A stretch of DNA of 40,180 nt, taken from IMG/VR virus record IMGVR_UViG_3300045741_000123, positions 1 through 40,180 of that record; one strand, given 5' to 3'. Both the position numbers and the translations under genes were made by a program. Shown one piece after another: positions 1-40,180 of the stretch. Positions within the stretch are counted from its first letter, which is position 1. Each line of letters begins with the position of its first letter. The notes beneath the pieces were generated by a model. It saw only the letters and a program-made list of their open reading frames with translations. It ran no database searches and was not told where the DNA came from. Source of the stretch: a virus.

Positions 1-582
1 TACTTCACTGCGACGATGTTACCGATCATGTCCTGGGCAGCCTCCTTGTAGGCTCCCAAGGCGAACTGCACGAAGTCATTGCTTCGGCCCATCATCCACG
101 GTGCCATGCTGAACCCATAGGAATACTCGAAATTGCAGGAGTAGGAGAGAGGCCCCGGCGCCTGCTCGGAGTCAGTGTGTGGCGCATTTGCTAGCCTCCA
201 CTCCTTCTTCAAGTAGTGCCAGCCGAACTCGCTGAACGGGGGGCTCTTGTGCGTCGGGTCCCCGTAGTACCGGCATGAGGCCCAATGCGGGAGGATGATC
301 TGGGCCTTCCCATCCTTCTTGAGCACCCTATGCAGCTCGTTGAAGAAGTGGCAGCGCTCCCCTGGGTCCAAGTGCTCCAGCATGTGGCTGCAAAATGCCT
401 CCTCCACCGAGGAGTCCTCCCAGGGCCAGGTGTGCCGGCCGATGTCGAGCACCACATCCACGCCCTCGAACTTCCGCACATCCACGCCGACGAAGCCTTC
501 CTTCTTCCTGGTCCCGCAGCCCAGATCGATCCGGAGCCCAGCCGCAGGGACAGGGACCTTGGCCTTTTCGATCTGAGCCTTC
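1..582. repeat. Left arm of end-to-end overlap
   Basis: This stretch aligns without gaps to 39599-40180, with about 26 mismatches by hand count. The alignment runs off both window edges, as a dovetail overlap does. About 24 differences are synonymous in the methyltransferase frame, so they look like evolved variation and not sequencing error. Confidence 0.9.
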
Positions 583-635
583 AACGCAGCCATCTGCTCC
601 TCAAGCGCCTTCACATCCACGGCAGTCTCAGCCAT
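1..635 (-). CDS. SAM-dependent methyltransferase, copy 1 (last stop base off the edge)
   Basis: A 211-residue class I methyltransferase-like protein. ATG is at 635, preceded by a GGGGGAAC Shine-Dalgarno; the stop lacks only its final base, cut by the window edge. Residues 5-26 form a short heptad-like helix. Motif I (DLGCG, residues 37-41) and the acidic end of strand 2 (D52) would bind S-adenosylmethionine. The rest fits the small type-11 fold, with HMLEHL and a hydrophobic PHW strand later. The substrate is unknown. It lies directly downstream of a glycosyltransferase and a tailspike, so modification of a surface sugar or virion component is possible (inference). A 95.5% identical copy lies at the right edge. 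Confidence 0.8.
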   Translation of the reverse strand, partial: MAETAVDVKALEEQMAALKAQIEKAKVPVPAAGLRIDLGCGTRKKEGFVGVDVRKFEGVDVVLDIGRHTWPWEDSSVEEAFCSHMLEHLDPGERCHFFNELHRVLKKDGKAQIILPHWASCRYYGDPTHKSPPFSEFGWHYLKKEWRLANAPHTDSEQAPGPLSYSCNFEYSYGFSMAPWMMGRSNDFVQFALGAYKEAAQDMIGNIVAVK

Positions 636-649
636 TTGTTCCCCCGGAG

Positions 650-1381
650 TTACCAGATGACCTTCGTGTTGAGATCCATGTGACCGACGAGCGTGTTGCA
701 GTCCACCGCGCAGCGGTATCCGTTGGGCCTAGCGATCTGGCCCCAGAAGTAGAGGTCCTGGGTCCCAACTCCCCTGTCCTCCGGGGACCGGCCCACAGTC
801 TTGAACCAAGGCTTCGGGACCTTCTTCTCGGCAAGGCCCTTGAACATGCTCATCCGGTACAGGCAGAAACCCATGCCTAGGCCCCAGCACTCGACCACCT
901 GCCCAGGTTCCGGGGGCTGGGGCCGGAAGTTCATCACCGGATCCTTGATGTCGCCCCAGATTTGTGGAACTCCACCCTCGCCCTTCGTCCAGTAGAGTCC
1001 CGAGATGGCGTCGTAGTGGGGATTCTTCCCCATCGCCTCCAGGAGCCTGAGCACCCCATTCCCGGGAGGGATGTTATCGGCCTCGATGGTGAGGAAGTAT
1101 TCCCAAGTGGACAGTTCCGGATGACCCAGCACCAGATCGATAGCTGTCTGGAACGCCTCGCCCACCTCAGCTCCAGCGGTAGACAGAGGCGTCATGGCTT
1201 GGTTGGGAGGGAAAACGAGGCCACGGTGCGAGATATAGACCGAGGTATCGATCTTCTGGTCCGCAGGGATGAAGTAGACGATCCGCTGGCGCTTCCAGAC
1301 GCCCTCATTGTTGATGCGTTGGTTCGCCCTCTCCAGGTCGGAGTTGTGGAAGCCAGGATGCAAGGTCACGATCTGAGCCAT
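650..1381 (-). CDS. GT-A type glycosyltransferase
   Basis: A 243-residue protein likely to transfer a sugar from a nucleotide-sugar donor. The segment FLTIEADN (residues 97-103) is a DxD-like metal/donor site, followed by a loop PPGNGV. The C-terminal part has GTQD, then a conserved-looking GY..(A)VD..T..GH with H234, typical of phage and bacterial GT-A transferases of about this length. No signal peptide or membrane segment is visible, so it is probably cytoplasmic. It sits 14 bp upstream of the methyltransferase and downstream of tailspike 1 in the same minus-strand unit. It could decorate the spike, the virion or a host glycan; the target is not shown by the sequence. Confidence 0.7.
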   Translation of the reverse strand: MAQIVTLHPGFHNSDLERANQRINNEGVWKRQRIVYFIPADQKIDTSVYISHRGLVFPPNQAMTPLSTAGAEVGEAFQTAIDLVLGHPELSTWEYFLTIEADNIPPGNGVLRLLEAMGKNPHYDAISGLYWTKGEGGVPQIWGDIKDPVMNFRPQPPEPGQVVECWGLGMGFCLYRMSMFKGLAEKKVPKPWFKTVGRSPEDRGVGTQDLYFWGQIARPNGYRCAVDCNTLVGHMDLNTKVIW

Positions 1382-1391
1382 CTATCCCCCG

Positions 1392-1655
1392 TCATGGAAG
1401 TCTGATCCAACCCCAGAAGCCTGTTCCGCCTGCTACCCAGGCCGCGTAGGTGATACCTGCTCCGGGGTTCGCGGCCTGAACGGCGATACCGAGCCGGGCC
1501 CAAGCAGTAGCCCGGTCGGTATCACCACCCCCGGTAATGTCCACGACAGGACCGTTCACAGCCACGGTACCGCCCAGGAAATTCAGCGTCTCGACGTATC
1601 CCTTGACGGACCCGTTCTGCTCGATCTTGAGCCGTAGCGGGATCTGAATGCTCAT
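1392..1655 (-). CDS. Small protein, probable virion component
   Basis: An 87-residue protein I do not recognise. It begins with a beta-strand-rich part (MSIQIPLRLKIEQNGSVKGY) and ends in a Gly/Trp-rich stretch (GGTGFWGWIRLP). It lies between tailspike 1 and the glycosyltransferase, 10 bp before the latter's start, and reads in the late direction. Its size and beta character would suit a small fibre-associated or decoration protein, but nothing identifies a function. Confidence 0.65.
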   Translation of the reverse strand: MSIQIPLRLKIEQNGSVKGYVETLNFLGGTVAVNGPVVDITGGGDTDRATAWARLGIAVQAANPGAGITYAAWVAGGTGFWGWIRLP

Positions 1656-1694
1656 CCTAGCGCCTGCGCTCGCTGCCGGGGGAGAGGGTCATGG

Positions 1695-3557
1695 CTAGGC
1701 TCCAGGAGCCGCGACGACCCGCCAGCCCAGGATCTTCCAATACACTTTGTCCGAGGCCCCAGCGGAGGCGTGCTTGATGGAGAATCCTGTTCCGCTGCTA
1801 CCGTCCGTCACGGTGACTCGCATGGCACCAAGCGCCATGGCCGAGGAGTTGAACGGCTGCACCTGGATGATCGGGTGGACGTAGTCGGCCGTGCCGCCAA
1901 CGTAGTTCCGCCACACGGAGTCGCACGAGACGCTGGTGGAGGTAGCTCCGTTGGAGAGCGTTACCACTCCCTCCAGAGCGGTGCTCCCGCCCTGGTAGCT
2001 CACCACCTCGTAGTCGTAGCCGGCGGCCGGGAACCCTAGCCGCAACTGGGACGTGGAATGAGCCAGGTTGGTCTTGACCACCAGCGCCTTTCCCTTGGCC
2101 CCCGAGTCAGTGACGTTTAGCGCCTGGGTCAGCGTCGGGCTGCCCTGGTCGTCACTGGCGATGATCTCTCCGATGACGCCGTAGCTGGCCGCGCCGATCT
2201 GCACCGCTCGGCTAGGGGTGTTGTGAACGTGGATCGAGCCGATTGTGTAGTAGTCAACAGCCCCGCCGATACTCATCCCGTAGAACTTGGGGGACTCGGA
2301 GAAGATGCGGTCGATGTGGAGTCTTTGGATGGAGTTCGGTCCCGGAACGAAGACATCGGCCGTGCTGCCTGCCGCGCCGCAGTTGTAACTCCGGTACGAG
2401 CCAATTCTCAGGCTCTTGAAGTAGGCGAGATACAGGCCGGCTCCAACGGAATCTCTGCAAGTGATGGAGCCGATGGAGATGCCGTCAGGGTAGAGAGCGC
2501 CGCCGTTGTCGCCCTGGACCTTCACCCCGGAGTTAGCAGTACCATTCGTGGGCCCGATGAATGTGAGTTCGGCAAAGTTGGAGTCCTTGGATGTGTTCTG
2601 GATCTTGATACCACCCGCGCAGTTCTGCCCGATGACCTTGCCGACCTGGGAATATTGGACGGTGAAGATCGCCGGGTTTCCTTGCAGGGTCCCGTATGTC
2701 CCGAGACCCGCTACGCCCTTCACGTTGTCGATCTGGGAGTACCGGACCTCGAACAACTTGCTGCCCGAAGTCCCGAAACTCCAGCAGTCGCCATCCGACC
2801 CGGTACAGGTAAGCCCGTCAAATGTTCCGTAGTCGATATTCAGGAATCGGCCAGCGTAGTCACGGGCATTGTTCACCGTCAGGTTCCGTACAATTGGCCT
2901 TAGCACACCCTGTAGGGACAGGCAGGGCATCTCTCCAGTGGCGGGGTTCGTCTGGTTAGACTTGTTTCCGTCAAGTGTCCCGTTGACGACACTGATGTCG
3001 GCATCCGTGTATCCAGGCTCTGCCGATGCAGACCCATTGATGAGGATGGCTGCGTTGGAGGAGTTCGCTAGCCTAAGAGTCCCACCCTGTAGATCGAAGG
3101 TCACTCCGGTCGGGATGGACAGGGCATATCTGTTGGCTGTCCCGTTGATGGTCTTCGTGCCAACGTAGGAAACTAGAAATGTCCCCTTGCCTAGAACTAC
3201 GGTCTTACCACCAGCATTCAGGGCGTTCTGAATCGCCGTGGTGCTGTCCGTGACTCCAGTTGGGTCCGCCCCGCTGTAATCCATTACCCGGATGACGTCT
3301 GCGGCACGGTCGGCTAGGCTCCTAGCGTTGCTCCCTCCGGTGGCGGTGACGAGGGCGCTGCTAGCAGAAGGCGTCCCGAGAGATAGGGACGAGATATCCT
3401 GGGCACTAGAGATGGCCTGGTCCCGGAGGTCCAGCAACGCTTGCCGGGTCTGGTTCAGGTCGGCAGCCTTGATCTCGGTGGCTGCTCCAGAAGGGCTACG
3501 AGCGTCGGTCTTGACGGCCGGGAGTACCGCCGACCCGTCCGTGATGAAGTCGCTCAA
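1695..3557 (-). CDS. Tailspike 1, pectate-lyase-like right-handed beta-helix
   Basis: A 620-residue receptor-binding or depolymerase spike. Residues 1-55 are an anchor shared with the second spike at 18578-20275 (MSDFI..G..VLPAVK.D.R.P.GA). A pectate-lyase_3-type start follows at about residues 88-130 (VMDYSGADPTGVTDSTTAIQ, then GGKTVVLGKGTFLVS). The long middle is rich in N/G/T turns, such as VVNGTLDGNKSN, as expected of parallel beta-helix coils. The C-terminal region is beta-rich and different from spike 2. Spikes of this class cut or bind capsule or O-antigen chains; the actual glycan is unknown. Catalytic residues cannot be assigned by eye. It overlaps the preceding gene by 4 bp. Confidence 0.85.
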   Translation of the reverse strand: MSDFITDGSAVLPAVKTDARSPSGAATEIKAADLNQTRQALLDLRDQAISSAQDISSLSLGTPSASSALVTATGGSNARSLADRAADVIRVMDYSGADPTGVTDSTTAIQNALNAGGKTVVLGKGTFLVSYVGTKTINGTANRYALSIPTGVTFDLQGGTLRLANSSNAAILINGSASAEPGYTDADISVVNGTLDGNKSNQTNPATGEMPCLSLQGVLRPIVRNLTVNNARDYAGRFLNIDYGTFDGLTCTGSDGDCWSFGTSGSKLFEVRYSQIDNVKGVAGLGTYGTLQGNPAIFTVQYSQVGKVIGQNCAGGIKIQNTSKDSNFAELTFIGPTNGTANSGVKVQGDNGGALYPDGISIGSITCRDSVGAGLYLAYFKSLRIGSYRSYNCGAAGSTADVFVPGPNSIQRLHIDRIFSESPKFYGMSIGGAVDYYTIGSIHVHNTPSRAVQIGAASYGVIGEIIASDDQGSPTLTQALNVTDSGAKGKALVVKTNLAHSTSQLRLGFPAAGYDYEVVSYQGGSTALEGVVTLSNGATSTSVSCDSVWRNYVGGTADYVHPIIQVQPFNSSAMALGAMRVTVTDGSSGTGFSIKHASAGASDKVYWKILGWRVVAAPGA

Positions 3558-3739
3558 CGGGCTCTGCCCTTCTTCCCCCGGAGCTGATCCGCCATCGCCT
3601 TCTGCAACATCGGCCCACCCTCATCAGCCTTGTTGAACTCCTCGGCAACCGACTTCGGAGGGCCTCCACCACCAGGCTTCTTCCACCCGTGCGCAACTGC
3701 CGCCATCAACCTGGCCTGAGCAGGGCTCTTACTTGGCAT
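3554..3739 (-). CDS. Small basic phage protein with SKSPAQARLM motif
   Basis: A 61-residue basic protein beginning MPSKSPAQARLMAAVAHGWKKP, with a short AEEFNKAD helix and a GKKGRAR tail. The SK(S/A)xAQxRLM..VAH signature recurs in short proteins of many tailed phages, usually near structural or terminase genes; their role is not established. ATG overlaps the previous stop, and its own stop overlaps the spike start by 4 bp (ATGA), so it is translationally coupled. Confidence 0.75.
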   Translation of the reverse strand: MPSKSPAQARLMAAVAHGWKKPGGGGPPKSVAEEFNKADEGGPMLQKAMADQLRGKKGRAR

Positions 3740-3926
3740 GAGGACTCTCGTAGGCGTGGGACAGATACTCGACGCACCGCCCGCCGTCGTGGTTGTGCTG
3801 GTAAGTCATCTGGGAGCACTCATAGGGCGAAGCCTGCCAGAACGTGACCAGGCCGCACTTGTTGCACGCCCACCGATACTTCCCGTCCCAACCAGAACCA
3901 GCGTGGTCGCACGGTTCACTTGGCAT
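3729..3926 (-). CDS. Small Cys/His-rich protein, zinc-ribbon-like
   Basis: A 65-residue protein with CDH near the N-terminus, ACNKCG (CxxC) at about residues 20-24, and later C and H residues (YECSQ, HNHDGGRC). This could form one zinc site. Both ends overlap neighbouring genes by about 11 bp, as in a coupled operon. No function is recognised; nucleic-acid or protein binding is only a guess. Confidence 0.65.
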   Translation of the reverse strand: MPSEPCDHAGSGWDGKYRWACNKCGLVTFWQASPYECSQMTYQHNHDGGRCVEYLSHAYESPHAK

Positions 3927-4350
3927 CGGGATCCATCTCGTTCGTGGGCAAAGATGGCGTACTCGTAGCGGCCGGCAACTCGTACTCCCGCTTGAGCGTA
4001 TTCACTACCACCTGCACCCCTACCTCTCCCTCCACCGTCTGCTTCGGCTTCTCCACCGTCGCATCCAAGAGAATCTTCAACGCCGCCAACTCCGTAGCGA
4101 TGTTCCTCTTATCCCTACCCTTCCGGGCTCCCCTCGCGATCGCATGCAGGTTCCGGATCTCCTGCGCCGTCAGCCTCAACGCCTCCTTCACCGCCTCATC
4201 ACTCAACGCCGCCTCCTGCAACCCAGCCACCACCGCCCTGCGATCCTTCTGATACCGGTTCACCCGGTCGCTCTCCAATATCCTCGTCCCCTGCTCCTCC
4301 AAACTAGGAGCATCGTCGCTACTCAACCCCTCAGGCCACCGAGGCATCAC
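3916..4350 (-). CDS. Possible terminase small subunit
   Basis: A 144-residue, largely helical protein; the start is GTG at 4350 or the adjacent ATG at 4347. Helices rich in E/A/R (residues 12-95) are followed by a strand-like VEGEVGVQVVVNTLKREYE, an arrangement seen in some small terminase C-termini (portal/large-subunit contact region). No clear helix-turn-helix can be assigned, so the call is tentative. On the circular map it is the first well-supported gene of the late unit, with TerL about 8 kb downstream, beyond a spike and fibre cassette. It may instead be an unrelated late protein. Confidence 0.4.
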   Translation of the reverse strand: MMPRWPEGLSSDDAPSLEEQGTRILESDRVNRYQKDRRAVVAGLQEAALSDEAVKEALRLTAQEIRNLHAIARGARKGRDKRNIATELAALKILLDATVEKPKQTVEGEVGVQVVVNTLKREYELPAATSTPSLPTNEMDPDAK

Positions 4351-4880
4351 TAACCACCCTTCCGGGTTCTGCCACGGGTCCCACCTTCGACACCTGCTCT
4401 CATCCCAGACTTACCCAGGGGGGAGGGTCCAGAACCAACTTCGCGGGTAGAGGGACGGGGCCCACCGTTGCTGTCTGCTGGCGTTCCGGATTGACCCCCC
4501 GGGGAGGGGTCTGTGCTAGGGGCAACGCCGTCAGGCTTGCGCTGTCCTACTAGGGTAACGCTAGGCTTTGGAGCTGGGATGCCTAGGCGCAGCGCACCAG
4601 GCGGAGGGCGAGAGCGTGACGTGAGTTCGTATCGTTGCACGTCCAAGTAGTCCCGCGGCCGCACATCCCTAGCGCCCACACAGCACCTCGGAACCTCACC
4701 TGGTAACGCGTGCACTACAGCCACACACGCCGAGAAACTCTCAGACGTTGCGAAGGCTGTCAAGTCGGGCCGTTGCGGAGAGGCTTGAGCGCTTGGTTTG
4801 GCGACGTACTTGAGCGCCGGCAGCGCTTCGGCTTTGGTGACGTCGCCTGCGAACGGAACCGAATGCGCGAGAGTACGCAT
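4350..4880 (-). CDS. Doubtful ORF, Pro/Arg/Gly-rich
   Basis: An open frame of 176 codons with an unremarkable first half and a low-complexity Pro/Gly/Ser/Arg second half. Its stop overlaps the following gene start by 1 bp, which favours coding. Against it, the ATG lies between a candidate -35 (TTGACA, 4900-4895) and -10 (4877-4872), so a transcript from that promoter would lack this start. No family resemblance is visible. It may be a leader region, a non-coding stretch with an open frame, or a shorter gene starting at an internal GTG. Confidence 0.3.
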   Translation of the reverse strand: MRTLAHSVPFAGDVTKAEALPALKYVAKPSAQASPQRPDLTAFATSESFSACVAVVHALPGEVPRCCVGARDVRPRDYLDVQRYELTSRSRPPPGALRLGIPAPKPSVTLVGQRKPDGVAPSTDPSPGGQSGTPADSNGGPRPSTREVGSGPSPLGKSGMRAGVEGGTRGRTRKGG

Positions 4881-4900
4881 GCTCTGATGTAGTCTGTCAA
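4872..4900 (-). promoter_or_regulatory. Candidate late promoter, minus strand
   Basis: On the minus strand, a perfect -35 TTGACA (4900-4895) is followed after 17 bp by CGTACT (4877-4872), only 3 of 6 matches to TATAAT. It is well placed to start the long minus-strand late unit. The weak -10 is what an activator-dependent late promoter might show, but no activator is identified. Confidence 0.4.
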
Positions 4901-5168
4901 GGCCCGACGTATTCGCGTAGTCGTGACGCTACGTTGCCACGTACCTGTGTGGGGTGGGTCAATGCCAATGACCCAGGGTTTCTATTGACCCACGCTGAAT
5001 TCTAGGGATTCGCTAGTGATTACGCGAGAAGCATCCCCCGAAATCCACTGGCATGGTGATAGCAATAGATACGGTTGTCCCGCGCAAGGGACCAGATGCG
5101 CTGCCGCTTCCTTCGCTGCTGTGCTGTTCCTGTAGGCGCTCGCAAGGCGCCAGAAAGAGAGACGCACT
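4881..5168. other. Intergenic region between late unit and plus-strand gene
   Basis: This 288-bp gap separates the start of the minus-strand late unit from the plus-strand gene at 5169. It holds the late-promoter -35, three TGGGTCA-type half-sites (4955-4992), a small GTCCC/GGGAC hairpin (5077-5092) and a GGCGC/GCGCC hairpin near 5134-5152. Both strands have open frames here, but none looks like protein. It is the longest gap in the window and a likely regulatory hub. Confidence 0.6.
4955..4992. promoter_or_regulatory. Candidate operator: three TGGGTCA half-sites
   Basis: TGGGTCAAT (4955-4963) is an exact inverted match to ATTGACCCA (4984-4992). A third half-site, TGACCCA, sits between them at 4969-4975 and also pairs with the first, giving 7-bp arms and a 7-bp spacer. 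The two TGACCCA copies are 17 bp apart. Such clustered palindromic half-sites suggest a dimeric DNA-binding protein. Confidence 0.45.
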
Positions 5169-5483
5169 ATGCCTCGCAACAACATGTGGAAGATCGAGAA
5201 GGATGCCGTTGCTGAGTACCTGGAGCGTCGCCGCGATTACCCGGACGAGGATTGCCACGACGTGATCCATGAGGTTGCGGACTCAAACGTCCCGATCTAC
5301 ACCTCCGACCTGATGCTTCTCGCGGCCGAGGATATCGACCTGGCAGTCGGGGAGCCCGAGTGCGGCCCCGCATTCGATGGCAAGCCCACTCCCGTCAACA
5401 TCATCGCCGCGAACGTCTACGAGCGCATCCGCGCCGCGCTCTACCAGGCAGAGGACGAGAAAAAGAACGGTACCGCCGACTAG
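5169..5483 (+). CDS. Unrecognised acidic protein, isolated on plus strand
   Basis: A 104-residue acidic, mainly helical protein (MPRNNMWKIEKDAVAEYLERRRDYPDEDCHDV...). ATG follows an AAGAGAGA ribosome-binding site. No motif is recognised. It is transcribed away from the late unit and converges on the minus-strand early unit, standing alone between two regulatory regions. An early regulatory or host-takeover role would fit the position, but this is only inference. Confidence 0.7.
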   Translation: MPRNNMWKIEKDAVAEYLERRRDYPDEDCHDVIHEVADSNVPIYTSDLMLLAAEDIDLAVGEPECGPAFDGKPTPVNIIAANVYERIRAALYQAEDEKKNGTAD

Positions 5484-5493
5484 ACTCCCGCAC

Positions 5494-5528
5494 CCTGGCG
5501 AGTCCGGTCAGTCTCTCCCGGCGCCAGG
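5494..5528. terminator. Possible bidirectional terminator between convergent genes
   Basis: CCTGGCG (5494-5500) and CGCCAGG (5522-5528) form a perfect 7-bp inverted repeat around a 21-nt loop that has further CCGG pairing. It sits where the plus gene ending at 5483 meets the minus gene ending at 5508, and overlaps the latter's last codons. There is no strong T-run. Confidence 0.35.
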
Positions 5529-6080
5529 CTTGCGCCCCAGGACGTTGGGGCGGGATACGTCGGGCGAGGGCTCCGGTTCGCCGGGGCCCTTTGCTTTTGC
5601 TCTCGTCGCTTGCACGTAGGCCACCCGACAGGGCTTCCTCCCGCAATACCCGGACCCCCCGATTCGCGTCAGTGCCGCGCCGCAGTGAACGCAGATACCA
5701 CGTGGCGATCCGTTCCATGCGTTTGGAGCGAGTCCCCAATGCCGTTTCCACGCGGCCCGAACCCGTTTACATGAGTCATGCTCGCAACTGACACATGGAG
5801 CTACAACAGCAGTTCCCCGGTTGGTGCGCGGTCCCTGCTTGGGCACGAGTGCCAGGCGAATGCCCTTCTTTTCTTGGTATCGGATCCGAGCCGCGATCCT
5901 GCTACAGGAAGGCCGAGCGCAGTAACCGGTGCGGCTTACGTTGTGCAGGGGCAAACCACAACCGAGGCATGATCGCTTCTTCGCGCCCACCCGATCCAGC
6001 CAAGCGTTCCGTTCCGCGTCCCACGCTGCAAGCCGGTCGTACTCGAATGAGCTTAGGTGCTGCGCTCCTGGATGGTTCAA
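5508..6080 (-). CDS. Protein with duplicated zinc-finger module
   Basis: A 190-residue basic protein, probably starting at TTG 6080 behind GGGGAGCGC. It contains two copies of one cysteine module with identical spacing: C38-C41-C54-C59 and C130-C133-C146-C151, each with CG..L and GYC.R..C. A third cysteine set (C96, C99, C104) lies between. Each module probably binds one zinc, pointing to nucleic-acid binding, and the protein looks like an internal duplication. It is the last gene of the minus-strand early unit, 9 bp after rusA. No catalytic motif (for example HNH) is seen. Confidence 0.65.
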   Translation of the reverse strand: MNHPGAQHLSSFEYDRLAAWDAERNAWLDRVGAKKRSCLGCGLPLHNVSRTGYCARPSCSRIAARIRYQEKKGIRLALVPKQGPRTNRGTAVVAPCVSCEHDSCKRVRAAWKRHWGLAPNAWNGSPRGICVHCGAALTRIGGSGYCGRKPCRVAYVQATRAKAKGPGEPEPSPDVSRPNVLGRKPGAGRD

Positions 6081-6089
6081 GCGCTCCCC

Positions 6090-6557
6090 CTAGAATGGCG
6101 CTTCAAGCTGGACCTTGATCGCGACCCTCGGCCGCTCCTTGTCCACGCTTTTCAGGACCACGAGCCGAGTCACTTGGCGGTCGTTCGCGTAGCAGACCCC
6201 TTGCAGGGCATCGAGCGTTCCCTTGATCGGCCCGTCAATATCTGGACGCGCTGAGTCAAAGAAGAAGTGCAGCTCGACATCTACCGGTCCCTCGATGGGT
6301 TTACATCCATAGACCGTGGCCGCTAGACGCACTGCATCATGGTAGGCCTTTGCCTCCTGGGTCAGGTAGAACCCACTGCCCTTGCCACGGCGATAGGTCG
6401 CATTCGAGCTAACTGGCTTGGCTTGTACCCAAAAGGATGCCGACGCAATAGGCGCCTCTGGGACGCGCGCTGTCTTCGGGGAGCCATACCGGCGCACCGA
6501 AGGCACTGGCGTCGCGCTACGGGCCTCCTGCTTCGCCACAGACCCCTTCCCGCTCAT
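6090..6557 (-). CDS. rusA: RusA-family Holliday junction resolvase
   Basis: A 155-residue endonuclease that would cut four-way DNA junctions and branched replication intermediates, as in lambdoid phages. The RusA signature is clear: RPDIDGPIK (D106, D108, K112), then TLDALQG and NDRQV (N125, D126), with the usual spacing of catalytic aspartates. Family members are about 120 residues; the extra N-terminal ~35 residues are basic and low complexity. ATG overlaps the previous stop (ATGA). It shares the unit with the initiator-like gene, so it likely serves replication and recombination. Confidence 0.88.
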   Translation of the reverse strand: MSGKGSVAKQEARSATPVPSVRRYGSPKTARVPEAPIASASFWVQAKPVSSNATYRRGKGSGFYLTQEAKAYHDAVRLAATVYGCKPIEGPVDVELHFFFDSARPDIDGPIKGTLDALQGVCYANDRQVTRLVVLKSVDKERPRVAIKVQLEAPF

Positions 6558-6724
6558 GGCTGCGGCTCCGTTTCGCTGGGATAAGCCTTCCGATACGCAT
6601 CAACGACCGATTCGGGTATGGCTTCCACCCTGAAAGTAGCATCACATTTGGGGCACCGGTACACCCAGCCGCAGACCTGCTCCAAAAGCCCGTGCATCCC
6701 GACCGCCGGCCTACACTCAGGCAT
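6554..6724 (-). CDS. Small zinc-ribbon protein
   Basis: A 56-residue protein, MPECRPAVGM..., with VCGWVYRCPKCDATFRV forming a CxxC knuckle. Its ATG at 6724 overlaps the upstream stop, and its TGA overlaps the rusA ATG (ATGA), so it is an operon member too short for routine gene finders. No function can be assigned; one zinc site is likely. Confidence 0.6.
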   Translation of the reverse strand: MPECRPAVGMHGLLEQVCGWVYRCPKCDATFRVEAIPESVVDAYRKAYPSETEPQP

Positions 6725-6914
6725 GGCGCACACAGACCATTCCGCCGTGAGGGCTCGCCACCGTGCCTAGGTCGATGCAGTCCCGGCAGTGTTCCCCCTT
6801 GCCTATCTCGCGCAGCTCGGCCACGGCCTCGATGAACTGCCGATAGCCGACCCTCGGCGCGCTCGACTGGCGAAGCACCGTGTACAGCACCCGCGCCTGC
6901 GTCTCAGTCAGCAT
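6717..6914 (-). CDS. Small unrecognised protein with CxxC
   Basis: A 65-residue protein whose N-terminal half looks helical (MLTETQARVLYTVLRQSS...YRQFIEAVAELREIGKG) and could be a small winged-helix or HTH. It ends with HCRDC...MVCVRH, which could hold zinc. Close spacing to both neighbours marks it as part of the early unit. No family is recognised. Confidence 0.6.
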   Translation of the reverse strand: MLTETQARVLYTVLRQSSAPRVGYRQFIEAVAELREIGKGEHCRDCIDLGTVASPHGGMVCVRHA

Positions 6915-7099
6915 GGGCCAATCTCCCCCTGTCCCTGAAACTTCTTCACTATGGAATCAAACACCTTGCACAATTTGTCTCCGCATTCCTTGCAGAGTGC
7001 ATAGGCTATGGACGGGTCTAAACTTACACGGCAATAGGTCCGATCCTTGATTTCCTTTTCGATATCCTTCTGGCAGATGTCGCAGAATTCGCGCTTCAT
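6908..7099 (-). CDS. Small zinc-finger protein
   Basis: A 63-residue protein, MKREFCDICQKDIEKE..., with CDIC and CKECGDKLC motifs arranged like a small treble-clef or ribbon zinc site, then a Lys-rich tail. It uses more AT-ending codons than its neighbours, perhaps a sign of recent acquisition. No function is recognised. Confidence 0.65.
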   Translation of the reverse strand: MKREFCDICQKDIEKEIKDRTYCRVSLDPSIAYALCKECGDKLCKVFDSIVKKFQGQGEIGPC

Positions 7100-7108
7100 T
7101 CCTGCCCC

Positions 7109-7300
7109 TTAGTCCATGTCCCTCGCCATCCCCAAGATGATGACCATCGGCGTAGCCAAGATGAAGCACAACATCCAAGTCCAAATCATTTCCCATCCTT
7201 CCATCAGCGCCAGGACGCAGCCGGCGATGCTGAACACGAAGCACAGACCCACGAACGCGAGCCCCCAGATCGTCCAGTCGAGGATTTCCCGCGTGGTCAT
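7109..7300 (-). CDS. Small membrane protein, two TM segments
   Basis: A 63-residue protein with hydrophobic segments at about residues 10-31 and 38-57 and a short charged tail. Its ATG overlaps the stop of the preceding small membrane protein. In an early unit such proteins can be membrane anchors or superinfection-exclusion proteins, but nothing here decides that. Confidence 0.6.
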   Translation of the reverse strand: MTTREILDWTIWGLAFVGLCFVFSIAGCVLALMEGWEMIWTWMLCFILATPMVIILGMARDMD

Positions 7301-7500
7301 GGCGCTCGCTCCAGGGCTCCCGACTCCGCGATGAGTTGCGCCTTCCGCCCCAGCCCTCCCGAGTAGCCTGGCGTCAGCGCTTCGGGGAACTGGCGGGCGT
7401 TGCGCCTCGCCACGGCTCGGAACGCGAGCACGATGCCAGTCGTGGTCAGGAGCAGGACGAACAGGCCCAGCAACAGGCCGAGAGTCAGGGGAAGGGTCAT
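7297..7500 (-). CDS. Small membrane protein, one TM segment
   Basis: A 67-residue protein. I place the start at 7500 (MTLPLTLGLL...), whose ATG overlaps the TGA of the initiator-like gene; a longer upstream frame would lie inside that gene. Residues 4-27 are a strong membrane helix, followed by a basic stretch (RAVARRNAR), so an N-out orientation is likely. It is coupled to the two-TM protein downstream by another ATGA overlap. Function unknown. Confidence 0.6.
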   Translation of the reverse strand: MTLPLTLGLLLGLFVLLLTTTGIVLAFRAVARRNARQFPEALTPGYSGGLGRKAQLIAESGALERAP

Positions 7501-8222
7501 CGTGCGGCCTCCGATGCGGGGATGGGGACGGCGCTGCGAAGCACAGTGACGAGCCACGCCACCGACTTAGGTTCGGTGTCTCGCTGCTTGCACGTCTGAG
7601 CGATGAAGTTTTGAGCCCCGAGAAGGCTGGTCGCAGTAACTAGCGCCTCCAACTCGTCGGCCTGGCCGTTCTTCGCCGGGATGAGGCCGTGGCCTAGCCC
7701 TGACTCCACGAACGCGACGAGTTCAGCCCCAAGGGGTCCTAGATTACTCCCGCCCGCTGGCGTTGATCTGAGGCGAGCGGGAGTAGAGATAATCTCTGTC
7801 TCCTTCTCCCTCTCTCTCTCCCTCTCACCATGTACGTACGCGTTTCGTACGCGTTTCGTACGCGTACGTTCCCTGTACGTACGCAGACGCTTTTGTTCTT
7901 TCTTCCGCTTCGCGATGTGCGCGCCCGCGTAGTCGTGCCAATCATGGACGTAGAACCCATCGCTGGTTTCATCAATAAGTTCGGCCCTAACCAAGCAATC
8001 AACGAAGTGCTTGGAGTCGCCTTTCCAGCCGGCCGCGTCGGCTATGACCTCGACGGCGCCGGCCCCCTCGATCTTCCCATCGCCCTGGTGCTGTGCGGTC
8101 CACATCCAGAGGCTCACGACGTAGGCCCATGCCCACTCATCGGCCAGGAACACGCGCAACCGGACCGCCTTCTTGTGGCCCTTCCAGTCGGCAGCGAGTT
8201 GGATCCACGGGAGCCCCGCCAT
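7497..8222 (-). CDS. Replication initiator / replisome organiser-like protein
   Basis: A 241-residue protein resembling phage replication O/replisome-organiser proteins. Residues 1-95 look like a winged helix (WIQLAADW..., then DGFYVHDWHDYAGAHIAKRK). A very basic, charged linker follows (residues 105-142, with Arg/Glu repeats), then a C-terminal helical domain that could contact the host helicase loader. The linker is encoded by a striking repeat cluster (7745-7883) that may be the origin itself, as lambda ori lies within gene O. No polymerase or helicase gene is recognised in the window, so host replication proteins are presumably recruited. TAG at the end of the preceding gene abuts the ATG at 8222. 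Confidence 0.65.
   Translation of the reverse strand: MAGLPWIQLAADWKGHKKAVRLRVFLADEWAWAYVVSLWMWTAQHQGDGKIEGAGAVEVIADAAGWKGDSKHFVDCLVRAELIDETSDGFYVHDWHDYAGAHIAKRKKEQKRLRTYRERTRTKRVRNAYVHGEREREREKETEIISTPARLRSTPAGGSNLGPLGAELVAFVESGLGHGLIPAKNGQADELEALVTATSLLGAQNFIAQTCKQRDTEPKSVAWLVTVLRSAVPIPASEAAR
7745..7883. other. Candidate replication origin inside the initiator-like gene
   Basis: Four elements lie side by side. TACTCCCGC (7745-7753) pairs exactly with GCGGGAGTA (7777-7785). The next is a 13-bp palindrome, AGAGATAATCTCT (7785-7797). A pyrimidine-only tract runs about 30 bp (7798-7828). Then come seven GTACG motifs starting at 7832, 7836, 7847, 7858, 7864, 7875 and 7879, with GTACGCGTTTC repeated in tandem at an 11-bp period. 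Eleven is not a multiple of three, so the repeat is not explained by the protein sequence. Lambda-type origins have iterons in the initiator gene. Confidence 0.5.
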
Positions 8223-8450
8223 CTACCCCTCCCCTGCCCGCCGGATGGCTTCGGCGCGCCGCGCAAGCTCTGCCCTGGCGTCCCTCACCAGCGCCCCGAG
8301 CTGCTCCACCGTCATGGCCGAGTAGTGCCGCCGGGTCCGGTGCCCGCACTTGGGGCAGGCGACGACCGGAGCGCCCTTGTACGGAGCCGAGCCCCGTTCG
8401 TCCGGGTCCGGGCCTCGCTTCGCTGCCAGGGTCAGGTGGTCGGGCGCCAT
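8223..8450 (-). CDS. Small zinc-ribbon protein
   Basis: A 75-residue protein with CPKCGHRTRRHY in the middle (CxxC plus His residues as possible zinc ligands) and a C-terminal helix (VEQLGALVRDARAELARRAEAIRR). Its TAG directly precedes the initiator-like gene ATG, and its ATG overlaps the upstream TGA. No function is recognised. Confidence 0.65.
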   Translation of the reverse strand: MAPDHLTLAAKRGPDPDERGSAPYKGAPVVACPKCGHRTRRHYSAMTVEQLGALVRDARAELARRAEAIRRAGEG

Positions 8451-8653
8451 CAGCGGTCCCCCTCGCCCTTGTCGGAACGCACCATCTTCCGAATCTTCCG
8501 CAGCAGCGCGTTATCGGGAGATACTGAGTCCTTGAACGGCCAGCACGATGGCAGATGTCCCGTCCCACAAGGCGGGTGGCACAGGGGGCACTCCATCGGG
8601 CAGTCAGGAGCGTGCGGAGCACCATCAACGCCAGCGCAGATAGGGCAACTCAC
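8450..8653 (-). CDS. Small Cys-rich protein
   Basis: A 67-residue protein starting at GTG 8653. Nine cysteines lie within the first 37 residues: CPIC, DCPMECPLC, PPC and SC, enough for two zinc sites. A charged helical tail follows (RKIRKMVRSDKGEGDR). It overlaps the next gene by 1 bp. Function unknown. Confidence 0.6.
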   Translation of the reverse strand: MSCPICAGVDGAPHAPDCPMECPLCHPPCGTGHLPSCWPFKDSVSPDNALLRKIRKMVRSDKGEGDR

Positions 8654-8728
8654 GGTGTCCCCTCACCGCTACGCCACCAAATCCGCCAACAAATTCTCTG
8701 CCACCCCGTAATTCTCCACAGCATCCGG

Positions 8729-8836
8729 CTAGAGAATCCTATTCGCCAGAAGGTCCAAGAGAAGACGTTGTGCGGGAATGGTGATTCCATCACTCCCTCT
8801 CAGGGGGAAAGGTCGGTGGGAAGGCCAAGGCGGCAT
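8729..8836 (-). CDS. Doubtful 35-codon ORF with in-frame continuation after TAG
   Basis: A minus-strand frame from ATG 8836 reads through the end of the upstream gene in another frame and gives a protein-like segment ending AQRLLLDLLANRIL, then TAG at 8731-8729. The same frame continues with VENYGVAENLLADLVA to TAG at 8671-8669. TAG is an ordinary stop elsewhere in this genome, so this may be a decayed or frameshifted gene remnant. Otherwise the 136 bp between 8654 and 8789 hold nothing I can identify. Confidence 0.2.
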   Translation of the reverse strand: MPPWPSHRPFPLRGSDGITIPAQRLLLDLLANRIL

Positions 8837-9371
8837 CGGCAGCGGCAAGATTTGCTCGGAACACATCCCAGGTGCTCTTGAGCATGCACCCGCTATCATG
8901 CTCGGCTTGGAGCGTGTGCCCTACATCGTTGAGAGCTCGCAGCGCCTTCTCGACGGACCCGGTTAGCTTCAATTTGGCGATTAGTGGCTTGCACTTGGGG
9001 CACGTCCCGGCGTTGTGCCAAGAGCGAGCCTCATCACGTTCTCCAATCAACTTTTCCACTAGCCTCTCAGATGCCATTCTAGCTTCCCGCTCTAACGACG
9101 CTTCGGCCCTCCAGCGACGCTCTGACGCAGCCGCTTCATCTAGTAGCGCGTGTAGACTGTCTGCTGGCTCACTCAAGCCCAGCGCCGCCAGCAATCCGCG
9201 AACCGCCGTCGTCCAAGTCTTTTTGGAGATGAGACCTCGGTTGCGCATCTCGTTGAGGCCGTCGAATGCGATTTGGCCGATGTGTTCGTCAGGCACGTTC
9301 TCGTAAGCGGCATTGAGCGGCCTAAGCCACGCCCGAATCGCATTCGCTTCGTCGGTCTCGATGGGTTTCAA
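8790..9371 (-). CDS. Unrecognised early protein with coiled coil
   Basis: A 193-residue helical protein. The start is probably TTG 9371, which overlaps the upstream TGA (TTGA). Residues about 1-70 are a small helical domain. Residues 80-118 are a charged coiled coil (ASERRWRAEASLEREARMASERLVEKLIGERDEA in part). A CPKC pair at about 124-127 follows. No family is recognised; it belongs to the early unit between the DNA-binding protein gene and the zinc-ribbon cluster. Confidence 0.65.
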   Translation of the reverse strand: MKPIETDEANAIRAWLRPLNAAYENVPDEHIGQIAFDGLNEMRNRGLISKKTWTTAVRGLLAALGLSEPADSLHALLDEAAASERRWRAEASLEREARMASERLVEKLIGERDEARSWHNAGTCPKCKPLIAKLKLTGSVEKALRALNDVGHTLQAEHDSGCMLKSTWDVFRANLAAADAALAFPPTFPPERE

Positions 9372-9868
9372 GCGCCGCCCTCTTGCGCCCCACGGGGCGG
9401 CAGCGTGTTAGCAACCGGAGGCGGTTCGAGTCGGTCCGCTTCCGACAGCGCAAGCTCGGCTTGCCCTAGATGCCCCAACAGCGCAGAGAGAGTGACTCGC
9501 CGGAACGAAGCGAGGCGGCGCGCAGCTCCGAGCATGTTCAGGAGCAGGGCCTTGTCCCCCTCCATGATCTCGTCACTTGTCTCGGCCAGGTAGAGCCCGG
9601 TCCTGCCGCCGACCACGCGCATCCCGTCCGCAAGGCACTCCTCGACCGCCTCCCTGACCCGGCGCAGCACCGTCTCCCTGGTCATGTGGTGGAGGCCGAG
9701 CCGGGCCTTGACGTGGGCTGCGATGCGCTCCCGAGGCAGGGCCCGGTGCGCGCCGACGTGCTCACGGAGGATTGAGGCGACTTCGCGGCGGATTTGTTCC
9801 GCGCTGCCCCTGCCCGGGAAGTCGAAAACCAGGGCCCCTTGCTGCGCTGCGGCTAGTCCGTTCGCCAC
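9368..9868 (-). CDS. Possible winged-helix regulatory or replication accessory protein
   Basis: A 166-residue protein starting at GTG 9868, just 3 bp after the repressor-like gene stop. Residues 25-95 look like a winged helix: a helix EQIRREVASILREHV, then LPRERIAAHVKARL, TRETVLRRVREAVEEC and a hairpin MRVVGGRTGLYLAET. The C-terminal part is helical (LLLNMLGAARRLASFRRVTLSALLGHL). Its place right after the repressor-like gene suggests a CII-like or replication accessory role, but no direct match is recognised. Confidence 0.6.
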   Translation of the reverse strand: MANGLAAAQQGALVFDFPGRGSAEQIRREVASILREHVGAHRALPRERIAAHVKARLGLHHMTRETVLRRVREAVEECLADGMRVVGGRTGLYLAETSDEIMEGDKALLLNMLGAARRLASFRRVTLSALLGHLGQAELALSEADRLEPPPVANTLPPRGAQEGGA

Positions 9869-9870
9869 GG

Positions 9871-10089
9871 CTAGGCCGCTTGCCGGCGGAACAGGGTGGA
9901 GATCGGCACCTCCAAGGCTTCCGCCAGCAGAACGTATCTGTCAAGGCTCGTCTGCACGATGCCTCGCTCCACCTTGGAGAGCATCGAGGCGTCCATTCCT
10001 GCCATGCGGCCGAGCGCGTGGACCGAGAGCCCGCGCGCCTGCCTCCGCTTCCGAATCGCCGCCCCAACTGTTTGCACCATGTCAGCCAT
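9871..10089 (-). CDS. XRE-family HTH repressor-like protein
   Basis: A 72-residue XRE/Cro-CI type DNA-binding protein. Helix-turn-helix residues are clear: IRKRRQARGLSVHALGRMAG, then MDASMLSKVERGIVQTSLDRYVLLAEALEVP. Start chosen at 10089 (MADMV), with MVQTV at 10080 as the alternative; a longer frame to 10173 would run through the promoter/operator region. It lacks the C-terminal cleavage/dimerisation domain of lambda CI, so it would be a minimal repressor. It is divergent from the Cro-like gene at 10220 and probably binds the inverted repeat at 10097-10128. Confidence 0.8.
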   Translation of the reverse strand: MADMVQTVGAAIRKRRQARGLSVHALGRMAGMDASMLSKVERGIVQTSLDRYVLLAEALEVPISTLFRRQAA

Positions 10090-10096
10090 AGGGCGT

Positions 10097-10128
10097 ATCT
10101 TGCACGAACGGGGAAGCGGATGCAAGAT
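10097..10128. promoter_or_regulatory. Candidate operator in the divergent HTH region
   Basis: ATCTTGCA (10097-10104) and TGCAAGAT (10121-10128) are perfect inverted 8-bp arms 16 bp apart, immediately in front of the repressor-like gene and 30 bp from the plus-strand -35. On the minus strand the arms also supply a weak promoter-like pair, TTGCAT (10125-10120) and CAAGAT (10102-10097), at 17-bp spacing, so binding here could autoregulate the repressor. Confidence 0.5.
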
Positions 10129-10157
10129 GTCCCTTATGGGGCTATGCCGGGCAGGGC

Positions 10158-10186
10158 TTGACACGGGGAACACGGTGCCCTAGACT
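10158..10186 (+). promoter_or_regulatory. Strong sigma70-type early rightward promoter
   Basis: A perfect -35 TTGACA (10158-10163) is separated by exactly 17 bp from TAGACT (10181-10186, 4 of 6 to TATAAT). Transcription would start near 10193. The leader has a GGAGG ribosome-binding site (about 10206-10210) before ATG 10220. Position and direction match a lambda PR-like promoter. Confidence 0.75.
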
Positions 10187-10219
10187 CCCCTCAGACTGAA
10201 TCATCGGAGGGTTCACCGA

Positions 10220-10423
10220 ATGCCGCTCGCCACCACCGTCGCCAAGAACCTCAAGTCGTACCGCCTCAAGCGGAAGCTCTCGCAGGACGCCCTCGCCACC
10301 AAGGCGGGGATCTCCGTCTCCTACGTCTCGATGCTGGAGCGGGAGCAGCGCAGTCCGGCCCTCGACACGCTGGAGTCGCTCGCCAAGGTGTTCGGCGTCC
10401 CCCCGTGGGACCTTCTGAGGTAG
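10220..10423 (+). CDS. Cro-like XRE-family HTH protein
   Basis: A 67-residue helix-turn-helix protein, nearly all DNA-binding domain: VAKNLKSYRLKRKLSQDALATKAGIS, VSYVSMLEREQRSP (recognition region), then LDTLESLAKVFGVPPWDLL. Length and layout are typical of Cro or small XRE regulators. It is the first gene of the plus-strand early unit, behind a strong promoter, and faces the repressor-like gene. It would bind the shared intergenic operator and repress one or both promoters (inference). Confidence 0.85.
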   Translation: MPLATTVAKNLKSYRLKRKLSQDALATKAGISVSYVSMLEREQRSPALDTLESLAKVFGVPPWDLLR

Positions 10424-10425
10424 CC

Positions 10426-10674
10426 ATGCCCCTCTGCGAGTGGTGCCATTCGGTCGAGACGGCCCGGGAGGGCGACCTATGCTCCCCCCTGTGCGTGGAG
10501 GCGTTCCGGGGTGATGCGGTGCGTCGCGAGGGGGTCCGAGACCTGCTCGCTGAACTCGACATCGCCAACCGATGCGCGTGGGCGATGAGCACGCCGCTCT
10601 CCCCCGCCGAGGCGATGGTCCGCAACGAGGCTCGCGCCGTCGAGATGGTCCGCAAGGCGATGGGGAGGGGGTAG
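10426..10674 (+). CDS. Small zinc-finger protein
   Basis: An 82-residue protein; start chosen at ATG 10426, just after the Cro-like stop. The N-terminus MPLCEWCHSVE and LCSPLCVEAF provide four cysteines (CxxC...CxxxC) for one zinc. A helical, Arg/Glu-rich tail follows. This resembles the small zinc-finger regulators found in phage early operons, but no name can be given. Confidence 0.65.
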   Translation: MPLCEWCHSVETAREGDLCSPLCVEAFRGDAVRREGVRDLLAELDIANRCAWAMSTPLSPAEAMVRNEARAVEMVRKAMGRG

Positions 10675-10676
10675 CG

Positions 10677-10868
10677 ATGGCGAAGGTCGAGAAGCGAGTC
10701 ACCGAGCGCCCGTGGGGATTCGAGGTCTGGACGCATGTGTACGACGAAAAGGGCAAGGAGGTGCGCGCCTACCAGTCCGGCGCAGCCGTCTGCCAGATGG
10801 ACCCTGCGGGGCTGCGTCGGATGCTGGAGTTGATGAAGCCGTTCGCCAAGGGTCCGGGGGAGGAGTAG
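10677..10868 (+). CDS. Unrecognised small early protein
   Basis: A 63-residue protein: a beta-strand-like first half (VTERPWGFEVWTHVYDEKGKEVRAYQSG) then a helix (AGLRRMLELMKPFAKG). ATG lies 2 bp after the upstream stop with a GGGGAGGGGGTAGCG ribosome-binding region. No family is recognised. Confidence 0.6.
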   Translation: MAKVEKRVTERPWGFEVWTHVYDEKGKEVRAYQSGAAVCQMDPAGLRRMLELMKPFAKGPGEE

Positions 10869-10870
10869 CG

Positions 10871-11182
10871 ATGGCCCGCCGCGGCAAGACCACGCTGACG
10901 TGGGGCGACTACGAGGTCAGCGGCGTCGTCACGCCGGGGACCAAGGACCACTTCGACCGGGCGTGGGGGAACTGGCTCCCCGGCGATGGCCCCGAGGTGG
11001 ACGACCTGACCGTTCGGGACGCCGATGGCCTCGACGTGACCGGCGCGCTGTCGGACGAGGACCTAGCCGACATCGGCAACGCTCTCTGCGAGCGTGCTGG
11101 GGACGACGAGGCCGACGCCTACGACTACGCCGAGGAGCAGAAGGCAGACGCCGCGCGGGAGCGCAGCAGGCTCGGGGACTGA
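10871..11182 (+). CDS. Unrecognised acidic early protein
   Basis: A 103-residue, very acidic protein (many D/E in the second half: DADGLDVTGALSDEDLADIG...). ATG lies 2 bp after the upstream stop. The N-terminal part looks beta-rich (LTWGDYEVSGVVTPG). Strongly acidic small phage proteins are sometimes DNA mimics, but nothing specific shows that here. Confidence 0.6.
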   Translation: MARRGKTTLTWGDYEVSGVVTPGTKDHFDRAWGNWLPGDGPEVDDLTVRDADGLDVTGALSDEDLADIGNALCERAGDDEADAYDYAEEQKADAARERSRLGD

Positions 11183-11190
11183 CCAACCTT

Positions 11191-11209
11191 CCGGCGCATG
11201 GTGCGCCGG
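11191..11209. other. Strong hairpin in gap before gam-like gene
   Basis: CCGGCGCA and TGCGCCGG form a perfect 8-bp GC-rich stem with a TGG loop, 9 bp after the preceding stop and about 75 bp before the gam-like ATG. There is no T-run, so it is not a typical intrinsic terminator; it may be an attenuator, a processing site or an mRNA-stabilising structure. The 100-bp gap holds nothing else I can identify. Confidence 0.5.
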
Positions 11210-11282
11210 GCCGGTCTCACTTCCCGCAGGGCATCGTGCCTGGTGGGGCGAAGGGGTGGGGCCGGAACTTTCAGGAGCACCG

Positions 11283-11831
11283 ATGGACATCGAGTTGCTG
11301 GACTTCAGCGAGGAGATCGACCCGGCCGAGCGGGACAAGCACAGCCTCGCCAACGACCAAGCGGCAAACCGCATCCTCGACGTTCTAGCTCGGTGCGAGG
11401 CCGAGGTGGCGAACATCGAGGCCCAGGCAGAGGAGGCGCACAAGCGGATCGACGCCCGCGCCGACAAGCTCAGGACGGGGCCGCAGCGGGGCATCGCCTA
11501 CTGCGTGGCGCTCCTGTCCGAGTACGGGGAGCGGATGAAGGCGACCTGGCTCAAGGGCCCGAAGCGGTCGCACGACATGATCGGCGGTCGCATCGGCTGG
11601 CGCAAGAGCGGCGGCCGGCTCCGGGTCACGGACAAGAAGGAACTGGAGGCGTGGCTTCTCACGCAGCCGGTCGAGGCGGGCCTGTTCCGCATGAAGATCG
11701 AGCCCGAGATGCGGGCCATTCAGGACGCGGCGAAGCGGGACGGCCTGGTGCCTCCCGGGACCGAGTACGAGCCGGAACACGACACCATCCACGTCGAGGC
11801 TGTGAGCCTCGCGCTGATCAAGGGGGAATGA
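11283..11831 (+). CDS. gam: Gam-like host nuclease inhibitor
   Basis: A 182-residue protein resembling Mu Gam-type DNA-end-binding proteins, which coat double-stranded ends and block host exonucleases such as RecBCD. The N-terminal ~90 residues form a long coiled coil (VLARCEAEVANIEAQAEEAHKRI and on). The C-terminal core has GGRIGWRKSGGRLRVTDKKELEAWL followed by FRMKIEPEMR, matching the family pattern of GxIGWR, an L..W helix and a strand. ATG 11283 follows CAGGAGCACCG. The next gene, Erf-type annealase, begins 4 bp later, making a recombination module. Confidence 0.75.
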   Translation: MDIELLDFSEEIDPAERDKHSLANDQAANRILDVLARCEAEVANIEAQAEEAHKRIDARADKLRTGPQRGIAYCVALLSEYGERMKATWLKGPKRSHDMIGGRIGWRKSGGRLRVTDKKELEAWLLTQPVEAGLFRMKIEPEMRAIQDAAKRDGLVPPGTEYEPEHDTIHVEAVSLALIKGE

Positions 11832-11835
11832 CCAA

Positions 11836-12603
11836 ATGTCAACGCCAGAGCAGCGAGGGGAGAAGTGGGTCGAGGTCGGTGGCCCGGAGCGTGGTCCGCA
11901 GGCCACTGTTCCGGTGCTGAACCTCATCCAGAAGGCCGCCAAGGTCATGGCGGCAGTGGAATACGTGCCGAAGAACGGGTGGAACGACTTCCACAAGTAC
12001 CACTACGCCACGGAGGCCGACATCACCTCTTGCGTCCGCGCCAACCTGGCCGAGCAGGGATTGATGCTCATCCCGACCGTGGAGAAGGTCGAGTGGTCGC
12101 AATTGCAGGGCAAGAGCGGCACCGACCGCCTCGCCACCATGACCGTCAAGTTCACCCTGACGGACGGCATCGAATCGAAAGAGTTCATCGTTCTGGGCGA
12201 GGGTGCCGACCGGGGCGACAAGGCCACCTACAAGGCGATGACCGGAGCCCTCAAGTACGCTCTGCTCAAGTTGTTCCTCATCCCCACGGGCGACGATCCG
12301 GAGAAGGAGGAGGACGATAAGCTGGAACAGCAGCGGCCTCCGGTACAGCGCAAGCCTGCCGATGCCCCCAAGGCTGCCGCCGACGCCTCCCGCCAGTCCG
12401 GTGCCTCGAAGATGAACCCTCGCGCTGCCTTCCTCCACACCAAGGCGACCAAGCGGTTCGGGATGACGGAAGATGGGTTCGAGACGTGGGCCACCGAAGT
12501 CTGCGCTTGGCCGGCGTACAAGAACGCCTCCCTGTGGGCTCCGGTGGACATGGACGCCATGGCGAGGGCGCTGGAGCAGTTGGAGGCGAAGGATGTCGCC
12601 TGA
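11836..12603 (+). CDS. erf: ERF-family single-strand annealing protein
   Basis: A 255-residue recombinase of the P22 Erf superfamily, which anneals complementary single strands during recombination and genome circularisation. The Erf core spans about residues 25-165, with NDFHKYHYATEADI near the start and the hallmark GEGADRGDKATYKAMTGALKYALLK..LIPTGDDPE at about 121-155. An Ala/Pro linker (about 165-195) and a small helical C-terminal domain follow. It follows the Gam-like gene by 4 bp, and its stop overlaps the next start. Confidence 0.92.
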   Translation: MSTPEQRGEKWVEVGGPERGPQATVPVLNLIQKAAKVMAAVEYVPKNGWNDFHKYHYATEADITSCVRANLAEQGLMLIPTVEKVEWSQLQGKSGTDRLATMTVKFTLTDGIESKEFIVLGEGADRGDKATYKAMTGALKYALLKLFLIPTGDDPEKEEDDKLEQQRPPVQRKPADAPKAAADASRQSGASKMNPRAAFLHTKATKRFGMTEDGFETWATEVCAWPAYKNASLWAPVDMDAMARALEQLEAKDVA

Positions 12604-12811
12604 CCTGATCCCTGCGGCAGCGACGGACTACGCATGGCTGACCATGAAGCTCGGAGCGAAGCGAGTGCAGGTGTTCGCGGAGGGCCCCGGGTTCGTGGTG
12701 AAACTGAGGCGCAGCAACGGCAAGGCTAGCTGGTACTCGGCTCCTTCGGCCGAGGGAGCGCTGCGGATGGCGAGGGTCGAGGTGGAGCAGGCAGGGAGGG
12801 TGAGTAAGTGA
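12593..12811 (+). CDS. Unrecognised small basic protein
   Basis: A 72-residue protein; start at ATG 12593, overlapping the erf stop by 11 bp. The pattern KRVQVFAEGPGFVVKLRRSNGKASWYSAPSAEGALRMARVEVE suggests a small alpha/beta protein with a basic face. It may be a single-strand DNA or RNA binder near Erf, but this is only inference. Confidence 0.6.
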   Translation: MSPDLIPAAATDYAWLTMKLGAKRVQVFAEGPGFVVKLRRSNGKASWYSAPSAEGALRMARVEVEQAGRVSK

Positions 12812-12924
12812 CCTGGAGCGCAGCGACGCGGAGGAGGGTGCGGGCCTACTGCTTCGAGTGCCATCGCGCCGCGCATCGAGAGCCTAAGCGCCCCCTGCTG
12901 TCGGCGCCCGAGAGGGGAACATGA
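12808..12924 (+). CDS. Mini zinc-binding protein
   Basis: A 38-residue protein from GTG 12808, overlapping the upstream TGA (GTGA), and ending in a TGA that overlaps the next ATG (ATGA). It is highly basic, with CFECHRAAH as a possible zinc site. The double overlap supports a real coupled gene despite its size. Confidence 0.45.
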   Translation: MTWSAATRRRVRAYCFECHRAAHREPKRPLLSAPERGT

Positions 12925-13679
12925 AAACGGTCGAGGCATGGTGGTTCGCAGCACCGGACAAGGACGGCAAGGTGCTCCTGCCGCACGGCGACGGGCGAGA
13001 GGTCAAGGCCGGCGAGAAGCTGACCGTTGCCGGCAAGATCGTCCCCTGCGAGCACGGTCTGCACGCCAGCGTCCGGGCCATCGACGCTCTGGAGTACTCG
13101 CCGGGGGCGACCATCTGCCGGGTCCGGCTCTCCGGAACCATCGTGGAGCACGGCGGCGACAAGCTGGCCGCTTCGGAGCGCACGGTACTGTGGATGGCCG
13201 ACGCGACGCGGACCCTGCATGAGTTCGCCGTGTGGGTCGCGCGGCAGGCGTTGCTCCGGGAGCGGAAGCGGGGGCGCGAGCCAGACAAGCGGTCGTGGGA
13301 GGCGCTGCGCGTCAAGGCGCTGTGGATCCGGGGCAAGGCCACGGACGCAGAGTTGGACGCCGCCAGGGACGCCGCCAGGGCCGCCGCCTGGGACGCCGCC
13401 AGCGCCGCCAGGGCCGCCGCCTGGGACGCCGCCGGGGACGCCGCCTGGGACGCCGCCAGGGCCGCCGCCTGGGACGCCGCCGGGGCCGCCGCCAGGGACG
13501 CCGCCAGGGACGCCGTCAGGGCCGCCGCCTGGGCCGCCGCCGGGGACGCCGCCTGGGACGCCGCCAGCGCCGCCGCCTGGGCCGCCGCCAGGGACGCCGC
13601 CAACAAGCGCCTGGAGTCGATGCTCAACCGGCTGCCGAAGCGGAAGCGCGCCCCGGCGCCCGAGAGGAGCGGGCCGTGA
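12921..13679 (+). CDS. Ala-rich tetrapeptide-repeat protein (DUF7666-like N-terminus)
   Basis: A 252-residue protein. Residues 1-105 form a domain I associate with the phage DUF7666 family (EAWWFAAPDKDG, then CEHGLHAS...ALEYSPGATICRVRLSG..VEHGGDKLAASERTVLW). Residues about 146-227 are tandem four-residue units of the form (R/W/G/S)-(D/A)-A-A, roughly 20 of them, with one three-residue slip. A basic tail follows. The repeats should form a long Ala-rich helix with Trp and Arg stripes. Function unknown; the domain is typical of phage early regions. Confidence 0.7.
   Translation: MKTVEAWWFAAPDKDGKVLLPHGDGREVKAGEKLTVAGKIVPCEHGLHASVRAIDALEYSPGATICRVRLSGTIVEHGGDKLAASERTVLWMADATRTLHEFAVWVARQALLRERKRGREPDKRSWEALRVKALWIRGKATDAELDAARDAARAAAWDAASAARAAAWDAAGDAAWDAARAAAWDAAGAAARDAARDAVRAAAWAAAGDAAWDAASAAAWAAARDAANKRLESMLNRLPKRKRAPAPERSGP
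13356..13602 (+). repeat. 12-bp tandem coding repeat
   Basis: Variants of GCCGCC(A/T)GGG(A/C)C recur about 20 times almost without interruption, encoding the tetrapeptide array. The stretch is almost entirely G and C. Such arrays change length easily by slippage. Confidence 0.85.
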
Positions 13680-14050
13680 CGCGCGAGGAGCTGGCTTCCT
13701 ACAACGCCTTGGTCGCCGAGGTGTTCGGGCTACGGGCCGCCATGGCGAACCCGACCGCGACGGCGATCCATTGGCGAGAGCGCGCAGAGGCCGCCGAGTC
13801 CTCTGCTGCGCGGCTTCGGGAGGCGCTGCGGGGGCTCCTGGGCCCGGTCGATGAACTGATTCGGGAGGCGCAGAAGGAGGACGACTCCAACCGCATCATC
13901 GTTAGCCGTCGCGCCGACGACGCCGAGGAAGCCGCTGCCATCGCCCGCGCCGCGCTCTCCGAGGCCGCGCCCCTCCCGGAGGCGTGTTACCACGCCTTCC
14001 CGATGTGTGAACACGAACGCCTGGCCGCGCCCGAAGGGAGGAAGCCGTGA
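13676..14050 (+). CDS. Unrecognised helical protein
   Basis: A 124-residue, mostly helical protein starting at GTG 13676, which overlaps the upstream TGA (GTGA). It contains two charged helices with coiled-coil character (RERAEAAESSAARLREALRG, then RADDAEEAAAIARAAL) and ends with CYHAFPMCEHERL, where C/H residues could bind zinc. No family is recognised. Confidence 0.6.
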   Translation: MTREELASYNALVAEVFGLRAAMANPTATAIHWRERAEAAESSAARLREALRGLLGPVDELIREAQKEDDSNRIIVSRRADDAEEAAAIARAALSEAAPLPEACYHAFPMCEHERLAAPEGRKP

Positions 14051-14889
14051 GGATCTACGTCGCTTCATCGTGGCGGAACGAGCAGCAGCAGGGAGTGGTG
14101 GCTGCGCTGCGGTCGGCGGGGCATGAGGTCTACGACTTCAAGCACCCCCGCCCTGGCGACAACGGTTTCTACTGGTCCGAGATCGACCCGGCGTGGAAGT
14201 CGTGGTCCCCGGAGCAGTATCGGTCGGGGTTAGAGCACCCGGTGGCGCGCGCGGGGTTCGGCTCTGACATGGCCGCGCTGGAGTGGTGCGATGCTTGCGT
14301 GCTGGTGTTGCCTTGCGGGCGAAGCGCCCACCTGGAACTCGGCTGGGCTGCCGGCGCCGGCAAGCGGACGCTGGTGCTGATGGCGCAACCCGAGGAGCCC
14401 GAGTTGATGTACCGGATGCTCCACGGCGTGTGCGTGTCCGTCGAGGAGGTGGTGGCCCGCCTGGCCGCGTCCGCCGCCGCAGAGGGCGAGGGGACGCGGT
14501 GCGCAGCTTGCGGCCATGACCACGCGGCCGGCGGCGACAACGAGGACGTGGGTTGCATCGTGTGCTTCTGCAAATCCTGGCGCGCCGCCGCTCCCCCAGC
14601 ACAGGGAGGGCCGCGCGACGAGCACGATGAGGAGGATTCCATCGCCATGGTTATCCGAGACGCTGAGATCGCAGCCCGCGCCGCCGGGCTCCTCGAGGGG
14701 CGGGCGCAGGGGCTCGACCTGGCCGCCGACATGCTCATCGACATCTGGGACGACGGTGAGCAGACGCCCAAGGGGTTCGTGCCGGCCGAGACCGCCGAGG
14801 TCGTCCTGCTGCGAGCGGAGGCCGAGAAGTTCCGCGCCCTCGCGTCTCCGGGCACCCAGACTTCCAACGCAGCACCAATCAAGGAGTAA
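14047..14889 (+). CDS. Nucleoside 2-deoxyribosyltransferase-like fusion protein
   Basis: A 280-residue three-part protein from GTG 14047 (GTGA overlap). Residues 1-140 resemble the nucleoside 2-deoxyribosyltransferase/DUF4406 Rossmann-like fold: RIYVASSWRN, GHEVYDF, SDMAALEWCDACVLVLPCGRSAHLELGWA (E97 as the likely catalytic glutamate), KRTLVL. Residues 151-176 form a zinc knuckle (CAACGHDH...CIVCFC). Residues 195-280 carry a helical module with EGRAQGL and the tail ALASPGTQ, both found again in other genes nearby. It may exchange or hydrolyse nucleosides or a nucleotide cofactor; the substrate is unknown. Confidence 0.6.
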   Translation: MRIYVASSWRNEQQQGVVAALRSAGHEVYDFKHPRPGDNGFYWSEIDPAWKSWSPEQYRSGLEHPVARAGFGSDMAALEWCDACVLVLPCGRSAHLELGWAAGAGKRTLVLMAQPEEPELMYRMLHGVCVSVEEVVARLAASAAAEGEGTRCAACGHDHAAGGDNEDVGCIVCFCKSWRAAAPPAQGGPRDEHDEEDSIAMVIRDAEIAARAAGLLEGRAQGLDLAADMLIDIWDDGEQTPKGFVPAETAEVVLLRAEAEKFRALASPGTQTSNAAPIKE

Positions 14890-14893
14890 CGCC

Positions 14894-15136
14894 ATGCCGT
14901 TCCAGACCCCGACTGTCGGCCGCATCGTCCACTACCACTCCTACGGCACGCCCAAGGGCGAGTTCAAGCCGCTGCCCCGCGCCGCCATCGTCACGCAGAT
15001 CAACGAGGACGGGACCATCGGCCTCTGCGCCGTGAACCCCACGGGACTGTTCTTCCACGAGCGGTGCTCCGCTGGCGGCCCTGACGCGGACTCGCCCACG
15101 CCCGGCTGCTGGACCTGGCCGCCGAGAACTCCGTGA
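14894..15136 (+). CDS. Phage protein of MPFQTPTVGRIVHYHS type
   Basis: An 80-residue, probably beta-barrel-like protein (GRIVHYHSYGTPKGEFKPLPRAAIVTQI, then GLCAVNPTGLFFHERC, ending GCWTWPPRTP). Short proteins with this opening and a Pro-Gly-Cys-Trp-x-Trp-Pro ending occur in many phages; no role is known to me. ATG 14894 lies behind AAGGAG overlapping the previous stop. Confidence 0.7.
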   Translation: MPFQTPTVGRIVHYHSYGTPKGEFKPLPRAAIVTQINEDGTIGLCAVNPTGLFFHERCSAGGPDADSPTPGCWTWPPRTP

Positions 15137-15210
15137 AGCGAGCGGCTCCGGGCACCGGGGAGGGGGCGCCGTCCCCCGACACCAGCAAGGGAGGCGGCGA
15201 TGTGCGCTGA
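15133..15210 (+). CDS. Micro-ORF made only of boundary modules
   Basis: A 25-codon frame from GTG 15133 (overlapping the upstream TGA) encodes almost nothing but the two recurrent tails of this region, PGTGEG and SPDTSKGG, before a TGA inside the next gene. It looks like leftover ends of deleted genes, or a linker, and not a functional protein. Confidence 0.3.
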   Translation: MKRAAPGTGEGAPSPDTSKGGGDVR

Positions 15211-15391
15211 CTGTCGGAGGGCGTTCGGGCTGCTGGTGGGCGAGGGCCTGACGGACGAGGACGCGATGCATGTGCTCTGGGAGGAGACGGCCTTTCCGCT
15301 GGCCGATGGCGCCACCGTCCTGCGGCAGACCAAGGAACTGATCGAGCGCCGCGCGCCCCCGGGCGACACCAGCAAGGGAGGCGCGCCGTGA
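15200..15391 (+). CDS. Unrecognised small protein with DTSKGG tail
   Basis: A 63-residue protein starting MCADCRRAFG (CxxC), then a helical middle (LTDEDAMHVLWEETAF, TVLRQTKELIERR) and the tail PPGDTSKGGAP shared with other genes here. ATG 15200 sits behind the AAGGGAGGCGGCG part of a boundary module, which acts as its ribosome-binding site. Confidence 0.55.
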   Translation: MCADCRRAFGLLVGEGLTDEDAMHVLWEETAFPLADGATVLRQTKELIERRAPPGDTSKGGAP

Positions 15392-15540
15392 AGATGGACA
15401 AGGCCGAGGCCATGATGGACGAAGTCATCGAGGCACTGTTCGAGACCCTGGCGTGGACGCCGGGCCGGAAGCGGTGCCGTAACTGCGGTCGCGCCACGAT
15501 GGCCGTGCCGGCGTCTCCGGGCACCGGGGAGGGGGCATGA
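15388..15540 (+). CDS. Mini protein with CxxC and SPGTGEG tail
   Basis: A 50-residue protein from GTG 15388 (or ATG 15394). A helix (KAEAMMDEVIEALFETLAW) is followed by a basic CRNCGRAT zinc-like knuckle and the tail ASPGTGEGA. Start and stop both overlap neighbours (GTGA, ATGA). No function is recognised. Confidence 0.55.
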   Translation: MKMDKAEAMMDEVIEALFETLAWTPGRKRCRNCGRATMAVPASPGTGEGA

Positions 15541-15734
15541 CGAACGGGGAGCGCGCGGCCTTCCTGAAAGGAGCTTACGCGATGCGGCGGAAGATCGCGG
15601 AGTGGATCCGAGAGCACCAGCCGGGCGGCATGTGTGACTTGGAGGCGTTCGAGTTGAGACGGCGGGTGCTTTCGCTTCGCGCCCCGTCCCCCGACACCAG
15701 CAAGGGCGCGGACGGAGGGGGAGGGACGACATGA
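15537..15734 (+). CDS. Unrecognised small basic protein with SPDTSKG tail
   Basis: A 65-residue protein, helical and basic in its first half (MTNGERAAFLKGAYAMRRKIAEWIREH), then LEAFELRRRVLSLRAPSPDTSKG, the recurrent tail. Coupled to both neighbours by ATGA overlaps. Function unknown. Confidence 0.55.
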   Translation: MTNGERAAFLKGAYAMRRKIAEWIREHQPGGMCDLEAFELRRRVLSLRAPSPDTSKGADGGGGTT

Positions 15735-16024
15735 CGAGAGAGCAAGCGGTTGCATTGGCTGAGTCGAAGTTCTGGGAGCACCTGACGTTCGCGCAACGGG
15801 CCCGGTTTCAGATCAACGAGCCGCTGCTGTGCATGCCCTTCGCGGTCTTTCACGAGGCCGTGGAGAAAACCCTGGGGCGCTCCGTCTGGACGCATGAGTT
15901 CGGCCTGAACTACGAGGGGATCAAGGCGGAACTGAATGGCGAGTGCGGACCTCCGACGATGACCGAGATCATCGGCATGCTGCCGCCAGAGAAGGTGACG
16001 CCGTTGCTGAGGTGCAGAGGATGA
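15731..16024 (+). CDS. Unrecognised small helical protein
   Basis: A 97-residue protein, TREQAVALAESKFWEHLTFAQRARFQINEPLLCMPFAVFHEAVEKTLGR... No motif is recognised, and it lacks the repeated tails of its neighbours. ATG overlaps the upstream stop and its TGA overlaps the next ATG. Confidence 0.6.
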   Translation: MTREQAVALAESKFWEHLTFAQRARFQINEPLLCMPFAVFHEAVEKTLGRSVWTHEFGLNYEGIKAELNGECGPPTMTEIIGMLPPEKVTPLLRCRG

Positions 16025-16155
16025 TGGAAACGGATTTCCGCGAGGGGCGGGCGCAGGGGCTCAGGGATGCGCTCGCAGCGGTTCGTTATCTGCCCGAGTC
16101 GGACCTCAAGCACATCCGCGCCCTCGCGTCGCCGGGCACCCAGGGGGAGGGCTGA
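16021..16155 (+). CDS. Mini protein sharing EGRAQGL and ALASPGTQ modules
   Basis: A 44-residue protein (MMETDFREGRAQGLRDALAAV...HIRALASPGTQGEG). It is a reduced version of the C-terminal module of the deoxyribosyltransferase-like protein: the same EGRAQGL helix start and the same ALASPGTQ end, with the region between them shortened. ATGA overlap with the upstream gene. Probably a duplicate or remnant of that module. Confidence 0.5.
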   Translation: MMETDFREGRAQGLRDALAAVRYLPESDLKHIRALASPGTQGEG

Positions 16156-16157
16156 GC

Positions 16158-16598
16158 ATGGGCTACATCCGACACCACGCCATCATGATCACCGGCTGGC
16201 AGGAGGAGGCCGTGCAGGCGGCGGCCGACCATGCCAAGGCCCTGGGCATGACCGTCCTGGGGCCAAGCGATCAGGTCGTCAACGGGTACCGCCACGTCTT
16301 CATCTGCCCGGACGGTAGCAAAGAGGGCTGGGAAGCGAGCGATCGTGGAGACGAGGCCCGGGATGCGATGGTTGCGTGGCTCAAGGACGGGGCGATCCAC
16401 GATCGCTGGCTGTCCTGGGTCGAGGTGAACTACGGAGGCGACGACGATGAGCGGTGTGTCATCGTCCGACACTCGGGACAAGAGGCGTCGCCGGGCACCC
16501 AGACCACGGATGTTGTGGACTGCATGGATTGCGGCGCTTCCTGGCGAGACGACGGCAAGGGTTGGCGCGACGGCACGGGCCGCCGGGGCGCGCCATGA
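16158..16598 (+). CDS. Phage protein of MGYIRHHAI type with C-terminal Cys pair
   Basis: A 146-residue alpha/beta protein (MGYIRHHAIMITGWQEEAVQAAADHAKALGMTVLGPSD..., HVFICPDGSKEGWE, IHDRWLSWVEVNYGGDD). The opening resembles short proteins seen in many phages, of unknown role. A boundary tail EASPGTQ sits at about residues 109-115, followed by an added CMDCGASW knuckle, so the C-terminus looks like a fused extension. It is the last plus-strand gene; transcription here meets the late unit head-on. Confidence 0.6.
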   Translation: MGYIRHHAIMITGWQEEAVQAAADHAKALGMTVLGPSDQVVNGYRHVFICPDGSKEGWEASDRGDEARDAMVAWLKDGAIHDRWLSWVEVNYGGDDDERCVIVRHSGQEASPGTQTTDVVDCMDCGASWRDDGKGWRDGTGRRGAP

Positions 16599-16608
16599 GC
16601 GGAGGGGG

Positions 16609-16923
16609 CTATCTGTGCTCCAACTCGGGAGGGGGCAGGTCGTGGATGAGGGCGTGGACCTGTTGCTTGAGCCCGTCGATTTCCCGCTCCACGTCCTCTA
16701 GCCGCTTGCGGAGTGGTGCGTACTGGTCCGAGACGTGCAGGCTGACGCGGTGCGCCTGGGATGCGGTCTTCATGGCCTCGTCGGTGACAGTCTCGGCCCG
16801 CTTGACCGCCTCAGACACTCGCTTGACGTGGGAGGTGGCGGCGCGGTGCGCGAGCCAGAGGCCAAACCCTAGGCCGACCATGGCGCCCAGGCAGAAGCCG
16901 ATCCCGAGGGAGGTCCAGTCCAT
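16609..16923 (-). CDS. TM plus coiled-coil protein, i-spanin candidate
   Basis: A 104-residue protein with one N-terminal membrane helix (about residues 5-25, Gly-rich) and a long coiled coil (HVKRVSEAVKRAETVTDEAMK..., then PLRKRLEDVEREIDGLKQQVHAL). This is the layout of inner-membrane spanins, and it lies in the lysis region at the end of the late unit. No overlapping lipoprotein partner is seen, so the spanin call is tentative. Confidence 0.5.
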   Translation of the reverse strand: MDWTSLGIGFCLGAMVGLGFGLWLAHRAATSHVKRVSEAVKRAETVTDEAMKTASQAHRVSLHVSDQYAPLRKRLEDVEREIDGLKQQVHALIHDLPPPELEHR

Positions 16924-17339
16924 TACCGGCTCACCTTGGGCTTCGTCACCCGCGTCTGCGGCTCGGGCCTGGCCTGGAAGGGGATGGTGCGCGGCTGGTG
17001 CTCCTTGGGCTGGAGCATCTCGGCGGTCCGCATCGCCACTTTGTCGATGAGGTCTTCGGCCAGGTGGTCGTTGAGTGCCTTGGAGTGGACTGTCAGGGTA
17101 GACGACACGCCGTCCAGCGCCGTCGTGACCCGGGTCATGCCCACGTAGACGAGGAAGAGGGACACGAGCGCGATGCTGATGCCGCCGCCCTGGATGGCGA
17201 GCTTCACCAGCTCGCGGGTGTGGGCGTCGTTGTCGTACTTGCGCTTGGTGAAGGCTCCGACGAGCGACGCCGGATGGTACCAGGCGCGGACGCGCTCTGG
17301 CTTCCGGTCGGACTCCTCCAGTTCCGGCAGCTCGCTCAT
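16923..17339 (-). CDS. Single-TM protein of lysis region
   Basis: A 138-residue protein with a soluble N-terminus of about 45 residues, one membrane helix (about residues 48-68, ISIALVSLFLVYVGM) and a C-terminal helical and Pro-rich part. It overlaps the next gene by 1 bp. It could be a holin-type or accessory lysis protein; no family is recognised. Confidence 0.55.
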   Translation of the reverse strand: MSELPELEESDRKPERVRAWYHPASLVGAFTKRKYDNDAHTRELVKLAIQGGGISIALVSLFLVYVGMTRVTTALDGVSSTLTVHSKALNDHLAEDLIDKVAMRTAEMLQPKEHQPRTIPFQARPEPQTRVTKPKVSR

Positions 17340-17569
17340 GCCGCCGCCCGGTGCTCGCGGCAGCCGCAGACGCCCCCGGTCCTGCCCTGCGCCTGGCAGT
17401 AGCCGTCCACGCCGGCCGAGACGTGATGACCGCAGGCCGGGCAGTAGTTCCGGACGATGTAGGAGCCTCGGGGTAGAGCCGGCACCCGCCGCCGGGAGGG
17501 CGTGTGGGCTGGGTGGGCGGCCGGGGCCGGCGCGCCCGAGGGGCGCGGAATCTTGGCAGGGTCGATCAC
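17336..17569 (-). CDS. Pro/Ala-rich zinc-knuckle protein
   Basis: A 77-residue protein with a Pro/Ala-rich N-terminal half and CPACGHH...GYCQAQGRTGGVCGCREH, six Cys/His ligands suggesting one zinc site. It is ATGA-coupled to the next gene. Its presence in a lysis cluster is unusual and its role unknown. Confidence 0.5.
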   Translation of the reverse strand: MIDPAKIPRPSGAPAPAAHPAHTPSRRRVPALPRGSYIVRNYCPACGHHVSAGVDGYCQAQGRTGGVCGCREHRAAA

Positions 17570-17595
17570 AAGTTATGTCCGTGATTTGAAGATGG

Positions 17596-17886
17596 TCACG
17601 GCGCCCCCTGGCCCGGCTGCGGACCGCTCGGGCCCGGCTGCGGGATGCTCCCCGAGCTGGTGGGCGTTCCGCCCTGGGTCGGAATCGGCGGCGAGGGCGG
17701 GTGGTCGGTCAGGTCGGGTGCAGGCTTGAGCGAGTGCAGCCACAGCCACCCCGGCGGCCCCAGCCGCTTCGCCAGGATCAGGAGCACCAGGAGCGCCACG
17801 ATGGCGACCCAGAACTCCCAGCGGGAGGTCAGCCCGAGCTGCTGGGCCGACTCCCATGCCGCCTTGACCCACGCCTGCCAGTCCAT
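17596..17886 (-). CDS. Single-TM protein with Pro-rich tail
   Basis: A 96-residue protein. A Trp-rich amphipathic N-terminus is followed by a membrane helix at about residues 24-40 (EFWVAIVALLVLLILAK) and a tail rich in Pro, Gly, Gln and Ser. The tail would suit a periplasm-spanning segment. A lysis accessory role is likely from position only. It begins 1 bp before the holin candidate stop. Confidence 0.55.
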   Translation of the reverse strand: MDWQAWVKAAWESAQQLGLTSRWEFWVAIVALLVLLILAKRLGPPGWLWLHSLKPAPDLTDHPPSPPIPTQGGTPTSSGSIPQPGPSGPQPGQGAP

Positions 17887-18141
17887 CTAGGGCTTCGGAG
17901 GCGCCACGGTCGCCAGGGTGTCGGCCCGAGCCTGCGACGCCGTGCTGTTCAGGTTGGAGGTGCCGCCCGAGATCACGCCGTAGGCGATGAGGAACGGCAG
18001 GATGCTGGCCGTCCAGAAGTTCAGGACGGTGGTGGTGATCGGAGTCACCCACACCTTGCAGACGATGGGGATGGCGATGGCGAGAACCGCGGCAACCGCC
18101 TTCACCCAGTCCTTGCTGAGAAACGCCTTGATCGGATCCAT
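17887..18141 (-). CDS. Holin candidate, two TM segments
   Basis: An 84-residue protein; start chosen at ATG 18141 (MDPIKAFLSKDW), since the longer frame runs into the lysin gene. Membrane segments lie at about residues 12-31 and 44-60, separated by a short loop, with a polar C-terminal tail. Size, topology and place right after the lysin gene fit a small holin that would permeabilise the inner membrane. No sequence family can be named. Confidence 0.55.
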   Translation of the reverse strand: MDPIKAFLSKDWVKAVAAVLAIAIPIVCKVWVTPITTTVLNFWTASILPFLIAYGVISGGTSNLNSTASQARADTLATVAPPKP

Positions 18142-18152
18142 TCGTGTCGCTC

Positions 18153-18581
18153 CTACGCTTGTGGCAGCTCTCCCGCCGCCGGGGCTGATGCCATGACCTG
18201 CGGGGTGTAGACCGCGACCACGTTCAAGGTCCGGTCCCCGCTCTCCCAGATTTGCTCTCGGATGGACCGGGCTAGGATCACGCAGCCGAGCGACCCGGCC
18301 CCGGGGTTGCTGATCAGGTCCCCGTGGATGAGGAACCCGCCGCGACCGAACACCTCGGTATCCACCTCGGGCATGAGCCGCAGCACGTAGGGCCCATGGC
18401 TGGTGCCGAACAGAGGCGGCCCGGTGATCACCCACAGGCCCTGTGGGATCGGTCCGAAGTTGTGGACGCTCTGCACCTCGGGCCGGTTCTTGCCCTCGGG
18501 CGCTCCTGAGTAGCCAACGGCGCAGAGCCGCCCGTCAGGCGAGTAGAGGCGGCCGGTCGATTGCTCCCAGGTCCACATCAC
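18153..18581 (-). CDS. L,D-transpeptidase-like (DUF2778/tlde1-type) lysis enzyme candidate
   Basis: A 142-residue protein with the core FLIHGD (H86) and, 14 residues later, GSLGCVIL (C100), the His...SxGC arrangement of L,D-transpeptidase/DUF2778-type enzymes that act on peptidoglycan peptides. An upstream N-terminal WTWEQSTGRLYSPDG...GYSG opening is typical of DUF2778 proteins. No signal peptide is seen, so a holin would be needed. It is the only peptidoglycan-active enzyme I can recognise here and lies next to the holin candidate, so it may act as the endolysin (inference). Confidence 0.65.
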   Translation of the reverse strand: MMWTWEQSTGRLYSPDGRLCAVGYSGAPEGKNRPEVQSVHNFGPIPQGLWVITGPPLFGTSHGPYVLRLMPEVDTEVFGRGGFLIHGDLISNPGAGSLGCVILARSIREQIWESGDRTLNVVAVYTPQVMASAPAAGELPQA

Positions 18582-20275
18582 TTCGCCGTCCAGCCGGTGT
18601 TCCCGCTGCCGCTGGTCTTGACGTAGAGCGTGGTCGTGGCGCCGCCGTCCGTCCGCAGGAACAGGCTACCGACCACGGCGGTGACGACGCTCTCCGGTGT
18701 GCCGCTGCCCACCGTGAGAGTCGGGCCCGTGCCAGCGAAGTCGATGGCCGTGGACCCAGCGCCCTGGTTGATCTGCACCTTGGTCGAGGTCATCACCCCG
18801 GTGCCGGCGACCTTGAACGGAGCGTTGGTCTGGATCTGCGTCCCGGTGTCGCTGAACCCGCGTCCGTTGGGCCCCACCGCTAGCGCCATCGCCGTAGCAG
18901 CGCCAGGGGCCTGGACGGTGAAGATCCCTCCTTGCCTGTTCACGCTGACAACGTTGGCCGTAGCCGATCCGGCGAGCGTATCGACCGCCGTGTCAGATAG
19001 GATGAGTGCCGACTGCGATCCGTTCACCTCGGTTGACCCGGAGACGCCTCGGACGATTCGGCTCCAGTCGAACTCCACATAGGAGTTGTTGACCTGGACG
19101 TTCTTGTTCGACGCCTGGTTCACGTGCATGTTGCGGAACGTGCCGTAGCGCACGAGAGGCGAGCCAGGGGAGCCGACGCCAGGATCCCCGAGGATGACCG
19201 AGAAGATCCCCGTGTCGCTGTTCGTCTGCTCGAAGTAGGCGCCATCCACCACCGGCTGCTCCGCGCTGGGCATGTAGAGCGACTGGTAAGCGCCCTGGGT
19301 GGCGAGCTGGGTCAGGGTGAACTGCTGGCCCGTGAAGGTGAAGCCGGTCGTGCGAGTGCCGAACGCGGCCAGGTTGTCCCCGCGTGCGGCGTTGTGGTTC
19401 ATGCCGACGAAGCCGTACCGGTTGTGGTAGGCGCGACAGTCCTTGGCATTGCTCCAGTAGTTATCCCAGGTGACGAACCCGTAATCCGTCTCCCCCACGT
19501 TCACGTTGCTGATGGTGATGGAGCGAGCCTCGGGGTAGAAGATCCCGATCTGGTGCTGATTGGCAGGAAGCGCCGAGGTCCAGGCCGGCGGGGAGTAGAC
19601 GCCTCCGCTAAACGCCTCTTGCCCGAGGATCGTCAGATGCTCGATGCGCGCCTGATCGAGGGTCAGCTTCCCGTTGTTCCCGATGATCCCGTAGTAGATG
19701 ATCGCCTTCTGGGTGCCAGCGGTGGCGAAGTCCCCCCAGATGACGGCGCCGGGCTGGCCGACGAGGCTCACGAAGGGAGCATTCTGCGCGGCCGTGTGGT
19801 TGGTCGAGTTGTAGGACCCGGCCGCCTCCAGATTCGCCAGCGACAGGTTAACCCCGTCCGTCTCCGACACCCAGACGTAGCCGACCACGATGCGGTCGGT
19901 GACCCGGTACTTGCCGCGAGGGAAGATGACCGTGCCGCCATTCGCCAGCGCCGCATTCACCGCCGCCTGCACCGCGGCCGTGTCGTCTGTGCTCCCGTCG
20001 CCCTTGGCGCCGAAGTCCTTCACGTTCAGTACGTCGGCAAATCGACTAGCAAGCGTCCGCTGCGTCGTGCTCCCGGCCGCCAGAATCAGGGTGGACGAAG
20101 CCACCCCTGCCCCTGCCTGCTCGATGTTGATCACCTCCGTACGAAGGTCCAAGGCCGCTTGCCGGAGCTGGTTCGCGTCGTCTGCCTTCCATTCGGAAAC
20201 GGCTCCCGTAGGAGTGCGTAGGTCACTCTTGACCGCAGGGAGTACGCTGGCGCCGTTGCCGATGAAGTCGGACAT
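18578..20275 (-). CDS. Tailspike 2, pectate-lyase-like beta-helix
   Basis: A 565-residue spike. Residues 1-55 match the anchor of tailspike 1 (MSDFI.NG.SVLPAVK.D.RTP.GA.SEWKADDANQLRQAALDLR). At about 88-130 it has VKDFGAKGDGSTDDTAAVQAAVNA and GGTVIFPRGKYRVTD, the clear pectate-lyase_3 opening. The body is beta-helix-like; the C-terminus ends in LFLRTDGGATTTLYVKTSG..GNTGW, a cap seen in many phage spikes. Body sequences of the two spikes differ, so two different glycans may be recognised or cut. It overlaps the lysin gene by 4 bp. Confidence 0.88.
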   Translation of the reverse strand: MSDFIGNGASVLPAVKSDLRTPTGAVSEWKADDANQLRQAALDLRTEVINIEQAGAGVASSTLILAAGSTTQRTLASRFADVLNVKDFGAKGDGSTDDTAAVQAAVNAALANGGTVIFPRGKYRVTDRIVVGYVWVSETDGVNLSLANLEAAGSYNSTNHTAAQNAPFVSLVGQPGAVIWGDFATAGTQKAIIYYGIIGNNGKLTLDQARIEHLTILGQEAFSGGVYSPPAWTSALPANQHQIGIFYPEARSITISNVNVGETDYGFVTWDNYWSNAKDCRAYHNRYGFVGMNHNAARGDNLAAFGTRTTGFTFTGQQFTLTQLATQGAYQSLYMPSAEQPVVDGAYFEQTNSDTGIFSVILGDPGVGSPGSPLVRYGTFRNMHVNQASNKNVQVNNSYVEFDWSRIVRGVSGSTEVNGSQSALILSDTAVDTLAGSATANVVSVNRQGGIFTVQAPGAATAMALAVGPNGRGFSDTGTQIQTNAPFKVAGTGVMTSTKVQINQGAGSTAIDFAGTGPTLTVGSGTPESVVTAVVGSLFLRTDGGATTTLYVKTSGSGNTGWTAK

Positions 20276-20277
20276 GA

Positions 20278-20895
20278 CTAGTTGAACACCGCGAAGGCGA
20301 TCTTCACGGTGCCCGTGGGAACGGCGTTCAGGGTAACGGTGAAACCACCAGAGCCAGGAGCAAACGGCAGGATGCTCGTAGCGGTAGCATCGACTGTCTC
20401 CAGTACCGTGAACACGATACTTGTCGGCGTGACCAAGTTGTTGCTGACGCTAGAAGACGCACCGGTAGCTGCATTCAGCGTTACCCGACCAGAGGGCTTG
20501 TTGATCGTGACCAGAGCCCCCGTGCCAGCCCCGTAGTCCAGTTTCAGCGTCTTCACGAACGCTGCGGTGAACAAGTCCGCGAAATAGTTCCCCGCGCTCT
20601 TGAACAAGCGGAAGATGTCAGTCCCGGCCATGGAGACGCGAACGTCATTGCTCGCGGCACGGTACACACCAGTGTTGTTCTCATTGGTGAAAGCGATCCC
20701 TGGTGCCGCTACCGTTCCGTCCGCGAACTGAAAAGATACCTGCATCCCTCCCTTTCCGGAGCGGGAAAGAGAGTCTTGGATCATGGCAGCCAGGTCAGCA
20801 ACGGTTGCGTTATGCACCGTTGAGGAAACGGCTGTGCCTCCAGCGACCGGATTGCCAGTCACTAGCGTCACAGTTCCATCGCTTGCGCGGGGCAT
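20278..20895 (-). CDS. Virion/tail fibre protein
   Basis: A 205-residue protein beginning MPRASDGTVTLVTGNPVAGGTAVSSTVHNATVADLAAMIQDSLSRSG, an opening common to phage fibre or appendage proteins just upstream of spikes. A G(I/V)AFTNENNTGVYR motif at about 70-80 is typical of such fibres. The C-terminal half is beta-rich. It may form a fibre or adaptor linking tailspike 2 to the tail. Its start overlaps the upstream stop by 1 bp. Confidence 0.65.
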   Translation of the reverse strand: MPRASDGTVTLVTGNPVAGGTAVSSTVHNATVADLAAMIQDSLSRSGKGGMQVSFQFADGTVAAPGIAFTNENNTGVYRAASNDVRVSMAGTDIFRLFKSAGNYFADLFTAAFVKTLKLDYGAGTGALVTINKPSGRVTLNAATGASSSVSNNLVTPTSIVFTVLETVDATATSILPFAPGSGGFTVTLNAVPTGTVKIAFAVFN

Positions 20896-22916
20896 TACTG
20901 CTCCTCCTGCCGTTGGCGAAGCATACTGATGAGAGCAGCAGCCTCAGGGGAAATCTGGTTAGGAGCCGTCCCAAGGAAATCCCCGACTGCCCTTGTGCTC
21001 CTGGCGACAGGAGCCGTGTGCAGGAGGATGTTCCCGTACCGCCAAGGATGGGCTAGGAAGTGGTGAGTCGTGCTGCCTGACTCAGACACGTTGGCTGCGT
21101 TCTCAAGGATTGGCTTGAGCGTAGCGATGTCGCCATACCTCTGGTTGAGCGACTGGAACGCACCAGCCTCCTTGGTCCCAAGTGCGGTTTCGACGCCCTT
21201 GCCAGCACCACGCCGAAGGCTGTTTGCCAACTCCTTCATGAACTTCAAGTCAGGGTCAGCGTCGATGATCTCCTCTGGCCTCGACTTGATGATCCCAGCC
21301 CTGGAGTTAGCGACGTTCCTAACTCGCCCCTCGATCTCCCTAGCGATGTTGAGCGCATCGGTGACGTTCAGCGTCTTAGGGACGACATTGGTGCTTGTAG
21401 GATGAGCAGGAGGAGGACCCTCGACCGGCGCAGCCATACCGGGGGCAGGAGGCGCATGCACAGGGCTAGGCGGCAGGCCAAACGTTCCCTGGTTTGCTGT
21501 CTCGGCCGTCTGCACCAGTTTAGCCGGAACGTGCTCTCTGGCTACTCCATAGCCAGTATTAGGCGCAGGCCGCATCGTGTCCGGCAGTAGTCTCTCTGGT
21601 GCCGGAGGTGTTCCCTCATATAGATTCCGTTGCGCCGCCATGTGGGTAGCGGTTCCCTGCTGGCCTCTGACTAGTGGCCGCTCTACCGGATAAGTGAATA
21701 CTTCGCTAGGAGTAGCACCTTTTACTTGGTAGGTGATGGCTATAGGCGGACCAGGCTCGCTGGGCTCTAGGTGAGAGCCGGCATAGATCGTGGACTGATT
21801 CCCCGGCAACGGTAGGTCTCCCTGCTGGGGAAGAAACTCGAAGTTCGTACTCGTTGGGACGTACCCACGGAGTTCAGCCTGGAGGCGGTCGATGACTGCC
21901 CTAGCTCTACGGAGTGGCGAACCCCCGTTAGCGATTCTCTGCCCAGGGGTGTTCAGCCTGTCAGCAGAGGACGCTACGTCGCTCATCACATCATCGACGT
22001 TGACTGCCCCGGGCTTGGCGATATCGGCCCTCTCGGTAACGTCCCCGATACTAGGTCCCAGTTCCTTCTGAGCACGAAGCGCCCTGGCAAACCTTGTCTC
22101 CTTGGATGCAAAGGAAGGGACGATAGGAGACCCGGCCTCCGTAGCGATATCCAGGGCCGCATTCCCAGCGTTGGCCGTGCTACCGAACTGCTCCCGCATT
22201 AGGGGCGTGTCGCCCGGTTGCGGCCTGAGAGCCTTGTAGGCAATCCTGCCGGCGGTATCCTTGATGGAACGGCCCGCCGCCCGGATCTGAGGTGAAAGTT
22301 CAGCAGCCATCGGGAGGCCGGCCCCGATGACAGCATTCAGCGGATTTCCGGCCGCTTCGGCTGCCGCAGTAGCAGGCTTCTCAGGGTTGTTCAGGGCGGC
22401 CGTTGCCGCGCTAAACAGAGCAGCATCGTTTGCGCCAGCCAGCAATCTAGGCAGAAGCCCAGCACCACGCGCCAAGTAGCTAGTAGGAGCCAGCGCAGCA
22501 CCAGCGATGAGCGGAGCCGTTGCCAGCATTCCTGCACCACCGCCAGCAGCAGACATCACCGGAGATCGCTGCGTGATTTCTTCGGTGGATCTCTTGAGTT
22601 TCTTGGCCTGCTCCTCCCAAACCTTTCGGAATGGCCGTTCGTCCCCCGAAGCCTTCTGGACTGCTGCCCCGGCAAGTGCGTAGGCCGGGTCCGCTAGACC
22701 ACCGAGCCTCGCAAAGCCAGTCATGAAGTCGGTGGCCTTCTCGCCTGCGTACTGTGCCGCAGGAGTCCCAGCGGCGATGGCACGGGACAGAAGGCTAGGC
22801 TTGGCAGGCGGAACCCTGGCGGCCTTGATCTTGCCAGCGATGTGCTGTGCAAGTTCAGAATCACCGGCCGCATCGGCAGCCGCCAAATCAGCCATCATCT
22901 CTACTTCGGTAGCCAT
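20895..22916 (-). CDS. Large internal virion / ejection protein candidate
   Basis: A 673-residue protein. The first ~40 residues are an acidic helix (EMMADLAAADAAGDSELAQHIAGKI); about 45-230 is Ala/Gly-rich with membrane-active-looking helices (GGGAGMLATAPLIAGAALAPTSY); the middle is Pro-rich and low complexity; the end is helical with IKSRPEEIID..LKFMKEL. Large proteins of this composition, after two other internal-protein-like genes, are usual in podovirus ejection modules. No peptidoglycan-hydrolase motif is visible. Direct family identity is not established. Confidence 0.6.
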   Translation of the reverse strand: MATEVEMMADLAAADAAGDSELAQHIAGKIKAARVPPAKPSLLSRAIAAGTPAAQYAGEKATDFMTGFARLGGLADPAYALAGAAVQKASGDERPFRKVWEEQAKKLKRSTEEITQRSPVMSAAGGGAGMLATAPLIAGAALAPTSYLARGAGLLPRLLAGANDAALFSAATAALNNPEKPATAAAEAAGNPLNAVIGAGLPMAAELSPQIRAAGRSIKDTAGRIAYKALRPQPGDTPLMREQFGSTANAGNAALDIATEAGSPIVPSFASKETRFARALRAQKELGPSIGDVTERADIAKPGAVNVDDVMSDVASSADRLNTPGQRIANGGSPLRRARAVIDRLQAELRGYVPTSTNFEFLPQQGDLPLPGNQSTIYAGSHLEPSEPGPPIAITYQVKGATPSEVFTYPVERPLVRGQQGTATHMAAQRNLYEGTPPAPERLLPDTMRPAPNTGYGVAREHVPAKLVQTAETANQGTFGLPPSPVHAPPAPGMAAPVEGPPPAHPTSTNVVPKTLNVTDALNIAREIEGRVRNVANSRAGIIKSRPEEIIDADPDLKFMKELANSLRRGAGKGVETALGTKEAGAFQSLNQRYGDIATLKPILENAANVSESGSTTHHFLAHPWRYGNILLHTAPVARSTRAVGDFLGTAPNQISPEAAALISMLRQRQEEQ

Positions 22917-22919
22917 GGA

Positions 22920-23930
22920 CTAGAGCCCGTACTTCTTCCTCAAATCCGTTGTTGGCGGTGGGGGAGGAGGAGGCGCTTCCTCAAATGGGTCCGCAATCCC
23001 TAGTTCCGCCAAATCCTTCTGATCCAGACCCATTCTGGATAGGTAGTCCTTCGATACATCTGCCTTCTTTTGCACCAGTTCCCTATTACCGATGGCGTGT
23101 GTCTTGACCTTCTGGCGGATACGTTCCTTCGCGGACCCTCTCTCCGCTTCTAGAACGTCTTGGATCCGCTGCACGAACTCGCCCATCCGAGCGTCTTGGG
23201 GATGTCCGCTCAACCACTGGATAGCTTCTGCATATCGCATCCCTAGAGTCTTATAGCTGATGTCCTCAATGGTCTTGCGCGCCGCCACGCTACCCTGCTG
23301 AACCACGGTGCCAAGTGCGACGCCAAGTTCATTCACTTCCTCTGGGGTACGGTATGGCTTGCTCTTGATTAGCGTGATAGCTCGATCCACTCGATCAGCA
23401 ACAGACTGATCCACTCCTAGAATGCTTCGACTGGACTGGACCCCGGAATTTGTCTTATTGACGAATCGCTCCCAAGCAGCGTCCGTAGGATCTTTCTGGA
23501 CTGGCTTGTTTGGATTTACAGTTGGATCGATCTGTTCAACTTGACCTGTGGCCTTGTTGATGGTGAAGCCACCAGAAGTGGGAGTGCCGGTAATCTTGAA
23601 TCGGTCGCTGGCGATCTTCTCCATGGTTTTCTGGAGGGCTGCGGCATCTCTCTGTCTCTGGATTTCTGCCTTCTGCGCCCAGGATTCAGGACCGTAATGG
23701 AGTCGGTTCACCGCAGCCTTCTCTAGCAAGTCTTGGCCTTGCTTGGCCTGCGCTGCGGCCTGGGCGCCGATACCTGCGGCTCGCTGCTCCATCGGCAAAC
23801 CGAGTTGCGCCAAGAGAGCCGTATCCTGCTGGCCCCTCAGCCGAGCGGCCATCGCCTGAGCTTGGAGCTTAGGAGCATCGCCCTGACCCATCAAGAGGGC
23901 GTAGATGTCGTTCAGTTCAGGGTCGGCCAT
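22920..23930 (-). CDS. Internal virion protein candidate
   Basis: A 336-residue, mostly helical protein: Gln/Ala-rich helices (residues 20-110), a small beta segment FKITGTPTSGGFTINKATGQVEQI, then a helical core (VDRAITLIKSK...) and a poly-Pro stretch near the C-terminus followed by TDLRKKYGL. Its position between two other Gln/Ala-rich virion genes supports a role in the ejected core. No family is named. Confidence 0.6.
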   Translation of the reverse strand: MADPELNDIYALLMGQGDAPKLQAQAMAARLRGQQDTALLAQLGLPMEQRAAGIGAQAAAQAKQGQDLLEKAAVNRLHYGPESWAQKAEIQRQRDAAALQKTMEKIASDRFKITGTPTSGGFTINKATGQVEQIDPTVNPNKPVQKDPTDAAWERFVNKTNSGVQSSRSILGVDQSVADRVDRAITLIKSKPYRTPEEVNELGVALGTVVQQGSVAARKTIEDISYKTLGMRYAEAIQWLSGHPQDARMGEFVQRIQDVLEAERGSAKERIRQKVKTHAIGNRELVQKKADVSKDYLSRMGLDQKDLAELGIADPFEEAPPPPPPPTTDLRKKYGL

Positions 23931-24446
23931 TTACTGCCCCGAGTAGAATGGATTGTTTACCGAGTTCGGATTGAGGGCTGACGTTTCCGGGGTATTTGCC
24001 GTAGGAAGTTGAGCCGCCTGATTCCCCTTCCAGTTCCGAAGGATCTGAGCCATGGCTGCGCGAAGCGCCCTGTCCTGATTCAGTTGGTTGATGACCAGAG
24101 CCTTGTGACCCTGCATGGCTGTCGGGATGTTTCCATACAGGCTAACAGGCCGGCCGGTATTAGGGTCCACTGGTGCTTGGCCCATGGCCTGCTGAGCCTG
24201 CCGACCACCCATGGTTGACATGAGGCCAGCCGATAGATGAGCGAGCGGGGAAGCCGTATAGAACACCTCCCCAAATGGAGAATGACCGCTACGGACCCCT
24301 GGCTGCGGAGTCTCTCGAAGCTTCTGCGCCTGAGCGTACTGCTCCTGTAGCAACTTGTTCTGATCGACAGCAGTACCGCTCTTGCTGAGTAGTTCGGCCA
24401 ACTCGTTGATCTGCTGCGGAGTCAGGTCATCGAATCCGTCACTCAT
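23931..24446 (-). CDS. Small virion protein candidate
   Basis: A 171-residue protein; start chosen at ATG 24446 (MSDGFDDLTPQQINELAELL), which overlaps the upstream stop, since the longer frame lies inside the neighbour. Helical N-terminus, a GHSPFGEVFYTASPLAHLSAGLMSTMGG segment in the middle, and an Asn-rich C-terminus (TPETSALNPNSVNNPFYSG). It belongs to the internal/tail protein block; no function is recognised. Confidence 0.6.
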   Translation of the reverse strand: MSDGFDDLTPQQINELAELLSKSGTAVDQNKLLQEQYAQAQKLRETPQPGVRSGHSPFGEVFYTASPLAHLSAGLMSTMGGRQAQQAMGQAPVDPNTGRPVSLYGNIPTAMQGHKALVINQLNQDRALRAAMAQILRNWKGNQAAQLPTANTPETSALNPNSVNNPFYSGQ

Positions 24447-25272
24447 TGTACCCGCCTCCACCTTGTAGCCACGGATCAACATTCTTTCCGACCTGATAGC
24501 CTGCGTAGGCTCCACCAGGACCGCCTAGATAGGCGCCACCAAGAGCGCCAAGTCCACCCATCATGGTGCCCTTGTTGTTCTGCTGCTGATTGTAGGGAAT
24601 CATCTGGCCGGCGTACTGCATCTGAGCAGCATTCAGTCCAGCACCGAGGTTGTTCCCCTGCTGGTGCAGCATATTCATCATCTCGCTTGCCTGACCGAAT
24701 GGAAGGAGCGAGTTGGCACGCTGCTGGGCCTGCTCCTGCTGACCTAGCCCGATGGCCTGTCCTGCCGCCTGCCCGTAGGCGTCATTTCGCTGCTGCCCGA
24801 AGGTACGGGCCGAGTTGTTGTAGGCGTCGGTGCCAGGCTGGAGCCCTTGGTTCGCCAACTGAGCATCGAAGGCGGATTGGCGAGTATTCCAGGCCGGATC
24901 TAGTCGGCTCTTGAGAGCACCGTAGACCTTATCCTCGGCCGCCTTGCCGGCAGCAGCAGGGTCCATTCCGGCAGCAGAGTTCATGCCGCCTAGAAGCTTG
25001 TTGAAGGTATCGCCAGCCTGTCCACCGAACTGAATGGACGAAGTATTACCATTCCAACTCTGACCACCGAGCGGATTGGAAGTGTTCGGATGTGCAGCCG
25101 ACATGAAATCTGGCGGCGTGGGAGCCTTCCCCTTGGCGTTGTTACCACCGAACAGACCACCACCTAGTCCATCACCAAACATACCGGATGCCTTCCAGAA
25201 TGGAGCAGCCCCCCACTCAGCACCGTTCAGCAAATCGCTACCGCTCCAGGTACTTGGGTCGTACCAGCTCAT
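24439..25272 (-). CDS. Gln/Gly-rich virion structural protein
   Basis: A 277-residue protein; start at ATG 25272 (MSWYDPSTWSGSDLL). Low-complexity Gly/Asn/Ser N-terminus, a helical centre (LDPAWNTRQSAFDAQLANQGLQPGTDAYNN...) and a Gln/Gly-rich C-terminal region with a Gly-rich amphipathic end (GGLGALGGAYLGGPGGAYAGY). The centre resembles structural proteins common in podovirus tail/internal modules (possibly the gp14 position). It overlaps the next gene by 8 bp. Confidence 0.6.
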   Translation of the reverse strand: MSWYDPSTWSGSDLLNGAEWGAAPFWKASGMFGDGLGGGLFGGNNAKGKAPTPPDFMSAAHPNTSNPLGGQSWNGNTSSIQFGGQAGDTFNKLLGGMNSAAGMDPAAAGKAAEDKVYGALKSRLDPAWNTRQSAFDAQLANQGLQPGTDAYNNSARTFGQQRNDAYGQAAGQAIGLGQQEQAQQRANSLLPFGQASEMMNMLHQQGNNLGAGLNAAQMQYAGQMIPYNQQQNNKGTMMGGLGALGGAYLGGPGGAYAGYQVGKNVDPWLQGGGGYNE

Positions 25273-25273
25273 C

Positions 25274-25699
25274 TCATGCCACCTTCCGTTGACTCTGATC
25301 GATCCATCTGCACTCATCAGCCCGCATCTCGAATATCACTAGATCCTCTCCGATATCGATGCCATCCTTCACCCGATATGCTTCTCGGAACCCAAGGTGC
25401 TTGTTGAGTCGCATCGCCTTAGTATTCTTTGCCCGAACCATGCCGAGGGCGATGTTTCGCTTGGCCTGAACGAACGGGTACCAGAAGGAAAATTTGATGA
25501 GTTCTCGACCGCAAGCAGGATTGTCGATGGCCGAATACATGATTACCGAGTTAGCAGTCCAGTCCGAGTAGCCGACCATCCCGTGAATCCGGCCTGTATC
25601 GTCCATGGCTTTGATGGCCTTGAACGATGGACCCGGTTCGCACCCGGTTCTCTCCGCGATCCAGCCGTACTCGTAGGGGTAGCACCCGATGATGTGCAT
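25274..25699 (-). CDS. GNAT-family N-acetyltransferase
   Basis: A 141-residue protein with a GNAT-like fold: strands GMVGYSDWTANSVIMYSAI, the region FVQAKRNIALGMVRAKNTKAMRLNKHLGFRE (motifs A/B, with N and Lys contacts to acetyl-CoA typical of N..(A)..(L)N..LGF) and a final EDLVIFEMRADEC strand. It would transfer an acetyl group to an unknown amine. It sits inside the tail gene block in the same direction, as such acetyltransferases do in several podoviruses; whether it modifies virion or host proteins is unknown. Confidence 0.75.
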   Translation of the reverse strand: MHIIGCYPYEYGWIAERTGCEPGPSFKAIKAMDDTGRIHGMVGYSDWTANSVIMYSAIDNPACGRELIKFSFWYPFVQAKRNIALGMVRAKNTKAMRLNKHLGFREAYRVKDGIDIGEDLVIFEMRADECRWIDQSQRKVA

Positions 25700-27627
25700 C
25701 AGAGCACCCCGCCCTGATCAAACACCGTGTCGAACCCAACCAGCGTCGTGTTGCTCTTGGCGGTCATGCGAAGCACGATAGCGACGCTCGTGCCCATCCC
25801 CTTCGAGCCCTTATACCCACCCGCGATGCCGCTACCCTCGCCCCAGAGCATCGTGTCCCAGAGGCCGGTGTCCCAGGAGTTTGCTGGGACCGGTGGAGTA
25901 GAGGGGACAACTCCCACCTCCGACAAGTCGAAATCGTAGCGCGCTTGGACCGTGTACCCCGGGGGAGTTCCTTCGGTAGAGAAGTACGGCTTTACCAGAT
26001 GGATCCGCTTCTTCCGCGCGGACCCGAGATTGTTGTAGGCCGTCAGGATGGAGCAGTCGATGGCATAAGCCCCTGTGCCGTCCAGGGCGGCTCCGTCCGT
26101 GTAGCCGTCGTTCTTGCAGACTCGACTGTCATCGGTACCGAAGTAGAGCGTGCCCTGCCATGCCTCCATGCAAGACATCGGGATGCCCCGATGCCTTGCC
26201 CAGCCACGGTTGGCAAGCGACATGACGATCTGTTCTTGCACCTTGTCTGGGGTCGCTGGGATGTTGACGACCAGGATGTTATCGGAGGGGTGCATCTTGA
26301 GGGACCAGCCCTCCAGGTGCCCTCGCTCCGTCATCAGGACGTTGAACAGGTTGGCGATCTTCGCCGTAGCGAACATGTTGGGATCTCGGATGAGACCCCC
26401 GCTCACGAGCCTAGACAGAGGCACACAGCCGAGCCTGGAGAGGATGAACAGGTCCCCGCCGAAGTCGCTTGCCACGTTCCGACCAGGAGGGATCTGCCCA
26501 GCCCACCAGACGCCGACGAGCCCGAAGGTCTCGGCGTAGGTCGGGTCCGTGCCAGCGTAAACGACGACATCCCCGCCGCGGCTGATGGCAACGAGTTTGT
26601 CATCGATGCCCGTGCCTCCGTCCACGGTCCAGGAGTAGAGCCCGACGAGGCTACCGCCATAGCGAAAGCGGCTCCCGAAGTAGATGGGGCTCACGGTTCC
26701 GCCGAACTGGTTGACCGGAAGATAGTAGGCAACCGATGAATCCTCCGGCACGAACCAGAGCCGGTTCTTCCAGGACATCACGAAGCGGAGAGAACTGGGG
26801 TCTACGCCATCGAGGGACGGGGTGAACTTCCAGGTCACGGTCCCGTCGGTGATCGATTCGTTGGTGCCGGTAGGGCCTCCTGCCTCCGAATCCGAGGTTC
26901 CAGCCGCCGTACAAGTGTAGCAAAGCGTGTTGTTGACGACGTAATCGCCAACCAGATACGCCTTGCTGGATTCCCAGGCGAGCGTGGACTGTTTCAGAAC
27001 CTTCGTCCAGGTCTGGGTCTCCTCGTTGTAGAGATGGTACCCGTTCAACCCATCGCAAGCTGCGATGTAGTGGACAGCGCTGGCGTTGGCGAACGACGTG
27101 TAGGAAACGATCCCTGCGTTGGCCGGCTCGACCACGTTCCCGAGGTTGTCGGTGTACGTCCCCTGAGGCCAGGCATAGACTCGGGAGGGTGTGGAGGTCG
27201 AGTTGGTTACGTTGTAGATGCCATCGACCGTGCAGGCAAACAGACGGTTCCCATTATCGACCCTGCCGTAGAAGGCGATGAGGGACTTCACGCCCCTAGG
27301 TACAACTCCATTCCACGACCCGACTTCTCCGCCACCGAGCGGGGCCGAGAGGTTGAAGGCAGTTGGAGACCCATATCCGGTGTAGAGGTCGGTCCCAAGT
27401 GAGTCCAACGGGGAACCGACGTTCGTGCACCACTCTCGCCAGCCGCTTCGGACCCGGAGCCCGTACTGGAACGGAATGAAGTTGAACAGGGATAGGCAGT
27501 CGGTCGGCGGCATCGCACTCGCCGGGTCCGATGCGTTGATCCCTCCAGTAGGGGCAGGAAGATGGACGGATCCGTTCGATGCCATCTGTGGCACCGGGCG
27601 TCGGACCTGTCGGGCCACTGCTGGCAT
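25699..27627 (-). CDS. Tail nozzle / tubular protein B-like structural protein
   Basis: A 642-residue beta-rich protein. It opens VHLPAPTGGINASDPASAMPPTDCLSLFNFIPFQYGLRVRSGWREW, as in podovirus tail proteins that form the nozzle. Repeated W- and Y-rich strands (SVAYYLPVNQFGG, GWARHRGIPMSCMEAWQGTLYFGT) suggest propeller-like blades. It lies directly after the adaptor-like gene, matching the gp11-gp12 order of T7-like tails. The start lies 3 bp after the previous stop. Confidence 0.65.
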   Translation of the reverse strand: MPAVARQVRRPVPQMASNGSVHLPAPTGGINASDPASAMPPTDCLSLFNFIPFQYGLRVRSGWREWCTNVGSPLDSLGTDLYTGYGSPTAFNLSAPLGGGEVGSWNGVVPRGVKSLIAFYGRVDNGNRLFACTVDGIYNVTNSTSTPSRVYAWPQGTYTDNLGNVVEPANAGIVSYTSFANASAVHYIAACDGLNGYHLYNEETQTWTKVLKQSTLAWESSKAYLVGDYVVNNTLCYTCTAAGTSDSEAGGPTGTNESITDGTVTWKFTPSLDGVDPSSLRFVMSWKNRLWFVPEDSSVAYYLPVNQFGGTVSPIYFGSRFRYGGSLVGLYSWTVDGGTGIDDKLVAISRGGDVVVYAGTDPTYAETFGLVGVWWAGQIPPGRNVASDFGGDLFILSRLGCVPLSRLVSGGLIRDPNMFATAKIANLFNVLMTERGHLEGWSLKMHPSDNILVVNIPATPDKVQEQIVMSLANRGWARHRGIPMSCMEAWQGTLYFGTDDSRVCKNDGYTDGAALDGTGAYAIDCSILTAYNNLGSARKKRIHLVKPYFSTEGTPPGYTVQARYDFDLSEVGVVPSTPPVPANSWDTGLWDTMLWGEGSGIAGGYKGSKGMGTSVAIVLRMTAKSNTTLVGFDTVFDQGGVL

Positions 27628-27630
27628 CGT

Positions 27631-28368
27631 CTAGGTACCAAACCCGGTGATCGGGACCGATTGCTGTCCGATCATCTGGTCAACCCCTCTGAGCGCCCCG
27701 GGTCGCGTCAGCGAGAGGATGGGCACGAAGGAGTCATGGCCTCGGGCGAAGTCCAGTGCCGACGTATAGTCTTGCTGCGCCGAGACGGTATCGAACCCGT
27801 GCGCCTTGAGCCAAGCCAGTTTCAGCCCTCGGCTAATCACGAGCGAGTCGAACTGGATGATGTTGTCCGAGGCGATTGGGTAGTCCTGGTAGATGTCCGA
27901 CGGGAGTGATGGCACTCGAACCCAGCCACTACTCTGGTACTCGAAAGCGATGCTGTAGCCGCCGGGGGTGTTCGTGTCCGGGTACAGGTAGATCGCTCCG
28001 GCCATCGGCCGGAACAGTACCGTGAACACCACGTTGACGAGTCGGGCCTTTAGGTACTGCCATTCCTGAGCGGAAAGAGGGCCGCCGAGCGGGAGTCTGT
28101 TCGTCCGGTTCCAACCGCTTTGGTCCAGCATCTCATGGAAGTCGGAGGGCAACGGATAGGTAGCCGTTCCCTGCACCGTGGTGAAGGCGTACTCCTTCCG
28201 GAGAATCGTCCATTGATGCTGATGCAGGACTTCTCGGCCGACCGCCTTGAGAAGCGTGCACATCTGTGTTGCGTTGGAGTCGTCGGAAGCGAACGGGTCC
28301 GACACGGCAGTCAGACCCAACTCGACCATCGCGTCCGAGATGATCTGCCCTGCCGTGTCGAATGCCAT
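27631..28368 (-). CDS. Head-tail adaptor / tail tubular protein A-like
   Basis: A 245-residue protein beginning MAFDTAGQIISDAMVELGL..., with LKAVGREVLHQHQWTILRKEYAFTTVQGTATYPLPSDFHEM, the pattern of podovirus adaptor proteins: an N-terminal helical bundle, then WxxxxxEYxFxTVxGxxxYxLPxDF. A Pro/Tyr-rich strand region (AGAIYLYPDTN) and a helical end follow. It likely joins the portal to the nozzle. Confidence 0.7.
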   Translation of the reverse strand: MAFDTAGQIISDAMVELGLTAVSDPFASDDSNATQMCTLLKAVGREVLHQHQWTILRKEYAFTTVQGTATYPLPSDFHEMLDQSGWNRTNRLPLGGPLSAQEWQYLKARLVNVVFTVLFRPMAGAIYLYPDTNTPGGYSIAFEYQSSGWVRVPSLPSDIYQDYPIASDNIIQFDSLVISRGLKLAWLKAHGFDTVSAQQDYTSALDFARGHDSFVPILSLTRPGALRGVDQMIGQQSVPITGFGT

Positions 28369-28370
28369 TC

Positions 28371-28958
28371 CTACTTCCTCCGGCTAGCGGATTCCTCGAC
28401 CTTCTTCCCAAGCTCGTCCACGACGGCCTTGAGTAGCGCGATCTCCTCGTCCCGCTTGTTCAGCTCCGACTGGAGTGCCTGGGCTGGAGCCGCGCCTGCT
28501 ACGGCATCTAGGTACTGCTGGGTCTTCTGCTTGAGACCCTGGAACCCCATCACCCGCTGACCGTTGGCATCGGACATGGTGATGACTTGCTCTGCCGTGC
28601 GGACCCCGTAGTAGTTCAGTTCCGCGACCTGAGCCGGGGACATGAACGGGAGCATGGACAGAGGGGTACCGGTCTGCGGCTGCTCCTTGTTGTTCTTGAA
28701 CGCCTTGAACTGGTCAGGGAACTCAGCCTGGTCGGTGATCCGAACGGGACGGTGGACGACGTTATCCTTGTCGCCCGGGATCCACTTGGTGATGAAGTCC
28801 ACGTCTCGGAACACCGGTTTGCCGGCCTTCTCCGACGCATCCATGTCCTGCTCTGCCAGGATCGAGAAGCGGACTGTGATTCGGTTGGCGTTAGCGGGCT
28901 GGATGCCCATCTGCTGGCGCAGCATTTCCATCGTCGCGTCGTCTGCGATCTCTGCCAC
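28371..28958 (-). CDS. Unrecognised head-region protein with C-terminal coiled coil
   Basis: A 195-residue protein; start chosen at GTG 28958 behind a good GGAGGCAAC ribosome-binding site, since the longer frame would start within the terminator at 28981-29019. The N-terminal half is alpha/beta (NRITVRFSILAEQDMDASEKAGKPVFRDVDFITKWIPGDKDNV). MSPAQVAELNYYGVRTAEQV could be a helix-hairpin-helix-like unit. The end is a coiled coil (LNKRDEEIALLKAVVDELGKKVEES). Position suggests a head protein; function unknown. Confidence 0.6.
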   Translation of the reverse strand: MAEIADDATMEMLRQQMGIQPANANRITVRFSILAEQDMDASEKAGKPVFRDVDFITKWIPGDKDNVVHRPVRITDQAEFPDQFKAFKNNKEQPQTGTPLSMLPFMSPAQVAELNYYGVRTAEQVITMSDANGQRVMGFQGLKQKTQQYLDAVAGAAPAQALQSELNKRDEEIALLKAVVDELGKKVEESASRRK

Positions 28959-28980
28959 GTTGCCTCCGGTACTCCCCCGG

Positions 28981-29019
28981 TAAAAGGCCCGCCCCACCCG
29001 GGGGAAGGAGGGGCGGGCC
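28981..29019 (-). terminator. Rho-independent terminator after capsid genes
   Basis: On the minus strand, a perfect 10-bp GC stem (arms 29019-29010 and 28995-28986) with a 14-nt loop is followed by TTTTA (28985-28981). It lies 19 bp past the decoration-protein stop. It would terminate or attenuate late transcription after the capsid genes, raising their message relative to tail genes. Confidence 0.85.
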
Positions 29020-29037
29020 CCCTGCTACTACTACAAC

Positions 29038-29640
29038 CTACCAAGCCGCGTTGGTCGCGCCGCGCCCCAGGAGGAACGGCCGGTCCAACTCGACGGTGAG
29101 AGCGCAGTACGCGCCGGCCAGCGAAGTGGCCGAGCCATCCGTGGAGGTGAACGAGTTCGGGAGCACGACGCCGCGAAGCTCCAGATACTCGTTGCTAGCC
29201 GCAGAGGAGGCGAGCTGACCCGCCGTCCCCTTGGGCAGATAGGCGCTGCCCGGGATGGTGAACGCGACGTTGGTGTAAGCGCCGTTGTCGAACTTCCCGT
29301 CCACGCCAACCCAGCACCAGACGTTGGTGGCAGAGGCAGGGGCGCCAGCGATACCCACCGGGAAGATGGACCCGGAGTTACCGTTGGTCAGCAGCACGGC
29401 GCTGTTGTTGATGATCTGGACGAACTGACCCGCGCTAGCGACGTTCGACCCCTGGCAGAGCACCGCCCAGGCGCAACCGGCATTGCTGCTGCCGGTCTGG
29501 TTGTCGCGGAACCGGACTTCCTGACCGAAGGCAGCCGGAGGGTACACGTTTGCCGATGTGGCGAACGTGCCGCTCTGGTTGAACGTCGGCATCCCAGGAG
29601 TCGGATCGACGGGGACGTAGCTGATAGTAGGAGCACCCAT
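29038..29640 (-). CDS. Capsid-associated structural protein (decoration-like)
   Basis: A 200-residue, beta-rich, Ala/Gly/Asn-rich protein (MGAPTISYVPVDPTPGMPTFNQSG..., GCAWAVLCQGSNVASAGQFVQIINNSAVLL...). It lies 19 bp after the major capsid gene and before the terminator, where abundant capsid accessory or decoration proteins are often encoded. No direct family match is recognised. Confidence 0.55.
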   Translation of the reverse strand: MGAPTISYVPVDPTPGMPTFNQSGTFATSANVYPPAAFGQEVRFRDNQTGSSNAGCAWAVLCQGSNVASAGQFVQIINNSAVLLTNGNSGSIFPVGIAGAPASATNVWCWVGVDGKFDNGAYTNVAFTIPGSAYLPKGTAGQLASSAASNEYLELRGVVLPNSFTSTDGSATSLAGAYCALTVELDRPFLLGRGATNAAW

Positions 29641-29659
29641 GTTTTATGTCCTCTCCTGG

Positions 29660-30664
29660 CTAGTTGGTCTGGTAGCGGCCATGGAACTTACGGCCGGAGC
29701 AAGTGAGGTTGCCAGCCCAGGCGAGGATCTGAACCTCGGCGTCCTGGCTCACGCTGTAGCGCCGGTTCGGGGACAGGCTGACCATGTTGCGGTCCTTGTG
29801 TGGCCGCCACTTGAGGTACTTGGTGTTGAGGAAGTACATCGAGCCGTGGTCGGCAGCGCCGGTCGTGTACGCGAAGCCGCCGATACCGCCGTCCAGCACC
29901 ACGTCCGCGCCCATGAACTTCTGGCTAACGAACCCGAGGTTCGCTTCCTCGGTACCGGTGAAACGCTGGATGAGCTGGAGGCTGGCGACGAACTTGCCCC
30001 AGACATCGTTGTCCATGAGGATCAGATCGGGCCGGTCCTGACCGCGAACCAGGTTCGACCAGACGCCGTTCATGATACCCTGAATGGTGGTGCTCGACGG
30101 GGTGGTGGACGAACCCGGCGAATAGGACCGCCAGAACGCGGTGATGGTGCCGGTGGCCGGGGTGATCCCGCCGTAGGCAGTGGTCTGGGACGCGGTGGCC
30201 GTCACCGGGACAGCAGCGTCGAGGCCGGTGATCGCCTTGCCGCCGAACGAGGTACCGTCACCATAGATCCCCTGGGACAGCAGGTTCGCCATGGTAGCCT
30301 CAGCAACGGAAACCCGGGACTCCAGGAGATCGATCATCGACTCCTTGCCCGAGTTCTGGAGCTGCTCCAAGCCGCTGATGACGACCGGAACCGCGTACTG
30401 CTTGAGCTGGTACTGCGCGGCGCTGATCACGTCCTGCGCGGCGACCGGCAGCAGATCGTAGCCCGAGTAGGCGCTACCGTTGCCGTTCTCCGAGAAGGAC
30501 AGCTCCTCTAGGATCTGGGAGCCTCCAGAGACGGTCTTGATGTTGCCCCGCTTCTGGATCCAGGTGAGGAGGCCGTTGTTCTTGGTGACGTTATCAGCGA
30601 TCTTCTTGCTGCGCGACTCGATGGTCGTCGCCACGATGTCGGTGATGCTTGAGGGGAAAGCCAT
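29660..30664 (-). CDS. Major capsid protein
   Basis: A 334-residue HK97-fold-type coat protein. Features: an N-terminal helix (ITDIVATTIESRSKKIADNVTKNNGLLTWIQKRG), an E-loop-like strand pair (GGSQILEELSFSENGNGSAYSGYD), a spine helix region (SGKESMIDLLESRVSVAEATMANLLSQGIYGDGTSFGGKAITGL) and a C-terminal A-domain with DLILMDNDVWGKFVASLQ...QKFMGADVVLDGGIGG. It lies directly after the scaffold gene and a structured leader, and before a terminator, as expected for the most expressed virion gene. Length is typical. Confidence 0.85.
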   Translation of the reverse strand: MAFPSSITDIVATTIESRSKKIADNVTKNNGLLTWIQKRGNIKTVSGGSQILEELSFSENGNGSAYSGYDLLPVAAQDVISAAQYQLKQYAVPVVISGLEQLQNSGKESMIDLLESRVSVAEATMANLLSQGIYGDGTSFGGKAITGLDAAVPVTATASQTTAYGGITPATGTITAFWRSYSPGSSTTPSSTTIQGIMNGVWSNLVRGQDRPDLILMDNDVWGKFVASLQLIQRFTGTEEANLGFVSQKFMGADVVLDGGIGGFAYTTGAADHGSMYFLNTKYLKWRPHKDRNMVSLSPNRRYSVSQDAEVQILAWAGNLTCSGRKFHGRYQTN

Positions 30665-30777
30665 GAGGTCACTCCGCGAAGGCTATGTGCGCGACTCTTG
30701 CGCGTGGACGGGACGATCCCGTTCGCCGCGCCCCGTCGCGGGGCCTTGCTACGAAGTGAGTGAGCCCTAGTTGGCTC
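30665..30777 (-). promoter_or_regulatory. Structured leader before major capsid gene
   Basis: The 113-bp gap has three hairpins: GAGCC/GGCTC (30762-30777), GCCCCG/CGGGGC with a TCG loop (30730-30744) and ACGGGA/TCCCGT with a CGA loop (30708-30722). A GGAG site lies before ATG 30664. There are no T-runs. It may be an mRNA processing or stabilising leader, or may hold a promoter; no clear -35/-10 pair is seen. Confidence 0.5.
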
Positions 30778-31869
30778 TCACGTCCTACGGCTCTGCAACT
30801 TCTCGAACGCCGCTTCCAGATCGTCCCTTAGCGTGCCCCCCGACTGGACCGTTGGACCGGTGGCCGGTTGAGCCCTGACGCTGGAAGATGCTGCCATTGC
30901 CCGCTGCGTGGCGCCTTGCGTCGCAGCGGCCCTCCTTTGCTCTAGTACCCTTGACACATCTGGGTGCAGAGCAACGGCGCGATTGTATGCGTCACGAGCG
31001 CTCAAGGCAACCCCACGCCGAGAGGCCACTTCTAGCAAGTCGGCCATGTCTTGACGCACATCGTCAAAGAACTCCTCCTGCTCAATTTCTCCAAGGGCGT
31101 CGGCTGCCTGCTGCTGGACCCGGACGCTCTGCTGCTCCAATAGCGCGTCCAGACGCGGGTCCCTGAACTGCCTTGGGTCAGGTTGCTGGTACTGAGGCTG
31201 AACGACTTGCTGTGGTGACTGACCCGAAAGGAGCTCACCAAGCGTAGGGATATCGACACCATACGTCGTGATAAGATTGGCGATTATCTGGGCACGCATC
31301 GGAGCTGCTCCAGTCGCCAGTGCCGCAGCGGTCCTCAAAAGGGTACCGACCGCTTGAATAGGCTCCCCGCCGTCCGCGCGAATCATCGCCTCGTAGGGGG
31401 CAATCGTCTCCTTGAACTTCTGGTGGGTCTGGCGAGCCTCGGCCGTCTCGTTCAGGGTATGGCTGATCTCCCGCTCCCGCCGGATGACTTCCTGCTGGAC
31501 ATCAGGTGGTAGTTTGTCCCACCCCTCTCTCGCGGTAGGCTTCCATGAAGCTGGAGCGCGGACCTTGGGCCGCTCCGGCTCTACCGGCTTCGGCGCTTCC
31601 TCGGGCGGCTTTGCCTCGGTCGGGGGCGGCTCAGTCTTGGCCTCAACGGGGGGCAGCGCCAGCTCCTTTTGCTTCTCGGCTGGCTTGTCACCGATCTTGG
31701 ACGCGAAACGGCCCTTGTCGTCCCTGGGCTTCTCCTCATCAGCCTTGCCCCCGATAGGCTCAGACGGGACCACCTCGGCCGGGGTCGGCTCTGTAACCGG
31801 CTCCGCAGGCTTCTCGACCGCTTCCATCGCTGCGGCGATATCTTCTCTCAGGCTAGTCTCGTCGGCCAT
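30778..31869 (-). CDS. Capsid scaffolding protein candidate
   Basis: A 363-residue highly charged protein: an acidic/Pro-rich N-terminus (KPAEPVTEPTPAEVVPSEP), a DDKGRFASK motif common in phage scaffolds (about 50-58), a helix region PASWKPTAREGWDKLPPDVQQEVIRREREISHTLNE, Gln-rich helices and a C-terminal helix (LRDDLEAAFEKLQSRR). Helix-rich, charged proteins directly upstream of the coat gene are the usual scaffolds; the C-terminal helix would bind coat. No protease motif is seen. Confidence 0.72.
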   Translation of the reverse strand: MADETSLREDIAAAMEAVEKPAEPVTEPTPAEVVPSEPIGGKADEEKPRDDKGRFASKIGDKPAEKQKELALPPVEAKTEPPPTEAKPPEEAPKPVEPERPKVRAPASWKPTAREGWDKLPPDVQQEVIRREREISHTLNETAEARQTHQKFKETIAPYEAMIRADGGEPIQAVGTLLRTAAALATGAAPMRAQIIANLITTYGVDIPTLGELLSGQSPQQVVQPQYQQPDPRQFRDPRLDALLEQQSVRVQQQAADALGEIEQEEFFDDVRQDMADLLEVASRRGVALSARDAYNRAVALHPDVSRVLEQRRAAATQGATQRAMAASSSVRAQPATGPTVQSGGTLRDDLEAAFEKLQSRRT

Positions 31870-31888
31870 GGTTCCCCCGATAGGAGCG

Positions 31889-32074
31889 TTACTCCTTCGT
31901 CTCCTCGTCCAACTGCTTGAGCCGTTCCCGCTTCTTCTTCACGGCCTCCAACGGCATCACGACTGCCGGCAATTTCTCCGCGATCTTCTCGGCCGGCGGC
32001 TTCTCATCCTTCTCTTCGGCCGGAGGCTTCGGCTTGCGGAGCAACTTCGCCATTGCTTCCTGTAGCGTACCCAT
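31889..32074 (-). CDS. Small charged head-region protein
   Basis: A 61-residue Lys/Glu/Pro-rich protein (MGTLQEAMAKLLRKPKPPAEEKDEKPP...KKKRERLKQLDEETKE), mostly helix-forming. ATG 32074 follows a good GGGAGGAAGG site. It lies between the portal-side genes and the scaffold. Function unknown. Confidence 0.6.
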   Translation of the reverse strand: MGTLQEAMAKLLRKPKPPAEEKDEKPPAEKIAEKLPAVVMPLEAVKKKRERLKQLDEETKE

Positions 32075-32204
32075 GGACCTTCCTCCCTGTCAGAGTAGCA
32101 ACCTTGAACCGATACGCTCTCACGCAGTCAGGGCAGGGCAGCCGACCGATTTCGGCGCACTCCTCTGGCGAGGCATAGACGAACCCTAGTGGACAATCGC
32201 TCAA
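32004..32204 (-). CDS. Small CPxC protein, overlapping neighbour
   Basis: A 66-residue frame starting at TTG 32204, which overlaps the upstream TGA (TTGA). It has CPLGFVYASPEECAEIGRLPCPDC, four cysteines for a possible zinc site, then a basic tail. It overlaps the next gene by 71 bp, so its C-terminal part may not be real. The first half has better protein character. Confidence 0.45.
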   Translation of the reverse strand: MSDCPLGFVYASPEECAEIGRLPCPDCVRAYRFKVATLTGRKVHGYATGSNGEVAPQAEASGRREG

Positions 32205-32539
32205 CCGCGTCTCCGCTCCAGCACGTTATAGGCCGCCCTTTCCAGCGTCTCGCGGCGCTCCTTGGCGTACTCGCGCTCGTACTCCTTACGCTTGTTCGCG
32301 TACCACTCCGGGCTAAAATCACCGGAGTTGGTAACGTTGTGAGCCTTCATGTATTCCTTGTGCTTCCGGCGGGACCCGATGTCCGCTCCATCAGTCGCCT
32401 TGGTGTTCTCGTAGAACCGATCCACCATTATAGGCGCGTTCTTGGCCTCGACCGGAGGCTCCCATCCGATATCGGCCTCGGAAACGAACCCATTGGCGGA
32501 AGCCTTGGGGTGTCCCGGTCGGTAGAAGTACCTAGCCAT
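32201..32539 (-). CDS. Unrecognised portal-adjacent protein
   Basis: A 112-residue basic protein (MARYFYRPGHPKASANGFVSEADIGWEPPVEAKNAPIMVDRFYENTKATDGADIGSRRKHKEYMKAHNVT...) ending in an Arg/Glu-rich helix. It overlaps the portal stop by 8 bp. Proteins of this type follow the portal gene in several podoviruses, but no role is known to me. Confidence 0.65.
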   Translation of the reverse strand: MARYFYRPGHPKASANGFVSEADIGWEPPVEAKNAPIMVDRFYENTKATDGADIGSRRKHKEYMKAHNVTNSGDFSPEWYANKRKEYEREYAKERRETLERAAYNVLERRRG

Positions 32540-34664
32540 TGTTCCCCGTCTCCTTGCTAGTGGCCTTCAACGCTTCGGCCCTGGTCTTGGCCTCCAACTG
32601 CTGCATCGACTGCTCATGCTCTGCCTGACCATGAGCGGCATCGAGATTGGCCTTGTGGATGTCCACCGCCGTCTTGGCTTGGTGCGCCTTCAAGTCCATG
32701 AGCTTCGCTGCGAGGTCCGCCTTCATCTTGGTCTGCTGCTGGGCGATGCCCATCTGCGCCTTCTGGCCCTCGGCCTGGGCCTTCACCTGAGCCACTTGGA
32801 GTTGCGGATTCGGAGGTGGAGGCTGCATCTGTGCCTGCTGGGCTGCCTGCGTAGCCGCGAGAACCATCTGGTCAAGAACGCCCTCGATGGTGGACCCTCC
32901 CCGGAAACCGGCGATGGCCCACTGTAGCATCTGGAGCAGGTACGGCATGGCCCAAGGTGCCGCCTGACCCACGGGTAGGCTGGACTGGAGGAACTGGCTG
33001 ATCGCCATCAGGAACTCGCTGCGCTCCTGCTTGACGGCAGCCATGTCGGCCATACTGACCGACTCAGGCTTCACCTCGATCCGATACTGGTAGAAGTTGC
33101 TCTTGACGAGTCCGACCGCCTGCTGCGCGAGCTGCTGGTCTGCACCGACCATGTATTGGATGTTGGACCGCTCTACGATGGTCTTGGGATCGAAGTGCTT
33201 GGAGATGATCTCTGCCTTGAGCGACTGAACATCGGATGCGAATCGGGCGAAGTCGTTCTGGAGTCGCTGCACCCTAGCCGAAGCGAACTTGGCCTTGAGG
33301 GACTGTTCCGTCGCCGTTGCGCCGCTCTGGCTCTGGCCCCGCATGATGTCGCTCATGCCAGTGACCTGATAGAGCACCTGCATCAGCTCAGACCGGTATT
33401 CGCGGAGTACCTGTAGAGCGCCGACGATCTGCTCCAGTGGAAGCCAGTCCACGACCCCGGCTAGGCCTCCCTTCTCCTTGAAGGCCGCGAAGTTGTCGAT
33501 TGGGATGAGTTCATTCGCCACCGACTCGGACAAGAGCCGTCGGATTCCTTCATCGCTCTTGTCGTAGACACCTCGAACGGCGATGGCGCGCTCCAGGAGC
33601 GTGATCCTGGTGCTGACCATATCCACTTCATCGTAGAGGTCTTGGGCCAGCACGTAGTCCGCGCGTTGCACGAACTTAGTCGTGGTGACGTTGGCGATCA
33701 GCGGCCGGGGGCAGGGGAAAAACCCGTCCAGTCCCAGCGGGTCCTCCTTCACGTCAAGGATCTTGTCGAAGCCCTTGACCCACCAGTAGCACTTGCGATC
33801 TTCCTTGCACCAGATTTCCCAGACATCGGCACGGGCCCAAGGATCGTTCTTGAGGCCGTCGTTTTCGTCCTTCTGGATGTTCCGGTTCTGGGCGAGCGGA
33901 ACCTGCTCCCCGTACTCCGGGAAGCGCTTGCGCATGGCGTCGCGGGTCATCGGGGCCTTGAAGGCTACCCAGCGAACCTCATCCCAGGTACGGCACGGGG
34001 ACCAGCGGAAGTCCTCCCAGTGGACGTAATCGCAGTCCACATCCTCATGCGTCTTTACCGGGTCAGGGGTATAGGCCGGCGCAAGTTCCTTCCCGCTATC
34101 CTGCATCTCCCCGCCACAGGATGGGCAGGGGACCGCCTCTCCGACCGGCATCGGGGCCCGCGTGGTGCACTGCGGGCAGGTATGGTCGTTGATGGGCGGA
34201 ACCTCGTCCTGCTCATCGAAGTCCGCTTCGTACCGTAGCCGCATCTGGCCCAGACCAGGCAGCAGCCGGTCCTCCAAGCAGTTCTCCAGGGCGCCCGCGT
34301 AAGTATCCGAATCTCTTTCGATGTCCGTGTTGAGGAGACGCTGGAGGATTTCCGCACCGAGGCGGGCAACCTTGTCGTCATGGTCCGCGAAGCGGCGCTT
34401 CACATCGACCTTCGGCTCCTTCCCGTATAGAAGGGCCTGGAGTGTCTGGACGTTTGAGGTGAACAGATTGACTCTCGTTTCCCCGTCGTTCCGCAGTTCC
34501 GAGCGGTTATCGAGGAAGCGCTTCACGACCTTGGCGCCTGACTCCAAGGCGTATTTCTGGTTCTCCTCCGCGGCAGCCATCTCGGCGGACCACTTCGCCG
34601 CCAGGCCGGTCGGGGAATACTCGAACTGATCCTGCGACTCCATCTTTCCGACTGTCTCACTCAT
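32532..34664 (-). CDS. Portal protein with zinc-ribbon insertion
   Basis: A 710-residue podovirus-type portal, the dodecameric ring through which DNA is packaged and ejected. N-terminal helical stem region, then LFTSNVQTLQALLYGKEPKVDVKRR typical of this portal class. At residues 160-190 an unusual insertion carries C163-C166 and C180-C183 (HTCPQC...PCPSCGG). The core continues with DCDYVHWEDFRWSPCRTWDEVRWVAFK and YQVTGMSDIMRGQSQSGATATEQSLKAKFASARVQRLQNDFARF, highly typical. The last ~120 residues are a Gln-rich coiled coil (barrel/core contact). It overlaps TerL by 4 bp. Confidence 0.88.
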   Translation of the reverse strand: MSETVGKMESQDQFEYSPTGLAAKWSAEMAAAEENQKYALESGAKVVKRFLDNRSELRNDGETRVNLFTSNVQTLQALLYGKEPKVDVKRRFADHDDKVARLGAEILQRLLNTDIERDSDTYAGALENCLEDRLLPGLGQMRLRYEADFDEQDEVPPINDHTCPQCTTRAPMPVGEAVPCPSCGGEMQDSGKELAPAYTPDPVKTHEDVDCDYVHWEDFRWSPCRTWDEVRWVAFKAPMTRDAMRKRFPEYGEQVPLAQNRNIQKDENDGLKNDPWARADVWEIWCKEDRKCYWWVKGFDKILDVKEDPLGLDGFFPCPRPLIANVTTTKFVQRADYVLAQDLYDEVDMVSTRITLLERAIAVRGVYDKSDEGIRRLLSESVANELIPIDNFAAFKEKGGLAGVVDWLPLEQIVGALQVLREYRSELMQVLYQVTGMSDIMRGQSQSGATATEQSLKAKFASARVQRLQNDFARFASDVQSLKAEIISKHFDPKTIVERSNIQYMVGADQQLAQQAVGLVKSNFYQYRIEVKPESVSMADMAAVKQERSEFLMAISQFLQSSLPVGQAAPWAMPYLLQMLQWAIAGFRGGSTIEGVLDQMVLAATQAAQQAQMQPPPPNPQLQVAQVKAQAEGQKAQMGIAQQQTKMKADLAAKLMDLKAHQAKTAVDIHKANLDAAHGQAEHEQSMQQLEAKTRAEALKATSKETGNNG

Positions 34665-36058
34665 GCGATTCTCCTACGCCCCGAGATGGAGAGCACCCGG
34701 TCATCATGGAGTTGGTCAAGCGTGAAGCTGTGGTGTAGCGGCTTGGCGACTGGTTCAACCTTCTTCGGCTCCGGCTTCCGGATGCGAAGTTCGGAAGCCT
34801 TGACTACGGCCGCGGTGTATCGGAAGGCATCGCTCGCGTGGCTAGACCAGTCGTGGCTGGGCCTAGTCGAGTAGTCATTCTTGTCCTCGTCGTACTCGTA
34901 ATGGTACTCGCGCAGGCACTTGATGCCTTCAACAGTGCGCGGGTGGAACCGAACGCCGTTCAGGATCATCCACCGTGCAGCCTGGATCCCTTCCAGAAGT
35001 GGCAGGTTTGGGCCAACGGACACCTGTCCGGGGTACTTTCGGAGGAACTGGTTGAGGATGGATACACCAGCAGCGAGGGTTGTCTGCCGTGCATCGTGCG
35101 GGAGCCAGTGCTTGACGTACTTGTACGGCTTCCCGTCGATGACCTTGAAGTAGTGGTCGAGCGGTTGTCCGTGATCTTCATAGTAGTCGATGAAATGAAC
35201 GAGGTTGTCTTTTACCTGCCAGAACCAGATGGCAGTCGAGTCCGTAAAACCCAGGTCCCACGAAGTAAATACGTCCCCGTAGGAAGGGTCGAAGTCTGCA
35301 AGTCCTCCCTGTCGCTCAACATCGTCAATGAGATCGCCCCAGACGGAACCGACAAGCGCAGCGGTCCAGTCGCAGAGGTACTCCTGCTTGATGAAGGCTT
35401 CTGGTTTCCCGCTCGCCCGTTCCTCTTGGATGGTCTTGTCGGGGTCATAGGCCCTCGTATCGTAGAGAGTCTTGAGGTCGCAGTACCAAGCAGCATCCGA
35501 CTTGGCGCGGTCGTACAGATCCTTCGCGTGGTTCGAGCCTCTGGGAGTCGTGATGTAGACTTCCCAGCCGTCGTTTTCCCGGAGCATCGGGGAGATCAGG
35601 TTGGTGGAGCGAGGAGAGCAGATCGCGTATTCGCTGTAGACGACGCCCACCGGACCGGCACCGACGATTTCCACCCGGTCTGAGCCGATGAGCCGCCAGA
35701 TCGAGCCGCACTTCAACTCGATCATCATCTGCTGCTCATCCTTGCGCTTCACGATGGAGCCCGGACGCTTCGGGTCGAGGAAGCCGGGAAAGACGTTCTC
35801 CAGGGTCCGCTTTCCCTCGCGGGTGAATCCTTCCCAGATGGCCTTCCGAGCCTGGGCCTGCGTGGGGTAGACGTGCCAATAGGCTCCCTTGCGCTGGTGA
35901 GCCATCTTGGCTGTCTGATGGAGCGCCACCAGATCCTTGCCAGAACGGCGATGCCAGACGTTGATGGCCTTCTTCCCGCCGTTGTCCATGAAGTCCATGA
36001 ACGGGATCTGGTATGGCCTAGGCGTGAAGTCGTTGGGGAGGTTGATCTGTTCTCTCAT
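34661..36058 (-). CDS. terL: Terminase large subunit
   Basis: A 465-residue packaging ATPase and nuclease; start chosen at ATG 36058 (MREQINLPNDFTPRPYQ), which overlaps the upstream stop (ATGA). Adenine-motif Q near residue 17; Walker A variant WHRRSGKD (35-42); Walker B VVYSEYA with E143; coupling motif ITTPRG (169-173). The C-terminal RNase H-like nuclease has SWDLGFTDSTAIW (D268, D273) and a final HDWSSHASDAFRY acidic site. Length is normal. It pumps DNA into the prohead through the portal encoded next. Confidence 0.93.
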   Translation of the reverse strand: MREQINLPNDFTPRPYQIPFMDFMDNGGKKAINVWHRRSGKDLVALHQTAKMAHQRKGAYWHVYPTQAQARKAIWEGFTREGKRTLENVFPGFLDPKRPGSIVKRKDEQQMMIELKCGSIWRLIGSDRVEIVGAGPVGVVYSEYAICSPRSTNLISPMLRENDGWEVYITTPRGSNHAKDLYDRAKSDAAWYCDLKTLYDTRAYDPDKTIQEERASGKPEAFIKQEYLCDWTAALVGSVWGDLIDDVERQGGLADFDPSYGDVFTSWDLGFTDSTAIWFWQVKDNLVHFIDYYEDHGQPLDHYFKVIDGKPYKYVKHWLPHDARQTTLAAGVSILNQFLRKYPGQVSVGPNLPLLEGIQAARWMILNGVRFHPRTVEGIKCLREYHYEYDEDKNDYSTRPSHDWSSHASDAFRYTAAVVKASELRIRKPEPKKVEPVAKPLHHSFTLDQLHDDRVLSISGRRRIA

Positions 36059-37674
36059 GGGAACTGACCCCCCACCCACTTAGAGCCGTCCCAGATGAAG
36101 AAGTTGACTTGCTGGGCAAACCAGACCTGTGCCTCGCAGGAGTCCCCAAACCCAAGAATGTCCTGCTCGCTGCCTGTGGCCGCCACGCCACCGATGGAAG
36201 CGGCCTGGGACTCTCCGAAGCCTAGGGTGTCTTGCTGGCCTCCGCTGGGACCAAGGGCGATGGTGGCAGCACAGGAGTCGCCAAAGCCCAGCGTGTCCTT
36301 GTGGGCCGCGATCTGGAGCTGGAGCGAAATCTGCTGGTCGGTGAGACCGAGAACGTCGATCTGCACCGACTGCTGCGATTGCTTGGACTCCTGAGTTTCT
36401 GAGAAGCCGAGGGTATCAACCTCTCCAGCCGTGAGCCCAGAGGCAGAGCCGAGCGTGGCTGCCTGGCTCTCCGAGAAGCCCAGGGTGTCGGTCTGGACGG
36501 CTGCCTGACCCTGACTGGCGACCTGGCTCTCGGAGAAGCCGAGAGTGTCCGACTCGGCCGAGACCTGGGTTTGCTTCGATACCTGGGGGTCAGAGAACCC
36601 AAGCGTATCGGACTCAACTGAAACCTGAGTCTGGAGCGATACTTGTGGATCTGAGAAGCCAAGAGTGTCGATCTCGACGCCGGCCTGCTTCTGCGCAGCG
36701 GACTGAGACTCGGAGAACCCGAGCGTATCGCTCTCGACTGCGGCCTGGCCCTGTTTGGCTACCTGCGGGTCGGAGAACCCTAGGGTATCTGCCTCTACGG
36801 ATACCTGGGTCTGCTTGGAGACCTGGGTTTCGGAGTCTCCAAGGGTGTCGAGTTCACCGCCGCTGGGACCGCTGGTCCCGGTCGTCCCGCCAAGGATGGC
36901 AAAGGCGTTCTGCTGAAAGGCGTTCGGCTGGAACAGGGTATATGGGCCGGTGAACTTGGACGCCTGCTGCGGGTCCGAGTCTCCCGTTGTGTCCGTCTGG
37001 CTCTGGGAGACGGAAGCAACGGCAAGGATTTCAACCGCGGCTAGTCCGTTGAACGCAGTGTTTCCGGTCCAGCCAACATTGATATTCCCGGAGGTGCCGG
37101 AGGTGTTATCTCCGACCGCAGACCGGGACGTGGAGACATCCACCGTCTCCTGCTGCTCGTTGGTGCTGCCGACCGGACTGAGCGCGGCCCCTTCGTCGTA
37201 GTTGGCGACGTAGAGGTAAGACCCGGCCGTCACCCCGGTCAGGGTGATGTTGTTGGGAGCGCTGGAGGTGTTTACGGCGGTGTTGAAAACGCCGATGGTC
37301 GTCTGTGCCCCAAGCAGTGCATCGATGGTGACAGCCAGCGACGCCTGCGTGGAACTCGTCGCCGTGATATCGACGCTGACGCTGGAGAGCGATCCGGTAG
37401 TCGTCGCGGTCCAGACTTGGGCGACGCCATTGTTCGTCGCCGCCAGCGCTTCCTTTTGCTTCGTGAAGACGGAGGCGTTGGCAGGGGTTCCGCCCGTCCA
37501 GGCGATGCTGAACGGAGTCTGATTCGTACCCGTAAAGTTCTCACGGGCGACGGTGACGACAATCAGCGCTGGGGAGTTGGTTACGCTGAACGTTCCAGAC
37601 GTGACATTGCCCACCGTCCCGTTGGCAGTGACCTTGATCGGGAACGCTGAGCCGCCATCACGACTGATCGCCAT
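36055..37674 (-). CDS. Fibre protein with twelve 20-residue repeats
   Basis: A 539-residue protein. Residues 1-215 look like one or two Ig-like/beta domains (FPIKVTANGTVGNVTSGTFSVTNSPALIVVTVARENFTG..., GVTAGSYLYVANYDEG). Residues about 275-515 are tandem repeats based on DTLGFSDPQVSxQxQVSVES, at an exact 60-bp period for the first seven. The C-terminus is FFIWDGSKWVGGQF, a short binding-tip-like motif also seen in other phage fibres. It lies upstream of TerL within a block of fibre-like genes. Probably a trimeric or elongated virion appendage; the repeat family is not one I recognise. Confidence 0.65.
   Translation of the reverse strand: MAISRDGGSAFPIKVTANGTVGNVTSGTFSVTNSPALIVVTVARENFTGTNQTPFSIAWTGGTPANASVFTKQKEALAATNNGVAQVWTATTTGSLSSVSVDITATSSTQASLAVTIDALLGAQTTIGVFNTAVNTSSAPNNITLTGVTAGSYLYVANYDEGAALSPVGSTNEQQETVDVSTSRSAVGDNTSGTSGNINVGWTGNTAFNGLAAVEILAVASVSQSQTDTTGDSDPQQASKFTGPYTLFQPNAFQQNAFAILGGTTGTSGPSGGELDTLGDSETQVSKQTQVSVEADTLGFSDPQVAKQGQAAVESDTLGFSESQSAAQKQAGVEIDTLGFSDPQVSLQTQVSVESDTLGFSDPQVSKQTQVSAESDTLGFSESQVASQGQAAVQTDTLGFSESQAATLGSASGLTAGEVDTLGFSETQESKQSQQSVQIDVLGLTDQQISLQLQIAAHKDTLGFGDSCAATIALGPSGGQQDTLGFGESQAASIGGVAATGSEQDILGFGDSCEAQVWFAQQVNFFIWDGSKWVGGQFP
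36130..36849 (-). repeat. 60-bp tandem coding repeats in fibre gene
   Basis: Units begin (Asp codon) at 36849, 36789, 36729, 36669, 36609, 36549 and 36489 with an exact 60-bp step, then 36417 (72-bp step) and more divergent units down to 36162. Consensus residues are D-T-L-G-F-S-(D/E)-x-Q. Confidence 0.85.
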
Positions 37675-37684
37675 GTGTTACCGT

Positions 37685-38725
37685 CTAGAAGTTCGCAAAA
37701 TTGATGTACCAGTCATTTTGCGTGCCGTTCGAGATGGCCGTGTAGTTCATCGCCGCGTTGGTAGTGATGGCGTTGGCGGCTCCATGAAACTCGGGCCACT
37801 GCGGACCGATGTGCGCGCTCGTGGCATTGGTGCTGCCTAGAAACTGGAGACCAGAGGCTCCGAACAGCTGCGGAGCGATATGCAGATTGGAGACATTGTA
37901 GAGCACCGATGCGGTTCCGGCCGTCGAGGCGTTGGTAGACGAGTGGCCCTGGAAGATGAAGTATTCGCCATCGGTCAGGGTCGTTGCCTGGAACGGAATC
38001 TGCACAAGCCTAGGACCATTGAAGAATGCGACCAGGTTCGCTGTGGCGTTGCTGGTGGTGCTCTGCGATGTCGTTCCGCCGTTCGAGTTGGTCACATACA
38101 GCATGCTTGCGACCATCGAGGTGGAAGTATGGACGAAGGAGAAGGTGATCCCCATGCTCCCGGAAAGGAGATGGCTCAGCGAGAGCGAGTTGGCGCCGTA
38201 GTCCGAACGCCTGTAGATCCGGACTTCGTGCTTGTAGTTGAAGAGGAACGTCTGCTGCGTGTTGGAGGATGAACCGGCCGGGACACCCACCGAGATTGAC
38301 TTCACCACATTCGCCTTCTGAAAGGCGATGGGCTCCATCAGGTTCATCGGCTGGACGTAGGTAGTCGCTGGAGGATGGCTGGAGTACGCGGTGCCAGTAA
38401 GGATTCCTCCCTGAGGGTCATAGTAGGAATTCGTATAGCCGGCGACATCGCTCACGGAGATGGTAGCTCCACCTCCGGCCGCAGTGCTCATGTTGAGGGT
38501 GACGCCGCCAGCTCCAGCCCAGACGATATTGGTAGCTGTCGCATTGGCCGAATTTCCGGCCGTGTTTCCGGCGATGGTGATGAACTCGTTATGGGCGCTG
38601 TTCCAGTCCGTAGCCCGAAGGAGGTCGGTAGCCGCAGCGGTCACGGTGGACCCCTGCGAGTTGAACACCGTCACCGTCCCGGTGAAGTCTCCGATGGTGT
38701 TCGACTTGCTATGGCTGACGGCCAT
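37685..38725 (-). CDS. Virion fibre/appendage protein
   Basis: A 346-residue Ser/Thr/Asn-rich beta protein (MAVSHSKSNTIGDFTGTVTVFNSQGSTVTAAATDLLRATDWNSAHNEFITIAGNTAGNSANATATNIVWAGAGGVTLNMS...). The NTAGNSA...NIVWAGAGGVTL(N) pattern is common in phage tail or capsid fibre proteins. The C-terminal ~150 residues form a different beta domain. Likely a structural appendage in the same cassette as the repeat fibre. Confidence 0.65.
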   Translation of the reverse strand: MAVSHSKSNTIGDFTGTVTVFNSQGSTVTAAATDLLRATDWNSAHNEFITIAGNTAGNSANATATNIVWAGAGGVTLNMSTAAGGGATISVSDVAGYTNSYYDPQGGILTGTAYSSHPPATTYVQPMNLMEPIAFQKANVVKSISVGVPAGSSSNTQQTFLFNYKHEVRIYRRSDYGANSLSLSHLLSGSMGITFSFVHTSTSMVASMLYVTNSNGGTTSQSTTSNATANLVAFFNGPRLVQIPFQATTLTDGEYFIFQGHSSTNASTAGTASVLYNVSNLHIAPQLFGASGLQFLGSTNATSAHIGPQWPEFHGAANAITTNAAMNYTAISNGTQNDWYINFANF

Positions 38726-38734
38726 CGGATCACC

Positions 38735-38971
38735 TCAGACCGAGAATACCCGCGCGTGGACTAGTTTCCCGCCGTTGTTCACAAAGTGCCCATGCGTCCC
38801 AACCGCCATGACCAAGGTGGTCCCACCGCCCTGGAACGCGCAAGCGGTGGGAGCCGTCACCGTGATGCTGCCAGCAGCGGTGTTGTTGACCCGCAAGGTC
38901 ATGCCGCAGACAAGCGTGTCGGGTAGGGCGAAGTCCACCGCCGAATCCATCGACGCGAGTACCCCTCCCAT
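38735..38971 (-). CDS. Small beta-rich virion protein
   Basis: A 78-residue protein (MGGVLASMDSAVDFALPDTLVCGMTLRVNNTAAGSITVTAPTACAFQGGG...). Short and beta-rich with a pattern of alternating hydrophobic residues, like the head of a fibre or a minor appendage protein. It is separated from its neighbours by only 3-9 bp. Function unknown. Confidence 0.6.
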   Translation of the reverse strand: MGGVLASMDSAVDFALPDTLVCGMTLRVNNTAAGSITVTAPTACAFQGGGTTLVMAVGTHGHFVNNGGKLVHARVFSV

Positions 38972-38974
38972 GGC

Positions 38975-39580
38975 CTAGACCGTGACGAACGAGAGAGTCA
39001 GCGTCGCAGACAGGGTGTTCCCGTTCTGAACCTGCTGAGAGCCTCCCGTGAACGTCCCGTAGCAGTAAAGCCGAGCGTCGGCGCTGGCGAGGTTCGTGCC
39101 CATCGACGCGGACGTGTAGAACACGATCCCGCACCCGCTAACGGTTTGGGTCGAGGCGTTGAACCCGTAGGACGCGCTGCAAGACAGGGAGTTGGTCCCG
39201 GTATCCGAGGCATTCGTCCAGGTCTCGGCAAACGTCACGGCCGGGATGGAGTTGCCGTAGGACACCACCTGGGACGCGCTGATACCAGACCAGACGTTCC
39301 CTGAGCCCAGGGTAGCCGAGTGCAGGAATAGGCCGCAGCCTGCGGTGGAACGAGTCGCGGAAGCGAACAGGCGGTTCGCGACATGCTGCCGGCCTTGATT
39401 CACGACCACGTTCGACGGGATCCGATCCTCCCAGACGACGTAGTTGTTACCGTTGTTGTCTTTGGCCCAGCAGACGAAATCGGCTGCCATTCTAGGAACG
39501 CCGATGAACTCCACGTTCTCATCGACGGCGCGAGCAACGGCTGCGCCCTGCCTGTCACCGAACCCAGCCTTCTCGCTCAT
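38975..39580 (-). CDS. Virion protein of fibre cassette
   Basis: A 201-residue protein: a charged N-terminus (MSEKAGFGDRQGAAVARAVDENVEF), then Trp/Asn-rich strands (ADFVCWAKDNNGNNYVVWEDRIPSNVVVNQGRQHVANRLFAS) and a Ser/Thr/Ala/Gly-rich beta C-terminal half ending TLSATLTLSFVTV. The DNNGNNYVVWED...VNQGRQ part resembles phage minor structural proteins. It follows the methyltransferase by 17 bp. Confidence 0.6.
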   Translation of the reverse strand: MSEKAGFGDRQGAAVARAVDENVEFIGVPRMAADFVCWAKDNNGNNYVVWEDRIPSNVVVNQGRQHVANRLFASATRSTAGCGLFLHSATLGSGNVWSGISASQVVSYGNSIPAVTFAETWTNASDTGTNSLSCSASYGFNASTQTVSGCGIVFYTSASMGTNLASADARLYCYGTFTGGSQQVQNGNTLSATLTLSFVTV

Positions 39581-39597
39581 GTCCCGCTCCTTGGTTG

Positions 39598-40180
39598 TTA
39601 CTTCACTGCGACGATGTTACCGATCATGTCCTGGGCAGCCTCCTTGTAGGCTCCCAAGGCGAACTGCACGAAGTCGCTGCTACGGCCCATCATCCACGGT
39701 GCCATGCTGAACCCGTAGGAATACTCGAAATTGCAGGAGTAGGAGAGCGGACCCGGCGCCTGCTCGGAGTCGGTGTGTGGCGCATTCGCTAGCCTCCACT
39801 CCTTCTTCAAATAGTGCCAGCCGAACTCGCTGAATGGAGGGCTCTTGTGCGTCGGGTCCCCGTAGTATCGGCACGATGCCCAATGCGGGAGGATGATCTG
39901 GGCCTTGCCGTCCTTCTTGAGCACCCGATGCAGCTCGTTGAAGAAGTGGCAGCGCTCCACGGGGTCGAGGTGCTCCAGCATGTGGCTGCAAAACGCCTCC
40001 TCCACCGAGGAGTCCTCCCAGGGCCAGGTGTGCCGACCGATGTCGAGCACCACATCCACGCCCTCGAACTTCCTGACATCTACGCCGACGAAGCCTTCCT
40101 TCTTCCTGGTCCCGCAGCCCAGATCGATCCGGAGCCCAGCCGCAGGGACAGGGACCTTGGCCTTTTCGATCTGAGCCTTC
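39598..40180 (-). CDS. SAM-dependent methyltransferase, copy 2 (5' end beyond window)
   Basis: This is the C-terminal ~193 residues of the same methyltransferase as at 1-635, cut by the right edge before motif I is complete at its N-terminal side; the coding frame remains open to the edge. It has a complete stop (TAA, 39598-39600). Compared with copy 1 only two residues differ by hand translation (V for G in EHLDP(V/G)ER; S for N in GRS(S/N)D). The downstream gene begins 17 bp later. On a circular map this is the same locus as copy 1. Confidence 0.8.
   Translation of the reverse strand, partial: KAQIEKAKVPVPAAGLRIDLGCGTRKKEGFVGVDVRKFEGVDVVLDIGRHTWPWEDSSVEEAFCSHMLEHLDPVERCHFFNELHRVLKKDGKAQIILPHWASCRYYGDPTHKSPPFSEFGWHYLKKEWRLANAPHTDSEQAPGPLSYSCNFEYSYGFSMAPWMMGRSSDFVQFALGAYKEAAQDMIGNIVAVK
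39599..40180. repeat. Right arm of end-to-end overlap
   Basis: It matches 1-582 base for base in length (582 bp, no indels, about 95.5% identity). The alignment starts at the first base of the window and ends at the last, which chance would rarely produce. Confidence 0.9.

Follow-up and report, generated by a model that had tools for sequence, protein, structure and literature searches.

We analyzed 40,180 nucleotides of viral DNA (the window; positions 1 to 40,180 of record IMGVR_UViG_3300045741_000123), which contains a replication initiator gene with repeats inside it (Table 1). The 241-aa product of this gene matched the phrog_9474 profile, "replication initiation protein," over residues 6–132 (E = 1.9e-21). 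The match covered positions 3–131 of the 288 in the profile, the N-terminal part that all 28 aligned members match, and did not extend through the C-terminus; the protein thus belongs to phrog_9474 by its N-domain only. Weaker matches linked it to other families of phage initiators and replisome organizers. The Pfam scan of the protein gave no match above cut-off, the Phage_rep_org_N family (PF09681) scoring 12.4 bits against a gathering cut-off of 23.3, and homology to lambda O was not detectable by hhalign (probability 0.05%, E = 0.84).

AlphaFold2, supplied with 28 aligned sequences, gave pLDDT values >90 across most of residues 20–130. The model has a confident helical and β-hairpin domain (residues about 10–92), a long helix/linker (95–145), and a low-confidence C-terminal remainder. 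From the order of the elements in this model, we read the N-terminal domain (residues 1–92) as probably winged-helix-like. Foldseek comparison with viral models (BFVD) returned replisome organizer and primosomal proteins; comparison with the PDB returned nothing at E < 0.001. The neighboring genes include RusA, Gam, and ERF, the usual replication and recombination module of a phage. No helicase or helicase loader was recognized among the scanned window proteins. A search of viral_contigs for close DNA relatives of the window, by protein and by iteron pattern, found none.

Table 1 Positions of features in the window and of the initiator gene of metagenomic contig L013
Feature	Position	Strand	Remarks
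Replication initiator gene, 241 aa	7497–8222	−	phrog_9474, AlphaFold2, BFVD matches
Imperfect inverted repeat	7745–7785	.	13+13 nt, 15-nt spacer
Odd 13-bp palindrome AGAGATAATCTCT	7785–7797	.	Read from sequence
Polypurine tract, coding strand (pyrimidine on +)	7799–7826	−	6-nt period, GGGAGA
Iteron array	7835–7888	.	11-bp units from 7835, 7846, 7857, 7878
Perfect 12-bp palindrome CGTACGCGTACG	7857–7868	.	Inside iteron array, read from sequence
L013 initiator, 121 aa	L013:2402–2767		Stops ahead of linker

Repeats within the initiator gene

The iteron array is located about 335–390 bp into the initiator gene, in DNA encoding linker codons about 112–145. Its core is CGTACGC(G/A), and the unit on the coding strand is AAACGCGTACG. 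CGTACG occurs five times in the linker DNA (at 7835, 7846, 7857, 7863, and 7878), with one further copy in the 40 kb outside the array; this is the densest 6-mer cluster of the 40-kb window. In the coding orientation, GCGTACG is found at 7878, 7857, 7846, and 7835, in steps of 21, 11, and 11 bp. The seven GTACG motifs counted in an earlier note on this DNA are indeed present within 7832–7883 (52 bp), and in 100 Markov resamples of the 40-kb window no 52 bp held more than three. The 11-bp tandem reported in the same note proved to be larger than claimed: three units at 7835–7867 match at 100% (2.8 copies), and a fourth copy is found at 21 bp. The tandem at 7835–7867 is the sole exact 11-bp array in the window.

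Synonymous-codon resampling of the linker was performed 5000 times with the codon usage of the window. None of the resamples reached the five CGTACG sites (mean 0.39, maximum 3), the 20-nt direct repeat (maximum 18), or the ten 6-bp palindromes (maximum 7) that are observed there. We therefore conclude, in agreement with the earlier note, that the protein is not the cause of the repeats.

Adjoining the iterons, on their 3′ side with respect to the coding strand, is the polypurine tract. It had been described as a pyrimidine tract of ~30 bp, and on the plus strand it is a run of 28 nt with a 6-nt period (TCTCCC). No other purine/pyrimidine run of the window is as long; in 50 Markov resamples the longest runs averaged 16.7 nt and did not exceed 25. 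The position of the tract matches that of the 5-nt tract of relatives and that of the A-rich tract of lambda ori. With a GC content of 57% (16/28) it is GA-rich and lacks the AT-richness of a lambda-type unwinding region; because it is a GC-rich purine tract, easy melting is not obvious.

The inverted repeats did not stand out in the same way. What had been described as a 9-bp inverted repeat actually has 13-nt arms (7745–7757 and 7773–7785) with one mismatch, and it is not beyond chance, since three such repeats occur in the 40 kb and zero to three in Markov sequences. The 13-bp palindrome is present, with 6-nt arms only, and by estimate several are expected by chance. The repeat cluster as first described thus stands with respect to its iterons and pyrimidine tract and falls with respect to both inverted repeats. 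A hairpin as a third conserved module was considered and rejected: perfect stems of at least 6 were found in 8 of 23 relatives, compared with 5.5 expected, and the control regions gave 8 and 6.

The cumulative GC-skew minimum of the window, a linear record without end repeats, is at 10,434, which is 2.6 kb from the array and coincides with a switch in gene direction. In a circular Microcystis phage, GC skew likewise did not match the position of the initiator. Two HTH regulators (9871–10173, minus strand, and 10220–10423, plus strand) adjoin the skew minimum and look like a divergent lysogeny switch. Repeats of other kinds are found elsewhere in the window. At 13355–13602, in GC-rich DNA with overlapping ORFs, a 12-bp unit, GGACGCCGCCAG, whose length is a multiple of three, is repeated about 21 times, and 60-bp imperfect tandem repeats occur at 36533–36825 inside a long ORF (36055–37674, minus strand) that adjoins a terminase-like ORF (34661–36079).

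Repeat spacing in homologous genes

Homologs were obtained by tblastn (8 phage records) and by profile searches (27 viral loci and 6 bacterial-genome loci). For each gene the HDW motif at the end of the N-domain was located, and non-codon repeats were scored against synonymous-codon shuffles. In nearly all genes the repeats peaked 22–63 codons past HDW, and often none of the shuffles reached the peak. Offsets were counted from exact runs 8 nt or longer in 23 non-redundant genes, with 200 shuffle trials. Offsets of 5, 10, and 15 were seen in 11, 9, and 10 genes, respectively, and offsets of 11 and 22 in 8 and 10. The shuffle means were 0.5–0.7 for offsets 5, 10, 11, and 22, and 2.4 for offset 15; the observed counts were never reached in the 200 trials. 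Minor offsets of 9, 25, 35, and 43 were also above the shuffles, in 2–4 genes each, and the rest were at background or barely above it. Two cyanophages were added for the analysis of subsets with lower N-domain identity. In the subset with <60% identity (15 genes), offsets 5, 10, 11, and 22 stood out, plus 9 and 43; in that with <50% identity (10 genes), the same four stood out, plus 12. The earlier note had predicted that spacing would be kept beyond codon constraint in relatives, and 11/22-bp repeats are indeed found in the linker below 50% identity, with differing units.

The layout of the linker in the homologs is a set of 11/22-bp DNA repeats followed by a 5-nt-period tract. The iterons were 5′ of the tract in all 15 genes in which both modules were scored, a count that includes close relatives and therefore represents fewer independent cases; several homologs had one module only. 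The coding-strand excess of A over T peaks in the same linker stretch. The unit sequences vary among the homologs, as illustrated by GTCCAACGGAT, CGACCGCCGGA, GTCACGCGCCC, CACGTGCAGCG, ACGACCGGCGG, and AACCGTTCACA.

The phrog_9474 initiators of phages Mx9 (Myxococcus), Harrison (Paenibacillus), Lagaffe (Faecalibacterium), and Shimadzu (Roseburia) have the same N-terminal domain as the window protein, and their genes have repeats at the same linker position. The phrog_9474 relatives differ from the window in their unit sequences and in having mostly a 5-nt tract instead of the 6-nt GA tract; their C-terminal domains vary, being of the DnaB_2/DnaD type in 6 of 28. In the named relatives the initiator gene lies beside ERF, SSB, and a helicase loader or helicase. 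Further cases are the Microcystis phage, with 11-bp units, and phages Shoya and Bert, with 5-nt tracts. One locus, L008, has kept the N-domain, but no exact 5/10/11/22/23-bp array was found in its 5.5 kb. Gene product 11 of Burkholderia phage Bcep176 (L049:703–1509) is encoded by a primosomal gene without HDW that contains 22-bp-spaced GGAAACAGTCCCAA beyond codon constraint, hinting that the layout may be wider than phrog_9474. In the linkers of L009, L016, and L028, about 50–80 codons past HDW, AT-rich trinucleotide runs (TAG/TAA or TAC) follow the 5-nt tract; these runs resemble DnaA-trios, yet their translation gives Ser/Asn or Thr linkers as well.

The scan used for these counts recovered the annotated iterons of lambda O as a positive control (codons 115–140, offsets 20, 23, and 44), and with them the lambda-type precedent of iterons inside gene O. 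Among eight other window genes scanned, seven had no such repeat, and the 2 in Gam were within chance (22 of 200 shuffles). The scan was not significant for the rep gene of TP901-1 (20 of 200 shuffles reached its score), which we take to carry an internal origin; therefore, an internal origin in a phage initiator gene does not always come with this layout.

Repeats accompany the phrog_9474 domain in Firmicutes, Myxococcus, cyanobacterial, and environmental phages, and repeat similarity goes up with N-domain identity. These observations bear on the idea that the array is an origin-like site used by a protein other than the encoded initiator, such as the DnaA of the host or a transcription factor of the phage. 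It is true that the link between the 241-aa initiator and the array DNA is one that we infer; however, repeats that travel with one protein domain across phages of varied hosts, and become more alike as that domain does, make use by another protein improbable.

In L013 the repeats are outside the coding sequence. The gene is followed by a gap of 175 bp (2768–2942) with stops in all three frames. Directly after the gene is the repeat pair CGCATAACGTT/CGCATAACGTA (2775–2796, offset 11), then AGAGTAGAGTACC; besides the pair, a short purine-rich stretch lies in this untranslated DNA. In Markov shuffles, the offset-11 run had P = 0.0008, and a run this long at any offset from 4 to 50 had P = 0.031; the 5-nt signal was weak (P = 0.08). 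Because the pair sits in untranslated DNA, in a metagenomic contig for which an assembly error is possible, the array needs no translation, and the protein cannot explain the pair. An 11-mer, AACGTACGCGT, is common to the window and L013, a sharing that is only suggestive because 454 of 5000 Markov shuffles reached the same. No plasmid relatives of the L013 initiator protein were found. L013 also encodes a DnaN-like sliding clamp (3294–4394, read from the translation) and has a long helicase-like ORF upstream.

The linkers of these proteins are repeat-prone and their units differ between phages, as might be expected if replication slippage had produced a low-complexity linker without DNA function in a protein that tolerates any repeats. 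Slippage, however, would not produce two period classes that recur in a fixed order, and it does not fit with the 11-bp pair kept outside the L013 gene. It also fits poorly with the 8-mers of homolog pairs at 25–50% identity, of which the iteron region shares more than do the C-terminal control and the N-domain DNA. We consider a linker of this kind, made by slippage and serving no DNA function, to be very unlikely.

A candidate origin and its alternatives

An origin inside the initiator gene is, as a kind, already known from textbooks. Gene O of lambda carries iterons and an AT-rich tract that constitute ori (PMC7466680), and gp38 of SPP1 binds repeats inside gene 38, at oriL (PMC6316719). 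Lambda and the window each have four iterons midway along the initiator gene, around codons 112–145 (PMC7466680), and 3′ of these a strand-asymmetric tract whose purines are on the coding strand. The window thus has two features of the lambda-type class, iterons in the initiator gene beyond codon constraint and an adjoining 3′ strand-asymmetric tract. The lambda iterons are 18–19 bp and spaced 20–24 bp, whereas those of the window are 11 bp long and have a palindromic core rich in GC (the earlier note had recognized that the iteron sequence and the palindromic core differ from those of lambda); the lambda tract is AT-rich, whereas the GA tract of the window is 57% GC with a 6-nt period. SPP1 oriL, compared by description only, similarly has direct repeats within the gene of the replisome organizer gp38 (PMC6316719), but it differs in its AT-rich unwinding element, and SPP1 possesses a second origin at another site. 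In Bacillus subtilis oriC, DnaA-trios and a DnaD recognition element are next to the initiator sites (PMC10201434). The window resembles oriC in having a short-period strand-specific element beside initiator sites and differs from it in that 3-nt trios and TnnT pairs are found there. The DnaD recognition element (TnnT) was rejected as a candidate: on the T-rich strand the window has 2, compared with 2.2 in shuffles, and there was no general enrichment in tracts.

Initiators of iteron plasmids often autoregulate, and the palindromic CGTACG cores look like operator sites. By binding the repeats, the initiator could then repress or time the transcription or translation of its gene, with replication starting elsewhere. 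Such an operator would be oddly placed, since the array is about 335–390 bp inside the gene, away from a promoter, and it would not account for the adjoining short-period tract that is conserved in order. The lambda and SPP1 sites at the same place are origins (PMC7466680, PMC6316719). We regard a purely autoregulatory role as having little probability.

When the repeats are judged jointly by where they lie, how they are ordered and spaced, and their independence from coding, an intragenic origin of the lambda/SPP1 style is the best reading. With a probability of roughly 0.83, we propose that 7799–7888 is the core of a replication origin that lies where its own initiator gene encodes the linker and that is presumably bound by the product of that gene. 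This reading of the sequence, put forward in the earlier note, has gained support from the spacing kept in relatives, the non-coding pair of L013, and the lambda O control. At such an origin, the 241-aa protein would use its N-terminal winged-helix-like domain to bind the four GCGTACG iterons, and their 11/11/21-bp spacing would set the bound copies on one helix face, giving a compact complex. The complex might strain the neighboring strand-asymmetric tract, whose purines are on the coding strand, and so open it. The strand exposed in this way would receive the replicative helicase, brought in by the C-terminal part of the protein or by another factor.

New here are the single-turn 11-bp iterons, the GC-rich palindromic core, and the 6-nt purine tract replacing an AT-rich one. 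For the family-wide layout of 11/22 bp and then 5–6 nt with changing letters, no published description was found in a partial coverage of the literature, so that its absence is weak evidence. A broader and more doubtful idea, which we offer tentatively, is that the superfamily has an origin code in which the geometry is kept and the letters are not. Iterons of one turn (11 bp) or two turns (22 bp) would be followed by a strand-biased tract with a 5–6-nt period, which would be read stepwise as a single strand after opening. Such a tract would be the counterpart of the DnaA-trios with a different step, and the protein linker would owe its form to its own coding DNA.

If these proposals are true, sequence alone suffices to read the origin of an uncultured phage, and a search of initiator linkers for 11/22-bp spacing followed by a 5–6-nt period would locate the origins of many phages that lack an annotated one. 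The occurrence of a short-period tract, with differing letters, in phages of unrelated hosts raises the question of what reads the 5-nt step during origin opening.
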